Origin: Streptomyces sp. NBC_01497 | GTDB lineage: Bacteria; Actinomycetota; Actinomycetes; Streptomycetales; Streptomycetaceae | Direction of reading: 5' to 3' | Length of the DNA stretch: 64,000 bases | Assembly: GCF_036250695.1 (NCBI RefSeq) | Contig: NZ_CP109427.1 | Coordinates: forward strand, 7,192,001-7,256,000 | Shown: positions 1 to 64,000 of the stretch, piece by piece | How the letters are laid out: every line of letters begins with the position of its first letter | How positions within the stretch are numbered: the first letter of the stretch is position 1 | Notes under the pieces: generated by a model | Told to the model about the DNA's origin: nothing | The model's database searches: none | Seen by the model: only the letters and a program-made list of their open reading frames with translations | Program-made: the position numbers and the translations under genes

Positions 1-661
1 GCGTTCTCCAGAAGGAACACCGCAGCGATGCCGCTGGCGGCGAACGTGTACGTCTGCCAGGACGTCAGGAACGCGACGAAGCCGTGCCGGGAGAAGGTGT
101 TGGCGGCGGACTTGATCAGAGCGGCGGTCAGGGCGTTGCCCACCGCCGCAGCCGAGCCCAGAAGGGCCGCCCGGGCCGCGCCGGACGGCAGGCGGCTCGC
201 CGGCAGCACAGCAAGGCCCATCGCCCCCGCGCATGCGGCGACAGCCGTGATCCACCATGCCGTGGAGGCCGGGGCCCTGCCACCGCTCGGGTCAGCGGCG
301 CCCAGGGCGATCACGAGCCCGGCCACGACGCAGGCGACCGCGACCCAGCCGGACCGGGGCAGGGCCCGGTGCAGTACCGGCAGGGCGATCAGCAGCGCGA
401 AGGGCAGTTCCAGGATGAACACCGGCTGGGCAAGGGCCAACGGCCCCTCGACCAGCGCCAGCGCCTGGAAGAGAGCCGCACCGGCGACCCCACGATGCCC
501 AGCAGCCACACCGGCTGCCGCACCATGTCCAGCAGCAGCCGGGCTCGCAGGGCGTCGCTGCCGGGGACGGCGAGGGCGGCCTTGCGCTGCAGCACCGTGC
601 CCGTCGCATTGCTCGCCGCTCCCAGCACGGCGAAGACCACGCACAGGATCAGCAGGTCGAC
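1..661 (-). pseudogene. DMT-family (NIPA-like) membrane transporter, frameshifted and cut by the window edge
   Basis: Read on the minus strand, this encodes a hydrophobic protein with repeated transmembrane segments. It opens with an ASNATGTVLQRKAAL stretch typical of actinobacterial DMT/EamA-like transporters and continues off the left edge in frame (...AAVFLLENA). The reading frame breaks at the C4 run at 488-491. Upstream the frame reads LLGIVG; the continuation AGAALFQALALVEG lies one frame over, as if one base of a C5 run were missing. There is also no ATG/GTG/TTG at the expected N-terminus. A GGAGG on the minus strand is followed by GTC GAC CTG CTG, so translation would need CTG near 652-655 or a GTG 34 codons upstream at 763. 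A real pseudogene and a homopolymer sequencing error are both possible. Family assignment is fairly safe; the substrate is unknown. Confidence 0.6.
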
Positions 662-794
662 CTCCCACGACGATTGCGGCCCCCGGGCCGGCTGCGTAGG
701 CGGCGCTCCGGATGGGGACCGTGTGGCCTCAGCATCGCCGCCACGGGCCGCCGAGGGGTTCACTGTCACGCGACCGGCCCCACTCTTCACCCGA

Positions 795-1060
795 TCGACG
801 GCCGCGTGCGAGGCGGCAAGGGGCGTGTCTCGTCCGGTCGACGGCCGCGTGCGAGGCGGCAGGGGGCGTGTCTTGTCCGGTCGACGGCCGCGTGCGAGGC
901 GGCAAGGGGCGTGTCTCGTCCGGTCGACGGCCGCGTGCGAGGCGGCAAGGGGCGTGTCTCGTCCGGTCGACGGCCGCGTGCGAGGCGGCAGGGGGCGTGT
1001 CTTGTCCGGTCGACGGCCGCGTGCGAGGCGGCAGGGGGCGTGCCTCGTCCGGTCGACGGG
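795..1060. repeat. 43-bp tandem repeat, six full copies plus a partial seventh
   Basis: The marker TCGAC recurs at 795, 838, 881, 924, 967, 1010 and 1053, exactly 43 bp apart. The unit runs TCGACGGCCGCGTGCGAGGC and on through a GGGGCGTGTCTCGTCCGG-type end. Two sequence types alternate: A (GGCAAGGGG...CTCGTCC) in units 1, 3 and 4, and B (GGCAGGGGG...CTTGTCC) in units 2 and 5. Unit 6 is B-like with a GTGCCTCGTCC end, and unit 7 degenerates after about 10 bp. Because 43 is not a multiple of 3, any frame cycles through all three phases every 129 bp, so this is unlikely to be coding. The absence of unique spacers rules out CRISPR. Confidence 0.9.
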
Positions 1061-1687
1061 CGCGCCTTGTCCGTCGACCCGCCCCACAGGACCCGACCCG
1101 GACGGGCCGTCAGGAGCCGTCCGATACCGCAGCGGGCCCCGGACACGGCAGTGCCCGCCGGGGTCGTTCAGCCGGGCGCGCGCCGTTCCCCGATGCCCCG
1201 GGCGACACGGACCGGCCCGGCGAAAGCCAGCCGGCACGGTCCCCGGGCGTGGGCGGATCTCCTTCCGGTCCGCTCGTCACGGGGCGTTCCACGCCTGGCC
1301 CGTGGGCCCGTGGGCCCGCAACCAGGGGCGAGGTCGTCGGGCCCGCCTGATCCGGCGCCGCACGGCCGCCGCGTCCTGCGCGGTGGCCGGGTCGGCGGGG
1401 TCGCCCCGGGCGTCGGGCCCACGCGAGCGGGGACCGGCCAGAGAAGGCAAGGCCTGTGCACAGGGCGGGTCTGCGGAGGGGAGCAGCCCCCGGAAGCGGT
1501 CGTCGACATGCGGGAGCCCGGAGGTTCCCCGTGGCCGGGCCCGTGTCACGTGATGATGGGGGCGGGCGAGACCTTGGGCCCTGTTGTGCCGACGTCCGAT
1601 GCGCGCGTCGGCGGGGTCGAAGCGCGCTGCCGCCCCCCGCGCTGCTCGTTCTTCGCCCCGCCGGTGCGGGAAGGCTGAACGTAACCC
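1061..1687. other. Intergenic region with no convincing gene
   Basis: This stretch lies between the 43-bp repeats and the exchanger gene. Open frames cross it in several phases, but none has a recognisable protein family, a ribosome binding site or a codon pattern better than the overlapping frames. It presumably holds the promoter of the gene starting at 1688. No clear -35/-10 pair was picked out. Confidence 0.5.
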
Positions 1688-2737
1688 GTGATCCATTTCG
1701 TACTCCTCGTCGTCTGCGCGGTGGCGATCTACCTGTCCTGCGAGTGGTTCGTCAACGCGGTGGAGTGGCTCGGCCGGCGACTGAACGTCGGGAGGATGGC
1801 CGTCGGTACGGTCCTCGCCGCGTTCGGCACCGCGCTGCCCGAATCCGTCGTGACCCTGGTCGCGGTCACCACGGGCGCGAACGAGAACGCCAAGGACATC
1901 GGTGTCGGCGCGGCCCTGGGGGGTCCGCTGGCCCTCTCCACCATCGCGTACGGCGTGACCGGCGTGATGCTCCTGCTCAAACGCCGCCGGGGCCGTCTGA
2001 AGGAGCCGGCCGAGACCGGCATGCCGCCCGGCGGTCCTGAGGGCGACCGGGTTCTCGGCGACGAGAGGGACATGAAACGCCTGGCCAAGGACCAGCAGTG
2101 GTTCCTGCCGATCTTCGCGGTGAAAGTCGCTCTCGGACTGGTCGCGTTCGCCTTCAAACCCACTCTCGGCCTGCTGTTCTTCGCCGCCTACCTGGTCTAC
2201 TTCTGGCGCGAGATCCGCGGTGGCCATGACGAGAGCGACGACGCGGACGAACTGGAGCCGTTGAAGTTCCAGCCCAGGACCGCTTCCCCCGCGACCTGGG
2301 CCGTCGCGGCCCAGACGCTGCTGACCCTGGCGGTGATCTTCTTCGCGTCCCAGCTCTTCGTGAAGCAACTGGACGCGATCGGACCGATGATCGGGCTGTC
2401 CACCACGGTGACCGCGCTGCTGCTCTCGCCGGTCGCGACCGAGCTGCCGGAGGTCATGAACGCGGTGATCTGGGTGCGCCAGGGCAAGACCCAGCTGGCG
2501 CTCGCGAACATCTCCGGCGCCATGATGATCCAGGCCACCGTGCCCAGCGGCCTGGGCCTGCTGTTCACCACCTGGTCGTTCGACGGCGCCCTGATCTGGT
2601 CCGGTGCCGTCACCATGGCGGCGATCGTCTACCTGCTCGCGACGATGCGCGCCCACCGGCTCACCCCGGGCCGTCTGGCCGTCGCGGGGGGCTTCTACGT
2701 CGTCTTCGCGCTGGGGCTGATCCCCATCCTGTCCTGA
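1688..2737 (+). CDS. CaCA-family sodium/calcium exchanger-like membrane protein
   Basis: The 349-residue polytopic membrane protein has the two inverted alpha-repeats of the Ca2+/cation antiporter family. The first motif is FGTALPES near residues 46-53, followed by VTLVAVTTGANENAKDIGVG. The second is SPVATELPEV near 248-257, followed by an ANISGAMMIQA stretch. A charged cytoplasmic loop (about residues 98-140, rich in R, K and E) separates the halves, as in the YrbG type. The start is GTG (Met-Ile-His-Phe); the nearest purine-rich stretch (GGAAGG) is rather far upstream, so the start is the most likely rather than proven. It should exchange a cation such as Ca2+ for Na+ or H+ at the cytoplasmic membrane. 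The gene stands alone, convergent with the hydrolase at 2855-3844. Confidence 0.85.
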   Translation: MIHFVLLVVCAVAIYLSCEWFVNAVEWLGRRLNVGRMAVGTVLAAFGTALPESVVTLVAVTTGANENAKDIGVGAALGGPLALSTIAYGVTGVMLLLKRRRGRLKEPAETGMPPGGPEGDRVLGDERDMKRLAKDQQWFLPIFAVKVALGLVAFAFKPTLGLLFFAAYLVYFWREIRGGHDESDDADELEPLKFQPRTASPATWAVAAQTLLTLAVIFFASQLFVKQLDAIGPMIGLSTTVTALLLSPVATELPEVMNAVIWVRQGKTQLALANISGAMMIQATVPSGLGLLFTTWSFDGALIWSGAVTMAAIVYLLATMRAHRLTPGRLAVAGGFYVVFALGLIPILS

Positions 2738-2854
2738 CGCGTCGGCGCGCGGCCGGGCGGGCACACCGACGGTGGGGCAGCCCTCGGCCGCGTTCACCTT
2801 CCCGCGGTCCGGGCCCTTGTCCTTCCCGGCGCCGTCCCCACCGCGGCGATCCGC

Positions 2855-3844
2855 TCAGGGCTCCGGCCGCGCCACGCCGGAGGCCGCCCCGCTGAAGTGG
2901 CGCCGGGGATTGTCCACGAGCATCGTGTGGATCTGCTCCTGGGTGACTCCCGCCTCACGAAGGGCGGGCAGGATCGTGCTGTTGATGTACGTGTAGTTCC
3001 AGTTGGGCATCAGCTCCCCGCGCACACCGGGCGGGAACCAGGCGACATGGCACGAGGCGTCGTGCGAGAGCACCATCCGGTCGGCGAATCCCTCCTCGGC
3101 CGGCTTGGCCACCGTTGCCACCCGTCGGTCGGCCGGGAGGAGGATGTCCAGACCGAAACGGTCCATGCCCAGGTAAGAGCCGTTGTCGATCAACCGGTGA
3201 AGGTGGTCGAGGTCGTCGGTGTCACCGCGGTGACCGATCACCAGGGCGCTCAGGTCCACGCCCTCCTGCCGGAAGACGTCCTGCGCGATCAGTCCCGTAC
3301 GCCGCGCGGCGTCGGTGTGCACGGTGACCGGGGCACCGGTGCGCTTGTGGGCCTCCGCCACCGCCCTCATCACACGCTCGACCCCGGGCGTCAGTTCGTC
3401 CTCGATGGCGCACTTCAGGAACGCTGCCTTGATCCCGGTACCGGCGATGCCCTCGGTGAGCTCCTGGACGAACATCCCGACCATGCGCTCGTCGCCACCG
3501 AGCAGTGTGCCGGGCCCGTTGTACTTGAAGAAGAAGGGGACGTCGCTGAGGGTGAAGAGTCCGGTCGCCGCGACGATGTTGATGTCGACGTGCTCGTTGA
3601 CCCGGGCGACACGGGAGATGTCCCGCCCCAGACCGATCGGTGTGGGGTCCACGATCGTGTCCACACCCAGCGCCGCCAACTCCCGCAGTCGAACGATGGC
3701 GTTGGCGACCTGCTCCTCCTCGTCCCACAGTTCGGGAAAACTCTTACGGATCTCCTCGGTGAGAACGAAGACATGCTCATGCATCAGGACCGTTTTGAGG
3801 TCGTCCACGGCGATCGGGCCCCTGACCGTCTCCACCTGTTCCAT
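2855..3844 (-). CDS. Phosphotriesterase-family (PHP/lactonase-like) amidohydrolase
   Basis: The 329-residue TIM-barrel metallohydrolase has all expected binuclear-site residues: the N-terminal HxH (H22, H24), a lysine that can be carbamylated in FLKCAIE (K144), H176 in VTVHTD, H205 in VIGHRGD and D262 in LSHDA. This is the phosphotriesterase-related branch, whose members are mostly lactonases or esterases of unknown natural substrate. The ATG start is preceded by AGGAGG. It lies 97 bp downstream of the decayed GMC oxidoreductase on the same strand, so the two were probably an operon acting on the same compound. The hydrolase itself looks intact. Organophosphate activity should not be assumed. 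Confidence 0.85.
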   Translation of the reverse strand: MEQVETVRGPIAVDDLKTVLMHEHVFVLTEEIRKSFPELWDEEEQVANAIVRLRELAALGVDTIVDPTPIGLGRDISRVARVNEHVDINIVAATGLFTLSDVPFFFKYNGPGTLLGGDERMVGMFVQELTEGIAGTGIKAAFLKCAIEDELTPGVERVMRAVAEAHKRTGAPVTVHTDAARRTGLIAQDVFRQEGVDLSALVIGHRGDTDDLDHLHRLIDNGSYLGMDRFGLDILLPADRRVATVAKPAEEGFADRMVLSHDASCHVAWFPPGVRGELMPNWNYTYINSTILPALREAGVTQEQIHTMLVDNPRRHFSGAASGVARPEP

Positions 3845-3941
3845 GGTTGCCTCCTGCTGTCATCAGGCTCGGCTCGTGTCCCGGGGGTACGGGCCGGGGA
3901 CGGGCGGTGGGAGACCGCTCCGTGCGGCCGGGCCGGGCGGT

Positions 3942-5440
3942 TCAGTTCGTGATCAGCGACGCTGCGCGTTCCGCTGTCGCCAGCACGCTCGCGTTGATGT
4001 TCGCCGACGGGACGGACGGCATGACGGACGCGTCCGCGACGCGCAGTCCCGCGACCCCCCTGACGCGGAGCTCGGGGTCCACCAGTGGCTTCGGTGTCCA
4101 CGCCCATGCGGCAGGTCCCGGCCGGGTGGAATTACGAGTTCGTGTTGCCCCGGACCTACGCGCGCGTCGAGGCGGCGTCCTGGAGGTCGCCGGGGCGGGC
4201 TTCGCGGGACCGCCACGGATCGAGGGCTTCGGCCGCGCCCAGCGCGCGGGCGCGATCGATGCCGATCAGCATGCGGTCGACGTCCCGCTCGTCCGTGAGG
4301 TAGGCCGGGTCGATGGCGGGAGGATCGTCTGGATCGGGGCTGCGCAGGCGCACGGACCCGCGGCTGGCGGGAGCCATGACCGAGACGAGGACGGAGTATC
4401 CGCCCGCCGCTACCGACCGCCCCGGGCCCACCATCCCGGGGGTGAAGCCCAACTGCAGGTCGGGTGCGGCATCGCCGGCGCTCCGGAAGAGCACGTGCGG
4501 TGGCAGCGACCAGGCACCCGGTGCGGGCAACCGGTCCGCCTCGTAGGTCACTTGCGTGATCGGATGATCCTGCAGGTTCGCTCCCACGCCGGGCAGGCCG
4601 ACGAGCGTGCGCACGCCCACCTCTTCCAGGTGGGCCGCAGGTCCGATCCCGGAGACCATCAGCAGTTGGGGGGGAGCCGACCGTGCCGGCCGCGAGGATC
4701 ACCTCCTGATCGGCGTACACCGTGTGCATAGTGCCGTCGAGCGCTTACGCGACGCCCCTGCAGCGTCCGCCGCTCACCAGCAGCCGGCGTACGTGGGCCG
4801 ACGTGACGATCGTCAGGTTCGGCCTGTCGAGCACCGGGACGAGGTACGCGTCTGCGGCGCTCTGGCGTTTGCCGTCAACCACGTTGGCATCCGTCCAGGA
4901 CACGCCCTCGGCGTCGACCCCGTTGCCGTCGATCGACGGGGCATGGCCCATGTCCACGGCGGCTCGGAACCACGCCTCCTGCAACGGGTCGGGCGGGGGC
5001 CGTCGTTCGATCAGCATGGGGCCGGAGTCGCCGCGCACCGCGGGATCGCGCCCCACCGCGTTCTCGCTCCGCCGGAAGAACGGCAGCAGGGTGGCGTAGT
5101 TCCAGCCGCTCGCACCGGCCTCCTCCCACGCGTCGTAGCTCGAAGGGTGCCCGCGGATGTGCGCCATTCCGTTGATGCCGCTTGAGCCGCCGAGGAGCTT
5201 GCCGCGGGGCCAGTTGTGCCGCTGTCCGGACGTGCCGTCCTGGGGTGTGGTGACGTAGGTCCAGTCGACAGGTGTGGACCACAGGGCGAACCAGGCCGCG
5301 GGGTCACTGGCGGACTCGGGGCCCTGGTCGGGCCCCGCCTCCACGAGGAGGACCTCGCGATGCGGGTCCTCCGAGAGCCGGGAGGCGAGTACGCACCCCA
5401 CCGTGCCCCCGCCGACGATGACATGGTCGTAGGAAACCAT
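3942..5440 (-). pseudogene. GMC-family FAD oxidoreductase (choline dehydrogenase-like), decayed
   Basis: Conceptual reading gives a full-length GMC oxidoreductase: an N-terminal FAD-binding VGGGTVGCVLASRLSE, then the LLGGSSGINGM signature, PAAHLEEVGV, the [10 protein letters not shown] motif, and the C-terminal [21 protein letters not shown]. The frame is broken at least five times: an in-frame TAA at 4745-4747; an extra base in a G7 run at 4668-4674 (six expected); TAG at 4156-4158; TAA at 4132-4134; and one extra base near 4080-4085. All three stops fall where relatives normally have Tyr, one base from TAC. The start is ATG at 5440 with GGAGG upstream. With this many independent lesions sequencing error is unlikely, and no functional flavoenzyme is expected. 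Confidence 0.9.
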
Positions 5441-5465
5441 GCTGTTTCCTCCACCGGAGGGGTTG

Positions 5466-5521
5466 CCGAACCATTTGGTTCGGCCCGTTTCTTTGAGGTC
5501 TTTCCGAACTGTCCGGTTTGG
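5466..5521. promoter_or_regulatory. Palindromic operators, probably for the adjacent TetR regulator
   Basis: A perfect 8-2-8 inverted repeat, CCGAACCA-TT-TGGTTCGG, sits at 5466-5483. A weaker related site, CCGAACTGTCCGGTTTGG, is at 5504-5521. Both lie in the gap between the divergent GMC oxidoreductase remnant (start 5440) and the TetR gene (start 5537), the usual place for autoregulatory TetR operators. Assignment to this regulator is inferred from position. Confidence 0.6.
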
Positions 5522-5536
5522 CGATTAGGTCTCCCC

Positions 5537-6205
5537 ATGCGTGCATCAGGAGAGGCCACCCGGCAGCGGATCCTCGAAGCGGCCAAGCAGGAGTTCTCCC
5601 GGCACGGCCTCGCGGGCGCTCGGATCAACCGCATCGCGACCGAGGCCCGGGCCGGCAAGGAGCGGCTCTACGCGTACTTCCCGAGCAAGGAGACGCTCTT
5701 CGCCGCCGTCGGGGACCGGCTGATCGCCGATGTGGCCGGGACGGCGGCCCTTCGGGGGGAGGATCTCCCCGGCTATGTCGGCGCGCTCTTCGATGTCTTC
5801 GTGGAGGATCCGAACAACGCGCGCCTTCATGACTGGTACAGCCTGCAGGCCGGCGGCGACGTCCCGGACGCGGGTGGCGAAGCGCGACTGCAGCCGAAGA
5901 TCGACATGATCGGCGAGGCCCGACTCGCCGGTCATGTCGATCCCTCGTGGAATCCCGTCGGCCTTATGCTGCTGCTCATCGACATCGCCCGAACCCTGGC
6001 GATCCCGCACGCGATGACGGAGCCACTGGCCCGTGCCGACGGCGAGCCCAGCGATGTCGCGACACGCCGCCGGGAAGCCGTCGCCGCGGCGCGACGCCTC
6101 ATCGCGCCGGCCGGGCCGGCTCCTGCCGGGGGCCCCGCACCGGACGGGATCGAGGGGCTGAGACCGTACGGAAGGCCGGAGCGCGGCGGCTTCCAACGGA
6201 TCTGA
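5537..6205 (+). CDS. TetR/AcrR-family transcriptional regulator
   Basis: The 222-residue protein begins with a classic TetR helix-turn-helix: TRQRILEAAKQEFSRHGLAG, then INRIATEARAGKERLYAYFPSKETLF at about residues 7-55. A divergent ligand-binding domain and a proline/glycine-rich tail follow. The open frame extends upstream, but ATG at 5537 places the HTH at the normal distance from the N-terminus and leaves the palindromes upstream. It is divergent from the GMC remnant and phosphotriesterase-like pair and probably represses them. With the GMC gene broken, the surviving target may be only the hydrolase. The inducer is unknown. Confidence 0.85.
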   Translation: MRASGEATRQRILEAAKQEFSRHGLAGARINRIATEARAGKERLYAYFPSKETLFAAVGDRLIADVAGTAALRGEDLPGYVGALFDVFVEDPNNARLHDWYSLQAGGDVPDAGGEARLQPKIDMIGEARLAGHVDPSWNPVGLMLLLIDIARTLAIPHAMTEPLARADGEPSDVATRRREAVAAARRLIAPAGPAPAGGPAPDGIEGLRPYGRPERGGFQRI

Positions 6206-6206
6206 G

Positions 6207-6225
6207 ACCGGGAAAGAAGCCCGGT
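6207..6225 (+). terminator. Hairpin after the TetR gene
   Basis: ACCGGG (6207-6212), a 7-nt loop, and CCCGGT (6220-6225) form a short GC stem starting directly after the TetR stop codon. There is no T-run, as is common for Streptomyces terminators. Confidence 0.45.
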
Positions 6226-6347
6226 GCCGCGCGGCCGGCGGAGGCGGTGCGCGGGGCAGGGGCGGCCCGGTTGGTGGGAAGCGCTATGCGATGGGCGAGG
6301 CAGCCGTACGCCCGATGTGGCCGCGATGTATGGCCCGCGCGGGCGGC

Positions 6348-6968
6348 CTACGCGTCCGCGAAGCGGGTGTCGGCCGGTGCGCCCAGCAGGGACAAGCAGT
6401 TGCGCCACACCGCTTCCACCTGGCCCGGATCGTTGAGCAGCTTCGCGAACAGCACCTGACCCTCCAGTTGCGCGACGATCGACCGCGCGGTGTCGCGGGT
6501 GTCGGTGGCCTTGGGGGCGTCGCCGCGCTGCCGTGCTGCGACGACGACCACCTCGATCATGTCGATCTGCTCCTCGAAGATCTCCTGCAGCCGGGTCCTG
6601 ACGGCCTCGTGCTGGTTACTCAGCTCCAAGGCGAGGTTGCCGAACAGGCACCCGATCACGGCGCCGTTGGGCCGCTGGCCGACGCGCTGGACCGCCTCCG
6701 TGGCCACGAACAGGTCGTGCAGTGCCCGCAGCGGCGGTCCGTCACCGCTCAGTGCGAGAGTCCAGTCCTGCCGCTGCGCCACCCAGTGCTCGTCGATGAC
6801 GGCAAGGGCGAGAGCCTGCTTGGAGTCGAAGAAATGGTAGAAGCTGCCCTTCGGCACGCCCGCCGACGAGCAGATCTCGGCGACGCCCAGCGCTGAGTAG
6901 CCACGCTCTTCGAGCAGTGTCTGTGCTGTGGCGAGGATCTTGTCTCTCGCGTCACTCGTCCGTCCCAT
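6348..6968 (-). CDS. TetR/AcrR-family regulator
   Basis: This protein of about 206 residues carries an N-terminal TetR helix-turn-helix: RDKILATAQTLLEERGYSAL, then VAEICSSAGVPKGSFYHFFDSKQAL. The C-terminal half resembles the TetR_C domains found near SDR or quinone-responsive genes (GCLFGNLALELSNQ). The ATG at 6968 (MGRTSD) is preferred to an in-frame ATG four codons upstream. It is divergent from the short-chain dehydrogenase starting at 7059, with two near-identical direct repeats in the 90-bp gap. That is the standard repressor and target arrangement, so the SDR is its likely target. Confidence 0.85.
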   Translation of the reverse strand: MGRTSDARDKILATAQTLLEERGYSALGVAEICSSAGVPKGSFYHFFDSKQALALAVIDEHWVAQRQDWTLALSGDGPPLRALHDLFVATEAVQRVGQRPNGAVIGCLFGNLALELSNQHEAVRTRLQEIFEEQIDMIEVVVVAARQRGDAPKATDTRDTARSIVAQLEGQVLFAKLLNDPGQVEAVWRNCLSLLGAPADTRFADA

Positions 6969-6982
6969 GGTTGCCAGCATAC

Positions 6983-7023
6983 GACCAGTCGGCTACTTTC
7001 TTACTAGACCGGTCGGCTACTTC
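6983..7023. promoter_or_regulatory. Duplicated operator-like element between TetR and SDR genes
   Basis: GACCAGTCGGCTACTTT (6983-6999) and GACCGGTCGGCTACTTC (7007-7023) are 17-bp direct repeats with two differences, spaced 24 bp apart. The second contains the palindrome GACCGGTC. They occupy the divergent promoter region and likely bind the TetR protein encoded at 6348-6968. Confidence 0.55.
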
Positions 7024-7058
7024 GCGGATCCGGCGAGACGATGGAAGGAAACGGGCTC

Positions 7059-7775
7059 ATGGAGCAGGTTCAGGGTCAGAAGGTCGCGATCATCACGGGT
7101 GCCTCGCAGGGCATCGGCGCCGGGCTGGTCGGCGCGTACCGGAAGCTGGGGTACGGCGTCGTGGCGAACTCGCGGTCGATCGCTCCGTCGGAGGACGCGG
7201 ACATCGTGACCGTCCAGGGTGACATCGCGGAAGCCGACACGTCCCGCCGGGTGATCGAGGCGGCGCAGCGCCGGTTCGGCCGTATCGACACGGTGGTCAA
7301 CAACGCCGGCGTCTTCATCGCCAAGCCCTTCACCGACTACACGGAGGAGGACTTCGCCGGGAAGATCGGGATCAACCTGGCCGGGTTCTTCCACCTCACC
7401 CAGGGTGCCCTGAAGGTCATGGAGAGCCAGGGCGGCGGCCATGTCGTCAGCATCACGACGAGCTTCACGGACAGCGCGAACTCGAACGTCCCGTCCGTCC
7501 TCGCCGCGCTGACCAAGGGCGGGCTGAACTCCGCGACGAAGTCGCTGGCCATCGAGTACGCGGCTCGCGGCATCCGGGTCAACGCCGTGTCGCCCGGAGT
7601 CATCAAGACGCCGATGCACCCGGTGGAGAACCACGAGATGCTGGGCGGTCTGCACCCCGTCGGTCACATGGGTGAGATCGGCGATGTCGTCGACGCCGTG
7701 CTCTTCCTGGAGAACGCCCCGTTCGTGACCGGCGAGATCCTGCACGTCGACGGCGGCCAGAGCGCCGGTCACTGA
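7059..7775 (+). CDS. Short-chain dehydrogenase/reductase fold protein lacking the catalytic tyrosine
   Basis: This Rossmann-fold protein of about 238 residues has the cofactor motif TGASQGIG (residues 13-20) and the structural NNAG motif. The usual YxxxK active-site pair reads AALTKGG: the lysine is kept, but the position of the tyrosine is alanine. The upstream serine region (SITTSFTDSAN) and the SPGVIKTPMH segment are intact. Related actinobacterial SDR-like proteins with the same substitution exist as far as I recall, so this may be a conserved atypical subfamily. ATG at 7059 is preceded by AAGGAAA; an earlier in-frame ATG at 7041 is less likely. Divergent TetR at 6348-6968 is the probable regulator. 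Confidence 0.8.
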   Translation: MEQVQGQKVAIITGASQGIGAGLVGAYRKLGYGVVANSRSIAPSEDADIVTVQGDIAEADTSRRVIEAAQRRFGRIDTVVNNAGVFIAKPFTDYTEEDFAGKIGINLAGFFHLTQGALKVMESQGGGHVVSITTSFTDSANSNVPSVLAALTKGGLNSATKSLAIEYAARGIRVNAVSPGVIKTPMHPVENHEMLGGLHPVGHMGEIGDVVDAVLFLENAPFVTGEILHVDGGQSAGH

Positions 7776-7781
7776 GAGGGC

Positions 7782-7799
7782 GCGCCCCCTTCGGGGCGC
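7782..7799 (+). terminator. GC hairpin with a CTTC loop after the SDR gene
   Basis: GCGCCCC (7782-7788), loop CTTC, GGGGCGC (7793-7799) form a perfect 7-bp stem a few bases after the SDR stop codon, typical of a Rho-independent terminator without a U-tract. Confidence 0.6.
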
Positions 7800-8008
7800 A
7801 CGCCCCTTCCCGGGCGGCCGGCCCCGTCGCCGCCCGGTGCGGCATCCGGGGAGGACGGGCATCGGCGGCACGCACGGCCCGGGCGGGCCGCCGGAGCGTG
7901 CCGCCGGGCGTGGTTCCGCGGCCGCCCGCCCGCTGACCGGCCGACGCACGGCACGGCCGCACCGCCCACGCGCGGCCGCATCACTTCACGACGCAGAAGG
8001 ACCCCGCG

Positions 8009-8374
8009 ATGAGCAATCCGATGCACGACGTCCTGGCGGACTGGAAGGCCGCCTTCGACGGCCACCGGATCGACGACATGGCCGATCTGTTCACCCCGGA
8101 CGCCCTGTTCCAGGGCTTCGACCCCGACGTCAAGGTGGGCAGGGACGCGGTACGCGCGTACTACGCCGCCGTTCCGGACGACCGTGCCGCCGACGTCACC
8201 GTGCTGGCCGCCTACACCATCGGTGAGGAGACCGTTGGAGGATTCGCCGACGTCGTCTTCCGGGATCCCGCAGGCTGGCGGGCGTCCGTCCACCTGTCCC
8301 TCGTACTCCGGCGGGAAGCGGGCTCGTGGCGGATCCGCCAGTACCACGTGTCCCGGACCGGCGCCGAGGACTGA
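8009..8374 (+). CDS. NTF2-like / SnoaL-type small protein
   Basis: This 121-residue protein fits the SnoaL/NTF2-like cone fold: an amphipathic N-terminal helix (DVLADWKAAFDGHRIDDMADLF), the FTPDALFQGFDP strand region, and a hydrophobic C-terminal strand pattern ending WRIRQYHVSR. Members include polyketide cyclases, isomerases and many unassigned stress proteins, so the reaction cannot be named. ATG at 8009 is preceded by AGAAGGA. It follows the SDR after a 230-bp gap containing a hairpin, so it is probably transcribed separately. Confidence 0.75.
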   Translation: MSNPMHDVLADWKAAFDGHRIDDMADLFTPDALFQGFDPDVKVGRDAVRAYYAAVPDDRAADVTVLAAYTIGEETVGGFADVVFRDPAGWRASVHLSLVLRREAGSWRIRQYHVSRTGAED

Positions 8375-8380
8375 CCCGCG

Positions 8381-8421
8381 CCGGGGGCGGGCCGGCGTCA
8401 CTGGCCCGGCCCGGCCCCGTC
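8381..8421. terminator. Probable bidirectional hairpin between convergent genes
   Basis: GGGGGCGGGCC and GGCCCGGCCCC can pair with one bulge between the convergent NTF2-like gene and MFS gene. It is GC-only and imperfect, so this is a modest call. Confidence 0.35.
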
Positions 8422-8519
8422 TGCCGCCGGTGGGGGGCAAGGGGGCCCCGACGGGGCTGTCCGTTCCCGGCCCGGGCGGGCGTACGGGCATCCCGCACGG
8501 CCCGCCCCGGCGGCCGGTG

Positions 8520-9845
8520 TCACGAGGCGCGTACGGATTGAGTGGTCCCGCGTCCGCCCGACGCTGACGTCTCTTCCGTCTCTTGCGTCCCTTGCGGCAC
8601 GCTCGTGGCAACGGGCGCCGGGATCGGGGGCTTCGACCGTGCGATGGCGACGCGCAGGACGAGGGCGAGCACGGTCAGGCCCAGCACGACGAGCGTGTAC
8701 ACCTCCGTCGTCGGCCGCAGTCCGTAGTGGGTGTCGGCGAAGCCCGCGACGACGGCGGGGATGCTGAAGGCCAGGTACGAGATGACGTAGACGACGGCGA
8801 TGAGGGCGCTGCGCTCGTGCGGCATGGCGATACGGGCGACCGTGCCGAACCCGGCGAGCGCACCGGCGCCGAATCCGGCGCCGGCGACGACGGTGCCGGC
8901 GAAGGCGAAGGCCACGTGTCCGCTGTGGACCCCGGCGAGCGTCAGGATCGTGCCGATGCCGAGGGCTGTCGCGGCGGGCAGGAGGAGGCGCGGTGCCGGT
9001 ACGGGCCGCAGCAGGAACGAGGTGATCGCGGCGACGCCGCAGAGCAGGGCGATCACGATGCCGCCGATGAGATGGTTGCTCAGGCCGAACACGCCCGCCG
9101 CGACCGAGGGGCCGAGGGAGAAGTAGAGGCCGCCGAGGGCCCAGCCGGCGATGAGGACGGGTATGACGGGCGCGAGGTCGGCGCGCAGGTGCCCCGGGAT
9201 CTTGGCCTTGGGGGTGAGCGATCCCAGTGCGCCGTGCCTGCGGGCCACGGTCTCGGGCATGAGCAGGACGGCCAGTCCGGAGACGGCCATGCCGGCGAGC
9301 AGGACGACGTAGACGAGGTGCGTGGGGGCGGGGCCGAACTGCACGAGGGCTCCGCAGCCGACCGCGCCGAGGGCGAGTCCGCCGGTCGGGGCCACGGAGT
9401 TGACGGCGCCCGCCCGGTGCTTGGCGTGCGGCGGTGCGAGGTCGACGAGCGCGGCGCCGAGGACCGAGATCGCGGCTCCGGTCGCGATGCCCTGGAGGAG
9501 TCGTGCCACGGACAGGGAGGCGGTGTCGCCGGCGAGCAGGAACAGGACGAGGGAGAGGCCCTCCAGAAGGATCGCCCCGGCGAGGACCGGACGGCGTCCG
9601 ACATGGTCGGAGAGGCGGCCCACGACCAGCAGGGAGCCCAGGAGCCCGAGGACGTAGATGGCGAAGATGACGGTGAGGATCGTGGGGGAGAAGCCCCACA
9701 TGTGCTGGTAGACGACGTACAGCGGGGAGGGCGCGCTGGAGGCGGCCATGAAGAGGGCGACCACGGCGCTGGTGACGCCGAAGAAGACGGTGTGGCGGCG
9801 CGTGTGCGTCTGCTCCGGCCCGGAGGTCGGCGGGCTCGTGGACAA
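8520..9845 (-). CDS. Major facilitator superfamily exporter
   Basis: This 441-residue protein has about twelve hydrophobic segments and the MFS loop 2-3 signature GRLSDHVGRRPVL near residue 80. The first segment contains SSAPSPLYVVYQ, as in drug or small-molecule efflux MFS proteins. The N-terminus (MSTSPPTSGPEQTHTRRH) is cytoplasmic and polar; the C-terminal tail after the last helix is hydrophilic. It is divergent from the TetR gene at 9956 with matched TCTGTGC half-sites between them, so it is most likely a TetR-repressed efflux pump. The substrate is unknown. Confidence 0.85.
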   Translation of the reverse strand: MSTSPPTSGPEQTHTRRHTVFFGVTSAVVALFMAASSAPSPLYVVYQHMWGFSPTILTVIFAIYVLGLLGSLLVVGRLSDHVGRRPVLAGAILLEGLSLVLFLLAGDTASLSVARLLQGIATGAAISVLGAALVDLAPPHAKHRAGAVNSVAPTGGLALGAVGCGALVQFGPAPTHLVYVVLLAGMAVSGLAVLLMPETVARRHGALGSLTPKAKIPGHLRADLAPVIPVLIAGWALGGLYFSLGPSVAAGVFGLSNHLIGGIVIALLCGVAAITSFLLRPVPAPRLLLPAATALGIGTILTLAGVHSGHVAFAFAGTVVAGAGFGAGALAGFGTVARIAMPHERSALIAVVYVISYLAFSIPAVVAGFADTHYGLRPTTEVYTLVVLGLTVLALVLRVAIARSKPPIPAPVATSVPQGTQETEETSASGGRGTTQSVRAS

Positions 9846-9873
9846 GGGTTCTCCCAGGATTCTTAAAGCTGAG

Positions 9874-9944
9874 GTCTGTGCGTTTACGGGGAGCCTACAC
9901 TAAAGCACAGACGGCTGCGTTAGTTTATCGCAGTGATCTGTGCG
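9874..9944. promoter_or_regulatory. Inverted repeats between the MFS pump and its TetR regulator
   Basis: GTCTGTGCGTTTA (9874-9886) and TAAAGCACAGAC (9901-9912) form an inverted repeat with one bulged G and a 14-bp spacer. A third half-site, TCTGTGCG, lies at 9937-9944, twelve bases before the TetR start. The arrangement would let one repressor cover both divergent promoters. Confidence 0.6.
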
Positions 9945-9955
9945 AACATGGGGTC

Positions 9956-10558
9956 ATGTCCAGTGATACGACCGTTACCGGTGGGACGGGTACGGCTGTC
10001 CCCCCGGACGCCATGGCCGGACGGCGCCCCGGTGGCAGATCGGCACGGGTGCGCGCGTCCGTGCACGCCGCGGTGGTGGAACTCCTCGCCGACGAGGGCG
10101 GAGAGCCGCTGACCATCCCCCTGGTGGCCGCGCGCGCCGGCGTGCACGCCACCACGCTGTACCGGCGGTGGGGGTCCGTGGCCGACCTGCTGGGCGATGT
10201 GGCCTCCAGCAGGTTCAGTGGCGCGAACGGCGAGATCGTCGTCCCCGACACCGGGAACCTGCGCGACGACCTACGGCAGTGGGCCTCCGACGTGGCCACC
10301 GACCTCGCCGACCCGGACGTCCTGACGCTGATGCGCGCCACCATCGGCTCGGGGGAGTCGGGCGGCTGCGTGTGCCGGGGCGACCGGATGGACCAGCTGC
10401 AGGCCATCCTCGACCGGGAGCGCGAGCGCGGTGGGGAAGCGCCGGACGCGGAGCACGCGTCGGACATCCTGCTCGCCCCCCTGTACTACCGCGCGCTGTT
10501 CACCGAGACCCCGGGCACACCCGCGTGGGCCGCTTCGCTCGTCGGCAACCTGGCCTGA
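9956..10558 (+). CDS. TetR-family regulator, likely repressor of the divergent MFS pump
   Basis: This 200-residue protein has a flexible Gly/Thr-rich N-terminus followed by a TetR DNA-binding domain: RASVHAAVVELLADEGGEP, then IPLVAARAGVHATTLYRRWGS at about residues 25-70. A C-terminal domain of the TetR_C type (LPLYYRALF-like LLAPLYYRALFTETP) follows. ATG at 9956 is chosen because it lies just after the third half-site and gives normal spacing to the HTH; an upstream in-frame start at 9878 would overlap the operators. The function is inferred from the divergent layout. Confidence 0.85.
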   Translation: MSSDTTVTGGTGTAVPPDAMAGRRPGGRSARVRASVHAAVVELLADEGGEPLTIPLVAARAGVHATTLYRRWGSVADLLGDVASSRFSGANGEIVVPDTGNLRDDLRQWASDVATDLADPDVLTLMRATIGSGESGGCVCRGDRMDQLQAILDRERERGGEAPDAEHASDILLAPLYYRALFTETPGTPAWAASLVGNLA

Positions 10559-10787
10559 GAGCCGCGTCGTCGCGCGGTTCGCGTACGGCCGGCGCGGGGA
10601 AGCGGGGAACATCACGCCCGTGCCGCGTCCGGCGGGGAGCCCCGTCGCGGAGGCGGGCACGACGGCGGCCGTAACATGACGGGACGCGTTCGCGTGGCCT
10701 GGCGTGTGCCCCGGTGGCAGGACGGCGACGGGCCCGGGAGCTCCGGACACGAACCACCGACGTCACGACTGCCCTGACGGGGAACCC

Positions 10788-11678
10788 ATGCCCTCACATA
10801 TCGCCCTGGTCGGAATCGGCCGCATGGGAACTCCCCTGTGCGGACGCTTCGTACGCGCCGGTCACCGCGTGACCGCCTTCGATCTGCGCCCCGAACGGCA
10901 GGAGGCCGTCCGCGCCTCGGGCGCCGACTGGGCGCTGTCCGCGGCCGAGGCCGCGGCGGGCGCGGACGTACTGATCACGGTGCTCCCCGGACCGGCCGAT
11001 GCCGGGGAGGCCCTCACCGACGCCGTGTTCGCGGCCCTGGCCGCCGGGGCGGTGTGGATCGACATGACGAGCAACACGCCTGAGGCGGCTGCCGTGCCGC
11101 GCGCCCGGGCCCTCGCGCACGGTGTCGATGTCCTTGAGGCGCCCATGGGCGGCGGCCCCGCCGACGCCGAGCACGGCCTGCTCCGCCTGTTCGTGGGCGG
11201 TGACGCCGAAGTGCGGGACCGGTGCCTGCCGTTGCTGGAGTCCGTGACGACCCGGGACCGGATCAGCCACCTCGGCGGTCCTGGCACCGGCTACCTGGCG
11301 AAACTCCTCGTCAACCTGCTCTGGTTCGGCCAGGCCGCGGCGAGCGCCGAGGCGCTTTTGCTGGGGAGCAGGGCGGGCATCGATCCGGGGGTGCTGCGCG
11401 ACGCCCTGGCCGGCAGCGCGGCGGGCAGTGACTTCATCCGCCGGGACCTGTCGTCGCTCTTCGCCGGGGACTACCTGCGTTCGTACGGGCTCGGCCGCAT
11501 ACACGACCAACTGGAGGCCGTCACCGACGCGGCCCGCGACCTCGGCACACCGCACGAGTTGGCCGACGCGGTTCTGCGTCTGCACCGGCGGGCCCTGGAG
11601 CGCTTCGGGCCCGTGGACGGCGAACTCCTGGCCGTGGCCCTGCTGGAGGAAGCGGCGGGCATCACCCTGCGGGCCTGA
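10788..11678 (+). CDS. NAD(P)-dependent beta-hydroxyacid dehydrogenase (3-hydroxyisobutyrate dehydrogenase family)
   Basis: This 296-residue protein has an N-terminal Rossmann domain with the motif GIGRMGTPLCGRFVRAG (about residues 8-24) and the family signature VLEAPMGGGPADAEHG (normally DAPVSGG). GTGYLAKLLVNLLWF includes the conserved GxxxKxxxN-type catalytic helix with lysine. The C-terminal helical domain is of normal length. It should oxidise or reduce a small 3-hydroxy acid or aldehyde such as a tartronate-semialdehyde-type substrate; the exact one is unknown. The ATG follows ACGGGGAACCC. It is a single gene, convergent with the large protease-like gene. Confidence 0.85.
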   Translation: MPSHIALVGIGRMGTPLCGRFVRAGHRVTAFDLRPERQEAVRASGADWALSAAEAAAGADVLITVLPGPADAGEALTDAVFAALAAGAVWIDMTSNTPEAAAVPRARALAHGVDVLEAPMGGGPADAEHGLLRLFVGGDAEVRDRCLPLLESVTTRDRISHLGGPGTGYLAKLLVNLLWFGQAAASAEALLLGSRAGIDPGVLRDALAGSAAGSDFIRRDLSSLFAGDYLRSYGLGRIHDQLEAVTDAARDLGTPHELADAVLRLHRRALERFGPVDGELLAVALLEEAAGITLRA

Positions 11679-11706
11679 GTACCGGTGAGTGGGCCCTGCG
11701 GTCGTC

Positions 11707-11742
11707 GCGGTGCCCGGGAGGCCGAGGCTTCCCGGGCACCGC
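11707..11742. terminator. Strong bidirectional terminator hairpin
   Basis: GCGGTGCCCGGGA (11707-11719) and TCCCGGGCACCGC (11730-11742) make a perfect 13-bp stem with a 10-nt loop between convergent genes. Confidence 0.75.
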
Positions 11743-11783
11743 ACCGGACCGGAACCGACCGGTGTGTCACCGCTGTCGGACGG

Positions 11784-14444
11784 TCACCCCTGGGGGCCAG
11801 AGGCCGCGGCCGGCGCGTGGTCGTAGCCCGCGACGCCCTTGACCACCTGGGTGAACTCCTTCCCGCTGGTCGTCAGGTTGAGCTCCACATCGATCTCCCA
11901 CCGGCCCGCGGCCGGGGTCGGTGCGACCAGGTTCGCGGTCGCGGTCGTGTGGCCCGACGCGTCGGTGGTCGCTGCCGCTGCCACCTGCTGCACGACCGTG
12001 CCGTTCGGGTCGAGCAGCCAGAACGTCATCGGGTTGTCCGCGCTCGCGTCCGGCGTCCTGAAGCTGACGTCCAGGTCCGTCTTGCCGGCCGGCACGTCCA
12101 GGTTGTACGTGCTGATCTGGCCGACCTGACGTCCCACCGTACTGGTGATCGTCGTGTCGAACGCGCCCCCCGCCGAGGGGATCAGCGTCCGGCGGGCGAC
12201 CGGAACGGACGTCCGGGCACCGTTGTCGGCGACGAACTGCACCGACTCCGGGTGGTCACCGGGCGCCGTCGGCAGGCTCACCCGCAGCGGGACGGTGGCA
12301 CTGGAGTGCGCCTTGATCCGCACCCGGTGCGCCGCCGGGGCGGTCACGTAGTGCTGACCCGTGGTCCGGAACGAGACGGTGCCGGTGTACGTGCCCGGCA
12401 CGATCGGCGGCTCCTGCAGGTGGGCGCGGCCGTTCGCCCAACGGATCTCGGCCCGCCACTTGCCCGCCACCGGTGCGGTGACCTCCACGTGCTGGATGTT
12501 GGACACCGTGCCCAGCCGGCCCGCCCTGGTCGACGCCGTGCCGTAGTCGTACGAGATCTGGGTCAGACGGCCCTTGGGGTCGATCAAGGTGTACGCCAGG
12601 ACGGTGGAGTTGGTCGGGTCCGGGATGATCATGTCGGCGTCGAGCCGGTCCAGGCCCTTGGGCACCTCGAACGTGATCGGCTTGGCCGCCTGGGCGCCCT
12701 GGGCCGGGACGGGCAGAGCCGGGTCCGGAGCGCTGACGGGCTCGGTGACGGTCCTGCCGATCTGCTGTGCGCGGCTCAGCGAGCGGTAGGCGGCGTTGAC
12801 CTCGGTGTCCTTGCCGCTGGTGTTGAACAGCGTCACCGACTGGGCGCTCACGCCCGCGTTGTGGGTGATGTCCAGCTGCGTCGGCGAGCTGACGACAAGG
12901 CCCTCGGAGCCGGCCTGCTTGCCCTGGTGGGAGAGCGTGGTGCCGGGCTCCTGCTGGGCGGCCTTGACGGCCGCGTCGACGTTGAGCAGACCGGATCCCT
13001 GCTGGTCGGACGGCGCGCCGATGTCGGTCGCGGTGCTGGTGAGGATCTGCTTGACCAGGGCCGGGGCGGGCTTGGCGCCGTGGTGCGTGTCGGCGTATGC
13101 CTGGATGACGTCCGCCGCGGCGCCGGCCACGATCGGACACGACTGGCTCGTGCCGCCGAAGGCCTCGGTCTGCGTGTTCGTCGGGCAGTCACTGCCGTTC
13201 GGATTGCACGCCGCCTCACCGCCGTAACCGGGCGCGGCGAGGTCGACGACGCGGTTGTTGGGCGCCGTGCCGCCGGAGGACAGCGGGGTGATGTCGTTGT
13301 TCGTCCACTTGGTGAAGCCGGTGGCCTGCGCGTTGAGGCGCAGCGTGTTCGTCGCGCCGACGGCGATGGCCAGCGGGTCGGTGGCCGGTGAGGAGACCGT
13401 GCCGGAGTCCCCGCTGTCGCCGGAGGAGACGACGACGGTCACGCCCGCCGCGATGGCGGCGTCGTTCGCCGCGTAGAAGGCCGCGTACCGGCCGGGGCGC
13501 GGGGTGAAGCCGTAGGACTCGGAGATGATGTCGGCGTGCTCGGTCACGACGGCGTGGTCGATGCCCGCGATGACCGCGGACTCCGGCTGCTCCACGGCGC
13601 CGTCGGCGCCGCTGGGCGGGGTGTCGATGACCGAGGTGTCGACCAGCGAGGCGTCCGGGGCGACACCCTTGATCGTGAAGGTGCAGCCCTTCGGCAGACC
13701 GGAGAAGGGGAGTTCCTTGGAGTAGTCGTAGACGACCGTGCCCTGTCCGGCGATCGACGAGGCGTCACCGTAGTATTCGCCGTCGCTGTCGTCGGCGGCC
13801 GGGTCCGGTGCGTTCAGCACGACGGGCGTGCCGTCCTTGCGGATGAAGTTCGGGTTGCCCGCGAGGTCGTTGATGCCGTCGTTGGCGACGATCACGCCCT
13901 TGCCGGTCGCGATGTCGTTGCCTTCGGACCTGTCCTTCGGGTCGTCGGACGAGGCGTGCACGACCGAGAGAGCCTCGGGCTCGGTGAACGGCTTCTTGGG
14001 ATTGGCGGGGCACAGTGCCGGGTTCAGCTTGGCCGGCTTGGCACGCGCCGTACTCGACCCGGGGTCGACGGTGATCGACGCGTCGGGGAGGACCTCGGTG
14101 ACGGCGGGGTTGGCGCGCAGCCGGGCGACCTCCGCGGCGGACAGGTGGGCAGCGACGGCGTTGACGCTCACCAACTGGCGTACGCCCGTACCGCCGTTGG
14201 CCTTGATGTCGGACACGATCGACCGCTGGTCGGAGCGGGTGGCCGAGGTGCGGGAAGCGCCCTGGGCCTTCAACGTGAGGTTGGCGTGCTGGTCGGCCAG
14301 TATCACGATGACCGGCCCGCCCGCGCCGGCGCCGTCCACCGCCGGAGCGAGGGGCGCGGCAAAGGCGCCACCGGTTCCCATGGCGGAGAGGGATATGCCG
14401 GCCACGAACGCCGTTGCCAGAGTAGCTGAAAGAGCTCGATTCAC
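11784..14444 (-). CDS. Secreted subtilisin-like (S8) family protein with an atypical catalytic site
   Basis: This is an 886-residue exported protein. A signal peptide (about residues 1-29, ending GTGGAFA) is followed by an inhibitor-like prodomain containing QLVSVNAVAAHLSAAEVARL and NPAVTEVLPD. The S8 domain shows VIVANDGIND (Asp region), a VTVVVSSGDSGDSG core strand, the oxyanion-side AAPGYGGEAACNP, and the serine motif GGTSQSCPIVAGAAADV. The usual HGTHVA histidine motif is absent; the aligned place reads DASSIAGQGTVVYDY. About 400 C-terminal residues form beta-rich domains. With Ser and Asp but no clear His, it may be a divergent peptidase or an inactive homologue. A terminator lies downstream. 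Confidence 0.8.
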   Translation of the reverse strand: MNRALSATLATAFVAGISLSAMGTGGAFAAPLAPAVDGAGAGGPVIVILADQHANLTLKAQGASRTSATRSDQRSIVSDIKANGGTGVRQLVSVNAVAAHLSAAEVARLRANPAVTEVLPDASITVDPGSSTARAKPAKLNPALCPANPKKPFTEPEALSVVHASSDDPKDRSEGNDIATGKGVIVANDGINDLAGNPNFIRKDGTPVVLNAPDPAADDSDGEYYGDASSIAGQGTVVYDYSKELPFSGLPKGCTFTIKGVAPDASLVDTSVIDTPPSGADGAVEQPESAVIAGIDHAVVTEHADIISESYGFTPRPGRYAAFYAANDAAIAAGVTVVVSSGDSGDSGTVSSPATDPLAIAVGATNTLRLNAQATGFTKWTNNDITPLSSGGTAPNNRVVDLAAPGYGGEAACNPNGSDCPTNTQTEAFGGTSQSCPIVAGAAADVIQAYADTHHGAKPAPALVKQILTSTATDIGAPSDQQGSGLLNVDAAVKAAQQEPGTTLSHQGKQAGSEGLVVSSPTQLDITHNAGVSAQSVTLFNTSGKDTEVNAAYRSLSRAQQIGRTVTEPVSAPDPALPVPAQGAQAAKPITFEVPKGLDRLDADMIIPDPTNSTVLAYTLIDPKGRLTQISYDYGTASTRAGRLGTVSNIQHVEVTAPVAGKWRAEIRWANGRAHLQEPPIVPGTYTGTVSFRTTGQHYVTAPAAHRVRIKAHSSATVPLRVSLPTAPGDHPESVQFVADNGARTSVPVARRTLIPSAGGAFDTTITSTVGRQVGQISTYNLDVPAGKTDLDVSFRTPDASADNPMTFWLLDPNGTVVQQVAAAATTDASGHTTATANLVAPTPAAGRWEIDVELNLTTSGKEFTQVVKGVAGYDHAPAAASGPQG

Positions 14445-15212
14445 AGAACCCTACCTTCGTCCGGGTATGTATGTCCCGGGTGCATACGGCACGGAAGTCA
14501 ACTCTTTTCACATGCGGCAAACACAATCAAACGAAAGTAATACCATCCGTCGACCAACGAGGGCCACGGCCGTCTCAGGATCATGGATGAGGCTTTGCGA
14601 ACGGCAGCGGGGCGCGGCGGCGGATGAGGGCCGGGACGTGTTGCGGCCGGGTGTCGGTCATGTCAAATCGCGCTCGTCAGCGCCCTGTTGACGTCGATGC
14701 GCGTGGCCCCGACGACCCCGGCCCGCCGCCACCCGACGCCGAGTGGCGGGCGTTGATATCCATGGGGCGTGTGAGACGTAAGGCTACGCGTGCGACGAAA
14801 GCGGTGTGTGCGATGAAGGCGACGCGTGCGATGAAAGCGATGTGTGCGACGAAAGCGGTGCGGGTGCCGTGGGTGCCGCGGGTAAATGCCGGCACCGTCC
14901 GTCACGTGAAAGCGAATGCGGAAATGCGGTGCCCCCTCACACCAGGGAGCGCGATGTCATGCCGACTTCTTCGACGCCCCGTCAACAGTTCAAGGCACCG
15001 GTCCGTACGGAATGGCGGAGGGAGCCGGCTCCCGGAGCGGGCGCTTCGCGCGATGAGCCCCCGTGCCCCGTGCGATGAGCTCCCCGTGCGATGATCCGCG
15101 GCCGATCGCCGGACCCTCCCGCGCCCCGGGAACACGACCACCTTCCAAGATCCCTCCCACGCCGTGGATACGTCGCCGTGCGCTTGCCGCCGAGCCCTCG
15201 CCCGAACGCCTT
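14445..15212. other. Long intergenic region upstream of the protease-like gene
   Basis: This 770-bp region has unusually AT-rich parts just upstream of the protease-like gene (around 14505-14550), likely its promoter. It also contains the 18-bp repeats described separately. No frame looks like a conserved protein; several short overlapping frames are explained by the repeats. Confidence 0.5.
14783..14854. repeat. Four imperfect 18-bp tandem repeats
   Basis: The units are GCTACGCGTGCGACGAAA, GCGGTGTGTGCGATGAAG, GCGACGCGTGCGATGAAA and GCGATGTGTGCGACGAAA. The period is a multiple of three, so frames on both strands become hexapeptide repeats (for example [K]ATRAM/AVCAM on plus, HRFRRT-like on minus). 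No ribosome binding site or conserved flanking protein supports translation. Confidence 0.75.
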
Positions 15213-15666
15213 CCCGACCTGGAATTCCTCTCCTCGGTCAGGGCCGCCCTGGAGAGGTACGCGCCGGGCGTGGCGCGAGGGACCGAGCTCAAGGGCAACT
15301 CCCTGAGCAGCCCCGACGGGTGGGCGATCGGTGTGATGCCGCCCCTGCACGGCGGGCCCCGCCACTACGACCTGATCGCCCTGCCGGACACCGGTCTCCA
15401 GCCCGACGTGCCGTGTTTCACGGACTGCGTCGTGGCGATCGGCGGGGATGCCGCCCAGGGCGGCGGACACGTGGGTGCAGACTGCCGGTGCGTGCCTGCT
15501 GGAGCTCCTGGAGCGGCGCCATCACTTCGCCGGCCATGCCGGCCCCGATGACGAACGCGGCATCCCCGGCCGGTACTGCGTCGCCTCCGGAGCCGTGGGT
15601 CTCGGCGTCGATGCCGCGGAGATCGTTCGCCTGCAGAAGTCCCTGGTCGAGGCGAACGTGTCCGGT
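15213..15666 (+). pseudogene. Frameshifted, truncated hypothetical protein (possibly DUF6348-like)
   Basis: Two adjacent frames join into one protein-like sequence. The first runs from PDLEFLSSVRAALERYAP through DGWAIGVMPPLHGGPRHYDL to DCVVAIGGDAAQ. The second continues AADTWVQTAGACLLELLERR, HHFAGHAGPDDERGIPG and CVASGAVGLGVDAAE. A single extra G in the GGG at 15458-15460 shifts the frame. After about 15666 the similarity to a folded domain fades into low-complexity arginine-rich sequence. It resembles an uncharacterised actinobacterial family, possibly DUF6348, from memory only. No secure start was found. It is likely dead. Confidence 0.5.
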
Positions 15667-15892
15667 GACGCGCCCCACCGGGATCGCGTAAGGCGGACTG
15701 CGCGACGCGCCCGGCAGGTCCGGACGCGGTGGCGTGCCGAGAACCGGGTTCACTCCCGGGACTCCGGCCCGTGGGGACGGCGCCGCCCCGGGCCCTTCGG
15801 ATACGGACCTCGTCCGGGCCCCGCTTCGCGTTCACCGCTCGCGTCGCCGCTCCGTATGCGTCACCGGAGCGGCGGTCGGTCGCGGAGACGTC

Positions 15893-16645
15893 CTACGCCA
15901 GCAGCCCGACGAGCCGTTCGTGGACGCCGTCCTTGCCCTCCGCGCGGCTCGACACCAACTGCGCGCGGTCGTCCGGCTTCCGGGTGAGTACGTGGAGCCG
16001 GCCGTCGTGGCGGGCGAGCACCAGGTCGGTACTCTCACCGGCGATCTCGGCCGATCCCTGCGCGGTGTACCGGGTGACGGTGACCAGCGCGGAGCGGTCG
16101 GAGACACCGAGCACGGCGTCGATGTCCAGCGCCGGATCGGGGTCCGACGCCGTACCGCGGGGCAGCCAGTCGATGAGCATGTCGAGGCCGTCGTCGAGCT
16201 TGTACAGCCCGATCTGGTGGACGCCGAGTGCGTCGATGCGGATCATCAGGCAGATGTGTTCGGGCTGGGGGAGCAGCAGGATCCGCCACGGCTCTCCGGG
16301 ACCCGAACCCGTGATGCGGGCGTCGAGCACACTCCTCGCCCGCTGCTGGAACGCCACCGCGATGCCCAGGTCCCCCCGTACCTGGACCTGGTCGGCAGTG
16401 GAGCCCGCCACCAGAAGCTGACGTGCTGTCAGCGAACGGACCGCCTCGGCCAGCACCTCGTCCGACGGCCGGGCCTCCAGGAAGTCCACCACGGCGTCCA
16501 CAGCGGTGAGTTCGGCGATGGTGTACGCGCCGAGCAGTACCGGTCCGGTGTTCACCAGGTTCACCACGGCCGAGACCAGCCCTTCGGGCACGGCTGCCTC
16601 GCCGGCGCCCGTCGGCGCCGGGGTGTCGGGATGATCGTCGCTCAT
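15893..16645 (-). CDS. Unknown protein, second gene of a coupled pair
   Basis: I do not recognise this 250-residue acidic protein. It has no signal peptide or membrane helix. It shows an alpha-helical N-terminal half (LVSAVVNLVNTGPVLLGAYT, DAVVDFLEARPSDEVL) and a beta-rich C-terminal half with EHICLMIRIDALGVHQIGLY and LDMLIDWLPRG, which recalls small ligand-binding or chaperone-like folds. Its ATG overlaps the stop of the upstream gene (ATGA at 16642-16645), so the two are translationally coupled and probably act together. The product may bind or protect the partner protein, but this is speculation. Confidence 0.7.
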   Translation of the reverse strand: MSDDHPDTPAPTGAGEAAVPEGLVSAVVNLVNTGPVLLGAYTIAELTAVDAVVDFLEARPSDEVLAEAVRSLTARQLLVAGSTADQVQVRGDLGIAVAFQQRARSVLDARITGSGPGEPWRILLLPQPEHICLMIRIDALGVHQIGLYKLDDGLDMLIDWLPRGTASDPDPALDIDAVLGVSDRSALVTVTRYTAQGSAEIAGESTDLVLARHDGRLHVLTRKPDDRAQLVSSRAEGKDGVHERLVGLLA

Positions 16646-17553
16646 GGTGAGCCTCCCTTCCGCAGGATGTCCACTTCGGGCGGCCGGTGGTGTTCACGCA
16701 GCACCGCGGCGGCGCCGCTCGACGGTGTTTCCGTGATCCACACCTCGGAGTTGCCGAACAGGCCCCGGCCGGACCTGCCGGGCAGCGTCTCGCCCAGCTC
16801 ACTTGTCAGGTCCGCCCGTTCCGGGGGCGGGAAGCGGGCCGCCAGATCCTGGGACATGGACGTGACGTCGTCGTCCTTCTCGATCCGGTGCAGCGCCTGG
16901 GCCAGTGCCCGGGCGACCGGCGGGGTCAGGGACGTGGGCAGGGCGAGGTTGGGGGACAGGTACATCGGGCGCCGTTCCGTCATCCGGGACAGGCCCCAGG
17001 GGCCGACGTTGCTGCGGGTGACGCGGTACACCACGTAGTCCATGAGGTGGCGGAAATCGCTCACACTGGGCAGCTTGCTCTGGCCGAAGGCGGCCGGTGT
17101 CTTCTCCAGTTGCACCCACGTGCCCTGTGCCGTGCGGCCGTGCAGTTTCTCCCGTACGACATGGCCGCGCATCCCGATGTCGGGATAGACGCTCTTGTCG
17201 ATGTCGTGGTGGTGGCTGGAGATACGGGGGTGGCTGACCTTGGCGAACCGCCACTCCTCGTACAGCCGGGGATCGTCGACCAGTACGTGGCCCCCGCACA
17301 GCACGTCGTGCAGTTGCGGCACCTGCAGGCCGTTGCGCTCCAGGTCGGCGATGATGACGGCTTCCTCGGGGCTGAGGCGCTCGGCGGCCTCCAGCAGCCC
17401 CTTCCGGTACGCACCGGCGCGGGCCGTGATCTCGATCATGAGGCGGACCCGGGTGCGTACCGTGTCGGCCCGCCGGGCGCGCGCGGCACCGGCAGGTGTC
17501 CCGCCGGGCGGCCCGGCGTGCGCCTTGAACGCGAAGGGGTGCTTTCGGTCCAC
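16642..17553 (-). CDS. Unknown protein, first gene of a coupled pair
   Basis: This is a 303-residue protein of unknown function. The GTG at 17553 gives MDRKHPFAFKAH..., preceded by TGTACT and no clear Shine-Dalgarno site, compatible with a leaderless start. An internal ATG at 17439 (MIEITARAGAY) is an alternative. Notable segments are SSHHHDIDKSVYPDIGMRGH (about 130-149), HGRTAQGTWVQLEKTP, and SPNLALPTSLTPPVARALAQ. The C-terminus reads EVWITETPSSGAAAVLREHH. The His/Asp-rich segment could bind metal, and the basic N-terminus is Pro/Ala-rich. No signal peptide is seen. The gene overlaps the downstream gene by ATGA. Confidence 0.7.
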   Translation of the reverse strand: MDRKHPFAFKAHAGPPGGTPAGAARARRADTVRTRVRLMIEITARAGAYRKGLLEAAERLSPEEAVIIADLERNGLQVPQLHDVLCGGHVLVDDPRLYEEWRFAKVSHPRISSHHHDIDKSVYPDIGMRGHVVREKLHGRTAQGTWVQLEKTPAAFGQSKLPSVSDFRHLMDYVVYRVTRSNVGPWGLSRMTERRPMYLSPNLALPTSLTPPVARALAQALHRIEKDDDVTSMSQDLAARFPPPERADLTSELGETLPGRSGRGLFGNSEVWITETPSSGAAAVLREHHRPPEVDILRKGGSP

Positions 17554-17897
17554 CCGGCCAGTACAGCACGGGAGGCAGTCACGCGCTTCCCGCGCCGGTG
17601 GGGGCCGGTACGGGCAGCCGGTGGGTGCGCCGCGCGCCTCGCCGGGCCGTTGCGGCCGGGCCCGGCGCGCCGCGGGGGCCGGTGGGACGCGATCGTCGAC
17701 GGTTCACTCCCGGAACGCGCCACCGGCAGTGCCCTCCGTTCGGAGGACGGCCGGTGTGACCCGGCTCGTGGCGCGGTGGCCCGGCGCCCCGCGGCTGCCG
17801 GCTCGGCGACGCCGTCCCTCCCGGTGCCCCTTCCACGGCACGCGACGGACCGTGGAAGGGGGGAGAAGCCCGCGCACTCAGCGGCCCGTCCCGCGCG
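17554..17897. other. Intergenic region with a strong hairpin
   Basis: This 344-bp gap separates the unknown pair from the monooxygenase gene. It holds the terminator at 17827-17861 and otherwise only very GC-rich sequence with no credible gene. Confidence 0.5.
17827..17861 (-). terminator. Terminator downstream of the monooxygenase gene
   Basis: CCCCTTCCACGG (17827-17838) and CCGTGGAAGGGG (17850-17861) form a perfect 12-bp stem with an 11-nt loop about 35 bp after the monooxygenase stop codon. Confidence 0.75.
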
Positions 17898-19757
17898 TCA
17901 CTCGGCGCCGATCACCACCTCGCTCATGCCCCCGTCCTCGCGCCAGCGTTCGAGCAGGGCGTGGAAGGCGACCGGGCCGTCGCTGAAGGACTCCCGCCGC
18001 TCCCTGGGCCGGCCCTCGTTGTTGTAGTAGCCGGGAGTGCACTCGGCCTGGAAGGCGTACAGGTCCGGCGCCTTCGCGCGGATCGCGGCCACCCAGGCGG
18101 ACTCGGCAGCCTCGGTCGGTTCTACGTAACGGGCCCCGCGCTTACGGGCCTCCCGGACGACCTCGGCGACGTGGACGGCCTGTTCGTCGAGGATGTGCAC
18201 GTAGTTGACGGCGCTGGCGTTCTGCAGCGGGCCGAGCTGGAAGAGGTTCGGAAAGCCGTGGCTGTAGAAGCCGTGCAGGGTCTTTGGCCCGTCGCGCCAC
18301 GCCTCGGCGAGGCTCACGCCGTCCCGGCCGTACACGGGCAGCCGCCCCGAGAGGATCCCCGACACACCGACCTCGAAACCGGTCGCGAAGATGATGCAGT
18401 CGACCGGGTACTCGGTGCCTCCGACGACGACGGAGTCCTCGGTGATCCGCTCGACGCCGTGGCTGTCGGCCGTGTCGACGAGGCTCACGTTGGGCCGGTT
18501 GAACGTCTGGAGATAGGAGTCGCTGAACGTCGGCCGCTTGCACATGTAGCGGTACCACGGTGTGAGTGCCGCGGCCGTCGCCGGGTCCTCGACGACGCTC
18601 TCGACGCGGGAGCGGATCTCGTTCATCTTCTGGAAGTCGGCGAGTTCGTAGAGGCGTTCGCGCTCCTCCCGCGGCACGTCCGTGTACGCGTCGCTCGGGA
18701 CGAGCTTCTGCTGCAGCCGTGCGGTGCTGGTCCAGCCGTCGGACACCAGGTCCTCGTCCACCCGGCCGCCGGTGACGAGCCTGAGGAAGTTGTCCCGGCG
18801 ACGCCGCTGCCAGCCGGGGGTCAGCGACGCGGCGAGCGCGGGGTCGGTCGGGTGGTTGCCGCGCACGTCGACCGAGGACGGGGTCCGCTGGAAGACGTAG
18901 AGGTGCCCGGCGTCCGCGCCGAGGTGCGGGACACACTGGATCGCTGTCGCACCGGTTCCGACGAGCGCCACCCGCTTGCCGGTGAGCCCGCGGAGGTCCC
19001 CGTCCGCACTGCCGCCGGTGTACGCGTAGTCCCAGCGGCTGGTGTGGAACGTGTGACCCGTGAAGGTCTCGATCCCGGGGATGCCGGGGAGTTTGGCCTG
19101 ACTCAGGGTCCCACTGGAGATGACCACATGGCGTGCGCGAATGCGGTCTCCCCGGTCCGTGGCGACGAGCCATTCCCACGCCTCGTCGTCCCACCGCAGT
19201 TCCGTCACCCGGGTCTGGAAGCAGGCGTCGCGGTAGAGGCCGAAGTGGTGTCCGATGGCGCGGGCGTGCTGCCGTATCTCCTCGCCCGGCGCGTACTTCC
19301 ACTTCGGGAGGTAACCGACCTCCTCCAGCAGGGGCATGTAGATGTACGACTCGATGTCGCAGTGGATCCCCGGGTACCGGTTCCAGTACCAGGTCCCGCC
19401 GAAGTCGCTCGCCTTGTCGATCACCCGGATCGACTCCACACCGGCCTGGCGCAGCCGCGCTCCGGCGAGCAGACCGCCGAAGCCGCCGCCGACGACCACC
19501 ACGTCGACGCGGTCGTCCAGTGGTTCCCGCGGTGCCGTCCGCTCCGCGTACGGGTCGTCGGCGTAGTAGCCGAACTCCCCCTCCGTGCGCCGGTACTGGC
19601 CACTTCCCTCCGGGCGGATCCGGCGGTCGCGCTCCGCGCGGTAGCGGGCGCGCAGAGCCTCCGGGTCGAGGTCCGGGTAGTGCGGATCCCGCGGAACCGG
19701 GTCCGGGCCCAGGCCCGGGCGCGGGGAGTCGGGGGACGAAGCGTGGGGGGCGGACAT
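17898..19757 (-). CDS. Flavin-containing Baeyer-Villiger monooxygenase
   Basis: This 619-residue class B flavoprotein monooxygenase is of the cyclopentadecanone/cyclohexanone type. Two Rossmann motifs are present: VVVVGGGFGGLLAG for FAD and KRVALVGTGATAIQ for NADPH. The Baeyer-Villiger fingerprint FTGHTFHTSRW (FxGxxxHxxxW) lies between them, and the GTWYWNRYPGIHCDIES signature is intact. An N-terminal extension of about 80 residues is typical of the longer CPDMO/PAMO-like branch. It should insert oxygen next to a carbonyl group of a cyclic or linear ketone with NADPH and O2. ATG at 19757 is preceded by AGGAAGAGG. Divergent TetR gene at 20188 is the likely regulator. Confidence 0.93.
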   Translation of the reverse strand: MSAPHASSPDSPRPGLGPDPVPRDPHYPDLDPEALRARYRAERDRRIRPEGSGQYRRTEGEFGYYADDPYAERTAPREPLDDRVDVVVVGGGFGGLLAGARLRQAGVESIRVIDKASDFGGTWYWNRYPGIHCDIESYIYMPLLEEVGYLPKWKYAPGEEIRQHARAIGHHFGLYRDACFQTRVTELRWDDEAWEWLVATDRGDRIRARHVVISSGTLSQAKLPGIPGIETFTGHTFHTSRWDYAYTGGSADGDLRGLTGKRVALVGTGATAIQCVPHLGADAGHLYVFQRTPSSVDVRGNHPTDPALAASLTPGWQRRRRDNFLRLVTGGRVDEDLVSDGWTSTARLQQKLVPSDAYTDVPREERERLYELADFQKMNEIRSRVESVVEDPATAAALTPWYRYMCKRPTFSDSYLQTFNRPNVSLVDTADSHGVERITEDSVVVGGTEYPVDCIIFATGFEVGVSGILSGRLPVYGRDGVSLAEAWRDGPKTLHGFYSHGFPNLFQLGPLQNASAVNYVHILDEQAVHVAEVVREARKRGARYVEPTEAAESAWVAAIRAKAPDLYAFQAECTPGYYNNEGRPRERRESFSDGPVAFHALLERWREDGGMSEVVIGAE

Positions 19758-20187
19758 GGGTGTCCTCTTCCTCTGCGAAGAACGGTGGCCGGGTGCCGTG
19801 CCGTGGGCTGGGGACCGGGGCGTTGGTCGCTCCGCCGTGCCGTGCGCCGGCGGTGCCGGCGGCGGTGCCGCCGGCGCACCCTGGCGACGCGGCGGCCGTG
19901 CCGGAGATCCCCGGTGGAGACCGGTGGAGACCGGTGGAGACCGGTGGAGGACGTCCGCGGCCGGAGGTGTCGCCGCGCTGCGAGGGCCTGCCGCCGGCCC
20001 GGGCATGGGGGCCGGTCACCCTCTGTCCGACCCCGGTGTCCATCGCGCCTCCATGCCGGCCTGCTCACGGAACCCGTGCGCCTGCCGGAGTGTCCGGCGG
20101 CGTGCGGAGCCAGCCTCACAGAATGATTCCCACCGTGCAAGTTTGCGCAATGGGCAAATATCCCGTTCTCGCGTATGCTCACCCGCG
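19758..20187. promoter_or_regulatory. Divergent promoter region between the monooxygenase and TetR genes
   Basis: This 430-bp gap contains the 10-bp tandem repeats at 19911-19950 and, nearer the TetR start, an inverted TTTGC/GCAAA element around 20141-20158 (TTTGCGCAATGGGCAAA), a plausible operator. The region is unusually long for such a pair; no credible gene is seen in it. Confidence 0.45.
19911..19950. repeat. Four tandem 10-bp repeats CCGGTGGAGA
   Basis: Three perfect copies and a fourth ending in GG lie head to tail. Ten bases is close to one helical turn, so the copies would face the same side of DNA. They lie 154 bp upstream of the monooxygenase start. Confidence 0.85.
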
Positions 20188-20772
20188 ATGACAACCGGCC
20201 TGCGCGAACGCAAGAAGGCGGCGACCCGCCAGGCGCTGCACGCCGCCGCCGTGGACCTGGCGATGCGGCACGGCGTCGAGAACCTCACGGTCGAGGCCAT
20301 CGCCGACGCCGCCACCGTGTCCCGGCGCACCTTCTCCAACTACTTCGCCAGCAAGGAGCAGGCACTGCTGCACGGCGACAGGTCACGCACGGTCCGCCTC
20401 GTCGAACTCCTCCGTGCCCGCCCCGAGCAGGAGAGCCTGATGACCGCGCTCATCGGGGCGGCGGAGGCCTACTCGGCCGAGTACGACGCCGAGCCTTCGC
20501 TGGAGCAGTCCTACCGGGCCCTGCGCCTCCACCCCGCACTGCTCCCCGAGCTGGTCGCCACCTACGCGGCCGGCGAACAGGAACTCGCCGCCGTCATCGA
20601 GCGGCGCCTGCCCGCGGAGCCGGACAACCCGCTGCGCGCCTGGGTCCTCGCCGCGACCTTCCTCGCGTGCCTGCGCGTCGTGGGGCAGGCGGCCCTGGAG
20701 AACGGCGCCGAGCAGAACATGGTGGACCTCGTCCGCCAGGCCCTCGCCATCACGCGTGAGGGCTTTCGCTGA
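20188..20772 (+). CDS. TetR-family regulator next to the monooxygenase
   Basis: This 194-residue protein carries an N-terminal TetR DNA-binding domain: LRERKKAATRQALHAAAVDL, then AIADAATVSRRTFSNYFASKEQAL at about residues 4-60. A ligand-binding domain contains LRLHPALLPELVATYAAGEQ. ATG at 20188 lies directly behind a plausible -10 (TATGCT), so translation may be leaderless or nearly so. The frame extends upstream without support. It probably controls the divergent Baeyer-Villiger monooxygenase and senses the ketone substrate or product. Confidence 0.87.
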   Translation: MTTGLRERKKAATRQALHAAAVDLAMRHGVENLTVEAIADAATVSRRTFSNYFASKEQALLHGDRSRTVRLVELLRARPEQESLMTALIGAAEAYSAEYDAEPSLEQSYRALRLHPALLPELVATYAAGEQELAAVIERRLPAEPDNPLRAWVLAATFLACLRVVGQAALENGAEQNMVDLVRQALAITREGFR

Positions 20773-20936
20773 GGGGCCGAATCGTTCGGGTCGCGGCGGG
20801 GGGCGGCAGGTCCGAGAAGCCGCGGTGGCGGGGACCTGGAAACCCTGCGACGGCCCCGGCCCACCCCGCGCGTGCCAGGCCGAGCGGGCGGCGCGTTCGG
20901 CGGAGCGGGATGCCGCCCCGTGTAGCGTGTTCCCCC

Positions 20937-21893
20937 GTGTCAGCCTCCCGCCCGCACCGTGTCGCCGTACTCGTGCTTGAGGGCGCGAAGCCGCTCGATG
21001 TCGGCATCCCCGCACAGGTGTTCACGACGCGCGCGAGCATGCCGTACGAGGTGCGGGTCTGCGGCGCGGCACCCGGTCTCGTGACCGGCGGTGACGGCCT
21101 GTCGTACCACGTCGCCCACGGACTCGACGCGCTCGGATGGGCCGACATCGTCTTCATCCCCGGCTACCGCCACCCGGACCGCGACGATCCGCCCACGGCC
21201 GTCACCGACGCGCTGATCGCGGCCCACGCCGGGGGCGCCCGGCTCGCCGCCATCTCGACCGGCGCCTTCGCGCTCGCCGCCACCGGGCTGCTCGACGGCA
21301 AGCGCGCCACGACGCACTGGCACTACACGCGGGCGCTCGCGGCGAAGCATCCGCTCGTCAAGGTCGACGAGAACGTCCTCTTCGTCGACGAGGGCAGTGT
21401 GCTGACGTCGGCCGGCGCCGCGTCCGGAATCGACCTGTGCCTGCACATCCTGCGCGGCGACCTCGGGGTGGCCGCGTCGAACCACGCGGCCCGGCGCCTG
21501 GTGGCCGCTCCCTACCGCAGTGGCGGTCAGGCGCAGTACGTGCCGCGCAGCGTGCCGGAACAACTCGGTGAGCGGTTCGCCGGCACCCGCGAGTGGGCGC
21601 TGCACCGGCTCGGCGAGCCCCTGAGCCTCCAGCTGCTGGCCCGGCACGCGGCGGTGGCGCCGCGCACGTTCTCACGGCGCTTCGTCGAGGACACCGGGTA
21701 CACGCCGATGCAGTGGGTGATGCGCGCGCGTATCGACGTGGCCCGTGAACTGCTGGAGCGTTCGGGCCGCAGCGTCGAGCAGATCGCCGGGGACGTCGGC
21801 CTCGGCACGGGTGCGAACCTGCGGCTGCACTTCCAGCGGATCCTCGGCACCACGCCGAGCGAGTACCGGCGCACGTTCGCCAGCGGCGAGTAG
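20937..21893 (+). CDS. GlxA-family AraC-type transcriptional regulator
   Basis: This 318-residue regulator has an N-terminal DJ-1/PfpI (class I amidotransferase-like) domain: HRVAVLVLEGAKPLDVGIP, then FIPGYRHPDRD and the LAAISTGAFALAATGLLDGKRATTHW nucleophile-elbow region with Thr in place of the usual Cys. The C-terminal AraC HTH pair spans about residues 220-315 (LLARHAAVAPRTFSRRFVED, RSVEQIAGDVGLGTGANLRL). The GTG at 20937 sits 9 bp after a TAGCGT -10-like hexamer, which suggests a leaderless transcript. It is followed 105 bp later by the GAPDH gene on the same strand, its likely target. Confidence 0.88.
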   Translation: MSASRPHRVAVLVLEGAKPLDVGIPAQVFTTRASMPYEVRVCGAAPGLVTGGDGLSYHVAHGLDALGWADIVFIPGYRHPDRDDPPTAVTDALIAAHAGGARLAAISTGAFALAATGLLDGKRATTHWHYTRALAAKHPLVKVDENVLFVDEGSVLTSAGAASGIDLCLHILRGDLGVAASNHAARRLVAAPYRSGGQAQYVPRSVPEQLGERFAGTREWALHRLGEPLSLQLLARHAAVAPRTFSRRFVEDTGYTPMQWVMRARIDVARELLERSGRSVEQIAGDVGLGTGANLRLHFQRILGTTPSEYRRTFASGE

Positions 21894-21998
21894 CCCGCGC
21901 GCTCGCCGGGCGAGATCCTTTCGAACCGTGGCGCTCACACCGCTGTCCCCGAGGGAGAGTGCGCGCGAGCATGGACAGTGAACGGAAGGGACACACTC

Positions 21999-22997
21999 AT
22001 GACTCGCATCGCCATCAACGGCTTCGGTCGCATCGGACGCAATGTGCTGCGCGCGCTTCTGGAGCGCGACAGCGACCTCCAGGTCGTCGCCGTCAACGAC
22101 CTCACGGAACCCACCGCCCTCGCGCGTCTGCTCGCCTACGACTCGACGGCCGGCCGGCTCGGCCGGCCGGTGACCGTCGACGGGGACACCCTCGTCGTCG
22201 GAACACACCGCATCAAGGTGCTCGCCGAGCGCGAACCGGCCCAACTGCCGTGGGCCGAGCTCAACGTGGACCTCGTGCTTGAGGCGACCGGCCGCTTCAC
22301 GTCGGCCAAGGCCGCCCGCGCACACCTCGACGCGGGCGCGCGGAAGGTCCTCGTCAGCGCCCCGTCGGACGGCGCCGACGTGACACTCGCTTTCGGCGTG
22401 AACACCGACGCGTACGACCCGGCGGTGCACACCATCGTCTCGAACGCGTCGTGCACGACGAACGCGCTCGCGCCGCTGGCCTCGGTGCTCGACCGGTTCG
22501 CCGGCATCGAGCACGGCTTCATGACGACGGTGCACGCCTACACGCAGGAGCAGAACCTGCAGGACGGTCCGCACCGTGACCCGCGCCGCGCCCGCGCCGC
22601 CGGGGTCAACATCGTGCCGACCACGACGGGTGCCGCCAAGGCCATCGGCCACGTGCTGCCGAACCTGGAGGGCAAGCTGTCGGGCGACTCGATCCGCGTA
22701 CCGGTCCCGGTGGGTTCGATCGTCGAACTCAACACCACCGTCAGCCGCGACGTGACGTGCGAGGACGTGCAGGAGGCGTACCGCGCCGCCGCCCAGGGGC
22801 CGCTCGCCGGCATCCTGGAGTACTCCGAGGAACCGCTCGTGTCGTCCGACATCACGGGCAACCCGGCCTCGGCGATCTTCGACTCGGCCCTCACCCGTGT
22901 CGACGGACGCCACGTCAAGGTGGTCGCCTGGTACGACAACGAGTGGGGCTTCTCGAACCGCGTGGTCGACACGCTCCAGCTCCTCGCCGCCGGCTGA
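21999..22997 (+). CDS. Type I glyceraldehyde-3-phosphate dehydrogenase
   Basis: This 332-residue enzyme has the N-terminal NAD motif INGFGRIGRN, catalytic Cys152 in SNASCTTNALAPLASV, the VHAYTQEQNLQD loop, and the C-terminal WYDNEWGFSNRVVDT signature. It catalyses oxidative phosphorylation of glyceraldehyde 3-phosphate with NAD+. Streptomyces normally have a housekeeping gap gene with pgk and tpi; here it stands next to a GlxA-type regulator and a sugar catabolic operon, so it is an accessory isoenzyme. It may serve the trioses released by the neighbouring aldolase or provide inhibitor tolerance. ATG at 21999 follows GGAAGG; an in-frame GTG at 21978 is an alternative. Confidence 0.93.
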   Translation: MTRIAINGFGRIGRNVLRALLERDSDLQVVAVNDLTEPTALARLLAYDSTAGRLGRPVTVDGDTLVVGTHRIKVLAEREPAQLPWAELNVDLVLEATGRFTSAKAARAHLDAGARKVLVSAPSDGADVTLAFGVNTDAYDPAVHTIVSNASCTTNALAPLASVLDRFAGIEHGFMTTVHAYTQEQNLQDGPHRDPRRARAAGVNIVPTTTGAAKAIGHVLPNLEGKLSGDSIRVPVPVGSIVELNTTVSRDVTCEDVQEAYRAAAQGPLAGILEYSEEPLVSSDITGNPASAIFDSALTRVDGRHVKVVAWYDNEWGFSNRVVDTLQLLAAG

Positions 22998-23033
22998 CCG
23001 TCCGGGCCGCTCCGGCGGCTCTGGACAGCCGGA

Positions 23034-23065
23034 AGCGGCCGGGTCGTGCGGACGACCGGGCCGCT
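23034..23065. terminator. Bidirectional hairpin between GAPDH and aldolase genes
   Basis: AGCGGCCGGGTCGT (23034-23047) pairs with ACGACCGGGCCGCT (23052-23065) with one mismatch and a GCGG loop. It lies between convergent genes. Confidence 0.65.
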
Positions 23066-23153
23066 CATGGCGACGGCGGCGCGATGGCGGGGGCGCGGGA
23101 ACCGACGGTTCCGGTGCCCCGACGGGGGCCCGCCGCCGGCCTGCCGTCCGGGA

Positions 23154-24002
23154 TCAGCCGCTGACGACCGCGCCGAGCTGACGTACGGTCTCCGCGATGG
23201 CCTCGCCACCGCGGGACAGGTAGCGCCGGGGGTCGCTCGCGGCGGGATCGGCCGCCAGCGCGTCGCGGACCGCGCGGGTGAAGGCGATGCCGAGCGCGGT
23301 GCCGATGTTGACCTTGGCGATGCCGGCCGCGACGGCCCGGCGCAGTTCGTCGTCGGCGACACCGGACGAACCGTGCAGGACCAGGGGTACGGGCACGGCC
23401 TCCCGCAGGCGCCCGATCAGCGCGTGATCCAGCGTCGCCGAGCGCTCCGTCATGGCGTGGCTGCTGCCGACCGCGACAGCCAGGGCGTCGACACCGGTGT
23501 CGGCCACGTAGCGTGCCGCCTCCTCGGGGTCGGTGCGCACACCGGCCGCGTGCGCGCTGGCCGGGGCGCCCGGCTTGCCTCCCACGTAGCCGAGTTCGGC
23601 CTCCAGCCACAGTCCGGCGCCGTGCGCCCAGCGCGCCGCGGCGGACGTGGCGGCGAGGTTCTCGGCGTACGGCTGGGCGCCCGCGTCGAACATCGCGGAG
23701 GAGAACCCGGCGTCGGCCGCCTTGTGCAGCAGCTCGATGTCCGTGACGTGGTCCAGGTGCAGTGCGACGTCGCCGCCGCCGGCGCGGGCGGCCTCGGCGG
23801 CGGCCCGCGCGATCGGCGCGACCTGCCCGCCGTGGAACCGTACGGCGTTCTCGCTGATCTGCAGGATCACCGGGATGCCCGCTGCCGCGGCGCCCGCGGT
23901 GACCGCCTCGGCGTACTCCAGCGTGATCACGTTGAACGCCGCGACGGCCCGCCGTTCGGCGGCGGCCGCCGCGACGAGTTCTCGCGTGGATACCAAGGAC
24001 AT
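23154..24002 (-). CDS. kbaY: Class II fructose/tagatose-bisphosphate aldolase, catalytic subunit
   Basis: This 282-residue zinc aldolase has the metal and catalytic region HLDHVTD (H82 to D88), a Glu-containing WLEAELGYVGG segment, the second zinc region VLHGSSGV, and the substrate phosphate-binding KVNIGTAL. Length and motifs fit the GatY/KbaY group rather than the longer FbaA group. The operon also has the non-catalytic GatZ/KbaZ partner, so tagatose 1,6-bisphosphate cleavage to DHAP and glyceraldehyde 3-phosphate is the best guess; fructose bisphosphate cannot be excluded. It is last in the minus-strand operon and convergent with the GAPDH gene. The start is ATG. Confidence 0.8.
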   Translation of the reverse strand: MSLVSTRELVAAAAAERRAVAAFNVITLEYAEAVTAGAAAAGIPVILQISENAVRFHGGQVAPIARAAAEAARAGGGDVALHLDHVTDIELLHKAADAGFSSAMFDAGAQPYAENLAATSAAARWAHGAGLWLEAELGYVGGKPGAPASAHAAGVRTDPEEAARYVADTGVDALAVAVGSSHAMTERSATLDHALIGRLREAVPVPLVLHGSSGVADDELRRAVAAGIAKVNIGTALGIAFTRAVRDALAADPAASDPRRYLSRGGEAIAETVRQLGAVVSG

Positions 24003-24099
24003 CGGTTGTTTCCCTTCGCTTGTGTGGTCGGCCCGCCGCGTGGGAGCGGCCGGTACGGATGACGCACATCCGTACCGGCCGGTCCCTGGGTGGAGGCGG

Positions 24100-25050
24100 T
24101 CAGGTCTTCTGGACGACCGGGACGCTGTCCGGGATGTCGGCCTGCGCTCCCGGGGCCACGGGGTCCTCCCCGCCCTTCTCGTCGCTGTAGACCATCAGGG
24201 TCGAGCCGACGAGGGCCAGCACGATGCCGATGGTGCCCCACACACTGGGCAGGGTCTGGTAGACCGCCAGTGACAGCACGATCGTCAGGACCGGGGCCAG
24301 CGCGTTGGTGACGGGAGCCACCACGGAGGCCTTGCCGCGGCTGAGTGCCATGACGAGGAACAGCGCGCCGACCGCGTTGAGGACCTGTGTGACGGCGGTG
24401 AGCGCCGGGGCCTGCCAGGGGGCACCGGAGGGGAAGCCGCCCATCATCACGAAGGCCACCGGCACCAGCAGCAGGCCGCTGATGGTCATCCAGCCGAAGG
24501 TCGTCGCGTCGTTGACGCCGATGAGCGCCGCCTTGCGCATGCAGAAGGCCTGAGCGCCCCAGGCCACGCATATCAGGATGGCCAGCAGCAGCCACGGGCC
24601 GTGCGAGTTCGAGCTCCCGCCGCCGCCGGGGATGCTCAGCAGCACGATGGCGGCCAGCGCCGCGACCACGCCCAGGACAGCGAGCTTGGCGATCCGCTCA
24701 CGCAGCAGGGCCGTCGCCATGAGCACGGTGATCACGGGGGAGAGGGAGACCACGGGGAAGATCAGGTACGCCGGGCCGTCGGCTAGGGCCTTGAACAGCA
24801 GCAGCTGTCCGCCGGCTCCGGTCAGTCCGGCGAGCAGGCCCCACAGCGCTGCCGAGGGCCGCCGGTCGAACCGCTTGCCCCGCATCGCGAAGTACGCGGG
24901 GATCAGCATGGTGAAGGCCCAGATGACGTAGATCATCTCGTTGGGGTACCCGTACCGGGTGTTCGGCTGGCTGGAGAAGGCACCCCAGACACCCCAGAAG
25001 ACAACCAGCAGGGTCGCGTAGAGCATCCAGCCCTTTTTGGCGTTGAGCAT
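24100..25050 (-). CDS. EamA/DMT-family transporter in the amino-sugar operon
   Basis: This 316-residue membrane protein has ten predicted helices in two EamA repeats, starting WMLYATLLVVFWGVWGAF. The second repeat contains GALFLVMALSRGKASVVAPV and the conserved APVLT. The tail after the tenth helix is polar. The ATG overlaps the kinase stop codon by one base (TGATG at 25048-25052), indicating coupled translation. In most amino-sugar loci uptake is by a PTS or ABC system; here this single-subunit carrier is the only transporter and presumably imports (or exports) the sugar or amino sugar handled by the operon. Confidence 0.8.
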   Translation of the reverse strand: MLNAKKGWMLYATLLVVFWGVWGAFSSQPNTRYGYPNEMIYVIWAFTMLIPAYFAMRGKRFDRRPSAALWGLLAGLTGAGGQLLLFKALADGPAYLIFPVVSLSPVITVLMATALLRERIAKLAVLGVVAALAAIVLLSIPGGGGSSNSHGPWLLLAILICVAWGAQAFCMRKAALIGVNDATTFGWMTISGLLLVPVAFVMMGGFPSGAPWQAPALTAVTQVLNAVGALFLVMALSRGKASVVAPVTNALAPVLTIVLSLAVYQTLPSVWGTIGIVLALVGSTLMVYSDEKGGEDPVAPGAQADIPDSVPVVQKT

Positions 25051-26042
25051 CAGTGGTCCTCTCCCGAGGCAGGGGGCACCGGGGCTGTGCGCAAAGCGTC
25101 GAGCGCGTTCCGGTCCAGTGGGGTTCCAGCGAGTTTCGCCGCGTAGAGCGCGGCGCCGATGACCGGTTCGTACAGCGGGTGCCGCAGCTCGTAGCCGGTG
25201 GTGCGGTGAGCCTTCAGCGCCGTGGTGAACGCCTCCAGGACCGCGGTGGCGGCGAAGGTGCCGCCGGAGTAGGAGACCGGCACGGTCTCGTCCGGGGCGA
25301 ACCCCAGCCGCTCACGGGTGACGTCGACGAGCAGGGCGAGTTCCCGGCCGGCCTCGGTCAGGATCGCCGCGGCGCTCTCGTCACCGAGAGCGGCGGCCTC
25401 GGCGACCTGGCGGCTGAGCGCGGCGATCTGGCCGCGGTTGCCCTTCCAGCGGTTGTAGACGACATCGATAACGTCGAGGTCGGACCCCGTGTCGAGGTGC
25501 TGGCGGAGTACTCCGGCCAGCGGGCCCTCGGGCAGTCGGCCGTCGCTCATCCGGGAGAAGGCCGCCAGGCCGCGGATCGCGATCCAGTAGGCGGACCCCT
25601 CGTCGCCGAACAGCTCGCCCCACCCGCCGATGCGCACCCCTCGGCCGAGCCGCTCGCCGTAGGTCATCGAGCCGGTTCCGCTGATCACGTTGATGCCGTC
25701 GACGGCGCCCAGCGAGCCGGCCCAGCCGCAGACCATGTCGTTGTCGCACGCGTAGCGGTCGTGTCCCAGCACCGCTCGCGGAGCTGCGTCCAGGACGGGG
25801 ACGTCACCGGACGACTCGCCGTAGCCGGGAATGGCGAAGAACGCGTAGTCGATCTCCGCCGGAGCGAGCCCGGCCGCGTCGCAGACCTTGTCCACGCCCT
25901 CTTTCAGGACGCGTCCGACCAGCTCGATACCCTCCGAGAAGTAGTACGAACTTGCCGCCGTCGCCCGCCCGCGCACCTGACCGTACCGGTCGACCAGGCA
26001 GAACGCGGTCTTTGTACCCCCGCCATCGACACCCAGGAACAT
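25050..26042 (-). CDS. BadF/BadG-type ATPase, N-acetylglucosamine kinase-like sugar kinase
   Basis: This 330-residue protein is of the hexokinase/ASKHA fold. Phosphate 1 is FLGVDGGGTKT (residues 2-12), the adenosine and phosphate 2 region is INVISGTGSMTYG, and the catalytic-side motif GGWGELFGDEGSAYWI is well conserved with eukaryotic-type NAGK and actinobacterial amino-sugar kinases. It should phosphorylate a hexosamine or N-acetylhexosamine at C6 after non-PTS uptake. It lies directly downstream of the AgaS-like gene and overlaps the transporter gene by one base, so it belongs to one transcript. The exact sugar (GalN, GalNAc, GlcNAc) is open. Confidence 0.82.
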   Translation of the reverse strand: MFLGVDGGGTKTAFCLVDRYGQVRGRATAASSYYFSEGIELVGRVLKEGVDKVCDAAGLAPAEIDYAFFAIPGYGESSGDVPVLDAAPRAVLGHDRYACDNDMVCGWAGSLGAVDGINVISGTGSMTYGERLGRGVRIGGWGELFGDEGSAYWIAIRGLAAFSRMSDGRLPEGPLAGVLRQHLDTGSDLDVIDVVYNRWKGNRGQIAALSRQVAEAAALGDESAAAILTEAGRELALLVDVTRERLGFAPDETVPVSYSGGTFAATAVLEAFTTALKAHRTTGYELRHPLYEPVIGAALYAAKLAGTPLDRNALDALRTAPVPPASGEDH

Positions 26043-26092
26043 CGTTGTACCTCCGTCCGGCGTCCGTGTTCGACGCCGTCTAGCCGACTTAC

Positions 26093-27256
26093 TCAGTTGT
26101 GCAGGGAGTGCAGGATCACGCCCTGCACCACCCGGTTGACTTCACCCGAGGGGAACGGATTGTCCGGTCGGATTCCCCGGCCCAGCGACGAGCGCAGGGC
26201 CAGAAGCTGGGCGCACACCACGGCGGGCAGGGCCAGGGCGACATCGTCGACGCCTTCGAGGTCCGGCAGCAGCCAGGTGTCGGCGCTGCCCGCCTGCGAT
26301 GGGGTGCGGGGGCCGGCGGAGACTGTCACGACGCTGCCGGGCGCGAGGCCCGCGCGCAGCTCGGCGACGATGTCCTGGTCGTACTGGCGGGTGTACGGGT
26401 CGTTCGACACGTACACGACGACGGCCGTTTGTCCGTTAAGTACCGCCTTGGGCCCGTGTCGGAAGCCTAGTGACGATTCGGACATGGCCACGACAGCACC
26501 GCCAGTGAGTTCGAGCACCTTCAGCGCCGACTCCTCGGCGAGGCCCTTGAGCGCCCCGCTGCCCAGGAAGACGAGGCGCTCGGGGGCGCGGTCGACCAGA
26601 GCGGCGATGGTGCGCTCGACACCGGCGTCCTCAAGGACCCACTCGGCGGCGCGCGCCAGGCGCTCGGCGATGCCACCGGGGGCCTCGCCGCCCAGGGCGA
26701 GCAGCGCCGCGAGCGTCATGCAGGTGAAGCTCGACGTCATGGCGAAGCCCTGGTCGTTCGACGCGGCGGGCATCAGCAGCACGCGTGAGTTCGGCCGGTC
26801 GGCGTGGTTGCGCGCCAGGCTGCCCTGCGGGTTGCAGGTGATCACGAGGTGGTGCACATCGGAGAGCACCTGGTCGGCCAGGTCGGTGGCGGCCACGCTC
26901 TCGGGACTGTCGCCCGACCTCGCGAAGGACACCAGCAGTGTGGGTACGTCCGCCGCGAGGCACCCGCGGGGGTCGGCGACGAGATCCGTGGTGGACACCG
27001 CGTCGACGCGCCGTCCCAGACGCCGCCCCAGTGCGCTCTGCAGCACCCGGCCGGCGAACGCGGAGGTACCCGCGCCGGTGAGCACGACGCGCAGGTCCGC
27101 GCGGGCCGTCAGCGGGAGCAGGAACGCGTCCAGCGACGGCCGGGCCTGGGCGACGATCCGGTCGACCTCCCGCCACAGGGCGGGCTGCTGGGCGATCTCG
27201 CGGACGGTGTTGGCGGCCCCGTTGTCGACGGGCAGGCTGCCGGAAAGGGAAGTCAC
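26093..27256 (-). CDS. agaS: SIS-domain ketose/aldose isomerase-deaminase (AgaS family)
   Basis: This 387-residue protein has two SIS domains. The first shows VVLTGAGTSAFAGRVLQSAL, then the characteristic VSFARSGDSPESVAATDLA; the second has LVFLGSGALKGLAEESALK with the ELTGG and SSLGFRHGPKA catalytic region. AgaS proteins convert galactosamine 6-phosphate to tagatose 6-phosphate and ammonia. The start is GTG at 27256, overlapping the KbaZ stop codon (GTGA at 27253-27256); a longer open frame upstream only reads through KbaZ. Placement between the KbaZ and kinase genes supports a galactosamine-type pathway. Confidence 0.82.
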   Translation of the reverse strand: MTSLSGSLPVDNGAANTVREIAQQPALWREVDRIVAQARPSLDAFLLPLTARADLRVVLTGAGTSAFAGRVLQSALGRRLGRRVDAVSTTDLVADPRGCLAADVPTLLVSFARSGDSPESVAATDLADQVLSDVHHLVITCNPQGSLARNHADRPNSRVLLMPAASNDQGFAMTSSFTCMTLAALLALGGEAPGGIAERLARAAEWVLEDAGVERTIAALVDRAPERLVFLGSGALKGLAEESALKVLELTGGAVVAMSESSLGFRHGPKAVLNGQTAVVVYVSNDPYTRQYDQDIVAELRAGLAPGSVVTVSAGPRTPSQAGSADTWLLPDLEGVDDVALALPAVVCAQLLALRSSLGRGIRPDNPFPSGEVNRVVQGVILHSLHN

Positions 27257-28548
27257 GCGCACTCCTTGTGATTCGGGTCGCAGGCCTGGCCGTAGTCGCG
27301 AAGGACATCGCGGACGTGGTCCACGGCCAGGTCTCGGGGGCCGGCGGCGATCTCTCCGCGGCGGACGCGGGCGTACTGGTTCGGAAGGTGGGCGCTCAGC
27401 AGCGGCAGCGGGATCTCCAGCGCCGCGAGGTTGTCCAGCAGCCGGGTCTGGGCCGCGGCGATCTCGGCGTCGGGCCAGTAGTAGCGCAGCCGGTCGCTGA
27501 AGCTGTAGCGGCGGGCGAGGCGCTGTTCGTCCGCGCTGCCCGGGTAGTAGCCCTCCCACATGGCCGGTTCGGCGAGCATCCGCCGCTCGACGACCTCGGG
27601 CAGGCGTGAGCGGTCGGCGGCCGGCACCAGCTCGTCCTCGATCGCGGCGAGCGCGAACAGCGCCTCACGCAGGGCGAAGGTGAGCCCGGGGCCGACCTTG
27701 AGGACCGCCCAGTGGTCCTCGACCAGCGCGGTGAGCGCCTCGGGCCTCTGGTAGTCGGTCGAGTGCGCCTCGAAGACCATCGCGGGTTCGTCGTCGAGGA
27801 CCCGGCGCAGTTCGGCCGTCCCCTCCCGCCGGTAGTCGACGACCCGCAGGTGGTCGAACTCCACCGCGGGCTGGACGACCAGGGCCATCACCCGCGGCCA
27901 GACGCCGGTGATGCCGTGTGCGGCGAACGCCTTCCGGTGCTCCTCCAGGGTGGTGCGCGCGGCCTCCGCCGTGGTGGGGGCGAGGACGCCGAGGTCCTCG
28001 TGCGCGCCGCCCGGGGTCGGGACCTCGGTCCCGATCACGTAGCGGATGCGCTCGGCCTCCCGCTCGCCCACGGTGTCCTCGGCGGCGCGGATCATCCGCG
28101 CGGCGCGCTCGGCGACCACGTCGTCGGTCAGCGGGGCGGGGTCTCCGGCGCAGGGGAAGCTGCAGTCGAGGTGGATCTTGGTGAAGCCGGCCGCGGCGTA
28201 GGCGGCGACCAGGGCGCACGCCCGCTCCATCGCCTCGTCGGGCGACAGGGCGCGCCACCGGTTCGGGCCGAGGTGATCGCCACCGAGGATCACCCGGTCC
28301 AGTGGCAGACCATGGTCGGCCGCGATGCCGTGCACGAGGTCCCGGAAGTCGGCGGGTCGCATACCCGTGTAACCGCCGTACTGGTCGACCTGGTTGGAGG
28401 TCGCCTCGACCAGCGCGTCGCCGCCGCTGTCGAGTGCCTGCACCACGGCCGCCTCGATGACCAGCGGGTGGGCCGAACACACGGAGGTGATGCCCTGCGG
28501 CCGTCCCGCCTTCTGGTGCTCGACCACTTTGTCCAGTGGACTGCGCAT
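27253..28548 (-). CDS. kbaZ: Tagatose-1,6-bisphosphate aldolase accessory subunit (GatZ/KbaZ family)
   Basis: This protein of about 431 residues is of the GatZ/KbaZ type. Its signature segments are GITSVCSAHPLVIEAA (about 20-35), EATSNQVDQYGGYTGM, LGGDHLGPNRW, and KIHLDCSFPCAGDP. The family stabilises the KbaY/GatY aldolase subunit and was once mistaken for a kinase. ATG at 28548 is preceded by GAGGAG at good spacing; an in-frame start nine codons earlier is less likely. It is the first gene of the operon, divergent from the GntR gene at 28673, so the promoter lies at about 28560-28660. Confidence 0.85.
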   Translation of the reverse strand: MRSPLDKVVEHQKAGRPQGITSVCSAHPLVIEAAVVQALDSGGDALVEATSNQVDQYGGYTGMRPADFRDLVHGIAADHGLPLDRVILGGDHLGPNRWRALSPDEAMERACALVAAYAAAGFTKIHLDCSFPCAGDPAPLTDDVVAERAARMIRAAEDTVGEREAERIRYVIGTEVPTPGGAHEDLGVLAPTTAEAARTTLEEHRKAFAAHGITGVWPRVMALVVQPAVEFDHLRVVDYRREGTAELRRVLDDEPAMVFEAHSTDYQRPEALTALVEDHWAVLKVGPGLTFALREALFALAAIEDELVPAADRSRLPEVVERRMLAEPAMWEGYYPGSADEQRLARRYSFSDRLRYYWPDAEIAAAQTRLLDNLAALEIPLPLLSAHLPNQYARVRRGEIAAGPRDLAVDHVRDVLRDYGQACDPNHKECA

Positions 28549-28624
28549 AGCGCGCTCCTCGCCTTCTCTTGCCACGTTCTGGGCGCATTTGACCGCTTAG
28601 CCCGGAACTCGAATGGAACAGTAC

Positions 28625-28675
28625 TGGTCTTGATGGTGGCCGTCAATGGTCCATATCTGGTATGCTTCTGGTATG
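28625..28675. promoter_or_regulatory. Cluster of TGGT half-sites between the operon and its GntR regulator
   Basis: TGGT occurs at 28625, 28634, 28647, 28658 and 28669. The last two are in ATCTGGTATG and TTCTGGTATG, direct repeats 11 bp apart, one helical turn. The last copy runs into the proposed GntR start codon. This array in the divergent gap is a likely operator for the GntR protein, covering both promoters. Confidence 0.5.
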
Positions 28676-29479
28676 TCTTCCACGGAATCGACGTCGCCTT
28701 TTCCCCGGGGCCTGCTGGCTGACGACACCCTGCCGCTGTACGCCCAGGTCGCGGCCCGACTGTGGGCCGATGTGTCGGCCGACGGGGCCAGGGCCGGGGA
28801 CCGTCTGCCGTCGGAGCGCACCCTCGCCGCCCGGTACGGGGTGTCGCGCGTCACCATGCGCGCGGCGCTCACGGACCTCGCCGCCAGGGGGATGGCCGAG
28901 TCCGCCGCGGCCCGCGGCTGGTTCGTCGCGGGACCGGCCGTCTCGCCGGACCCGGTCGACACCTTCGCGGCCTCCGCAACTCCCGGTGCGGACGCGCACA
29001 TTGTCGAGGGCTTCGCCGACTATGCGGCCAAACACGGGCTGGTCACCCGCAGTCGGGTCCTGCAGTCCGTGGTCCGGCCGGCGACCGTCAGTGAGTCCGA
29101 GACGCTGCGTGTCGGCCCCGGTGCCGCCCTGTTCGAAATGCGGCGGCTGCGCTTCCTCGACGACATCGTGGTCGTGCTGGAACACAACCGACTGCCGCTG
29201 GCGCTCTGCCCCGCCCTCGCCGAGACCGACTTCACCGAGGCATCGCTCTTCGCGACGCTGCGCGGTGGCCGGCCCCCCCAACTGCCCAGGGTCGCGGACT
29301 ACTCGGTGGAGGCTCGACAGCCCGACGCCACCGAACGCGAACTCCTGGAGATCACCGACGCGACTCCGGTGCTCCTCGCGCACCAGCTCGCGTTCAACCA
29401 GGACGGCCGTCCCCTCGAACTCACCCTGGCCATCTACCGCGGCGACCGCTACCGCTTCCGGGCGTCCATCACCTCCTGA
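28673..29479 (+). CDS. GntR-family (HutC/UTRA) regulator of the amino-sugar operon
   Basis: This 268-residue regulator has an N-terminal winged HTH: LPLYAQVAARLWADVSADGA, then LPSERTLAARYGVSRVTMRAALTDL at about residues 20-75. A C-terminal UTRA effector domain follows (LRVGPGAALFEMRRLRFLDD..., ending ...GDRYRFRASI). UTRA domains often bind phosphorylated sugars such as GlcNAc-6P. ATG at 28673 has no Shine-Dalgarno and may be leaderless; an alternative ATG at 28646 would add nine residues. Divergent from KbaZ, it is the obvious regulator of the operon at 23154-28548. Confidence 0.85.
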   Translation: MSSTESTSPFPRGLLADDTLPLYAQVAARLWADVSADGARAGDRLPSERTLAARYGVSRVTMRAALTDLAARGMAESAAARGWFVAGPAVSPDPVDTFAASATPGADAHIVEGFADYAAKHGLVTRSRVLQSVVRPATVSESETLRVGPGAALFEMRRLRFLDDIVVVLEHNRLPLALCPALAETDFTEASLFATLRGGRPPQLPRVADYSVEARQPDATERELLEITDATPVLLAHQLAFNQDGRPLELTLAIYRGDRYRFRASITS

Positions 29480-29939
29480 AGGCGGGGGTGTTGAGTCAGC
29501 GGGTGGTGGGTGCGTCGCCGGGCGGGCGAGCGGGGGTGTGTCCGCAACCGCTGCCCGGGGGCCCCGGCACAGGGCCGCTCCCGGGCGGGCGGGACGGAAC
29601 CGGCGGCCCGTTGGGGGAGGTCGGACGCGACGTCACGGCCCGAGGCCGTCTTCCTCGCCCGTCGGGGCCTGTTGGTCACGGCCGCGCACGGGAGGGTCCG
29701 CTCGGTGGCCGACGCGGGGGGCGCGCCGCCGGAGCCGTGGGTACGGTGCGCCGGCGTCGAACGCACACAGGTGTGTGACCCGTGCGGTGGGTGATCCGCC
29801 CCACCGCGGTCCGCTCGTCGCGCGGCGCCCGCCCCGACGCTCGCGGATACCGGCGCGCGGCTGTGACGGTACGGGGCGACCGGCTGCCGGGCGCATCGCC
29901 TGAACGGCCCGGCCGCCGCCGGGGAGGTCCCACTCGCGG
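29480..29939. other. Intergenic region with no recognisable gene
   Basis: This very GC-rich 460-bp stretch follows the GntR stop codon. Several frames are open on both strands but share no known domain and no ribosome binding site. No repeat or clear promoter was found. Confidence 0.5.
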
Positions 29940-29970
29940 GCCAGGCCCGGCAGTGTGCGCCGGGCCTGGC
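29940..29970 (-). terminator. Terminator downstream of the alginate lyase gene
   Basis: GCCAGGCCCGGC (29940-29951) and GCCGGGCCTGGC (29959-29970) form a perfect 12-bp stem with a 7-nt loop, 22 bp beyond the lyase stop codon. Confidence 0.8.
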
Positions 29971-29992
29971 GGGTGCCGCGCCGGATCTCGGC

Positions 29993-30766
29993 TCAGCCGC
30001 TGTGGGAGACGGTCAGTCCGTAGAAGGCGACGCGCGCTCCGTTGGTGGTGCTGTCCGAGGACGACTGGTTGTAGGAGCCGGCCTTGAAGTACTGCTTGTA
30101 GGCGTCGAAGGACGACGGGATGGCGTAGTGCGTCGTGGTGCCGTTGACCGTCAGATCGATCGTGTTGCCACCGGAGACGGCGATCGTGTAGGTCCACGTC
30201 TTGCCGATCGACACGTGGCCCACGGTGTGCGTGGTCTGACCGCCGGACGGCGAGTTCTCGGTGCCCGCGATGATGTCGCCGTTCGCGTGGTAGTAGAGCT
30301 CGATCAGCGGCTTGGTGGACGAGCCGCCCGTACCCAGGTGGATCTGGCCGACGCACACGTTCGACGTCACCGACACCACCCGCAGGGTGGCGCTCAGCTT
30401 GTGGCTGCCGCTGAGCGACCAGTTCGCGGCGCTGCCGTTGGTCATCTCGCGGAGCTCGGAGCGGGCGTAGTTGGAGTTGGGTGTGGTCACACCCTTCTCC
30501 GGCGCCCAGAAGGTCATCGCGCCGTCGCGTGTGTCGGTGTAGAAGTACGAGTCCTGGAAGCCGTCGTCCCCCTGCAGCCGTGAGGACGAGATGGTGGTCG
30601 GGGAGCCGGGGGAGCCGACGGGCTCCTGCAGTTCCCACTTGGAGAGGTCGAAGTTGCCGCCGGGCGCGACCGTGGGGGACGCGGCGCTGGCGCTGCCGCC
30701 GAGACTGAGCACGCCGGCTATGCCGACCGCGGCGGCTGCGGCGAGGAGCTTGGAGTGGAGTTTCAT
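29993..30766 (-). CDS. Secreted polysaccharide lyase family 7 (alginate lyase)
   Basis: This 257-residue protein has a clear signal peptide (1-28, ending GGSASA) and a PL7 jelly-roll domain with the three family motifs: RSELRE (substrate-binding arginine), QIHLG (catalytic His region) and YFKAGSYNQ (Tyr/Lys). It cleaves beta-1,4 linkages in alginate by beta-elimination outside the cell; QIH rather than QVH is usually linked with poly-guluronate or mixed specificity. The upstream open frame is ignored: ATG at 30766 begins the signal peptide. Two GTTCA(N6)TGAAC palindromes and a GGTCTAGTCCA motif lie upstream and suggest substrate-dependent control. Confidence 0.92.
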   Translation of the reverse strand: MKLHSKLLAAAAAVGIAGVLSLGGSASAASPTVAPGGNFDLSKWELQEPVGSPGSPTTISSSRLQGDDGFQDSYFYTDTRDGAMTFWAPEKGVTTPNSNYARSELREMTNGSAANWSLSGSHKLSATLRVVSVTSNVCVGQIHLGTGGSSTKPLIELYYHANGDIIAGTENSPSGGQTTHTVGHVSIGKTWTYTIAVSGGNTIDLTVNGTTTHYAIPSSFDAYKQYFKAGSYNQSSSDSTTNGARVAFYGLTVSHSG

Positions 30767-30789
30767 GTGGGGCCCTTCCGACGCTCGAA

Positions 30790-31016
30790 GTTCAGCTATG
30801 TGAACTAGGTCTAGTCCAACGAGGCGCCTGATCTGGATAGCACGACCCCTTCCCGCCGTCAACGAATCGCGCACGCAACGGAGTTGGTCTTCGCAGCTCA
30901 ACGCGCCCAGCTGGGGGAAGGAGAAGCGTGACAAAGAGACGTTCGCTGCCTGGTCGGAGACTCGCGACCCTCCGGAAAGCTTCTTCGGGCGCGCGTGAAT
31001 GTTCATATAGGTGAAC
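30790..31016. promoter_or_regulatory. Twin palindromes and a GGTCTAGTCCA motif upstream of the alginate lyase
   Basis: GTTCAGCTATGTGAAC (30790-30805) and GTTCATATAGGTGAAC (31001-31016) share identical 5-bp arms and a 6-bp spacer, 211 bp apart, and could be bridged by one repressor. Next to the first lies AGGTCTAGTCCA (30807-30818); on the minus strand this reads TGGACTAGACCT and overlaps the likely -35 region (TTGGAC). The first palindrome is 24 bp from the lyase start codon. Confidence 0.6.
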
Positions 31017-31088
31017 GATGATCCGTCATGCGACAGACCTCGGGCAGGGTGGGGCGCGGTGCCCTGCCCGGGCCGCATCAGTCGCGTG

Positions 31089-33245
31089 TCAGGCCTGTTG
31101 GGCCCCGCGCGCCGTGAAGACCACGGCCCGTGCGCGGCGCGGCGTCATCACCGGCGCCAGCACCGGGTCGGTCAGGAGGACGACGGGGGCGATCCGGTGC
31201 GGTGACGCTGCCTGCCACGCGGGCAGAGCCAACTCGATGACGGTCCAGGCCTCGTCTCCCGATCCGCGGGACGCCAGCAGCCGCGCGGTGTCGAGAGCCT
31301 GCTGGAAGGCCGGCGGCTCCGGCAGGGGCGGCGCCTGATAGCGCGTCGCCCACTCCTCCCAGGCCGGTCCGATGGCGGCTCCGGTGGCGGTCAGTGGCAG
31401 ACCGGGAAGGTCGGGCAGGAAATCGCCGAGGACCCGGGCCGCCCAGCCGGCCGCACCGGGCCGGTCGGCGGCGGCACACCGCAGGAACAGCGGCACCGCC
31501 TCGGCGCGGATCTGCTCGCGGCCGATCGCGGCCACCACGTGCGGGCGGTGCAGCACACCCCGCAACTCGTGGTGGGTGAACCTGCTGTCGAGGAACGCGG
31601 AGAGGATCACCTTCAGGTACGCCGCGGCCCCCGACCCCTTCTCCGCGGCGGTGCCGAACGCCGAGAGCGCCACGTCCACCTCGCCGCGCAGCGCCGCGTC
31701 CCGGCCCAGGGCGAGGTGTTCCTCGGCGCCCTCCGGACGGACGGGACGCCCCTCCTGCCCCCGTATCCGCTCGAACGAGGCACGCTCCTCGGCGATGAGT
31801 TCGGCGAAGGAGGCGAAACGTTCACCGAGTCCCGGATACCAGCTGGCCCAGATGTGGGCGGCCCACTCGCCGTCGGGCGACACGTCGGCCGGGTCGAGCA
31901 GCCAGTACTGGGCGTCGCCCTGCCCCGAGACCAGGACCACGCGGTCCATGAACTCCCGGTCGTCCGCGTCCTCGTCGTCCTCGCCCCGCAGGATCTCCCA
32001 CGTGTCGGGTTCGGCGTCGCGCAGCAGGCCGACGGTCGCGGTGTCGCGCAGTTCCGCCATGAAGAGGCTGATGTTCCGCCAGCCGTCGGAGGTCGCCAGG
32101 AAGGACCGGTAGCTCGGTGGAAGGACGGAGCCGAGCCGCTTCTCCAGCGCGACCAGTTGCTCCTCGGACGCTCCCGGACGGCCGAGCCAGGACGCGTCGC
32201 GCTGTCGCGGTGTGATGTCGGCGAGCTCACCGTCCGCTGCGACGCGCAGCATGTCGCGGCTGTACTCGGCGAGGTAGGGACGCCAGCGCTCGACGGTGTC
32301 GAGCCGCACCGACCCCGGTTCACCGGCCACCCCCTCGTAGGGCACCGGTGCCTGCCCCGCCCGGCGGTGGTGGCCGGTGAACGAGACCGGGACAGGACCC
32401 GTGGCGTGGAACCGCACCTGCGAGAGCTGGGTGTGCGGGGAGCCGGAGTTGCCGACGATCTCCAGCCGGAGGTACCGGTAGGGCTCGGACCCCGCCCGCT
32501 CGGTGATGTCGAAGCCGCGCTCCATGTGCCTGCCGGGGAAGAACTCCTCGGTGCGTATGTCGAGCGTGACCCACGTCCGCCCGTCCGCCGAGCCCTTGAG
32601 GATCCAGGAGCGCGGGTCGCGGTCCGGCGCGTCGTTGGCCGAGGAGAGCACATAGTGCCGGACGGTGACCGGCCTGAGCAGGGTGAAGCGGAGCCAGTCG
32701 CCGCCCCGGCCCCGGACCGTGAGCCACTTGCTGCTCGTCCTGTCCAGCACGTTCTCCGCGACCTCGCCGGCCGCGGGGTGCTCGCCGCTCGCCTCCACTG
32801 CCCTTATCTGGGCGGTGAGTTCGCCGCCATCGAGGTCGCGGGTGTGCAGTGTGACAGCGCCACCGCCGCCGGAGCGGTCGGTCCAGCAGATGCGTACGAC
32901 CGGCGCGCCGCCGTCCTCGATCAGCACCCGCAGCTCGCCCGCCCCTTGTGGACGCAGGGCCCGGAACCGGTACGGGGGACGCTCCGGCGGCTCGCTGTCC
33001 CGCAGGCCCCGCCAGGCGTACGACGTCCCGTCCGGGTCGAGCCGCACCCCGAGGAACCGGTCCATGCCCCCGTCGAAGTCCACGGTGGCCTCCGCCCCGT
33101 CCCGGTCCCGCCAGCCGAGCTGGGAGAGGGCGACGGCTTCCCCGGGCGCGAGCATCAGTGTGACCCGTCGGTCACCCACCCACTCCTTTGATCCGGGCCG
33201 CTGCCGCTCCGTGCGGAAGGCGAAGGCCCGCGGTGTTGCCGTCAT
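31089..33245 (-). CDS. SMI1/KNR4-family mosaic protein with a discoidin-like domain
   Basis: This 718-residue cytoplasmic protein has three recognisable parts. Residues about 110-280 include a region resembling discoidin (F5/8 type C): ENVLDRTSSKWLTV, ILKGSADGRTWVTLDIR, and RYLRLEIVGNSGSPHTQLSQVRFH. Residues about 330-500 form an SMI1/KNR4 (SUKH) domain: EEQLVALEKRLGSVLPPSYR, FLATSDGWRN, and a RFASFAELI end. The C-terminal 200 residues are Ala-rich helices, possibly tetratricopeptide-like (LGRDAALRGEVDVALSAFG). SUKH domains occur in immunity proteins to nuclease toxins and in regulators. The start is ATG at 33245 after AGGAGCTCAGC. Confidence 0.78.
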   Translation of the reverse strand: MTATPRAFAFRTERQRPGSKEWVGDRRVTLMLAPGEAVALSQLGWRDRDGAEATVDFDGGMDRFLGVRLDPDGTSYAWRGLRDSEPPERPPYRFRALRPQGAGELRVLIEDGGAPVVRICWTDRSGGGGAVTLHTRDLDGGELTAQIRAVEASGEHPAAGEVAENVLDRTSSKWLTVRGRGGDWLRFTLLRPVTVRHYVLSSANDAPDRDPRSWILKGSADGRTWVTLDIRTEEFFPGRHMERGFDITERAGSEPYRYLRLEIVGNSGSPHTQLSQVRFHATGPVPVSFTGHHRRAGQAPVPYEGVAGEPGSVRLDTVERWRPYLAEYSRDMLRVAADGELADITPRQRDASWLGRPGASEEQLVALEKRLGSVLPPSYRSFLATSDGWRNISLFMAELRDTATVGLLRDAEPDTWEILRGEDDEDADDREFMDRVVLVSGQGDAQYWLLDPADVSPDGEWAAHIWASWYPGLGERFASFAELIAEERASFERIRGQEGRPVRPEGAEEHLALGRDAALRGEVDVALSAFGTAAEKGSGAAAYLKVILSAFLDSRFTHHELRGVLHRPHVVAAIGREQIRAEAVPLFLRCAAADRPGAAGWAARVLGDFLPDLPGLPLTATGAAIGPAWEEWATRYQAPPLPEPPAFQQALDTARLLASRGSGDEAWTVIELALPAWQAASPHRIAPVVLLTDPVLAPVMTPRRARAVVFTARGAQQA

Positions 33246-33373
33246 GCTGAGCTCCTGACGCTCTGTGTCCGACTCCGGTACCGCAGAGGCTAGGAGCACC
33301 CACTGACAATCGGCCCTTTGAAGGGCGCTGTTGGGGGCGGCCGGCGGACCCGTCCTCGTACGTCCGGCACGAG

Positions 33374-33413
33374 GGGCCCTGCGCGGGGGGCTGTCGTCCG
33401 CTTCGCAGGGCCC
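33374..33413 (-). terminator. Hairpin downstream of the quinone oxidoreductase gene
   Basis: GGGCCCTGCG (33374-33383) pairs perfectly with CGCAGGGCCC (33404-33413); the loop is 20 nt. It lies 12 bp beyond the stop codon. Confidence 0.55.
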
Positions 33414-33424
33414 GCCGCCCGGTA

Positions 33425-34375
33425 CTACGCGTCGGGCCCGGGGATCAGGACGATCTTGCCGCGCGTGTGGCGGAGTTCGAGCGTCGCGAAGGCGTCGCGG
33501 ACCTGTTCGAGGGGAAAGGTGGCGGCGATCGGGATCTCGATCCGCCCGGCCGCCACGAGCGCGGCCACTTCGGTGAGGACTTCCCGGGAGGACGCCTCGG
33601 CGCTGCCCGCGCTCCTCGTGCCGAACTTCGCCGCCTCCTCGAAGGAGATGATCGTCTCGATGCGCTCCGGCGGGATCCCCAGGTCGATGGCGAGCCGTAC
33701 GTACTGCGGCCCGAACAGGTCGATGAAGGCGTCGATCCCGCCGGGCGCCGCCGCGGCGAGATCCGCGGCGAGCCCCTCGCCGTACCCGACCGGTCTTACC
33801 CCGTGCGCGCTCAGCCAGGCAGCGTTGGCCGGTGAGGCGATGCCCAGGACGCGGGCGCCGCGCACGGCGAGGAGCTGGACGACGATGCTGCCGACACCTC
33901 CGGCCGCCGCCGACACGGCGACGGTCTGTCCCGCGGCCGGTCCGATCGCCTCGACGGCGGCCCACGCCGTCGACGCGGCGACGTAGAGGCTGCCCGCCAC
34001 GGCCCAGTCGAGTGCGTCCGGCTTGCGGATCAGCTGGGTCACCGGCACGACGGTGTGGGTGGCGTGGCTCGATCGGCGCCAGGAGTAGCCGAGGACCTCG
34101 TCGCCGACGGCGAAGTCGCTGACGCCGTCCCCCACGGCGACGATGACACCGGCGAGGTCGCTGCCCTGCCCGAACGGGAAGGGCGCGGGAAATCTCTCGT
34201 GCAGCGCGCCGGTGCGGATCGAGGTCTCGCCCGGGTTGATGCCCGCCGCTCTGACCTCGACGAGGACCTCGCCGGTGGCGGGACGGGGCATCGGTACGTC
34301 GGCGATCCGCAGAACGTCGCGGTCGCCGTACTGGTCGATGCGCACGACGCGCGCCCGCTGGTGGTCTTCCTTCAT
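33425..34375 (-). CDS. Zinc-independent medium-chain dehydrogenase / quinone oxidoreductase
   Basis: This 316-residue MDR-superfamily protein has the N-terminal GroES-like barrel (LVEVRAAGINPGETSIR...FPFGQGSDLAGVIVAVGDGV) and the cofactor motif AAAGGVGSIVVQLLAVRGARV. The catalytic and structural zinc ligands of true alcohol dehydrogenases are absent, which places it with NADPH:quinone reductases. It probably reduces quinones or enones. ATG at 34375 overlaps the upstream MarR stop codon (ATGA at 34372-34375), so expression is coupled to the regulator and probably induced by the same electrophile or aromatic compound. Confidence 0.87.
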   Translation of the reverse strand: MKEDHQRARVVRIDQYGDRDVLRIADVPMPRPATGEVLVEVRAAGINPGETSIRTGALHERFPAPFPFGQGSDLAGVIVAVGDGVSDFAVGDEVLGYSWRRSSHATHTVVPVTQLIRKPDALDWAVAGSLYVAASTAWAAVEAIGPAAGQTVAVSAAAGGVGSIVVQLLAVRGARVLGIASPANAAWLSAHGVRPVGYGEGLAADLAAAAPGGIDAFIDLFGPQYVRLAIDLGIPPERIETIISFEEAAKFGTRSAGSAEASSREVLTEVAALVAAGRIEIPIAATFPLEQVRDAFATLELRHTRGKIVLIPGPDA

Positions 34376-34854
34376 GACAACTCCTCTGGGGTGGCGGTGC
34401 CTTGTCCGGCGCCCGGTCCGGGGCCCGTGCCGTGGGGCACCGGGGTGCGGAGCGTGGCGAGTGCGGCGCCGAGGCGGTCCAGTTCGCTTTTCGGCAGGGG
34501 GCCCGCCAGCCGTGCCGCGAGTTCGCGGTCGAAGATCCGCCCGGCCGACTCGGCGAGGTCCCGGCCCGTCCGGGTGAGCCGGACGAGCGAGGAGCGGCGG
34601 TCCCTGGGATGGGGCTGCCGCACGCACAGGGCCCGCTTCTCCAGGCGGTCGACGGCCTGGCTCGCGCCGCCGATCGTGATCGACAGGGCGCCCGCGATGT
34701 CGTTGACGCGGCAGTCCTGCAGACGGTCGATCACGCGCAGTACCTCAAGGCCGCCCAACGACAGGTCGCTCTCGCGGCGCAGTGCGGTATCGATCCCGTT
34801 CCACAGGTCGGTTTCGAGGCGCACGAGGTGGTCGAAGATCTGTCGTAGATCCAC
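34372..34854 (-). CDS. MarR-family regulator
   Basis: This 160-residue winged-helix protein has ESDLSLGGLEVLRVIDRLQ, VNDIAGALSITIGGASQAVDRLEKR (recognition helix) and the wing RQPHPRDRRSSLVRLTRTGRD. A short Gly/Pro-rich tail precedes the stop codon, which overlaps the oxidoreductase start. A 15-3-15 palindrome lies 40 bp upstream of its ATG, the classical MarR autoregulatory layout. It senses an unknown small phenolic or electrophilic ligand and controls the two-gene operon. Confidence 0.9.
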   Translation of the reverse strand: MDLRQIFDHLVRLETDLWNGIDTALRRESDLSLGGLEVLRVIDRLQDCRVNDIAGALSITIGGASQAVDRLEKRALCVRQPHPRDRRSSLVRLTRTGRDLAESAGRIFDRELAARLAGPLPKSELDRLGAALATLRTPVPHGTGPGPGAGQGTATPEELS

Positions 34855-34893
34855 GGGCGTCCCCCTTTCCGGCCGTGATGTTTCCGGCCGTGA

Positions 34894-34926
34894 TGCTATA
34901 GCGCTGATTAGATCAGCGCTATAGCA
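34894..34926. promoter_or_regulatory. Perfect 15-3-15 palindrome, probable MarR operator
   Basis: TGCTATAGCGCTGAT (34894-34908), TAG, ATCAGCGCTATAGCA (34912-34926). It lies directly upstream of the marR-type gene and is more AT-rich than its surroundings. Length and symmetry fit a MarR dimer site. Confidence 0.75.
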
Positions 34927-35137
34927 CTGCGCCCCACGGGCAGATCCGTCGACGCGCCTGTGTACGCCGACGGATCGCCGTCGGGCGGCTGGCCCCAGTT
35001 GTCGGGTCGTCGGGCCGTCGAGGTGCCTGGCCGCCCAACTGCCGAACTGCCGAACTGCCGTGCCGTCGGCTGCAGGTCGGGGGCCACCGGCTCACCGGCC
35101 CGCCGGGCCGTCCGGCGTCGTCCCATCCGATGACCCG

Positions 35138-37333
35138 TCAGTCGTGCACGGAACCGGACGCCTCGATCGAGAAGTTCGGCACGATCCGCCGCAACCACGC
35201 GGGCATCGCCCAGTTGACGGGCCCGATCAGGTGCATGAGGGCCGGGACGAGCAGGCCGCGGATGATCAGCGCGTCGACGAGGACGGCGAACGCGAGTCCG
35301 AAACCGAACTCCTGCAGGACCCGTTGGTCGCCGATCAGGAAGGAGCCGAAGACCAGGATCATGATCCCGGCGGCGCCCGCGATGATGCGGCCGCTCTTGG
35401 CCTGGCCGAGGGTCACCGCCTCGTGGTTGCGGCGTACGCGCTGGACACGGCCCGCGGCCGCCTCGCGCCGGCGGTGCCACTCCTCCTGGATGCGGCCGAC
35501 GAGGAAGACCTCGTAGTCCATGGACAGGCCGAAGAGTACGGAGAACAGCAGTACGGGGATGAAGGCGTCGACCGGCCCGGTCCCGTTGATGTTCAGTGCC
35601 CCCTGGGCCCAGCCCCAGGTGAACACGGCGTTCAGCGCGCCGAGCGCCGCGCCCACCGAGAGCAGGTTCATCACGGCCGCGACCAGGGGGATCAGGACAC
35701 TGTGGAAGACGGCCATCAGCAGCAGGAAGGCGAGGATGACCACCACCGCGATGAACAGGGGCAGTTTGTCGCTCAGCACCCGCGAGAAATCGATGTTGGT
35801 GGGTGTGGCGCCGCCGACGTGGATCTTCAGCCCGCTCCCGGCCTCGGCGGCGGGGATGAGCCGGTCGCGCAGTGTGGAGACCAGCGAGACGGTGGCTTTC
35901 GCGCCGGGCCCGGTGTCCGGGTAGAGCACGGCGAGGGACACCTCGCGGTTGGGCGAGACGATCGCCCGGGTCACCCTCGCCACGCCCGGCGTCGCGGCCG
36001 CGGCCTTGAGGAAGGAGGCGAACGAGGCACGCTGCGCCGGCGTCGACACCTCGCTGACCAGTTGGAAGGGTCCGTTGAATCCGGGTCCGAAGCCTCGTGC
36101 CAGGGCCGTGTAGGCCTGATGCGTGGTCGAGGACGGCGGATCGGTGTTCGCGCCGGAGGAGCCGAGTCGGAGGCTGAAGGTGGGCAGGGCGATCGCCACG
36201 ACCACGGCCAGGGCGGCCACCGCGACGTAGGCGCTGCGTACCTCGACGAGGCGGGCCCAGCGGAGCCAGGGGCCGGCGGCCTCGTCGGGGCTCGGTCCCG
36301 CGGCGGCCAGCGCCGCCCTTTCCCTGCGGGAGAGGACCTTCGGCCCGAGGAAGCCGAGCACGGCCGGCAGGAAGGTCAGCGCGGTGGCCATGGTCAGGGC
36401 CACGGTCAGGGCGGAGGCCGCCGAGAGGCCGTAGAGGAAGTTGACCCCGAGCGCGAACTGGCCGAGCAGCGCGATGCACACCGTGATGCCCGCGAACAGC
36501 ACCGTCCGTCCTGAGGTGTTCACCGCCTCCTGTGCCGCGTCCGCGTAGCTCCTGCCCGCCTTCACGGCCGACCGGTGCCGGCTGGTGATGAACAGGCCGT
36601 AGTCCACACCGACACCGAGGCCGATGAGCACGGCCAGGTCCCTGGACACGCTCGGTGTGTCCAGGGCGTGGGAGAGGAGGCTGATCGTGGACGTACCGAT
36701 GACTAGGGCGATGATCGCCGTCAGCAGCGGCATCAAGGAGGCGAAGAGGGCGCCGCCGAACACGATCAGCAGGATGACCAGCGCGGCCACCACGCCCACC
36801 GCCACCGACACTCCGGGCCCCGCGCTCTCCTCGGTGGTGATCGCCCGGCCGCCCAGCGAGATCCGCACGTCCGGCCCGTCGGCGGACTTCGCCGCGTCGA
36901 TCAGGTGAAGGGCGTCGGTCTGCGTCACATCGGCGGACACCGTGGACCAGGTGACGGTCGCGAAGGCGACGGTGCCGTCCTGGCTGATCTGCGAGGCGCC
37001 GCGGACGCTGTACGGGCTGACGACGGTTTCGACGTTGTGGACCCGCGCCACCTTCCGCAGCGCGGCGGTCACGGGGTCGCGCACCGAGGACGAGCGGATG
37101 CGCGCGCCGCCGAGCGCCTCGATGACGACCTGGTCCGCCTCTCCCGACGCGGAGGGGAAGTTGTGGGTGAGCAGGTCGACCGCCGCTTGCGAATCCGTTC
37201 CCGGCAGACTGACGCTCTCGTTGTAGCGGCTGCCGTAGAGCTGGCTCAGGGCCAGTGTGACGACGGCGGCCACCAGCCAGAATGCGAGCACGCTCCGGCG
37301 GTGCTCGAAACACCAACGGGTCCATCGCAACAT
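35138..37333 (-). CDS. MMPL-family RND transporter
   Basis: This 731-residue transporter has the duplicated MMPL architecture: TM1 (RRSVLAFWLVAAVVTLALSQ), a large extracytoplasmic loop, TM2-6 with GLGVGVDYGLFITSRHR (the GxxxDY proton-relay motif), a second loop, and TM8-12 with FGLSMDYEVFLVGRIQEEW. Both repeat signatures are intact. Such proteins export lipids, siderophores or pigments in actinobacteria. The gene begins with ATG directly on TM1. It lies downstream of no obvious regulator; the MarR gene and palindrome 210 bp beyond its 3' end read the same way but are not upstream of it. Confidence 0.9.
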   Translation of the reverse strand: MLRWTRWCFEHRRSVLAFWLVAAVVTLALSQLYGSRYNESVSLPGTDSQAAVDLLTHNFPSASGEADQVVIEALGGARIRSSSVRDPVTAALRKVARVHNVETVVSPYSVRGASQISQDGTVAFATVTWSTVSADVTQTDALHLIDAAKSADGPDVRISLGGRAITTEESAGPGVSVAVGVVAALVILLIVFGGALFASLMPLLTAIIALVIGTSTISLLSHALDTPSVSRDLAVLIGLGVGVDYGLFITSRHRSAVKAGRSYADAAQEAVNTSGRTVLFAGITVCIALLGQFALGVNFLYGLSAASALTVALTMATALTFLPAVLGFLGPKVLSRRERAALAAAGPSPDEAAGPWLRWARLVEVRSAYVAVAALAVVVAIALPTFSLRLGSSGANTDPPSSTTHQAYTALARGFGPGFNGPFQLVSEVSTPAQRASFASFLKAAAATPGVARVTRAIVSPNREVSLAVLYPDTGPGAKATVSLVSTLRDRLIPAAEAGSGLKIHVGGATPTNIDFSRVLSDKLPLFIAVVVILAFLLLMAVFHSVLIPLVAAVMNLLSVGAALGALNAVFTWGWAQGALNINGTGPVDAFIPVLLFSVLFGLSMDYEVFLVGRIQEEWHRRREAAAGRVQRVRRNHEAVTLGQAKSGRIIAGAAGIMILVFGSFLIGDQRVLQEFGFGLAFAVLVDALIIRGLLVPALMHLIGPVNWAMPAWLRRIVPNFSIEASGSVHD

Positions 37334-37470
37334 CGCATTCCCTGCTGCCGGTGTCTGCGGTCAAGAGCAGTGCATCCATATCAGCAGCGGGAAGGCGGCC
37401 GGTGACGTGCCATTCCATCAAGGACGTGTCGATGTCGGCCAACCGGGTCAACGCACGGGGTGGCCACGTG

Positions 37471-37500
37471 CCCGGGAGCGGGGGTCGGGCCGCTCCCGGG
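37471..37500 (-). terminator. Terminator downstream of the MpaB-type gene
   Basis: CCCGGGAGC (37471-37479) and GCTCCCGGG (37492-37500) form a perfect 9-bp stem with a 12-nt loop, 23 bp from the stop codon. Confidence 0.65.
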
Positions 37501-37522
37501 AGTCCCTACGCGCCACGCCGTC

Positions 37523-38686
37523 TCAGGCCGTGACGGTCGGACCCGGCGGTGTCCAGCGCTTGGTGCGCGGGATCGCGGAGGAGACGCCGTAGTCCTTCCT
37601 GAGGTGTTCCGGGACGGCGTAGTGCATGACGCGTCCCCGGGTGAGGGACGACAGCTCGAACAGGGTGGTGAGGTGGCCCAGGCGGTCCAGGGCCCTGGCC
37701 CCCAGCGGCGACCGGTCCTCGATCGTCTCCATGACGTTGAGCAGCGCGGGGGCCGCCTTGACGAGGGTGTCCCACGGCGTACGGGGCACCTCCAGCCAGT
37801 CCGCGGCGGTGTCACCGACCAGGTAGCGGATGAGGGCGCCGACGACGGGATCGAGGAACGTGCCGGGGACGACCTCCTCGTACAGGTCGATGAGTTGCCG
37901 GGTGAGGTCGGCGCCCTCCGTGCTGGGGCCCATGTGGCGCGTCATGTACAGGTCGGAGAACTGGCGGGCCTCGGCCACGTCCCGCGGCACGTGGTCCTGG
38001 TCGACGCCGAGCATGGCGCCCACGACCCGCCAGGCATAGCAGTAAGATTCCGCCCCGTCGACGCTCATGTGGATGCCGAGGCGGTGCAGCGCGTCCAGGA
38101 CCTGGATCGAGAACATCATCTGCCCGCCGATCATGTCCTCCTGGCAGATCGGCGTGCCGAGGGCCGCCACGTCCCAGCGGTCCTCGCGCGTGAGGTGGTG
38201 GCGGATGGACGCGTGCAGCAGCCGCACCTTCTGCGCGGCGGGGATGAAACGGCTTCCGGCCTCGAAGGCGTTCGGCTGCATCAGCTGGACGGTGAACTGC
38301 CCGGTCTCGGCCATGCGCTTGGAGGGGTACTTCAGGGAGTGGGTCGCGGACAGCAGTCTCGCGATGTGCGGCACGACGTAGCAGGCGGGCATGGCCGCGA
38401 AGGACAGCGCGGTGGAGATGTGCACGTTGTTGTCGATGAAGAACAGCCGGGCCTTCTCCATCTCGCCCCAGTCCACCCAGCTCGGCGGGGTGCTGGTCTC
38501 GTGCAGGTACGCGCGGGCCACTTCCGGCAGCCCTTCGGGCAACTCCGCTCCCGCGGTGGAGACATAGCGCATCAGGGTGTTGAACTTCCCGACCTCCCCG
38601 CGCTCGAAGAGGGTGGCCACCGTGGCGTCGGCCAGCTCGTCGCCGACGGTGCGCAGGCTGTCGAGGGACTGATCGGTGAAGGTCAT
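37523..38686 (-). CDS. MpaB-family (DUF2236/latex-clearing-like) oxygenase
   Basis: This 387-residue all-helical protein is of the MpaB/Lcp-like superfamily, haem-containing oxygenases. Marker segments are NTLMRYVSTAGAELP, FFIDNNVHISTALSFAAMP, RLLHASIRHHLTREDRWD with the His-rich motif expected at the haem site, and PICQEDMIGGQMMFS. Family members include the fungal mycophenolate enzyme MpaB and rubber oxygenase. Here it sits beside a polyprenyl synthetase (38861-39913) on the same strand, so an isoprenoid chain is a tempting substrate. The start is ATG at 38686 with AGGAGCCG. A G-rich tract precedes it. Confidence 0.82.
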   Translation of the reverse strand: MTFTDQSLDSLRTVGDELADATVATLFERGEVGKFNTLMRYVSTAGAELPEGLPEVARAYLHETSTPPSWVDWGEMEKARLFFIDNNVHISTALSFAAMPACYVVPHIARLLSATHSLKYPSKRMAETGQFTVQLMQPNAFEAGSRFIPAAQKVRLLHASIRHHLTREDRWDVAALGTPICQEDMIGGQMMFSIQVLDALHRLGIHMSVDGAESYCYAWRVVGAMLGVDQDHVPRDVAEARQFSDLYMTRHMGPSTEGADLTRQLIDLYEEVVPGTFLDPVVGALIRYLVGDTAADWLEVPRTPWDTLVKAAPALLNVMETIEDRSPLGARALDRLGHLTTLFELSSLTRGRVMHYAVPEHLRKDYGVSSAIPRTKRWTPPGPTVTA

Positions 38687-38720
38687 GATGGACGGCTCCT
38701 TCGGGCGAGGGGACGCGTGT

Positions 38721-38750
38721 GGTGGTGGGTGGTGGGGGCGGGGGTGGGGG
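38721..38750 (+). other. G-rich tract with quadruplex-forming potential
   Basis: The plus strand has GGTGGTGGGT, then G5 C G5 T G5 within 30 bp. Four or more runs of at least three G separated by single bases match the usual G-quadruplex pattern. It lies 35 bp upstream of the MpaB-type start codon, with the Gs on the template strand for that gene. Confidence 0.6.
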
Positions 38751-38860
38751 CGGCGGAACGGGTCGCAACGGTGTCCGTCCGAAGGACGCTCCGAGCTCCG
38801 GCCCCCGGGGCTCGGGCCCGCCCGTGGCGGGCGGTCGTGCCGTGCCGCGACCGGCTCCGG

Positions 38861-39913
38861 TCAGCCCTGACGGTCGGTGGCCGCCACCGCGAGCTGTGTC
38901 AGGGCCAGGTGGGAGGTACGGGAGAGACCGGCGCCCCGCAGGGCGGCGGTGGCGAGGGTGACCCGTTCGGTGATCATGTCCTCGACGCGGGTGCGTGCGC
39001 CGGTATGGTCCACGACGGCGCGCACGCGCTCCAGTTGGGCGCTCGTCAGGCCGCTGCGGCCGAGCAGGGCCGCGAGCTCGCGCCGTTCGGCGGGGCCGGC
39101 CGCCTCGTGCGCGAGGGCGACCAGTGCGGTGGGCCGGGCGCCCGTGACATCGTCGGTGTTCGCCTTGCCCGTGGTGGCCGGCTCGCCGAAGAGGCCCATG
39201 AGGTCGTCACGCAACTGGAACGCCTCACCGAGCGGCAGGCCGTAGTCGCTGAAGACCTCCCGCAGGCCCGGATCGCCCCCGGCGAGCGCCGCGCCGATGT
39301 GCAGCGGGTGTTCGACGGTGTACTTGGCCGTCTTGTACCGGATCACCTTCAACGACCGCCGCACATCGGGTTCCCCGGCGGTGTGCAGGATCTCCAGGGC
39401 CTCTCCGGCGATCAGTTCACGGGCCAGCACACTCCACGCGCCGCGGGCCTGGGCCAGGTAGGCGGCGGGCAGGCCGCAGGTCGCGAACAACTGACCGGCC
39501 CAGGACATCAGCAGGTCGCCCGCGAGCATCGCCAGCGACCGTGCGCGGGTACTCGGGCGCGGCCGGCCGGCGAGCGTGTCGCGCAGCACGATGTGTGCGG
39601 TCGGCAGGCCGTGTCGCAGGCCGCTGTCGTCGATCAGGTCGTCGTGCACAACCGCCGCGGCGTGCACCAGCTCCATGCTCGCCGCGGCGCGTACCACCGC
39701 CTCGCTGTCCGGCTGTCCGGTCGCCCGCCAGCCCCAGTAGCAGAAGGCGGACCGCAGGCGCTTGCCGTGCGCGGTGACCGTCCTGAGTACCTCGCCCAGC
39801 GGTGCCAGGTCGCCGTCGACCCTGAGCAGCGCCTCGATCTCGGCCCCGACGAACCGCTCCAGTTCTCCGTCCACGCGGGCCTTCAGCGCCGTGTGGTCCC
39901 ACGCCTCAGGCAC
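38861..39913 (-). CDS. Polyprenyl diphosphate synthase (trans-isoprenyl)
   Basis: This 350-residue protein is of the class I trans-isoprenyl diphosphate synthase family. The first Asp-rich motif is VVHDDLIDDSG; the second is degenerate, RDDLMGLFGEP, as usual for actinobacterial members with DDxxG. RKLR-like GKRLRSAF, the KT in RYKTAKYTVEHPL and the TGKANTDD end of the product region are present. It should elongate DMAPP/FPP with IPP. The GTG at 39913 overlaps the stop of the small upstream gene by eight bases; a longer frame from 39979 lies wholly within that gene. Product chain length cannot be told. Confidence 0.87.
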   Translation of the reverse strand: MPEAWDHTALKARVDGELERFVGAEIEALLRVDGDLAPLGEVLRTVTAHGKRLRSAFCYWGWRATGQPDSEAVVRAAASMELVHAAAVVHDDLIDDSGLRHGLPTAHIVLRDTLAGRPRPSTRARSLAMLAGDLLMSWAGQLFATCGLPAAYLAQARGAWSVLARELIAGEALEILHTAGEPDVRRSLKVIRYKTAKYTVEHPLHIGAALAGGDPGLREVFSDYGLPLGEAFQLRDDLMGLFGEPATTGKANTDDVTGARPTALVALAHEAAGPAERRELAALLGRSGLTSAQLERVRAVVDHTGARTRVEDMITERVTLATAALRGAGLSRTSHLALTQLAVAATDRQG

Positions 39914-40199
39914 CGGAGCCGCCGTCGCCGCCCTGGGAGCGCGCGTGCCGGGCCAGCACTTCCATATGGGCCTCGCCACCCGCTCCCATGCGGTCCAGGG
40001 CCAGCCGGCCGCGAGCCCTCAGGTCCCGCTGTCCCTGCGAGGCGAGTTCGCCCAGGTCGGAGCGGCCCAGTAAGCCGCGAGCCGCGCCGAGCGCCGCCGC
40101 ACATGTACGCAGTGTCAGGTCGGCGAGACCGGCCGCCAGCAGCACCGCCCGGTCACCGGTGTCCTCGCCTCTTCGCGCATCCTGTGACATCGGAACCAT
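39906..40199 (-). CDS. Small Ala/Arg-rich protein coupled to the polyprenyl synthase
   Basis: This is a small protein (about 94-97 residues) of unknown function: MSQDARRGEDTGDRAVLLAA, then TLRTCAAALGAARGLLGRSDL, then ELASQGQRDLRARGRLALDR. It is predicted to be largely amphipathic helix with no signal peptide. Its stop codon overlaps the synthase start by eight bases, so synthesis is coupled. Start may be ATG at 40199 or 40190; GGGCGGGGA fits the latter. It may be a partner or membrane-associating subunit of the synthase. Confidence 0.6.
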   Translation of the reverse strand: MVPMSQDARRGEDTGDRAVLLAAGLADLTLRTCAAALGAARGLLGRSDLGELASQGQRDLRARGRLALDRMGAGGEAHMEVLARHARSQGGDGGSGA

Positions 40200-40678
40200 C
40201 CCCGCCCTCTCGCCCGCGCTCCGGCCCGCCCGGCTCACGGACGCAGCCTGCCCAGGTGGGCAGGCCGACACGGCCCAGGTCATCCCATCGGGTGACCACT
40301 CGTTCAGGAGTCCGGCCCTGGCGCCTGGGCGCGCGCGAGCGGCCACCGCAGGCGAGGTGCCCCGCGGTCCCGGGCCGGACCGCGCCGCGCGGAGCGATAC
40401 GGGCGGGGGGAAGGGCGTCCCGACCGGCCGGTTGCGCGGGGCCGGCCGGTGCGCGGGACCGGCCACCCGCCGCACGGGGGCGGTCGCCGTGCGTGGGTGC
40501 GTCGGCGCTCGCTGTCGCCCCTCGGCGAGGTGCCGTAGGCGGACGGTCCTGCCCCGCCGGCCGCGCCGCGCTTCCCGGCCCCGGAGACGGAAGCCGCTCT
40601 CGGGGCCGCCGCGCGGATGAGGGCGTTAGGGTGGGAAGGGTGATAAATACTACTTTATATAGTTACAGGGAGGGTGCG
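40200..40678. promoter_or_regulatory. Divergent promoter region with an AT-rich island
   Basis: This 480-bp gap separates the small gene (minus) from the phosphatase gene (plus). Positions 40641-40666 (TGATAAATAC...ATATAGTTAC) are almost entirely A/T, ending 13 bp before the phosphatase ATG, which is striking against 75% GC. A good promoter or Lsr2-type nucleoid protein site is likely there. The remaining sequence has no credible gene. Confidence 0.5.
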
Positions 40679-42430
40679 ATGCGTGGTGTCCCCACCTCCC
40701 GGGCGGGACCGCCCGAGTACTCCGACGATCTTGAGGCGGAGTTGCGCGCGGAACTCCCCGGCGCGATGGCACTCAGCGGCATGGGGGCGTTCCTGTGGGA
40801 CGTGCGCTCCGGACGGGTGTTCATGCATCCGGGGGCGCTGGCCGTGTTCGGTCTGACCCCCGACGAGTTCGACGGGGAGGTGTCGACGCTCGCGGGACGG
40901 GTGATCCCCAGGGAGGTCGCGGAACTTCGGAAGATGGTGGTGAGCCGGGGCTGTGCGCGCTCGGGCCTCAGCTTCCACTTCAGGGCGTGCTGCCCACCGG
41001 ACGGCGACAACCGGTGGGCGCACGCACAGGTGCAGGTGATCCGCGACGAGGCGGGTGACGCGCTGAAGGTCGTCGGAGTGATCAGGGACGCCTCCGCCGA
41101 ACTCCAGGGCGCCATCGACCAGGCGACGACGGACACGGTGCGCCGCCGGCAGAGCGACGTGGTCCACGCGACGACCGCCGCCCTCGCGAAGGCGCTGACG
41201 TTCGACGACGTGCTGACCTCGCTGACGGAGCCCGAGACGCTCCGGGGTGTCGGGGCCGCGGGCATCGCGCTGAGCACCTTCGTCGAGGACGGCGGCCGTT
41301 ACCTCGTAACGAAGGGCATGCCCGGCGCACCCTTCCGGGCATTCGAAGTCCTTGACGTGCAGGCGCCGCTGCCCATCCCCGAAGCCGTACGCACACAGCA
41401 GCCGCTCTTCGTGCGACGGCAGGACGCGCAGGAGAAGTACCCCGCCGTGTGGCCGGCCATCGAGCAGAGCGCCATCACGTCCCTCGCCGTGGTACCGCTG
41501 GTCGCCCAGGGACGCCCGACCGGCGCGCTCACCGTGGTCTACGAGGGGCGCACGAACTTCACCACCGTGGACCGGGACCTGCTGCTCGCGCTGGGAGCGG
41601 CGGTGGCCCAGTCCCTCCAGCGCGCGCGCCTGTACGACCAGGAGCACGCGGTGGCCGTGGGGCTCCAGCGGGCGATGCTGCCCGCGCGCATCCCGGGGAT
41701 CGACGGCCTGGCGACGGCAGTCCACTACCAGCCGTCCAGCAACAGCCAGGAGGTGGGCGGGGACTGGTACGACGTGGTCGCGCTGCCGAACGGGTGCACA
41801 GGCCTCGTCGTGGGGGACGTGGAGGGCCACGACATCGACGCCTCGGCGGTCATGGGACAACTGCGCACCGCCCTGCGCGCGTACGCCACCGAGGGGCATC
41901 CCCCGGCGGCCGTGATGGCACGTGCGTCGGCCTTCCTCGCGGAACTGGACACGGAGCGCCTCGCCACCTGCGTCTACGTCGCCGTCAGGCCCGACACCGG
42001 AGAGACCATGTGCGTCCGGGCCGGCCACCCGGACCCCTTCGTCCGGTACGCGGACGGGAGGGTCGTCCAGCTCGACGTCGAGGGCGGCCTGCCCCTCGGG
42101 GTCACGGGCCCCGCCGACGCGCCCTTCCCGACCACCCGCTGCTCGCTCGGGCGCGGCGACACACTCCTGTTGTGCACCGACGGGCTGCTGGAGTCGCGCG
42201 GACGCAGCATCGACAACGGTTCCCGCAAGGTGCTGGACGCGCTGCGCCGGGGACCGTCCGAACTGGGCGCGCTGGCCCAGTACATCGTCCACGCCACGGC
42301 CGACAGCCGTGCGCAGGAGGACGATGTGGCTCTGCTCCTCGCGACGCTGTCCACCACCGGGTCCGGCCTGGTGACACCGGCCGAGGCCTGCTCCGGTGCC
42401 GCACGTGAGGCCGCCACGCCGGTGGTGTGA
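40679..42430 (+). CDS. PAS-GAF-SpoIIE (PP2C-type) phosphatase
   Basis: This 583-residue signalling protein has an N-terminal PAS-like domain (GAFLWDVRSGRVFMHPGALA, then FGLTPDEFDG, about 35-150), a GAF domain (LAKALTFDDVLTSLTEPETL to ...DRDLLLALGAAVAQSLQRARLYDQ, about 160-320) and a C-terminal SpoIIE/RsbU PP2C domain (LQRAMLPARIPGIDGLATAV, EVGGDWYDVVALPNG, VVGDVEGHDIDASAVMGQLR, LLLCTDGLLESRG, EDDVALLLATL). Such proteins dephosphorylate anti-sigma-factor antagonists and so control alternative sigma factors. The ATG at 40679 follows AGGGAGGG; the 3-kb of open frame upstream is antisense to other genes. Confidence 0.92.
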   Translation: MRGVPTSRAGPPEYSDDLEAELRAELPGAMALSGMGAFLWDVRSGRVFMHPGALAVFGLTPDEFDGEVSTLAGRVIPREVAELRKMVVSRGCARSGLSFHFRACCPPDGDNRWAHAQVQVIRDEAGDALKVVGVIRDASAELQGAIDQATTDTVRRRQSDVVHATTAALAKALTFDDVLTSLTEPETLRGVGAAGIALSTFVEDGGRYLVTKGMPGAPFRAFEVLDVQAPLPIPEAVRTQQPLFVRRQDAQEKYPAVWPAIEQSAITSLAVVPLVAQGRPTGALTVVYEGRTNFTTVDRDLLLALGAAVAQSLQRARLYDQEHAVAVGLQRAMLPARIPGIDGLATAVHYQPSSNSQEVGGDWYDVVALPNGCTGLVVGDVEGHDIDASAVMGQLRTALRAYATEGHPPAAVMARASAFLAELDTERLATCVYVAVRPDTGETMCVRAGHPDPFVRYADGRVVQLDVEGGLPLGVTGPADAPFPTTRCSLGRGDTLLLCTDGLLESRGRSIDNGSRKVLDALRRGPSELGALAQYIVHATADSRAQEDDVALLLATLSTTGSGLVTPAEACSGAAREAATPVV

Positions 42431-42580
42431 CCCGCCAGGGCCGCCGGTGCGGCGGCCGACGGGTCCTTCCCGGGCCGTGCGCGTTCGACGGGGACGCCGT
42501 ACGGGCGCGAGGCGCGGCGTCCCGCGCCCGCTCCTTCCGTGCCGTCCTGCCGTGCCCCCGTCCTGCCGTCCCGCGTACAT
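42431..42580. other. Intergenic region after the phosphatase
   Basis: Together with the elements at 42581-42691 this forms a gap of about 400 bp before the alpha-galactosidase gene. No gene is visible; a terminator and a promoter are listed separately. Confidence 0.45.
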
Positions 42581-42610
42581 CCGTGCCCCGTACATCCGTG
42601 CGGGGCACGG
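42581..42610 (+). terminator. Hairpin between the phosphatase and alpha-galactosidase genes
   Basis: CCGTGCCCC (42581-42589) and GGGGCACGG (42602-42610) form a 9-bp stem with a 12-nt loop. A repeated GTACATCCGTGC overlaps it. Confidence 0.55.
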
Positions 42611-42661
42611 GCGTTGGACAGGGATGTCAGCCACGGGCGGATCCCGCGGTACGCACGCATC

Positions 42662-42691
42662 TTGTCAAAGCCACGTCAGGGCTCTTACCGT
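42662..42691 (+). promoter_or_regulatory. Sigma-HrdB-like promoter for the alpha-galactosidase gene
   Basis: TTGTCA (42662-42667), 18 bp, TACCGT (42686-42691, matching TAnnnT). This would leave a 5' untranslated region of about 140 nt before the ATG at 42839. Confidence 0.45.
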
Positions 42692-42838
42692 GTGGCGGCG
42701 TAAGAAAATGCTCGACTCTGTTGTATTCCGTTGATTTCAAGGGGCGCACGCTCCTGCAGTGCCAGGTGTCCGCACACATCCGCACGCGTCCCCGGGCGGC
42801 CGCTCGCCCGTGGGGCACAGCGAACAGAGGAATCCGCC

Positions 42839-44872
42839 ATGCCAAGATCCGTCCGCAGGCTGCTCGCCTGCGTGACCGCCGGTGCGCTCTGGGCAGGCCT
42901 GCCGGCCCTCGCGGCCGTGACCACGGACGTCGCCGTCACCGCGACACCCGCCGCAGCACTGGACAACCACCTCGCCCTGACCCCGCCGATGGGCTTCAAC
43001 GACTGGAACTCCTTCGGCTGCGACGTCGACGAGGCGCTGATCAAGCAGACGGCCGACTACTTCGTCAGCTCCGGCCTCAAGGACGCCGGTTACACGTACG
43101 TCAACATCGACGACTGCTGGCAGACACACAGCCGCGACGCGGACGGACGGCTCGTACCCGACCCGGTGAAGTTCCCCGACGGCATCAAGGGCACCGCCGA
43201 CTACGTCCACTCCAAGGGCCTCAAGCTCGGCATCTACGAGGACGCCGGCACCGCGACCTGCGCCGGGTACCCCGGCAGCCTCGGCCACGAGGGCACGGAC
43301 GCGCAGACGTTCGCTGACTGGGGCGTCGACTACCTCAAGTACGACAACTGCAACAACAACAGCGACGGCTCCCGCGCGGACTACGTCAAGCGCTACACCG
43401 CCATGCGCGACGCGCTCGCCGCCACCGGCCGGCCGATCGTCTACTCGCTGTGCGAATGGGGCGAGCAGTCCCCGTGGGAATGGGCCGGGGACGTCGGCAA
43501 CTCCTGGCGTACGACCGGCGACATCAGCGACAACTGGTCGAGCATGCTCTCGATCGCCCAGAGCAACATGCCGCTCGCCCCGGCGGCGGGACCGGGCCAC
43601 TGGAACGACCCCGACATGCTGGAGGTCGGCAACGGGGGCATGACCGACACCGAGTACCGCAGCCACTTCTCACTGTGGTCGATGATGGACTCACCGCTGC
43701 TGATCGGCACCGACCTGCGCAAGGCCACGCCGCAGACCCTGGCGATCCTCAACAACAAGGACGTCATCGCCCTCGACCAGGACCCGTTGGGCAAGCAGGC
43801 CACCGTGCTGTCGTCGGACGGCGACCGCTACGTGATGACGAAGCAGCTCGCGAACGGTGACCGCGCCGTCGCCCTGTTCAACGCGGGCGACCAGGCGCAG
43901 CCGATCTCCACCACCGCCACCGCGGCCGGCCTTCCCCGGCACGCCAGTTACGCGGTCACCGACCTGTGGAGCCACACCGCGTACAACTCCGCCGGGACCC
44001 TGGCGGCGACCGTGCCCGCCCACGGCACCGTGCTGCTCCGCGTCAGCGGCAGCGCCGTCGCGGGCGCCGGGGCGCTCCTCGACCCGCCGCTGCTCGACAC
44101 CGGCCTCTCCCACACACCCGGCGCCCTCCAGCCCGGTCAGAGCGGCACCGTCGACACGTACGCCACCGACCTGGGAGTACTGCCGGCCTCCCGTGTGAGC
44201 GTCACCCTGCACGCCCCGGACGGCTGGACGGCCAAGGCGACGGGTGCCGCCGAGGGCGCCGTCCTCCTGAAGGGCAGAACGCTCACCACGCCCTGGCGGG
44301 TGAGTGCCCCGGCCGGCACGAAACCCGGCTACTACCCGCTGACCGGCACCGTCTCGTACACCGGCATCCCCGGCCGGGCACGCGTCACCTCACCGCTCAC
44401 CGGCAGCGTCCTCGTGGCGGTGCCGCCGTCCTCCGGTACGAGCGCCCTCAGCGATCTCGACTGGGTCTCCGCCACCAACGGCTGGGGACCGGTCGAGAAG
44501 GACCGGAGCAACGGCGAGACGGCGGCGGGCGACGGGAACCCGATCACCATCGGTGGCCAGGTCTATGCGAAGGGTCTCGGCACCAACGCGCCGAGCGCCG
44601 TCACCTACTACCTCGGCGGGGGATGCACGACGCTCGACGCGACCGTCGGCGTGGACGACGAGAAGGACGGCAAGGGAAGCGTGGAGTTCGAGGTCGAGGC
44701 CGACGGCAAGCAGGTGGCCGACAGCGGCGTCCTGCACAACGCCGACGGCGCGAAGCAACTGCACGCGGACGTCACGGGAGCCGACAGTGTCCGTCTCGTC
44801 GTCACGGACGGCGGCGACGGCACCGACAGCGACCACGCGGACTGGGCGGACCCGCAGGTCACCTGCGACTGA
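42839..44872 (+). CDS. Secreted alpha-galactosidase, GH27, with a C-terminal NPCBM domain
   Basis: This 677-residue exported enzyme has a signal peptide (1-40, ending TATPAAA). The GH27 barrel starts LALTPPMGFNDWNSFGCDVD, with the nucleophile Asp169 in YLKYDNCNN and the acid/base Asp in WNDPDML (255-261). A C-terminal beta-sandwich domain of the barrel family follows. Residues about 435-535 form an alpha-galactosidase-associated NEW3-type linker domain (VSVTLHAPDGWTAKA), and about 540-677 an NPCBM carbohydrate-binding domain (DLDWVSATNGWGPVEKDRSN to ...DHADWADPQVTCD). It removes terminal alpha-galactose from galacto-oligosaccharides or galactomannan. The ATG follows AGAGGAATCC. Confidence 0.93.
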   Translation: MPRSVRRLLACVTAGALWAGLPALAAVTTDVAVTATPAAALDNHLALTPPMGFNDWNSFGCDVDEALIKQTADYFVSSGLKDAGYTYVNIDDCWQTHSRDADGRLVPDPVKFPDGIKGTADYVHSKGLKLGIYEDAGTATCAGYPGSLGHEGTDAQTFADWGVDYLKYDNCNNNSDGSRADYVKRYTAMRDALAATGRPIVYSLCEWGEQSPWEWAGDVGNSWRTTGDISDNWSSMLSIAQSNMPLAPAAGPGHWNDPDMLEVGNGGMTDTEYRSHFSLWSMMDSPLLIGTDLRKATPQTLAILNNKDVIALDQDPLGKQATVLSSDGDRYVMTKQLANGDRAVALFNAGDQAQPISTTATAAGLPRHASYAVTDLWSHTAYNSAGTLAATVPAHGTVLLRVSGSAVAGAGALLDPPLLDTGLSHTPGALQPGQSGTVDTYATDLGVLPASRVSVTLHAPDGWTAKATGAAEGAVLLKGRTLTTPWRVSAPAGTKPGYYPLTGTVSYTGIPGRARVTSPLTGSVLVAVPPSSGTSALSDLDWVSATNGWGPVEKDRSNGETAAGDGNPITIGGQVYAKGLGTNAPSAVTYYLGGGCTTLDATVGVDDEKDGKGSVEFEVEADGKQVADSGVLHNADGAKQLHADVTGADSVRLVVTDGGDGTDSDHADWADPQVTCD

Positions 44873-44893
44873 GGGGTCCGTTCCACGACGCCG

Positions 44894-44931
44894 GCCAGGA
44901 GGCCGCGGCCCGTCAGCCGCGGCCTCCTGGC
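44894..44931 (+). terminator. Strong terminator after the alpha-galactosidase gene
   Basis: GCCAGGAGGCCGCGG (44894-44908) and CCGCGGCCTCCTGGC (44917-44931) form a perfect 15-bp stem with an 8-nt loop. Confidence 0.85.
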
Positions 44932-45008
44932 ACGTGTCCCCCGGATCGGGGGCCATCGACTCCGCCGGGCCGGGTAGCCGGATGCCAGGCTCACTCAAGG
45001 AGGACATC

Positions 45009-45476
45009 ATGCGTGAATCGGAGGTACGGGCCGTGGGGTGGGCCCGGTCGCTGCCCCTGACCAGCGGGGTACGGGCGGCCCGGCACTGGGCGCGGGAGCA
45101 CCTGGAGACGCTTCGCTGGACCGAAAGCGCCCCGGACACCGTGGACGCCGTGCTGCTGACGGTCTCCGAACTCGTCACCAACGCCCATGTGCACGCGCGC
45201 AGCAGCGCTCAGCTCGTGCTGACCTGGGACACCGACTGCCTGCACGTGAGTGTGCACGACGCGTCCCCGCGGCTGCCGCAGGCCAGGCCGCCGAGCGAGG
45301 ACCGCCTCGGTGGCCGGGGCATGTACCTCGTCGAGGCGCTCGCCGACAGCTGGGAGACGCGGCCCTGCCCGAACGGTAAGACGGTCATCGCGTGCTTCCG
45401 GCCGCCGACGGGCCGGGCCGCGGCGCAGGAGGAGAGCCCGGCGCCCGGCCGGGCGCCGTCGGGCTCCGACGCGTGA
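45009..45476 (+). CDS. ATP-binding anti-sigma-factor-type regulator (HATPase_c)
   Basis: This 155-residue protein matches the small Streptomyces regulators with a GHKL ATPase fold: VDAVLLTVSELVTNAHVHAR carries the N-box (E, N), and DRLGGRGMYLVEALADSWET the G-box. About 25 N-terminal and 35 C-terminal residues flank the domain. Such proteins act as kinases of anti-anti-sigma factors or as anti-sigma factors and are often regulated by SpoIIE phosphatases; two of these are encoded in this window, though not adjacent. The ATG follows a perfect AAGGAGG. Confidence 0.88.
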   Translation: MRESEVRAVGWARSLPLTSGVRAARHWAREHLETLRWTESAPDTVDAVLLTVSELVTNAHVHARSSAQLVLTWDTDCLHVSVHDASPRLPQARPPSEDRLGGRGMYLVEALADSWETRPCPNGKTVIACFRPPTGRAAAQEESPAPGRAPSGSDA

Positions 45477-45552
45477 GGTGACGCGGGTCTCTTGAGAGAG
45501 TCTTGGCCCGTCCCGCAGGTGTGGACGGCCGTTGCCCGGAAACCCGGCACGT

Positions 45553-47136
45553 GTGACGCGCATAGGTTTGGTGGTTCTCTCGGTGGTGGCGGCGCTGGCC
45601 GCGGTAGGTCTCGCGGTGGGGGACTCCCCGTGGTGGTGGTTCGCCGGTGTCCCTCTCGTCCTGCTGGGCCTGCTCGGTGTGTACGACCTCCTGCAGCGCA
45701 AGCACACGGTGCTGCGCAACTATCCGGTCGTCGGACATGCCCGGTTCCTGATGGAGAGCATCCGCCCGGAGATGCAGCAGTACTTCGTGGAGCGGAACTT
45801 CGACGGCCGCCCCTTCGACCGGGACACACGCAGCATCGTCTACCAGCGCGCGAAGGGCACGGACGCCGAGGAACCGTTCGGCACGGAACGCGACGTGTAC
45901 CAGAGCGGTCACGAGTTCCTGGTGCCGTCGATGGCCCCCCTGCCGGTGGCCGACACGCCGCCCCGTGTGCGGATCGGCGGGCCCGACTGCACCCGGCCCT
46001 ACGACATGGCGCTGCTGAACGTGTCGGCCATGAGCTTCGGCTCCCTGTCCGCGAACGCCGTCCTGGCGCTCAACGGGGGCGCCGCGGCAGGCGGTTTCGC
46101 CCACGACACCGGCGAGGGCGGACTGTCGGAGTACCACCTGCGCCCGGGCGGCGACATCGTCTGGGAGATCGGCACCGGCTACTTCGGCTGCCGCACCGAG
46201 GACGGGGACTTCGACCCCGCGCAGTTCGCCGAGAAGGCGGCGCACGACAACGTCAAGTGCGTCTCGCTCAAGCTCTCGCAGGGCGCGAAACCGGGCATCG
46301 GCGGCGTGCTGCCGGGCGCGAAGGTCAACGCCGAGATCGCGAGCGTACGAGGTGTCCCCCAGGGCGAGACCGTCGTCTCGCCGCCCTACCACCGGGTGTT
46401 CTCCACCCCGCGCGAGCTGGTCCGCTTCGTCGCGCGGATGCGGGAACTGTCCGGTGGCAAGCCGGCCGGGTTCAAGATCTGTCCTGGGTCGCGGCAGCAG
46501 TTCCTCGCCGTGTGCAAGGCGATGCTGCAGGAGGGCACGACACCCGACTTCATCATCGTGGACGGCGCCGAGGGAGGTACGGGCGCGGCACCCCTGGAGT
46601 TCGCCGACCATCTCGGCACCCCCCTCACCGAGGGTCTGCTCACCGTGCACAACGCCCTCGTCGGCACGGGGCTGCGGGACCGGATCAAGGTGGGCGCGAG
46701 CGGGAAGATCGCGACCGGCGCCGACCTGGTCAAACGGCTCGCGCAGGGCGCCGACTACGGCAACGCGGCGCGCGCGATGATGTTCGCCGTGGGCTGCATC
46801 CAGGCGCAGCGCTGCCACACCAACACCTGCCCCACCGGCGTCACCACGCAGGACCCGCGCCGGGCCCGCGCACTCGACGTCGGGGACAAGACCCAGCGGG
46901 TCCGGCGCCTCCAGGAGGCGACGGTGGCGGGCGCGCTGCAGATCATGGCGTCCATGGGCGTCCGCGACCCGGCGCACCTGCGCCCGCACATGCTGCGCCG
47001 GCGCGTCGACCCGGGGACCGTGCTCTCCTACGAGGAGCTCTACGAGTGGCTCACCCCCGGCGAGCTGCTGAGCGAACCGCCGACCGCCTGGGCCGCCGAC
47101 TGGGAGGCCGCCGACCCCGACCGGTTCACCGTGTGA
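45553..47136 (+). CDS. FMN-binding glutamate synthase-like membrane protein (GltB domain)
   Basis: This protein of about 527 residues starts with two hydrophobic segments (IGLVVLSVVAALAAVGLAV, WWWFAGVPLVLLGLLGVYDLL), so it is probably anchored in the membrane. The remaining 450 residues form an FMN-binding glutamate synthase domain: MSFGSLSANAVLALNGGAA, AHDTGEGGLSEYHLRPGGD, IIVDGAEGGTGAAPLEF, and the Cys-rich CIQAQRCHTNTCPTGV for an iron-sulfur site. It is not part of a complete GOGAT, since no amidotransferase or small-subunit gene is near. GTG at 45553 or TTG at 45532 may be the start. Substrate unknown. Confidence 0.85.
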   Translation: MTRIGLVVLSVVAALAAVGLAVGDSPWWWFAGVPLVLLGLLGVYDLLQRKHTVLRNYPVVGHARFLMESIRPEMQQYFVERNFDGRPFDRDTRSIVYQRAKGTDAEEPFGTERDVYQSGHEFLVPSMAPLPVADTPPRVRIGGPDCTRPYDMALLNVSAMSFGSLSANAVLALNGGAAAGGFAHDTGEGGLSEYHLRPGGDIVWEIGTGYFGCRTEDGDFDPAQFAEKAAHDNVKCVSLKLSQGAKPGIGGVLPGAKVNAEIASVRGVPQGETVVSPPYHRVFSTPRELVRFVARMRELSGGKPAGFKICPGSRQQFLAVCKAMLQEGTTPDFIIVDGAEGGTGAAPLEFADHLGTPLTEGLLTVHNALVGTGLRDRIKVGASGKIATGADLVKRLAQGADYGNAARAMMFAVGCIQAQRCHTNTCPTGVTTQDPRRARALDVGDKTQRVRRLQEATVAGALQIMASMGVRDPAHLRPHMLRRRVDPGTVLSYEELYEWLTPGELLSEPPTAWAADWEAADPDRFTV

Positions 47137-47306
47137 GCCGGGTGAGTCCGCCAAGGGGCGTGCGCAGCCCGGGGACGCGCCTCGTCCGAGCGGACGCGGG
47201 GCCGGCAGGCCCGGGTCGCGGGGGACCGCGCTCCGACCGCTTCCTGACGGATGACTATCTCTTTTGCACGCCCAAGCTGATTCTTGTGTTCGAGTTGGAG
47301 GAATTC

Positions 47307-49184
47307 GTGGCCCGCACCGTAGCCCGCGTCATCGTCGACGCCTTCAGTGAACTCGGCGTCCGCCAGGTGTTCGGCGTCGTCGGGGACGCGCTCAACCCGC
47401 TGACCGACGCCATCCGCACCACCGAGGACGTGGAGTGGGTGGGGTGCCGCCACGAGGAGGCGGCGGCCTTCGCCGCCAGTGCGCAGTCCCAGCTCACCGG
47501 GAACCTCGGCGTGTGCATGGGGACGGTCGGACCCGGCTCCGTCCACCTGCTCAACGGTCTCTACGACGCGGCCAAGAGCCACACCCCCGTACTGGCGATC
47601 GCCGGCCAGGTGGCGCTGCCGGAGATGGGCGGCGACTCCTTCCAGGAGGTCGACAACGACGCCCTGTTCAGTGACGTAGCGGTCTTCCGCGCCACCATCT
47701 CCTCACCGGACCAGCTGCCCGCGATGCTGGAGTCAGCCGTACGCAACGCGCTCGGCCGCAAGGGGGTCGCCGTCCTCACGGTGCCCGCGGACATCGGGGG
47801 CCGGGAACTGGGAACGGACCGGCCCGCCCGCTTCTCGCTCAGTTCCACGGTGACCCGGCCCGAGGAGAGCGCCGTACGCGACGCCGTGAGGCTCCTCGAC
47901 AGCGCGGAACGCGTCACCCTGCTCGTCGGCAAGGGCGCCCGCGCCGCCCGCGCGGACGTCCTCGCGCTCGCCGACCGGCTGGCGGCCCCGATGGTGCTGA
48001 CCCTGAAGGCGAAGGAGGGATTCGAGGGGCCGGACAACGCCTTCCAGGTCGGCCAGACCGGCCTGATCGGCAATCCCGCTGCGGCCTCCGCGCTGCACGA
48101 CGCCGACACCCTGCTCCTGCTGGGTACCGACTTCCCCTACCGGGAGTGGTATCCGCAGGGCAGGACCGTCATCCAGGTGGACACCGACCCCGCGCACATC
48201 GGGCGCCGCGTCCCCGTCGCGGCCGGGCTCGTCGGCGATGTCGGCGCCACGGTTCGCGACCTGCTGCACTACCTGCGCCAAGAGGGCGGCGGGAACCAGG
48301 GGAGTGCTGAGGGCGCGGACCCGGGACGTACGGACACGGCGGGCACCGGCCGGACGGCCGTGGACCCGGGAGGCGAGGGCCCGGCGCTCACCGGCACCGC
48401 CCCGGCGCACAAGGTCCGCGACCGCAAGCATCTGGACCGCGCCCGCGAGCACTTCGTGCACTGGCAGGAGGGCCAGGCGCGGCTCGCCGATCCGCGCCAC
48501 GACAAGGGCGGTGTCGGCCGGATCCGCTCAGCGCTGGACAACCGGGAGCACGACATCCGGCCCGAGGCGCTCGCGACGGCCGTCGACCGGATCGCCGCCG
48601 ATGACGCGATCTTCACCTCCGACACGGGGATGGCCACGGTCTGGCTCTCCCGGCTGGTCGAGATGCGCGGTACGCGCCGCCTGATCGGCTCGTACAACCT
48701 CGGCTCCATGGCGAACGCCATGCCGCACGCGCTCGGAGCGCAGTGCCTGGACCGGGAGCGGCAGGTGGTGGCGTTCTGCGGGGACGGCGGGCTGAGCATG
48801 CTCCTCGGCGACCTGATGACGCTCAAGACGGCCCGACTGCCCGTCAAACTGGTCGTCTTCGACAACCGTCGTCTGGGCATGGTCAAGCTGGAGCAGGAGC
48901 AGGCGGGGCTCCCGGAGTTCGGCACGGTGCTCGACAACCCCGACTTCGCGGCGGTCGCCACGGCCATGGGCATCACCGGCATCCGGGTGAGTGACCCGGC
49001 GGATCTGGAGGAGTCCGTGCGCAGGGCGTTCGACACGCCCGGCCCGGTGCTGCTCGACGTCCTTACAAATCCCGATGAGATCGCCGTCCCCGCCAAGCCG
49101 ACGGCGGAGCAGGGCTGGGGCTTCGCGGTGGCCAAGGTCAAGGAGATCGTCCGGGGGCACGGCGGCGACGCGGCCACGGGCTGA
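47307..49184 (+). CDS. ThDP-dependent pyruvate oxidase/dehydrogenase (PoxB-like)
   Basis: This 625-residue enzyme has the three ThDP-enzyme domains: N-terminal PYR with catalytic Glu50 in CRHEEAAAFAA, a middle nucleotide-binding domain (LLVGKGARAARADVLALADRL), and a C-terminal PP domain with GDGGLSMLLGDLMTLKTARL and FDNRRLGM. Highest resemblance is to PoxB and acetolactate-synthase-like enzymes that release acetate or acetyl-phosphate. Residues about 335-375 form an insertion of Gly, Asp and Thr repeats (GADPGRTDTAGTGRTAVDPG) before HKVRDRKHLDRARE. Start is GTG at 47307 after TTGGAGGAATTC. It follows the GltB-like gene after 170 bp and might share its transcript. Confidence 0.88.
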   Translation: MARTVARVIVDAFSELGVRQVFGVVGDALNPLTDAIRTTEDVEWVGCRHEEAAAFAASAQSQLTGNLGVCMGTVGPGSVHLLNGLYDAAKSHTPVLAIAGQVALPEMGGDSFQEVDNDALFSDVAVFRATISSPDQLPAMLESAVRNALGRKGVAVLTVPADIGGRELGTDRPARFSLSSTVTRPEESAVRDAVRLLDSAERVTLLVGKGARAARADVLALADRLAAPMVLTLKAKEGFEGPDNAFQVGQTGLIGNPAAASALHDADTLLLLGTDFPYREWYPQGRTVIQVDTDPAHIGRRVPVAAGLVGDVGATVRDLLHYLRQEGGGNQGSAEGADPGRTDTAGTGRTAVDPGGEGPALTGTAPAHKVRDRKHLDRAREHFVHWQEGQARLADPRHDKGGVGRIRSALDNREHDIRPEALATAVDRIAADDAIFTSDTGMATVWLSRLVEMRGTRRLIGSYNLGSMANAMPHALGAQCLDRERQVVAFCGDGGLSMLLGDLMTLKTARLPVKLVVFDNRRLGMVKLEQEQAGLPEFGTVLDNPDFAAVATAMGITGIRVSDPADLEESVRRAFDTPGPVLLDVLTNPDEIAVPAKPTAEQGWGFAVAKVKEIVRGHGGDAATG

Positions 49185-49228
49185 CCGCGCGGTCACAGGT
49201 CCCGGGGACACCGGCCCGGGGGAGGGGC

Positions 49229-49289
49229 GGCGCGGAGCGGGGGCCACCGGGGCGGCTGGTGGGCCGGCCCGGCGGCCCCGCTCCGCGCC
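49229..49289. terminator. Bidirectional hairpin after the PoxB-like gene
   Basis: GGCGCGGAGCGGGG (49229-49242) pairs with CCCCGCTCCGCGCC (49276-49289), 14 bp perfect, loop 33 nt. It lies between convergent genes. Confidence 0.6.
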
Positions 49290-49366
49290 GGACTTGGCCC
49301 CACCCGTCCGTGCCCTGGACGGCTGATCGAGGCTCGCTGTCCGCGGGCACCACGAAGGCCCACTGG

Positions 49367-49753
49367 TCAGAGGGGATCGGTGAACGAGACCGGCTTGCCT
49401 GTGGCGTGGGCGTAGGCGATCTCCCTGCTCGTGGACTCGCCGACATATCCGCCTGGGTTGACGACCAGAACCCGGTCAGCCAGATCGATCTTGCGCAGGT
49501 GGAGGGCGTCCAGCGCGGTCTTCTGCTCGTCGGTGATCAACTCGTCTGCTTCGTGATCCTCGGCGTGCAGGAAGACGCCCGGCGCGACGACGATGGCACC
49601 TGCGAAGGTCAGATCACGGTTCGCCGCGCTCATCTCGTCCACGAACCGGGCAGAGCCGCAGATGCAGACAATCTCAGGTCGGTCGGGCACGGCTCGGTCC
49701 TTCGGGTCGAACGGGAAACCGTCAGTGTACGCGTAGCCCTCACTTACGGGCAT
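49367..49753 (-). CDS. Nucleoside deoxyribosyltransferase-like (DUF4406/SLOG-type) small protein
   Basis: This 128-residue protein begins PEIVCICGSARFVDEM, a Rossmann-like first strand and glycine loop, then AIVVAPGVFLHAED, LHLRKIDLADRVLVVNPGGYVGESTSREIAYAHATGKPVSF. The pattern (SAR/GST loop, IDLAD, GGY(V)G-STSREI) is that of the nucleoside 2-deoxyribosyltransferase-like superfamily, used in phages and bacteria for nucleotide or lysine decarboxylase-like roles. No catalytic Glu near ST(S)REI can be assigned with certainty. The start is ATG at 49753; the frame continues 47 codons upstream without support. It overlaps nothing. Confidence 0.6.
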   Translation of the reverse strand: MPVSEGYAYTDGFPFDPKDRAVPDRPEIVCICGSARFVDEMSAANRDLTFAGAIVVAPGVFLHAEDHEADELITDEQKTALDALHLRKIDLADRVLVVNPGGYVGESTSREIAYAHATGKPVSFTDPL

Positions 49754-49894
49754 CCGGGCCGACAGTTCACGCAGCGAGATGGACGCCACGCGGCTGCACC
49801 GTCGCAGGCGGGAGGTGCGGCCCGTGCTGGGAATGACGCTGCCCGACGCCGACGTCCGGGGTGCACCCGGCTCACCGGCTTCCTTCGCCACCAC

Positions 49895-50407
49895 TCACTG
49901 GGCGGCGTACGGATCCCCGCCGAGCCAGGTGGTGCCGTCCATCAGTTCGCGTACCGCGTCCAGGTGCCCGCTGTGGCAGGCGACTTCGGTCAGTACGTGG
50001 ATCAGGATGTGCCGCACGTCGGGCAGCCGCCAGGTCGGCCAGATCTTCACGGGCCAGGCGGCGGGCTCCTGTTCGGGTCCCGCGGTGGCGAGCACGGCGT
50101 CCGCGCGCGTGATGGCCGCCTGGTAGCCGGCGAAGACCTCTCCGGTGCTCATCCCCTCGGGGACGTACCAGTGCGGCGCCGAACCCGCCCGCAACTGACC
50201 GGCCACATCCGCATCTCCCGCGATCACCCCGGAGAACCAGAAGAGTTCGACATCCAGGGTGAGGTGACGCAGCAACGCCAGACAGCTCCAGCCGCTCGGC
50301 AGTACCGGCCGCCGCAGATCCTCCTCCGTGAGCCCTTCGAGGATGCCGACGACGTGGGCACGCTGACGGTCCAAGGCGGCTTTGAGCGCGTCGAGTCCGG
50401 CGTTCAC
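49895..50407 (-). CDS. DinB-superfamily (DUF664-type) protein
   Basis: This protein of about 170 residues is predicted to be a four-helix bundle: LKAALDRQRAHVVGILEGLT, CLALLRHLTLDVELFWF (metal-ligand His), and DVRHILIHVLTEVACHSGHLDAVREL with the third and fourth His motif (HxxxxH...H). DinB/YfiT proteins bind a divalent metal and often act as thiol-dependent transferases. GTG at 50407 overlaps the stop of the upstream gene by four bases (GTGA), so it is the second gene of a coupled pair; a GTG at 50419 is an alternative start. Confidence 0.8.
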   Translation of the reverse strand: MNAGLDALKAALDRQRAHVVGILEGLTEEDLRRPVLPSGWSCLALLRHLTLDVELFWFSGVIAGDADVAGQLRAGSAPHWYVPEGMSTGEVFAGYQAAITRADAVLATAGPEQEPAAWPVKIWPTWRLPDVRHILIHVLTEVACHSGHLDAVRELMDGTTWLGGDPYAAQ

Positions 50408-50901
50408 CGGGCAGCGCACAGTTCAGCGAGCCGTTCCAGGGTGCCCGCCATCTGTGTCTGCCACCAGGCACGCCCCTCGGTCACTTCCGTGCGTCTGTCC
50501 TCGGGCATGCGCGAACCGTCGAAGGTCTCGGTCACGACCGTGGCCCCTGCTCCGTCGGGGAGCAGGTCGAAGATCCACCGGTGGCCCCACGCGCGGACGG
50601 GCGCGGTGGCGTCCGGGTGTCCGCGACCGGGCCTCGTCTCCCAGCCGATGCGGCGGTCCCGCTCGTACTCCACGATGTGGTTGTTCGTCTCGTACGCGCC
50701 GTAGCGCTCGTAGTGCATCCGCATCACGAAGACATCCCCGACACCGCTCACCGCGCCGCCTCGGACGCAACCGCGCAGCATCCCCGAGCCGTCGAGGTCC
50801 AGATGCCGTCCGGGGTCGCTCAGGATCCCGAAGACCTCCCCCGCACGGGCCCCGATGCGCCGGGACACCGCCACCACGGCCTCGCCTGTCGTACCTGCCA
50901 T
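50404..50901 (-). CDS. SRPBCC (START/AHSA1-like) domain protein
   Basis: This 165-residue protein is of the polyketide cyclase/START helix-grip fold: VVAVSRRIGARAGEVFGILSDPGRHLDLDG at the N-terminus, a beta-sheet core (VGDVFVMRMHYERYGAYETNNHIVEYERDRRIGWET), and a long C-terminal helix (RRTEVTEGRAWWQTQMAGTLERLAEL). It binds a hydrophobic ligand in the cavity. ATG at 50901 follows GGAGGAG. The gene pairs with the DinB-like gene by overlap, a frequent neighbourhood for small stress-response proteins. Confidence 0.85.
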   Translation of the reverse strand: MAGTTGEAVVAVSRRIGARAGEVFGILSDPGRHLDLDGSGMLRGCVRGGAVSGVGDVFVMRMHYERYGAYETNNHIVEYERDRRIGWETRPGRGHPDATAPVRAWGHRWIFDLLPDGAGATVVTETFDGSRMPEDRRTEVTEGRAWWQTQMAGTLERLAELCAAR

Positions 50902-51195
50902 CCCCGCTCCTCCGTCAACCGCAGAGCATCAAAGTGACTGTGACCCGGACGCTACACGGGGGGTATGACAGCGCTCGCTCGGTGTGTTCGCCGGGCCGTC
51001 CACTTCCGGCCGACGCGACGGCGGGTCTGGTGGACCCGGCGCGGCGCCCCCTCCGGCCGACGACGCTCCGTATCGGCACGTGCGGGCCCCACCGCTCCCG
51101 GCCGGCGCCTGTGACCAGGCCGTTTTTGTTGTGTGTTCTTTTGAGGCATCTTTGTCACCTTAAGGACCATATTTCCCTGCGGGAAAGGCGGGCAC

Positions 51196-53688
51196 ATGGT
51201 CGAGCAAGGGGAGCCAGGGGCCGTGGCCACGTCCGAGACGGCACTGACACCGTGCGATTCCGCCGGCGCCGCCGTGATGCTGGTCGAGGGGGAGCGCGGC
51301 AGGGTGACCGGATGGACGGGCGGCGCGGGGCGCCTGCTCGGGTACCGGGCGTCCGAGGCCGTGGGCCTGACTCTCGCCGAACTCGTCGTGGAGACGCGGG
51401 AGACGACGCGGGTACCGCAGCCGTCCCCGGGGGAGCGAAACCCCGACGACGTGCCGGAGGCGGCGGTCTCCGGTAAGCGGCAGCAGGTGGTGACCGGGCC
51501 CGGCGCCGTACGGGCCGACGCGCGGACGGCTCGCTCCGGTGGGAGCGCGCTCGCCCGGCGGCCGGGCGTGCCGCGTGCGATCGCCGCGGTGGAGCCGACC
51601 GCCGGCGCGCTCGCACTGCGGCACCGCGACGGCAGGACCGTACGCGTGCGGGCACGGTCCGTGCCGCTCCGGAGCGGCACGGACGCGGTCCGGTGGATGG
51701 TGCTCCTGGGCGGGGCGCCGGACGGGGACGGCGCGGGGGCGCAGGACGGCGCGAGGTCCGTGGACGGTGTGGACGGTGAGGGGCTCCGCCACGGCCAGGG
51801 CTGCGTGGACGGCGCGAGGCTCCGCCAGGGCCGGGGCGGCGCGAACGGCGTGGCGGACCTGGGCTGCGTGGGGGACCCGGACGGGGGAAGGGCCGCCGAC
51901 GGCGCGACGGCTCAGAACGGCGAGAGCGGCGCGGACGGCGAAAGTGGCGCGGACGGCGCGGACGGCTTCGACGAGTCCGTGTTCCCCCTCGGTCCGATCG
52001 GCCGCTGCCTGCTGGAGAACTCGCCGGTGGCGCTGGCCATCTGGGACGCCGACCTGCGGTGCCGGTGGATGAACACCACGGTGAACCACGCGCGGAGCCC
52101 GTTTCGGAACCGGCGGATCGGCGTCCCGGTGCGGCAGGCCCTGCCCGGTTACGACCCGGACAACGTCGAGGCGGTGATGCGGCAGGTCCTCCTGGACGGG
52201 CGGCCCGTGATCGACCACGAGTTCCGGTGGCTGACCGAGGACAACGAGCAGCGGGAGCAGGTGACCTCCTCCACCCTGTTCAGGCTCGACGACGCGGACG
52301 GCACCCCCATCGGGGTCTGCACGTTCTCCACGGACATCACCAGGAGCGGCAGCCGGGAGCGGCTCGCCCTGCTCAGCGACGTGGGCCTGCGCATCGGCAC
52401 CACCCTCGACGTGACCACCACGGCGCAGGAGCTGGCCGATGTGACGGTGCCGCTGCTGGCCGACTTCGCGACCGTCGATCTGGCCGAGTCGGTCCGCCTC
52501 GGTGGCGAACCGCTCGATCACCTGCGCCCGCGCAGCAAGCACATACCGGCGTTCCGGCGGGCCGGCGCGGCCTCGCTGCACGAAGGCACCCCGGAATCGG
52601 CGTACGCCGTCGGGGATCCCGTCTACGTGCCGGAGGGCTCGCCGCTGCTGGAGGTGCTGAAGACGGGGGAACCCTTCTACGCGCCCGCCATGGACACCTC
52701 GACAAGCACGTGGTTCGTCCACGACCCCGTGCGAGCGGAACTGGCGAACGCCTTCGCCATGCACTCCATGATCGTGATGCCGCTGGAGGCGCGCCGCACC
52801 ATCCTGGGGGTCGCCGTCTTCATCCGCACGAAGGACCGGGACCCGTTCACGCGGGACGACCTGGAGCTGGCGCGGGAACTGGCGGTGCGGGCCGCGCTGC
52901 ACCTGGACAACGCGCGGCGCTACACGCGCGAGCGGAGGGCCGCGCTCGCCCTCCAGCGCAACATGCTGCCCCGCGGCCTGCGGGGCGGGGACGCGGTGGA
53001 ACTGGCCGCGGAGTACGTACCCGCGGACGGTTACGAGGCCGTCGGGGGCGACTGGTTCGACGCCATCGCGCTGCCGCGCGGCCGCGTGGGCCTCGTCGTC
53101 GGGGACGTCGTCGGCCACGGTGTGGAGGCGGCGGCGTCGATGGGCCGCTTGCGGACGGCCGTGCACGCCCTCGCGCTCCTCGACCTGCCGCCCGCCGAGG
53201 TGCTGACCTGTTTCGACCAGGCCGCCGTCAAGCTCTCCGACGAGAACAGGCGGCCTGACGGCTTCGCCGAACCCATGGTGGGCGGCACCTGCGTGTACGC
53301 CGAGTACGACCCCGCCACCGGGCTGTGCACGTTCTCCTGCGCCGGGCATCCGCCGCCCGCCCTGGTCGACCCCGACGGCGGTGTGCGCCACCTCGATCTG
53401 CCGGCCGGTACGCCGATCGGCTTCGGGGAGGGCGGGTACGAGGAGAGGGCCGTGCCCGTCGCGGACGGCACGCTCGTCGCGCTGTTCACGGACGGCCTCC
53501 TCAACGGCCGCGCGGCGGACCTCGACCGGGGTCTGGAGCGCCTGCGCACCCAGCTCGCGCGTCCGGCGGACGACCTCGGCGCCTACTGCCGGGGCGTGAC
53601 CCATTCCATGACCGGCCACGAGCCGCAGGACGACGCGGCGCTGCTGGTGGCCCGCATACGCGGCAGGGCGGCGGTGGGGGCCCGCTGA
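51196..53688 (+). CDS. PAS-PAS-GAF-SpoIIE (PP2C-type) phosphatase with a low-complexity linker
   Basis: This 830-residue sensor phosphatase has PAS domain 1 (VEGERGRVTGWTGGAGRLLGYRASEAVGLTL, about 28-165). A linker (about 170-255) is built from Asp-Gly/Ala-Asp repeats such as DGVDGEGLRHGQGCVDGARL and GESGADGESGADGADG. PAS domain 2 (about 262-390) begins CLLENSPVALAIWDADLRC; GAF spans about 400-570, and SpoIIE PP2C about 575-830 (LQRNMLPRGLRGGDAV, VGGDWFDAIALPRG, VVGDVVGHGVEAAA, GHEPQDDAALLVARI). It dephosphorylates anti-sigma-antagonist proteins after sensing a ligand. ATG at 51196 follows GGGAAAGG. Its promoter is in an AT-richer 51120-51180 stretch. Confidence 0.9.
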   Translation: MVEQGEPGAVATSETALTPCDSAGAAVMLVEGERGRVTGWTGGAGRLLGYRASEAVGLTLAELVVETRETTRVPQPSPGERNPDDVPEAAVSGKRQQVVTGPGAVRADARTARSGGSALARRPGVPRAIAAVEPTAGALALRHRDGRTVRVRARSVPLRSGTDAVRWMVLLGGAPDGDGAGAQDGARSVDGVDGEGLRHGQGCVDGARLRQGRGGANGVADLGCVGDPDGGRAADGATAQNGESGADGESGADGADGFDESVFPLGPIGRCLLENSPVALAIWDADLRCRWMNTTVNHARSPFRNRRIGVPVRQALPGYDPDNVEAVMRQVLLDGRPVIDHEFRWLTEDNEQREQVTSSTLFRLDDADGTPIGVCTFSTDITRSGSRERLALLSDVGLRIGTTLDVTTTAQELADVTVPLLADFATVDLAESVRLGGEPLDHLRPRSKHIPAFRRAGAASLHEGTPESAYAVGDPVYVPEGSPLLEVLKTGEPFYAPAMDTSTSTWFVHDPVRAELANAFAMHSMIVMPLEARRTILGVAVFIRTKDRDPFTRDDLELARELAVRAALHLDNARRYTRERRAALALQRNMLPRGLRGGDAVELAAEYVPADGYEAVGGDWFDAIALPRGRVGLVVGDVVGHGVEAAASMGRLRTAVHALALLDLPPAEVLTCFDQAAVKLSDENRRPDGFAEPMVGGTCVYAEYDPATGLCTFSCAGHPPPALVDPDGGVRHLDLPAGTPIGFGEGGYEERAVPVADGTLVALFTDGLLNGRAADLDRGLERLRTQLARPADDLGAYCRGVTHSMTGHEPQDDAALLVARIRGRAAVGAR

Positions 53689-53769
53689 GGGATCGTCCGA
53701 TCGGGCCTCGCCCACCGGGGCCCGTCGCGCATCCGGTCCGGCGCGCCGTCGCGCGCGGGGACGCGGGAG

Positions 53770-55281
53770 TTACCGCGCGCCCGCCAGTACCTCGGCGGCG
53801 GCGACGCCTGAAGCCGCCGTGGCGCCGTGCGTGAAGATGTGCAGCGCGCCGGGGGCGCAGGCGCCGGGCAGGCCCATCTCCACCACGATCGCGTCGGGCC
53901 GTGCCACGGTGAGGTCCGCGAGCGCGCGGCCCATCCACGCGTGGCGTGCCGCGTCCCGGACGACCACCACGATGGGGCGCCCCGCGGCGGGCGCCAGCGC
54001 GTACTCCTGCAGGAGCGCGGCGCGCTCCGCGAGTTCCTGCGGGTGGACGCGGACGAAGGTCGTTCCGGGGAGGCGCTCGCGCAGCGGGACGGCGACGCCC
54101 CAGGGTGTCTCCTTGGCGATGGCGAGGTTCGTCGACGGCACGAGTTCCACCACGTGCGGCGCCGCGGTCAGCGGCAGGACGTCGTCCGCGGGTCCGCTGA
54201 GCCGGATGGCGCGGCGCGCCGCGACGTAGCCGATGTCGCCGCTCACCGGGTCCACCGGGACGGCGCTGCCCAGGCGGACCGACCAGTCGGCGAACTCCCG
54301 CACCCGCTCCGCTGCCTCCACGAGGCGCTCCTCGGGCAGTTCGCCCGAGCGGACGGCGTCCACCAGGGCGTCGGCGAGCAGTCGCGTGGTGGACTCCTCG
54401 GCGCTCTCGCCGCCGACGCAGACCGCGTCCGCGCCCGCGAGGACGGCCTTCACGGTGGCACCGCCGATGCCGTACAGGTTCGTGACGGCACCCATCTCGA
54501 TCGCGTCGGTGACGATGAGGCCGTCGAAGCCGAGTTCCTTGCGCAGCAGTTCGACGAGGATGCGCCGGCTGAGGGTGGCGGGCAGGTCCGGGTCGTAGGC
54601 CGGTACCAGGAGGTGGCCGCTCATGACGGCGCGCACGCCGGCGTCGAGGGCGGCGCGGAACGGCGGCAGCGCCTGTTCGGCGATCCGGTCCAGGTCGGCC
54701 TCGTAGCTGGGCAGGCCGTGGTGCGAGTCGACGGCGACATCGCCGTGGCCGGGGAAGTGCTTGGCGCAGGCCGCGACACCGGCGGACTGCAGCCCCCGCA
54801 CCCAGGCGCCCGCGTGCCGCGACACCACGGCGGTCTCGATGCCGAAGGACCGGACTCCGATGACGGGGTTGTCCGGGTTGGAGTTGACGTCGACGCTGGG
54901 CGCGTAGTCGAGGCTCACCCCGGCGGCGTGCAACTGGCGGCCCAGGTCGCGGGCGACGCACTCCGTCAGCTCGACGTCGTCCACGGCGCCGAGCGCGAAG
55001 TTGCCGGGCCGGGTCGAACCGGTCGCGGACTCCAGGCGGGTGACGTCCCCGGCCTCCTCGTCGATCGCGATGATCAACGACGGATTCTCGGCGCGGAGCT
55101 GAGCCGTCAGCCGCGCGACCTGCTGGGGGGAGGCGATGTTGCGCGTGAACAGCACGACCGATGACAGCCCGGCACCGATCGCGCGCAGGATCCAGTCCGG
55201 TGCCTCGGTGCCCGCGAAGCCCGGTTGGAGGACGGAGAGCGCGAGAGCGCGCACGTCCTGGTTGTGCTTGCTGGAGGACAT
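53770..55281 (-). CDS. Glycoside hydrolase family 3 beta-N-acetylhexosaminidase (NagZ-like)
   Basis: This 503-residue enzyme has a GH3 TIM barrel with KHFPGHGDVAVDSHHGLP, the His/Asp-containing loop that supplies the acid/base in NagZ-type enzymes, and the nucleophile Asp in VTDAIEMGAV. The C-terminal 150 residues form a second domain, seen in actinobacterial NagA/NagZ versions. No signal peptide is apparent (start MSSSKHNQDVRAL), so it acts in the cytoplasm on GlcNAc-containing di- or muropeptide-type sugars. The ATG lies 50-85 bp from DasR-like palindromes that indicate amino-sugar-responsive control. Confidence 0.9.
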   Translation of the reverse strand: MSSSKHNQDVRALALSVLQPGFAGTEAPDWILRAIGAGLSSVVLFTRNIASPQQVARLTAQLRAENPSLIIAIDEEAGDVTRLESATGSTRPGNFALGAVDDVELTECVARDLGRQLHAAGVSLDYAPSVDVNSNPDNPVIGVRSFGIETAVVSRHAGAWVRGLQSAGVAACAKHFPGHGDVAVDSHHGLPSYEADLDRIAEQALPPFRAALDAGVRAVMSGHLLVPAYDPDLPATLSRRILVELLRKELGFDGLIVTDAIEMGAVTNLYGIGGATVKAVLAGADAVCVGGESAEESTTRLLADALVDAVRSGELPEERLVEAAERVREFADWSVRLGSAVPVDPVSGDIGYVAARRAIRLSGPADDVLPLTAAPHVVELVPSTNLAIAKETPWGVAVPLRERLPGTTFVRVHPQELAERAALLQEYALAPAAGRPIVVVVRDAARHAWMGRALADLTVARPDAIVVEMGLPGACAPGALHIFTHGATAASGVAAAEVLAGAR

Positions 55282-55330
55282 CGACCGGGCCTTCCGGGGG
55301 AGTGCGGGACATATCGAGAGCAGCGGTGTG

Positions 55331-55367
55331 ATTGGTACAGGCCAAAGGGATATTGGCCTAGGCCAAT
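55331..55367. promoter_or_regulatory. DasR-like operator pair upstream of the GH3 gene
   Basis: ATTGGCCTAGGCCAAT (55352-55367) is a perfect 16-bp palindrome. ATTGGTACAGGCCAAA (55331-55346) is an imperfect copy 21 bp away. Both resemble the known DasR-responsive element ACTGGTCTAGACCACT in symmetry and TTGG/CCAA ends, but the cores differ, so a DasR paralogue or ROK/GntR protein is also possible. Confidence 0.6.
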
Positions 55368-56234
55368 CGGGGTGTCAAGGGTGCGAGGCGTCGTGCGCGG
55401 TGCGCCTCGCGCGTGATCGCCCCCGCTGCGGTAGCCGGCCGCTCCTTCCCACGGGCCCCGACGCCGGGCCTTCCCGCGGGCCCCGACGCCGGGCGGGCGT
55501 GTGTGCTCGGGAACTCGGGGCCCGGGGTCCCGGGGCTCCCGTTTCTCGACCCCGGAACTGAACCTTCGCGGCTGCGCCCACGTCTGACGGGTGGGCAGTT
55601 CTTCCGCGACAACGCTCCGTTCTGGCCCGGATCGTTTCGAACGGGTGTGACGCTTGTGCGTTCCGGGTAACGGATGTGCCCGATTTCGCTATTGACAGGG
55701 GAAGTTGGTCTAGTCCATTTTGGTGGGACGCGAGTGACGCAAGAAACGGATGTGACGAACCGGCCCGCCCGGTCCCGACCATTCACCGAGCGGAACCGAA
55801 CGGACACCCTCGGGTGTCCATGGCCCGTCGAGGGCAGCAAGCGCAAGGGCAAGTGCAAGGGGCGAGAAGCTGGTGCTGTATGCGCGGAGAACCACACCGA
55901 CTGCGGCTGACCGCTCGACGCGGCAGTGCGCGCCCCCCGACTCCCCGTCGCTCTGAACCCCGCCTCCCAGCGCCGGCGCCCACCCTCTGCCCGTCTGTCC
56001 GACCGCCCGTCTGAGGCTTCGGAGAGGCCCCCACCAGTCGGTGTGACAACGGCGCCCTGTCCCACGGCTGTGCGCGGCAGCCACCGGCCCGGCTCCGAAC
56101 CTGACGGGTCCTCGGAAGCCGTTCCCCCCACTGACCGTGTGTGCCCCCACACCGGATCCCTCCCGGCCCCGTTCGCGTGCCGGAGGCGATCCGTTCAGTG
56201 ACATCGACACAAGAACGAGCCTTGGAGCGACTCC
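55368..56234. promoter_or_regulatory. Long upstream region of the five-gene biosynthetic operon
   Basis: This 870-bp region has a 25-bp tandem duplication at 55446-55495 and, at 55692-55719, TTGACA followed by GTTGGTCTAGTCCATT. The latter matches 11 of 12 core bases of the DasR-type element TGGTCTAGACCA. No -10 of the TAnnnT type lies at optimal spacing. Short open frames (for example 55674-55910, 55676-56014) have no conserved content. The first gene of the operon starts about 540 bp further on, so a long leader, another promoter or a lost gene is possible. Confidence 0.5.
55446..55495. repeat. 25-bp tandem duplication
   Basis: TTCCCACGGGCCCCGACGCC plus GGGCC (55446-55470) is followed directly by TTCCCGCGGGCCCCGACGCC plus GGGCG (55471-55495), two differences in 25. 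Confidence 0.85.
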
Positions 56235-57299
56235 ATGCAGGCATCTGACCGCTATCTGTACCGGGTCCCGTCGGACGTCCCGTATTTCAGCAGGGACGCC
56301 GACACCTATCTGGCACAGACACCGCTGCGGGAACTCCGCAAGGAGCACAAGCTCCGCGTGCTGTCGGAAGAGGACTTCACCTTCTGGCAGACCTACGGCT
56401 ACATCGTGGTCAAGCAGGCCGTACCGACCGCGGTGGCGGAACAACTGCTGGAATTCGCCTGGGATTTCCAGGGCCTCGACCCCCAGCGGCCGGAGACCTG
56501 GTACGAGGAGCGGGAATACCGCTCGGACCTCGACCGCGAACTGCACATCTACGGCTTCGTGGAGGCCTACCAGCACCAGCTCATCTGGGACAACCGCCAG
56601 GCGCAGCGCGTCTACGACGCCTTCGTCGACGTCTGGGACTGCGAAGAGCTCTGGGTGACGCTGGACCGGCTCAACCTCAACCCGCCCAACGTCAGGACCC
56701 GTGACCGCGCGCTCATCCCGTCCACCGAGCGCGGCTTCGACATCAAGCTGCACTGGGACATCGACTCCACGCTCGGCGTCGTGCCGCAGCGCGTGCAGGG
56801 CATCATCGCGCTCAACGACACCAAGCCGGACCAGGGCGGCTTCCAGTGCAACCCGGAGCTGTTCCGCCACTTCGACCGCTGGAAGGTGGACCAGCCCGCG
56901 GACCGGGACCCGATCAGGCCCGCATACGACCCGGCCGAGTTCCCGGTGGTACGTCCCGACCTGGAGGCGGGCGACCTGCTGATCTGGAACGGCGCCCTGG
57001 CCCACGGCGTGGCACCCAACATCTCCACCGACGGGGTGCGCGCCGTGCAGTACCTCTCGATGATGCCCGCGCTGGAGTCCCACGAGGAGCTGCGCCGCTC
57101 CCGCGTGAACTCGTGGCGCACCCTGAGCACCCCCGAATGGAACGGGACACTGCTCGGCGACCGGGACAAGCACGAGTCGCTGCGGTACGGCCCGGCCGAA
57201 CTGAGCGATCTGGGCTCCAAGCTGCTGGGCCTCACGTCCTGGACCGGTGAGCGGTTCGACGAGTCGACCGGGGACGGGACATGCGCAGAATCTGCCTGA
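56235..57299 (+). CDS. Fe(II)/2-oxoglutarate dioxygenase (phytanoyl-CoA hydroxylase family)
   Basis: This 354-residue protein is of the PhyH fold. The facial triad is H173 and D175 in KLHWDIDST and H257 in WNGALAHGVAPN, with R269 (GVRAVQYLSM) as probable 2-oxoglutarate ligand. It should hydroxylate a C-H bond of a small substrate, with CO2 and succinate as co-products; in such operons that is often a free or modified amino acid. ATG at 56235 follows TTGGAGCG. Its 3' end overlaps the next gene by 19 bp, so it heads a coupled five-gene operon. Confidence 0.85.
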   Translation: MQASDRYLYRVPSDVPYFSRDADTYLAQTPLRELRKEHKLRVLSEEDFTFWQTYGYIVVKQAVPTAVAEQLLEFAWDFQGLDPQRPETWYEEREYRSDLDRELHIYGFVEAYQHQLIWDNRQAQRVYDAFVDVWDCEELWVTLDRLNLNPPNVRTRDRALIPSTERGFDIKLHWDIDSTLGVVPQRVQGIIALNDTKPDQGGFQCNPELFRHFDRWKVDQPADRDPIRPAYDPAEFPVVRPDLEAGDLLIWNGALAHGVAPNISTDGVRAVQYLSMMPALESHEELRRSRVNSWRTLSTPEWNGTLLGDRDKHESLRYGPAELSDLGSKLLGLTSWTGERFDESTGDGTCAESA

Positions 57300-58627
57300 C
57301 ACTCCCCACCAACCGGGAGTGCGCCGGGACGATAGCGGCCGTGCACGAGGAAGCCGCCCACGCCGCACGCCACTTCGACGTCGAGGTGCACCTGCTCGTC
57401 CTGGACTCCTCCGGCGCCGCCGACTTCGCCGCGCACGCCGAGGCCGTCCGGCGGGCGCCCCGGGTGCCCGGTGTGGTCGTGCACCACCTCGGGGAGAGCG
57501 GACAGCGCGACTTCCTGAGGCGGGTGATCCGCCACGCCGACGTGCCCAAACCGGACCTGATGCTCGACCTCATGCTCCCCGGGGGCGTCTCCTACGGTGC
57601 GTGCACCAACCGGGCGTTCCTGATCGCCGCAGCGCTCGGCTGCCGGTCCGTGCATCGCAGGGACTCGGACAGCCGCTACCAAGTGCTGGACGGCGCACCC
57701 GTGTTCCCCATCCACCACGAGCTGATGTCGCTCGGCAAGCGGGCCGGCGACGCGGCCGGCGGCGTCACGTCGAGCGACCTTGACCCGCGGTACGCGGACC
57801 GGCCGGTGTCGATGGTGGCCGGCTCCTTCGTGGGCGAGCTCTCCGTCGACATCGGCGAGATCCAGGAGCTGGACCCCGAGGTCTACGTCGACGTCGTCAG
57901 CCTCTGGGCGCCCGTCGACTGGAGTGACAAGCAGAAGCGGGACCTCGTCGCGGAGTCCTTCCGCGGCGCGGGCACCGAGGCGTTCACCGCCGACCGGGCG
58001 ACCCTCACCGTCGTCGACCCGATGCGGATCGACATGTGCAACATCAGCTTCCACGCGGTACAGGAGCAGTTGCCGCTGCCGCCGGCCACCGACACCATCG
58101 GCAGCGACTACTTCCTCATGCACGTCGTGCATGACGCCGGACTGCCCGGTGTGCTGCACAACCGCGACATCGTCAACTTCTACACGCCGGAGCGCCGCAC
58201 GGGCGCCGGCTTCACCGCGTACCAGACGCGGTTCGTGAAGTTCTTCCTGTCGATGCTCTACTTCAACGCGCTGTACGACCGGATGGCGCGGACCGGCGGG
58301 GCGCTGCTCGACGCGGACCACCGGCTGCGGGTGCCCCTGATCGCGGAGATGGTCCGCGAGAGTGCCGCTCACGACCGTACGGAGAACGTCGAGCGGCTGG
58401 ACACGCTCGATGCGGCCTACCGCAAACTGGGCGGGAAGTACGCCGACTTCGCCGACTCCCTCGCCGGCCGCAGGGAACGGCTGCTGGACGAGGCGCGCGG
58501 CGACATCGAGGACTTCGCGTTCCTCATCGAGGAGTGGGGCCCGCTGATCGACGCGAGCCGTGCCCTCGGACTCGGCGGGACCGGCGGACCGGACCCGGCC
58601 CGCCCCGGGGACGGGCAGCCGGCTTGA
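57281..58627 (+). CDS. Unknown protein, possibly GT-A-type glycosyltransferase (perhaps DUF6271)
   Basis: This 448-residue protein has an N-terminal strand and loop RICLTLPTNRECAGTIAAV, then a VEVHLLVLDSS second strand typical of a nucleotide-sugar-binding GT-A fold. It also has a DxD-like D128-S-D130 in VHRRDSDSRYQVLDG, where a metal-sugar-nucleotide motif is expected. The C-terminal half is helical (ERRTGAGFTAYQTRFVKFFLSM, ERLDTLDAAYRKLGGKYADFADSL). I recall a similar actinobacterial family of uncharacterised proteins, possibly DUF6271, but cannot check. It overlaps the dioxygenase by 19 bp and lies 8 bp upstream of the decarboxylase. Its role in the pathway is unknown. Confidence 0.6.
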   Translation: MRRICLTLPTNRECAGTIAAVHEEAAHAARHFDVEVHLLVLDSSGAADFAAHAEAVRRAPRVPGVVVHHLGESGQRDFLRRVIRHADVPKPDLMLDLMLPGGVSYGACTNRAFLIAAALGCRSVHRRDSDSRYQVLDGAPVFPIHHELMSLGKRAGDAAGGVTSSDLDPRYADRPVSMVAGSFVGELSVDIGEIQELDPEVYVDVVSLWAPVDWSDKQKRDLVAESFRGAGTEAFTADRATLTVVDPMRIDMCNISFHAVQEQLPLPPATDTIGSDYFLMHVVHDAGLPGVLHNRDIVNFYTPERRTGAGFTAYQTRFVKFFLSMLYFNALYDRMARTGGALLDADHRLRVPLIAEMVRESAAHDRTENVERLDTLDAAYRKLGGKYADFADSLAGRRERLLDEARGDIEDFAFLIEEWGPLIDASRALGLGGTGGPDPARPGDGQPA

Positions 58628-58635
58628 GACCGCCG

Positions 58636-59862
58636 ATGACGCGACCGAACGCGTCCCTGCGCGCCGCGCTGGCCGACTCGGCCGAGGACACGATCATCTT
58701 CGACCTGGGTGGCGTACGTGAGCGCTACGAGAGCCTGGTCCGCGAACTGCCCGGGGTGGCCGTCCGGTTCGCCATGAAGGCCTGCCCCGTCGACGAGGTG
58801 CTCGACTGCCTCGCCGAGTGCGGGGCCGGATTCGATGCGGCGAGCCCGCGGGAGATCGTCCAGGCCCTCGCCACCGGTGTGCCGGCCGACGCCGTGCACT
58901 ACGGCAACACCATCAAGTCCGACCACAACATCGCCGACGCCTACCGCCTCGGCATCCGGGACTTCGCGACCGACAGCCGGGAGGATGTCGCGGCGATCGC
59001 CGCCCGTGCTCCCGGCTCCCGGGTCTTCTGCCGGCTCGCCACCGACGGGGAGGGGGCCCTGTGGGGCCTCAGCAACAAGTACGGCTGCTCGGCCGACGAC
59101 GCGGTGCGCGTCATGGAGTCCGCGCGGGACGCGGGGCTGGTCCCCTCGGGGCTCTCCGTCCACGTCGGTTCGCAGCAGATGACGGCCGGGGCATGGCGGA
59201 GCGCCTTCGAGCGGATCGGCGATGTGCTGGCCGCGCTGCGCCGCCGCGGCATGGTCCTGGACCAGGTGAACCTCGGCGGCGGGCTGCCCGCGTCCGGATA
59301 CCTCGACACGCGGGGCAGGCCGCTCGATCCGCCGACGGACAAGATATTCGCGGTGATCAGGGAAGGCACCCAGCAGTTGCGGGACGAGTTCGGGGAGCAC
59401 CTCACGTTCCTGGCGGAACCGGGCCGTTACCTCGTCGCCGACCAGGGCGCCATCCGGGCGCACGTGGCCCGGCTGACCTCGCGCGAGCAGCCCGGCGGTG
59501 AGCGCGCGCACTGGCTCTACCTCAGCTGCGGCAAGTTCAACGGCCTCTACGAGATGGACGCGCTGCAGTACCGGCTCGTCTTCCCGACGCACCCGGACGG
59601 CCCGTACGTACCGGCGGTCGTCGCGGGGCCCACCTGCGACAGCGATGACGCCTACGCGCACGAGCACGGCCTCGTCCAGGTGCCCGAGGCGCTCGCCTCG
59701 GGCGATCCGGTGTGGGTGATCTCCGCGGGCGCCTATGCGACCAGCTACATGACGCAGGGGTTCAACGGCTTCAGCCCACTGCCGTACGTCTGCGTGGGCG
59801 ACGGGAGCACCGAGGCGTCCCCTCCCCACGAGCCGGCCGCGCGGAAGGTGCCTCTCGGATGA
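58636..59862 (+). CDS. PLP-dependent amino-acid decarboxylase, alanine-racemase fold (ODC/DAPDC-like)
   Basis: This 408-residue protein is of the fold type III PLP enzymes. The cofactor lysine is K48 in VRFAMKACPVDEVL, the phosphate-binding glycine loop is LGGGLPASG (about 216-224), and C334-D335 in GPTCDSDDAY form the dyad seen in ornithine and related decarboxylases at the dimer interface. C-terminal YATSYMTQGFNGF supplies the conserved Tyr. It probably decarboxylates ornithine, lysine, arginine or diaminopimelate, or a hydroxylated derivative made by the upstream dioxygenase. ATG at 58636 is 8 bp after the preceding stop and overlaps the next gene by ATGA. Confidence 0.87.
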   Translation: MTRPNASLRAALADSAEDTIIFDLGGVRERYESLVRELPGVAVRFAMKACPVDEVLDCLAECGAGFDAASPREIVQALATGVPADAVHYGNTIKSDHNIADAYRLGIRDFATDSREDVAAIAARAPGSRVFCRLATDGEGALWGLSNKYGCSADDAVRVMESARDAGLVPSGLSVHVGSQQMTAGAWRSAFERIGDVLAALRRRGMVLDQVNLGGGLPASGYLDTRGRPLDPPTDKIFAVIREGTQQLRDEFGEHLTFLAEPGRYLVADQGAIRAHVARLTSREQPGGERAHWLYLSCGKFNGLYEMDALQYRLVFPTHPDGPYVPAVVAGPTCDSDDAYAHEHGLVQVPEALASGDPVWVISAGAYATSYMTQGFNGFSPLPYVCVGDGSTEASPPHEPAARKVPLG

Positions 59863-60599
59863 GCCCGACCCGCCACGGCGTACGCGTACGGCACCTGTCG
59901 GACGACGACTGGGACGCGGTCGTCGCCCTGGAGTTCCACACCTACGACCCGGCCGGTCTCTCGGAGGGCCGCGCCGCGCTGGAGTCCCGGGTCCGCGCGT
60001 CGCCGTCGACGTGCTTCGTCCTGCACCTGGAGGGGCGGCTCGCCGGCTACGCGCTGGCGCTGCCCTACCCGGAGTCCGCCTACCCGGAGCTGGCCGGCAC
60101 CGACGAGACCGCGTTCGAGTCGAGCAACCTCCATCTGCACGACCTCGTCATCGCCGAGCACCTGCGCGGCCGCGGCCTCGGCAGGCACCTGCTGCGCCAC
60201 CTGAGTGCCACGGCCGCCGCGCACGGCTTCGAGCGGATGTCCCTGGTCGCTGTCGGCGGCAGCGACACCTTCTGGGCGGGCAACGGATTCACCGCGCACC
60301 AGGGGATCGTGCCCTCCGGGAGCTACGGGGCCGACGCCGTGTACATGAGCAGGACCGTGGTGGCCGGCCGGGCGCAGGCGGTGGACGGGACGGCCACCGC
60401 GGGCATGACGGCCACGGCCGGCCGGGCCGTGGCCGGGGCGGTGACCGTGACCCTGGACCGGACTCCCGCGGCCGCCCGGGGCGGCGGGCAGGAGGCGCGG
60501 GCCGTGCGGGTGCCCGCGCCGGTGCCCGGCGCCGGGAAGCCGCACGCCGCCAACATGAGCGCGCCGCGCGGCTCGTCAACGCACCGACAGAAGGGCTGA
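59859..60599 (+). CDS. GNAT-family N-acetyltransferase with a disordered tail
   Basis: This 246-residue protein has an N-terminal GNAT domain (about 1-165): VRHLSDDDWDAVVALEF, LHLHDLVIAEHLRGRGLGRHLLRHL with the acetyl-CoA pyrophosphate loop (R-x-x-G-L-G), then LVAVGGSDTFWAGNGF. The last 80 residues are Ala/Gly/Thr/Pro-rich and probably disordered (TATAGMTATAGRAVAGAV). It likely acetylates an amine of the pathway product, for example the amine released by the decarboxylase. The ATG overlaps the upstream stop (ATGA at 59859-59862). Five bases separate it from the MFS gene. Confidence 0.85.
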   Translation: MSPTRHGVRVRHLSDDDWDAVVALEFHTYDPAGLSEGRAALESRVRASPSTCFVLHLEGRLAGYALALPYPESAYPELAGTDETAFESSNLHLHDLVIAEHLRGRGLGRHLLRHLSATAAAHGFERMSLVAVGGSDTFWAGNGFTAHQGIVPSGSYGADAVYMSRTVVAGRAQAVDGTATAGMTATAGRAVAGAVTVTLDRTPAAARGGGQEARAVRVPAPVPGAGKPHAANMSAPRGSSTHRQKG

Positions 60600-60604
60600 T
60601 ACGC

Positions 60605-61885
60605 GTGTTCCGCGTCCACGATCCGTTCCGACGGGCACAGCTGGCGATCGCCGCGCTGTTCTGCACCCTCGGCTTCCAGTACGCCACCTGGGCCTCACGG
60701 GTCCCGGCGATCAAGGCGCACCTGGGCCTGAGCACGGCCGAGGTGGGCCTGCTGCTGATGGCCACCGGGGTGGGGGCGGCCGCCTCCTTCCCGCTGGTGG
60801 CATGGCTGATGAGGCGGCTCGGATCCCAGCGGCTCGCGCTGCTGTCCGCCCTCGGCCTCGCCCTGCTGCTGTTCGCGCTCGCGTCGGCGCCGAACTACCC
60901 GGTCGCCCTGGTGATCATGCTGGCCGACGGTGTCCTCGTCGGCGGGCTCAACGTCTCGATGAACGCGCAGGGAGCCGCTCTCGAAGTCCGGTACAAGCGC
61001 AACGCGATGGCCAGGCTGCACGCCACGTTCAGCGCCGGGTCCCTGGGGGCCGCCCTGCTCGCGTCCGGTATGAACGCCCTGACCTCCGCCGTCCTCACGC
61101 ACTTCGCCGTGGCGGCCGTCCTCCTGCTGCTGCTGGTCGGATACGCGCGATCCGGGCTGATGGCGGAGGAGGGAGCAGGGGCCGCCGACGGGCAGGACGG
61201 GCAGGTCGCCGCCGCGGGGGCGGACAAGCCGGCGAAGAAATCCGGCCGGTGGTCCCTGCCGACCCGTATGACCCTGTGGATGTGCTGCGCGATGGCGTTC
61301 GGCACCGTGACCGAGGGCGCCATGAACGACTGGTCCGCCCTCTACCTCAAGGACGTCGCGAAGGCGTCGGCGGAACTCGCGCCCCTGGGCATCGCCGTCG
61401 TCTCCGGCATGATGGTGCTGGCCCGCATCTTCGCGGACGGCTGGCGCAGCCGCTGGGGCGACGGACGCATCGTCACGTTCGGCAGCGCCCTGGCCGGGGT
61501 GGGCCTCGCGCTCGCCCTGCTGAGCGGCGGCACGGTGCCCGCGCTGATCGGGTTCGCCTGTGTCGGCCTCGGCATCGCGGCCGTCACCCCCTGCGTCTAC
61601 GTGGCTGCCGCGGCGCAGGGCTCGGACGCCCTGACCCTCGTCGCCGCCATGGGGACCACGGGTCTGCTGGGCGGTCCGCCGGTCATCGGATTCATCGCGA
61701 ACGCCGGCAGCCTGGTGTGGGGCATGGGCGCGGTGGCCGGATGCGCCCTCGTCGTCACGCTCTGCGCGACCCGGATCAGCTGGCCGAGCGCGGCCGTGGG
61801 GACCGACGCGGCACCCGGGCCTGACGATGCCCCCGGGGTCCCCGAGGGGCGGATCGCGCCGCTGGCCGAGGCGGCGGAGAGCTGA
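60605..61885 (+). CDS. MFS exporter of the biosynthetic operon
   Basis: This 426-residue transporter has twelve helices in two six-helix bundles (QLAIAALFCTLGFQYATWASR in TM1, a long loop with Gly/Asp-rich AADGQDGQVAAAGADKPAKK between TM6 and TM7). The loop 2-3 motif is MRRLGSQR. It resembles fucose-permease-like MFS proteins in the first helices. Start is GTG at 60605 a few bases behind the acetyltransferase stop codon; a longer frame overlaps that gene entirely. It should export the final product or import a precursor. It is last in the operon, with a strong terminator at 61959-61997. Confidence 0.87.
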   Translation: MFRVHDPFRRAQLAIAALFCTLGFQYATWASRVPAIKAHLGLSTAEVGLLLMATGVGAAASFPLVAWLMRRLGSQRLALLSALGLALLLFALASAPNYPVALVIMLADGVLVGGLNVSMNAQGAALEVRYKRNAMARLHATFSAGSLGAALLASGMNALTSAVLTHFAVAAVLLLLLVGYARSGLMAEEGAGAADGQDGQVAAAGADKPAKKSGRWSLPTRMTLWMCCAMAFGTVTEGAMNDWSALYLKDVAKASAELAPLGIAVVSGMMVLARIFADGWRSRWGDGRIVTFGSALAGVGLALALLSGGTVPALIGFACVGLGIAAVTPCVYVAAAAQGSDALTLVAAMGTTGLLGGPPVIGFIANAGSLVWGMGAVAGCALVVTLCATRISWPSAAVGTDAAPGPDDAPGVPEGRIAPLAEAAES

Positions 61886-61958
61886 CCCCGCGCCACCGGG
61901 CGTACTGGTGGTCCCGCCGGGACCGGCGCCCGGCCGGTGAGCGGGACCGGGCATGATC

Positions 61959-61997
61959 GGGACGGTACCGGGCGCGTCGAGCACCCGGTACCGTCCC
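61959..61997 (+). terminator. Strong terminator at the end of the five-gene operon
   Basis: GGGACGGTACCGGG (61959-61972) and CCCGGTACCGTCCC (61984-61997) form a perfect 14-bp stem with an 11-nt loop, 73 bp after the MFS stop codon. Confidence 0.85.
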
Positions 61998-62055
61998 CTC
62001 GCGGGGTCCCGACGAGGGGCCCGCACGAGAACAGACGGACACCGGAGAGCAGGAC

Positions 62056-62823
62056 ATGACGACCGACAGACCCGCATCGCCCATCGACACGAGCACCCCC
62101 CACCCGGCGCGCGTGTACGACTACCTTCTCGGCGGCAAGGACAACTACCGCGTCGACAAGGAGATGGCGGAGCGGCTGCCCCCGGCCGTCGCCGAGGGGG
62201 CCCGGCACAACCGGGCGTTCATGCACCGCGCCTTGGCCTGGGTCGCCGGCACCGGGATCGACCAGTACCTCGACATCGGCACCGGCATCCCGACCGAGCC
62301 GAACCTCCACCAGATCGTCCAGCGCGCCGTGCCGACAGCGCGCGTCGTGTACACGGACTACGACCCGATCGTGCTGCGCCATGCGGAGGCCCTGCTGGTC
62401 AGCGCCGCCGGCGGGAGCACCGACTACATCCAGGCCGATGTGCGGGAACCGGGCGCCATCCTCGAACACGCCCGTACCGTGCTCGACTTCGACCGGCCGG
62501 TCTGCCTGTCGCTGATCGCGCTGATGCACTTCGTCACCGACGACCAGGATCCCTACGGCATTGTCCGTACCCTCGTTGACGCGATGCCGGCGGGCAGCGT
62601 CCTCGTGTTCTCGCACGGCACCTTCGACTTCCATCCGGCGAACGACGCGTACTCGTCCCGGATCGACTCGAAGTGGCGCACCCTCGCGGAGATCGAACCG
62701 TTCTTCGACGGCCTCGAACTGGTCGCGCCCGGCATCGTCCCCGCGCCGCGGTGGTACCAGGACACGGCGGCGCCGCAGGACGAGGTGTCCGGCATCTACG
62801 CGGCCGTGGCCCGCATCCGCTGA
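62056..62823 (+). CDS. SAM-dependent methyltransferase (DUF574/Methyltransf_19 type)
   Basis: This 255-residue protein is of the Streptomyces-rich S-adenosyl methyltransferase family PF04672. It opens TPHPARVYDYLLGGKDNYRVDK, has the SAM loop YLDIGTGIPTEPNLHQ, then VVYTDYDPIVLRHAEALL (acidic ribose contact) and a RPVCLSLIALMHFVTDD central strand. Members occur in many copies per genome, and substrates are mostly unknown. ATG at 62056 follows GGAGAGCAGG. It begins 170 bp after the operon and behind its terminator, so it is not a sure part of the cluster. Confidence 0.9.
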   Translation: MTTDRPASPIDTSTPHPARVYDYLLGGKDNYRVDKEMAERLPPAVAEGARHNRAFMHRALAWVAGTGIDQYLDIGTGIPTEPNLHQIVQRAVPTARVVYTDYDPIVLRHAEALLVSAAGGSTDYIQADVREPGAILEHARTVLDFDRPVCLSLIALMHFVTDDQDPYGIVRTLVDAMPAGSVLVFSHGTFDFHPANDAYSSRIDSKWRTLAEIEPFFDGLELVAPGIVPAPRWYQDTAAPQDEVSGIYAAVARIR

Positions 62824-63164
62824 CCGCCTGATCCCCTCCCGGGCATCGGCTCACCCACGGGCCCCGCCGCGCTTGCCGCCCCGAGCCGGCCGCGGCGGGG
62901 CCCCAGGGGTGGCGGGGCAAAGCCGACGCTGCGCCAAACTCCGTACGAACGGGGCGAGTTGACTGAGCGTGTTGCGCCGCCAGGCCGGTGAAAGTTTCTT
63001 TCAGCGTCCGTGGTGGTCGCCGCTTTCGCAGGTATAGACCAACGGCGTGGGCCGATGCCCCTTCACAGCCGCTTCCCTCAGGCCCCACTCTTTCGGCATG
63101 CGACGCCCGCACGGTGGGCACGTCGTGAGCGCACCGGAATCTCCCCCCACTGCTGGAGGCACTG
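62824..63164. promoter_or_regulatory. Upstream region of the GH25 gene with two operator-like elements
   Basis: TGAAAG-TTT-CTTTCA (62989-63003) is a perfect 6-3-6 inverted repeat resembling LacI-family operators (GAAAnTTTC). GGTATAGACCA (63031-63041) differs in one base from GGTCTAGACCA, the DasR-type core. No gene is visible here. Confidence 0.55.
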
Positions 63165-64000
63165 ATGGACCTCGCACGCACGTTCCGCCGCAGATCCGCC
63201 GCCCGCCGCGTACTGTCCGGCGCCGCCGGGACCCTGATCGGACTCGCGGGCCTGCTCGTCGCGGTACCCCAGACGGCGTCCGCCGCCCCGGCCCCCGCGG
63301 CGCCCGCCGCACCGGCCGCGCACGACCCGGGACTCGACTGGATGGGCTCCACCGTCCGCGCCCACGAGGGCGGCGCCGCGCAGCCCCCGTCCGACCGGAG
63401 CCCGGGCCCGCTCGTCACCCAGACCGCCGGTATGGACGTCAGCCACTACCAGGGCACCATCAACTGGACGTCCGCGTACGCGAACGGCGCCCGGTTCGTG
63501 TACATGAAGGCGACCGAGGGCACAACGTACCGTGACCCGAACTTCTCGGCGAACTACACCGGTTCGTACAACGCCGGGTTCATCCGCGGCTCGTACCACT
63601 TCGCCACTCCCGACTCGTCGACGGGCGCTGCGCAGGCCGACTACTTCGTCGCGCACGGGGGCGGCTGGTCCAAGGACGGCAAGACCCTGCCGCCGATGCT
63701 CGACATCGAGTACGGCTCGACGTCGACGTGCTACGGGCTCAGCCAGTCCGCGATGGTCAGCTGGATCACGTCCTTCGTGAACGAGGTGCACGCCAAGACC
63801 ACCCGCTGGCCCACCATCTACTCGACCACCGACTGGTGGACGACGTGCACCGGCAACACGGCGGCCTTCTCGGCCAACGACCCGCTGTTCATCGCCCGTT
63901 ACGCCTCCAGTGTGGGGACGCTGCCGGCCGGCTGGCCGTTCTACACGTTCTGGCAGTACGCCGACTCCGGGACGTTCCCCGGCGACCAGGACCGGTTCAA
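63165..64000 (+). CDS. Secreted GH25 lysozyme (partial, cut at the window edge)
   Basis: A signal peptide (residues 1-41, ending PQTASA, with an RRRSAARR stretch before the hydrophobic core) is followed by about 45 Ala/Pro-rich residues. The GH25 muramidase domain starts MDVSHYQGTINW and has the catalytic motif LDIEYGS (Asp and Glu of DxE). The domain also shows FVYMKATEGTTYRDP and FWQYADSGTFPG near its end. It hydrolyses the MurNAc-GlcNAc bond of peptidoglycan outside the cell. ATG at 63165 follows GGAGGCACTG. The reading frame is open to the window end; the stop codon is outside. Upstream elements are listed separately. Confidence 0.92.
   Translation, partial: MDLARTFRRRSAARRVLSGAAGTLIGLAGLLVAVPQTASAAPAPAAPAAPAAHDPGLDWMGSTVRAHEGGAAQPPSDRSPGPLVTQTAGMDVSHYQGTINWTSAYANGARFVYMKATEGTTYRDPNFSANYTGSYNAGFIRGSYHFATPDSSTGAAQADYFVAHGGGWSKDGKTLPPMLDIEYGSTSTCYGLSQSAMVSWITSFVNEVHAKTTRWPTIYSTTDWWTTCTGNTAAFSANDPLFIARYASSVGTLPAGWPFYTFWQYADSGTFPGDQDRF

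Follow-up and report, generated by a model that had tools for sequence, protein, structure and literature searches.

Among the described proteins, those closest in predicted fold to the second protein of the operon analyzed here are the GT75 NDP-pyranose mutases, namely MtdL of the A201A pathway, Hyg20 and the plant UAM/RGP proteins. In MtdL, Arg159 (the proposed nucleophile) and Arg257 (beta-phosphate) are located 48 and 146 residues, respectively, behind the last Asp of the DXD motif (PMC9937993). The second protein is a member of the Pfam family DUF6271, and its model resembles the GT75 fold; DUF6271 is 13% identical to GT75, none of 17 members produces a match to the Pfam RGP model, and no Arg between the DxD motif and the downstream His is kept family-wide. 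MpgS, GpgS and MGS, which we take to be small-molecule glycosyltransferases of the families GT55, GT81 and GT78, are 10–15% identical to DUF6271, and their acceptor is glycerate, whereas that of DUF6271 is expected to be derived from an amino acid. The decarboxylase of the operon resembles lysine/ornithine decarboxylases, its closest PDB matches (2plj and 5gjm), in the PLP lysine and the motifs HVGS, GGG, EPGR, GPTCD and GAY, but differs from them in carrying Cys or Val at the presumed place of Asp332 of ornithine decarboxylase (ODC) and in being fused to a GNAT domain at some loci.

With respect to the overall organization, the nearest described system is the scleric acid cluster of Streptomyces sclerotialus (PMC6335953), which is likewise small and includes an MFS gene; its transketolase-type subunits are split and it has a condensation domain, as in the S. 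clavuligerus DUF6271 locus (L038). The terms ‘glycosyltransferase' and ‘phytanoyl' are absent from that paper and, unlike the scleric acid cluster, the operon described here lacks genes for a carrier, an NRPS or a transketolase. We propose, with a probability that we place just short of even, that this operon makes and exports, without an assembly line, a small amino-acid-derived amine bearing a sugar and an N-acetyl group; no named product for it was found in the literature searched by family names.

Layout and conservation of the operon

The operon belongs to a window of 64,000 nucleotides, the whole stretch of DNA analyzed, from Streptomyces sp. NBC_01497. It consists of five genes, with the Pfam names PhyH, DUF6271, Orn_Arg_deC_N, GNAT and MFS (genes A to E; Table 1). 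The four junctions are, in gene order, a 19 nt overlap, an 8 nt gap, a 4 nt overlap and a 5 nt gap, which confirms the sequence-only reading of this DNA as five plus-strand genes that overlap or lie less than 9 bp apart (the largest gap is 8 bp). Compared with the locus of Streptomyces sp. 8L (L002), the dN/dS values of genes A to E are 0.17, 0.28, 0.20, 0.47 and 0.24. The 14-bp terminator that had been thought to close the operon corresponds to a real hairpin with 14 uninterrupted pairs, but the arms are longer (94% complementary), the structure starts 73 nt past the last stop, and it has no T run; it is a candidate terminator. This hairpin is absent from the output of a simple terminator scan, which requires a T run; the folding energy of 61940-62030 is -60.3 kcal/mol (z -3.9 against 200 shuffles). 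A promoter scan of 55000-63000 yielded no sigma-70-like site, a result of little weight for Streptomyces.

Table 1. Features of the operon (56235-61885) and its surroundings, in positions of the window
Feature	Position	Strand	Evidence or remark
Gene A, Fe(II)/2-oxoglutarate dioxygenase, PhyH family	56235..57299	+	Pfam PF05721 1.2e-9; Gig2-like PF07350 2.4e-6, at its cut-off
Overlap of genes A and B	57281..57299	+	19 nt; length shared by 22 of 32 loci
Gene B, DUF6271, predicted GT-A fold, proposed glycosyltransferase	57281..58627	+	D128-S-D130, D276, H293, R305
Gene C, fold III PLP decarboxylase, ODC/LysA superfamily	58636..59862	+	PF02784 2.7e-41
Gene D, GNAT acetyltransferase	59859..60599	+	PF00583 1.1e-12; low-complexity C-terminal extension of ~75 residues
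Gene E, MFS transporter, presumed exporter	60605..61885	+	PF07690 7.6e-19
Hairpin 3' of the operon, candidate terminator without T run	61959..61997	+	17-nt arms
GH3 beta-N-acetylhexosaminidase-like gene beside the operon			PDB: GH3 beta-N-acetylglucosaminidase 6k5j (3.1e-77), YbbD/NagZ

Among the 34 DUF6271 loci from a pattern scan favoring close relatives, 31 contain the five genes in the same order. In a second sample, drawn from the DUF6271-positive genomes among 200 sampled genomes of the family Streptomycetaceae and including many close relatives, all five genes are present, in several orders, at 72 of the 112 loci (hereafter type I). The co-occurrence in other genomes that had been suggested as a check is thus found, and the five genes are conserved as a unit. 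The remaining 40 loci lack the full set and 26 of them have only B and D, so that B and D do not depend on A, C and E. B, by which the sample was defined, is always there; its commonest partner is the GNAT gene D (101 of the 112 loci). At 10 of the 112 loci (type II), A and B are accompanied by a gene for a condensation domain and one resembling amino acid:carrier-protein ligases, which assigns A and B to amino-acid chemistry. Gene content was counted by tblastn, gene calls are from a home-made scorer, and in one search 7999 candidates were scored; neighbors were sought within 6.5 kb, and some contigs end sooner (at L173, the contig extends 222 bases upstream of B). The 112 loci include neither the copy in the window itself nor the fragments in G425, G371, G478 and G323:C3. 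In-frame stops seen in A at some loci were dismissed, since each is simply where a shorter A ends, with the tblastn match running past it.

DUF6271 matches are present in 101 of the 200 genomes, more than we would expect for one antibiotic. This spread, along with the fact that the structural neighbors MpgS, GpgS and MGS glycosylate small acids, fits a glycosyl analog of hydroxyectoine or mannosylglycerate that serves as a compatible solute or protectant and is not a secreted bioactive metabolite. Such a product appears quite improbable to us, given that the presence of the family is patchy, with no match in 99 of the 200 genomes, and that an MFS gene is present at 72 of the 73 loci that combine B, C and D, which suggests export.

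The DUF6271 protein

Gene B matches DUF6271 (PF19787) with 776.9 bits, against a curated cut-off of 25. The open-access literature searched includes no paper with the term ‘DUF6271', and no described activity for the family was found in the literature searched. The confident structure model (pLDDT 92) predicts a GT-A fold with a helical C-terminal region, in agreement with the GT-A pattern noticed previously in this protein; what had been described as GT-like can now be specified as DUF6271, with the greatest similarity to the GT75 mutases. In VIA-align, the model is closest to the metal-dependent sugar-nucleotide mutases MtdL and UAM, followed by the MpgS/GpgS transferases. The Foldseek results are less clear, with the best E of 5.5e-5 (PcManGT), a query TM of at most 0.36 among the 50 matches listed, and MtdL not among these 50. 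Sequence comparison of B with the PDB gave nothing credible. The hhalign comparisons of DUF6271 with GT75, which cover the first 110-130 columns only, are not significant (P 0.068 and 0.08), and therefore, the residues of B were mapped onto MtdL by eye. Membership of B in GT75 on the strength of the fold alone was considered and dropped, there being no RGP match and no established counterpart of the Arg.

Residues were counted in 151 copies of B, comprising the 112 loci, the 34 pattern-scan loci and 5 plasmid loci, some of which share genomes. D130, D276, H293 and R305 are present in all 151 copies and likewise in every one of the 47 rows of A2, even the remote ones, and D128 is present in 127 copies. 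By eye, H293 was likened to the metal-binding His287 of MtdL, and D276 is a candidate base Asp. The other 24 copies, with D128N and R126L, were all seen without A and C and represent one lineage rather than 24 independent events; in these copies, the active site of B and the gene content change together.

R249 is the sole Arg between D130 and H293 that is kept in at least 90% of the copies with the standard DxD (118 of the 127, and 118 of all 151), and could be an internal Arg nucleophile in types I and II. DUF6271 would then be an NDP-sugar mutase like MtdL/UAM, converting a pyranose to a furanose, with the product used by an unlinked transferase. This appears unlikely: by sequence position, rather than by structural superposition, R249 differs in place from Arg159 of MtdL, being located 119 residues behind the last Asp of the DxD, compared with 48 for Arg159 and 146 for Arg257; the 24 D128N copies have D or N instead, 6 standard copies have His and all 10 remote Lactobacillaceae-type rows have Tyr; and the operon includes no other glycosyltransferase. 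Since no Arg in this interval is kept family-wide, B is taken to be a glycosyltransferase that uses an external acceptor.

The other genes and the proposed pathway

In gene A, H173, D175, H257 and R269 are invariant in 120 of 120 copies and form the pattern of an HxD...H metal triad followed by a 2-oxoglutarate Arg; from PhyH-type family knowledge, we take the first three to be the metal ligands and R269 to be the 2-oxoglutarate Arg. The Asp of the HxD is kept, so that a halogenase reading was rejected. The AF2 model of A, built from 21 sequences, reached a pLDDT of only 46.7; a sequence search of the PDB gave no match at 0.01, and a profile search gave TlxJ (0.031), YbiU (0.7) and otherwise unrelated rows. 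Gene C retains K48 (108 of 108 copies), H176, GGG214-216, E261, R264, C334 and D335 (each in 107 of 108, with one gap) and Y367. The C334-D335 pair, in the motif GPTCD, presumably corresponds to Cys360/Asp361 of ODC, in which we take Asp332 to hold the distal amine (the numbering is likewise assumed). Residue 298, placed at Asp332 in an alignment that is gapped there, is Cys in 100 and Val in 5 of the 108 copies. Hence, the ornithine, lysine or arginine substrate suggested previously agrees with the Cys/Asp pair but not with the residue at the presumed Asp332.

C and D are fused at 10 of the 101 loci where they are neighbors, and B and D at 2 of 36, namely L106, confirmed by Pfam, and L184, an unconfirmed candidate in which the B copy has a stop. 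Such fusions link the B step to decarboxylation and acetylation within a single pathway. The C-D fusions and the PDB matches of C are also compatible with polyamine metabolism, in which C would make a diamine, D acetylate it and E export it, with A and B as bystanders. We consider this very improbable because A and B occur together at 83 of the 112 loci, eleven of these without C and D, a B-D fusion exists in L106, and C has Cys or Val at the presumed Asp332 in 105 of the 108 copies.

In the pathway that we propose instead, A would hydroxylate a basic or basic-like amino acid on its side chain, and B, a GT-A glycosyltransferase that would require a metal and probably act with inversion, would add a sugar. 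C would then decarboxylate the conjugate and expose a primary amine, which D would acetylate, and E would export the product. The Pfam scan of the five genes detected no NRPS/PKS module, condensation or ketosynthase domain, in line with the sequence-only reading of tailoring and transport enzymes without NRPS or PKS. Of the interpretation given there, the conserved tailoring and export unit and the GT-A fold hold, whereas the B step was understated: glycosylation, mentioned as a possibility, belongs to the proposed pathway and looks central because GNAT is the commonest partner of DUF6271.

More broadly, DUF6271 might be a new glycosyltransferase family on the GT75 mutase fold, with a free amino acid replacing the internal Arg acceptor. 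The family would then found a large overlooked class of assembly-line-free glycosyl-amino-acid metabolites, with remote relatives in bee-associated Lactobacillaceae. Type I members would be hydroxylated, decarboxylated and acetylated, those of type II would be joined to amino acids on carriers, and type III, in which the DxD is altered, would involve glycosylation and acetylation alone. This proposal is doubtful. If the pathway proposed for the operon is right, about half of the sampled family genomes encode the making of a class of metabolites without description in the literature searched. It would be a further route to glycosylated amines that needs no NRPS or PKS and an example of mutase and transferase functions diverging on one fold, and it would show what genome mining guided by core enzymes can overlook. 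A. kunkeei plasmids are described in PMC9648514, whose passages on them do not mention a DUF6271-type cluster.

A linked GH3 gene

A GH3 gene beside the operon was missed by the sequence-only reading. It scores 185.9 bits with the NCBIfam beta-N-acetylhexosaminidase model, under the cut-off of 207. Members of its close subfamily are located at most 5 kb from DUF6271 in 28 of 37 cases among the matches listed (to about 1e-156), with adjacency taken from coordinates without type III hits. The gene adjoins type I operons only (32 of 72 versus 0 of the 40 other loci) and was not found beside 40 of the 72. Because of this linked gene, our first guess for the sugar is a hexosamine, GlcNAc for example, and the GH3 enzyme, presumably cytosolic, may strip the sugar inside the cell, in salvage or self-protection.

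GH3 genes are common, with some match at 1e-100 in 198 of the 200 genomes, and nine of the 37 close relatives among the matches listed are not adjacent to DUF6271 (4 are far from it, and the genomes of the other 5 gave no DUF6271 match), as would befit an unrelated neighbor kept by chance. For this one gene, as distinct from the operon as a whole, chance appears somewhat unlikely: 28 of the 37 close relatives among the matches listed are adjacent, the gene was found beside type I operons only, both orientations relative to the operon occur (12 and 12 of 24 loci), and the tree has 8 and 6 label changes, of which at least 2 and 4 are forced by starred branches.

The DUF6271 operon and its neighborhood

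The claim of the sequence-only reading that five plus-strand genes form a compact set is borne out, with the genes lying as it had described them (A–E in the table). Comparison with one relative, in which these proteins are 70–89% identical, yields dN/dS values of 0.17–0.47 across A–E. The role of the hairpin as a candidate terminator is only a guess because a T run is absent. The tail of D is Ala/Gly/Thr-rich and of low complexity; the L002 and L007 proteins, both from near relatives, are of similar length (233–234 amino acids).

Features of the operon region (window coordinates)
Feature	Position	Strand	Assignment
Flanking gene	51196-53688		PAS/GAF/SpoIIE phosphatase
GH3 gene	53770-55281	minus	beta-N-acetylhexosaminidase-like, upstream of A
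A	56235-57299	+	PhyH dioxygenase (Pfam)
B	57281-58627	+	DUF6271 (Pfam)
C	58636-59862	+	ornithine/arginine-type PLP decarboxylase (Pfam)
D	59859-60599	+	GNAT (Pfam)
D, low-complexity tail	about 60360-60596		
E	60605-61885	+	MFS (Pfam)
Hairpin	61959-61997		17-nt arms, no T run
Flanking gene	62056-62823		S-adenosyl methyltransferase (PF04672)

The gene families and their order, the fusions and the GH3 linkage are established by the analysis; we infer all the catalytic steps, as well as the sugar and the substrate: A would catalyze hydroxylation, B glycosylation, C decarboxylation and D N-acetylation, E would export the product, and the GH3 enzyme could reverse the glycosylation. The outline from hydroxylation to export has, in our estimate, just short of an even chance of being correct; GlcNAc as the sugar, or any particular amino acid as the substrate, is much less probable. 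The kinds of enzymes involved are already known, and the literature searched describes no function for DUF6271 or for the gene combination: in open-access papers, a coverage outside which most subscription journals fall, the term DUF6271 is absent and nothing relevant to the combination was found.

Conservation and types of DUF6271 loci

A contig scan with B as the query produced 34 loci, 31 of which keep the order A-B-C-D-E and the strand; the exceptions lack A and E (L028), lack A (L032), or end after B at the contig end (L033). A and B overlap by 19 nt at 22 of the 32 loci. The window's own genome (9.08 Mb; window at G000:C1:7192001-7256000) has a single DUF6271 match, and the closest relatives are from Streptomyces. 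DUF6271 is present in 101 of the 200 genomes sampled from the window's family and in 4 of 296 sampled across the phylum, all four from the window's genus and one of them the window's own; a protein search identified 1321 relatives among 7999 scored candidates. Fragmented copies or copies with in-frame stops, in genomes G371, G402, G408, G415 and G479, mean either that some genomes have lost the gene or that the sequences contain errors.

The positives of the family sample gave a second set of 112 loci, with neighbors mapped by tblastn. Type I (A–E all present, including order variants such as C-A-B-D-E) accounts for 72 loci, type III (B and D only) for 26, and type II for 10. Type II loci have A and B plus three further genes, one encoding a condensation domain, one resembling an amino acid:[acyl-carrier-protein] ligase and one for another MFS protein; B-D-E (two loci), B-C-D (one) and A-B (one) are rarer. 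Overall, B is accompanied by D in 101 loci and by A in 83. In the type II locus L101, Pfam and NCBIfam recognize a PPTase alongside the condensation domain and the ligase, the last with 101.8 bits, below the model cut-off of 357. A tree built from 149 B proteins (quick method, midpoint root) shows type II as a single clade (11 rows, 100*); type III (28 rows, including the two B-D-E loci) requires two changes and falls among type I rows.

C and D share a single open frame in 10 of the 101 loci where they are neighbors. For neighboring B and D this applies to 2 of 36 loci: in L106, Pfam recognizes both DUF6271 and GNAT within a single protein of 605 residues, and L184 is a putative second fusion, the B part of which carries a stop (G402). 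Since D is fused to C and also to B, we argue that the three probably belong to one pathway.

The GH3 gene, overlooked by the sequence-only reading, is found at 24 of the 34 first-set loci (12 divergent, 12 codirectional) and, in the second set, adjoins 32 of 72 type I loci vs none of the 40 others. Some GH3 match at 1e-100 is near universal (198 of 200 family genomes). Among the 37 close relatives of the window's gene (600 bits or more), 28 are no more than 5 kb away from DUF6271, 4 lie elsewhere in DUF6271-bearing genomes and 5 in genomes without a DUF6271 match. We take GH3 to be a functional but dispensable member of the system. Inspection of the protein by eye revealed no obvious signal peptide.

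Active sites, remote relatives and locus variants

In 24 copies of B, D128N and R126L occur together; position 249 is then D or N, and position 251 is Y, N or F. All these loci contain D, with A and C absent from view; one of them, L173, shows only 222 bases upstream. Four type III-labeled rows outside this set retain the standard residues. Partner loss and an altered active site thus coincide within one lineage, consistent with a change of acceptor or donor.

C retains the PLP lysine and the HVGS, GGG, EPGR, GPTCD and GAY motifs. Of 108 sequences, 100 have Cys and 5 have Val at the site that we take to be equivalent to ODC Asp332, in a gapped alignment, so that the point is only moderate; it tips the balance somewhat toward a decarboxylase for a modified substrate and away from a plain ornithine or lysine decarboxylase.

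Plasmids of S. clavuligerus carry two kinds of DUF6271 locus: in L037, A-B adjoins genes annotated as MBL-fold hydrolase, N-acetyltransferase and AEC transporter, and L038 (11549-16650) is a type II locus that has a condensation-domain protein and, after it, a split transketolase. Six plasmid records of Apilactobacillus kunkeei carry a remote DUF6271 with 20% identity. On the plasmid examined (L039:1177-11575, locus tags PLPX), it has a class IV aminotransferase on one side and a split transketolase on the other, in an apparent biosynthetic cluster that also includes genes of the ATP-grasp, methyltransferase, MFS and amino acid:carrier-ligase-like kinds. Such ligase-like genes accompanying DUF6271 in two phyla point to amino-acid chemistry.

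A small number of type I loci, related to one another (L005:5987-6991, L008, L025 and L026), have an AurF-type N-oxygenase gene after the MFS gene (Pfam match 2e-97 in L005; one blastp family across the four), possibly yielding an N-oxidized product variant. Type III DUF6271-GNAT pairs are convergent with a KAS III gene at L082, L083, L087, L089, L090 and L092, and likewise at L176, L177, L179, L180 and L181; L087 also encodes a PPTase and an acyl carrier, and inspection by eye suggests a UGT-like gene and another carrier-like gene there.
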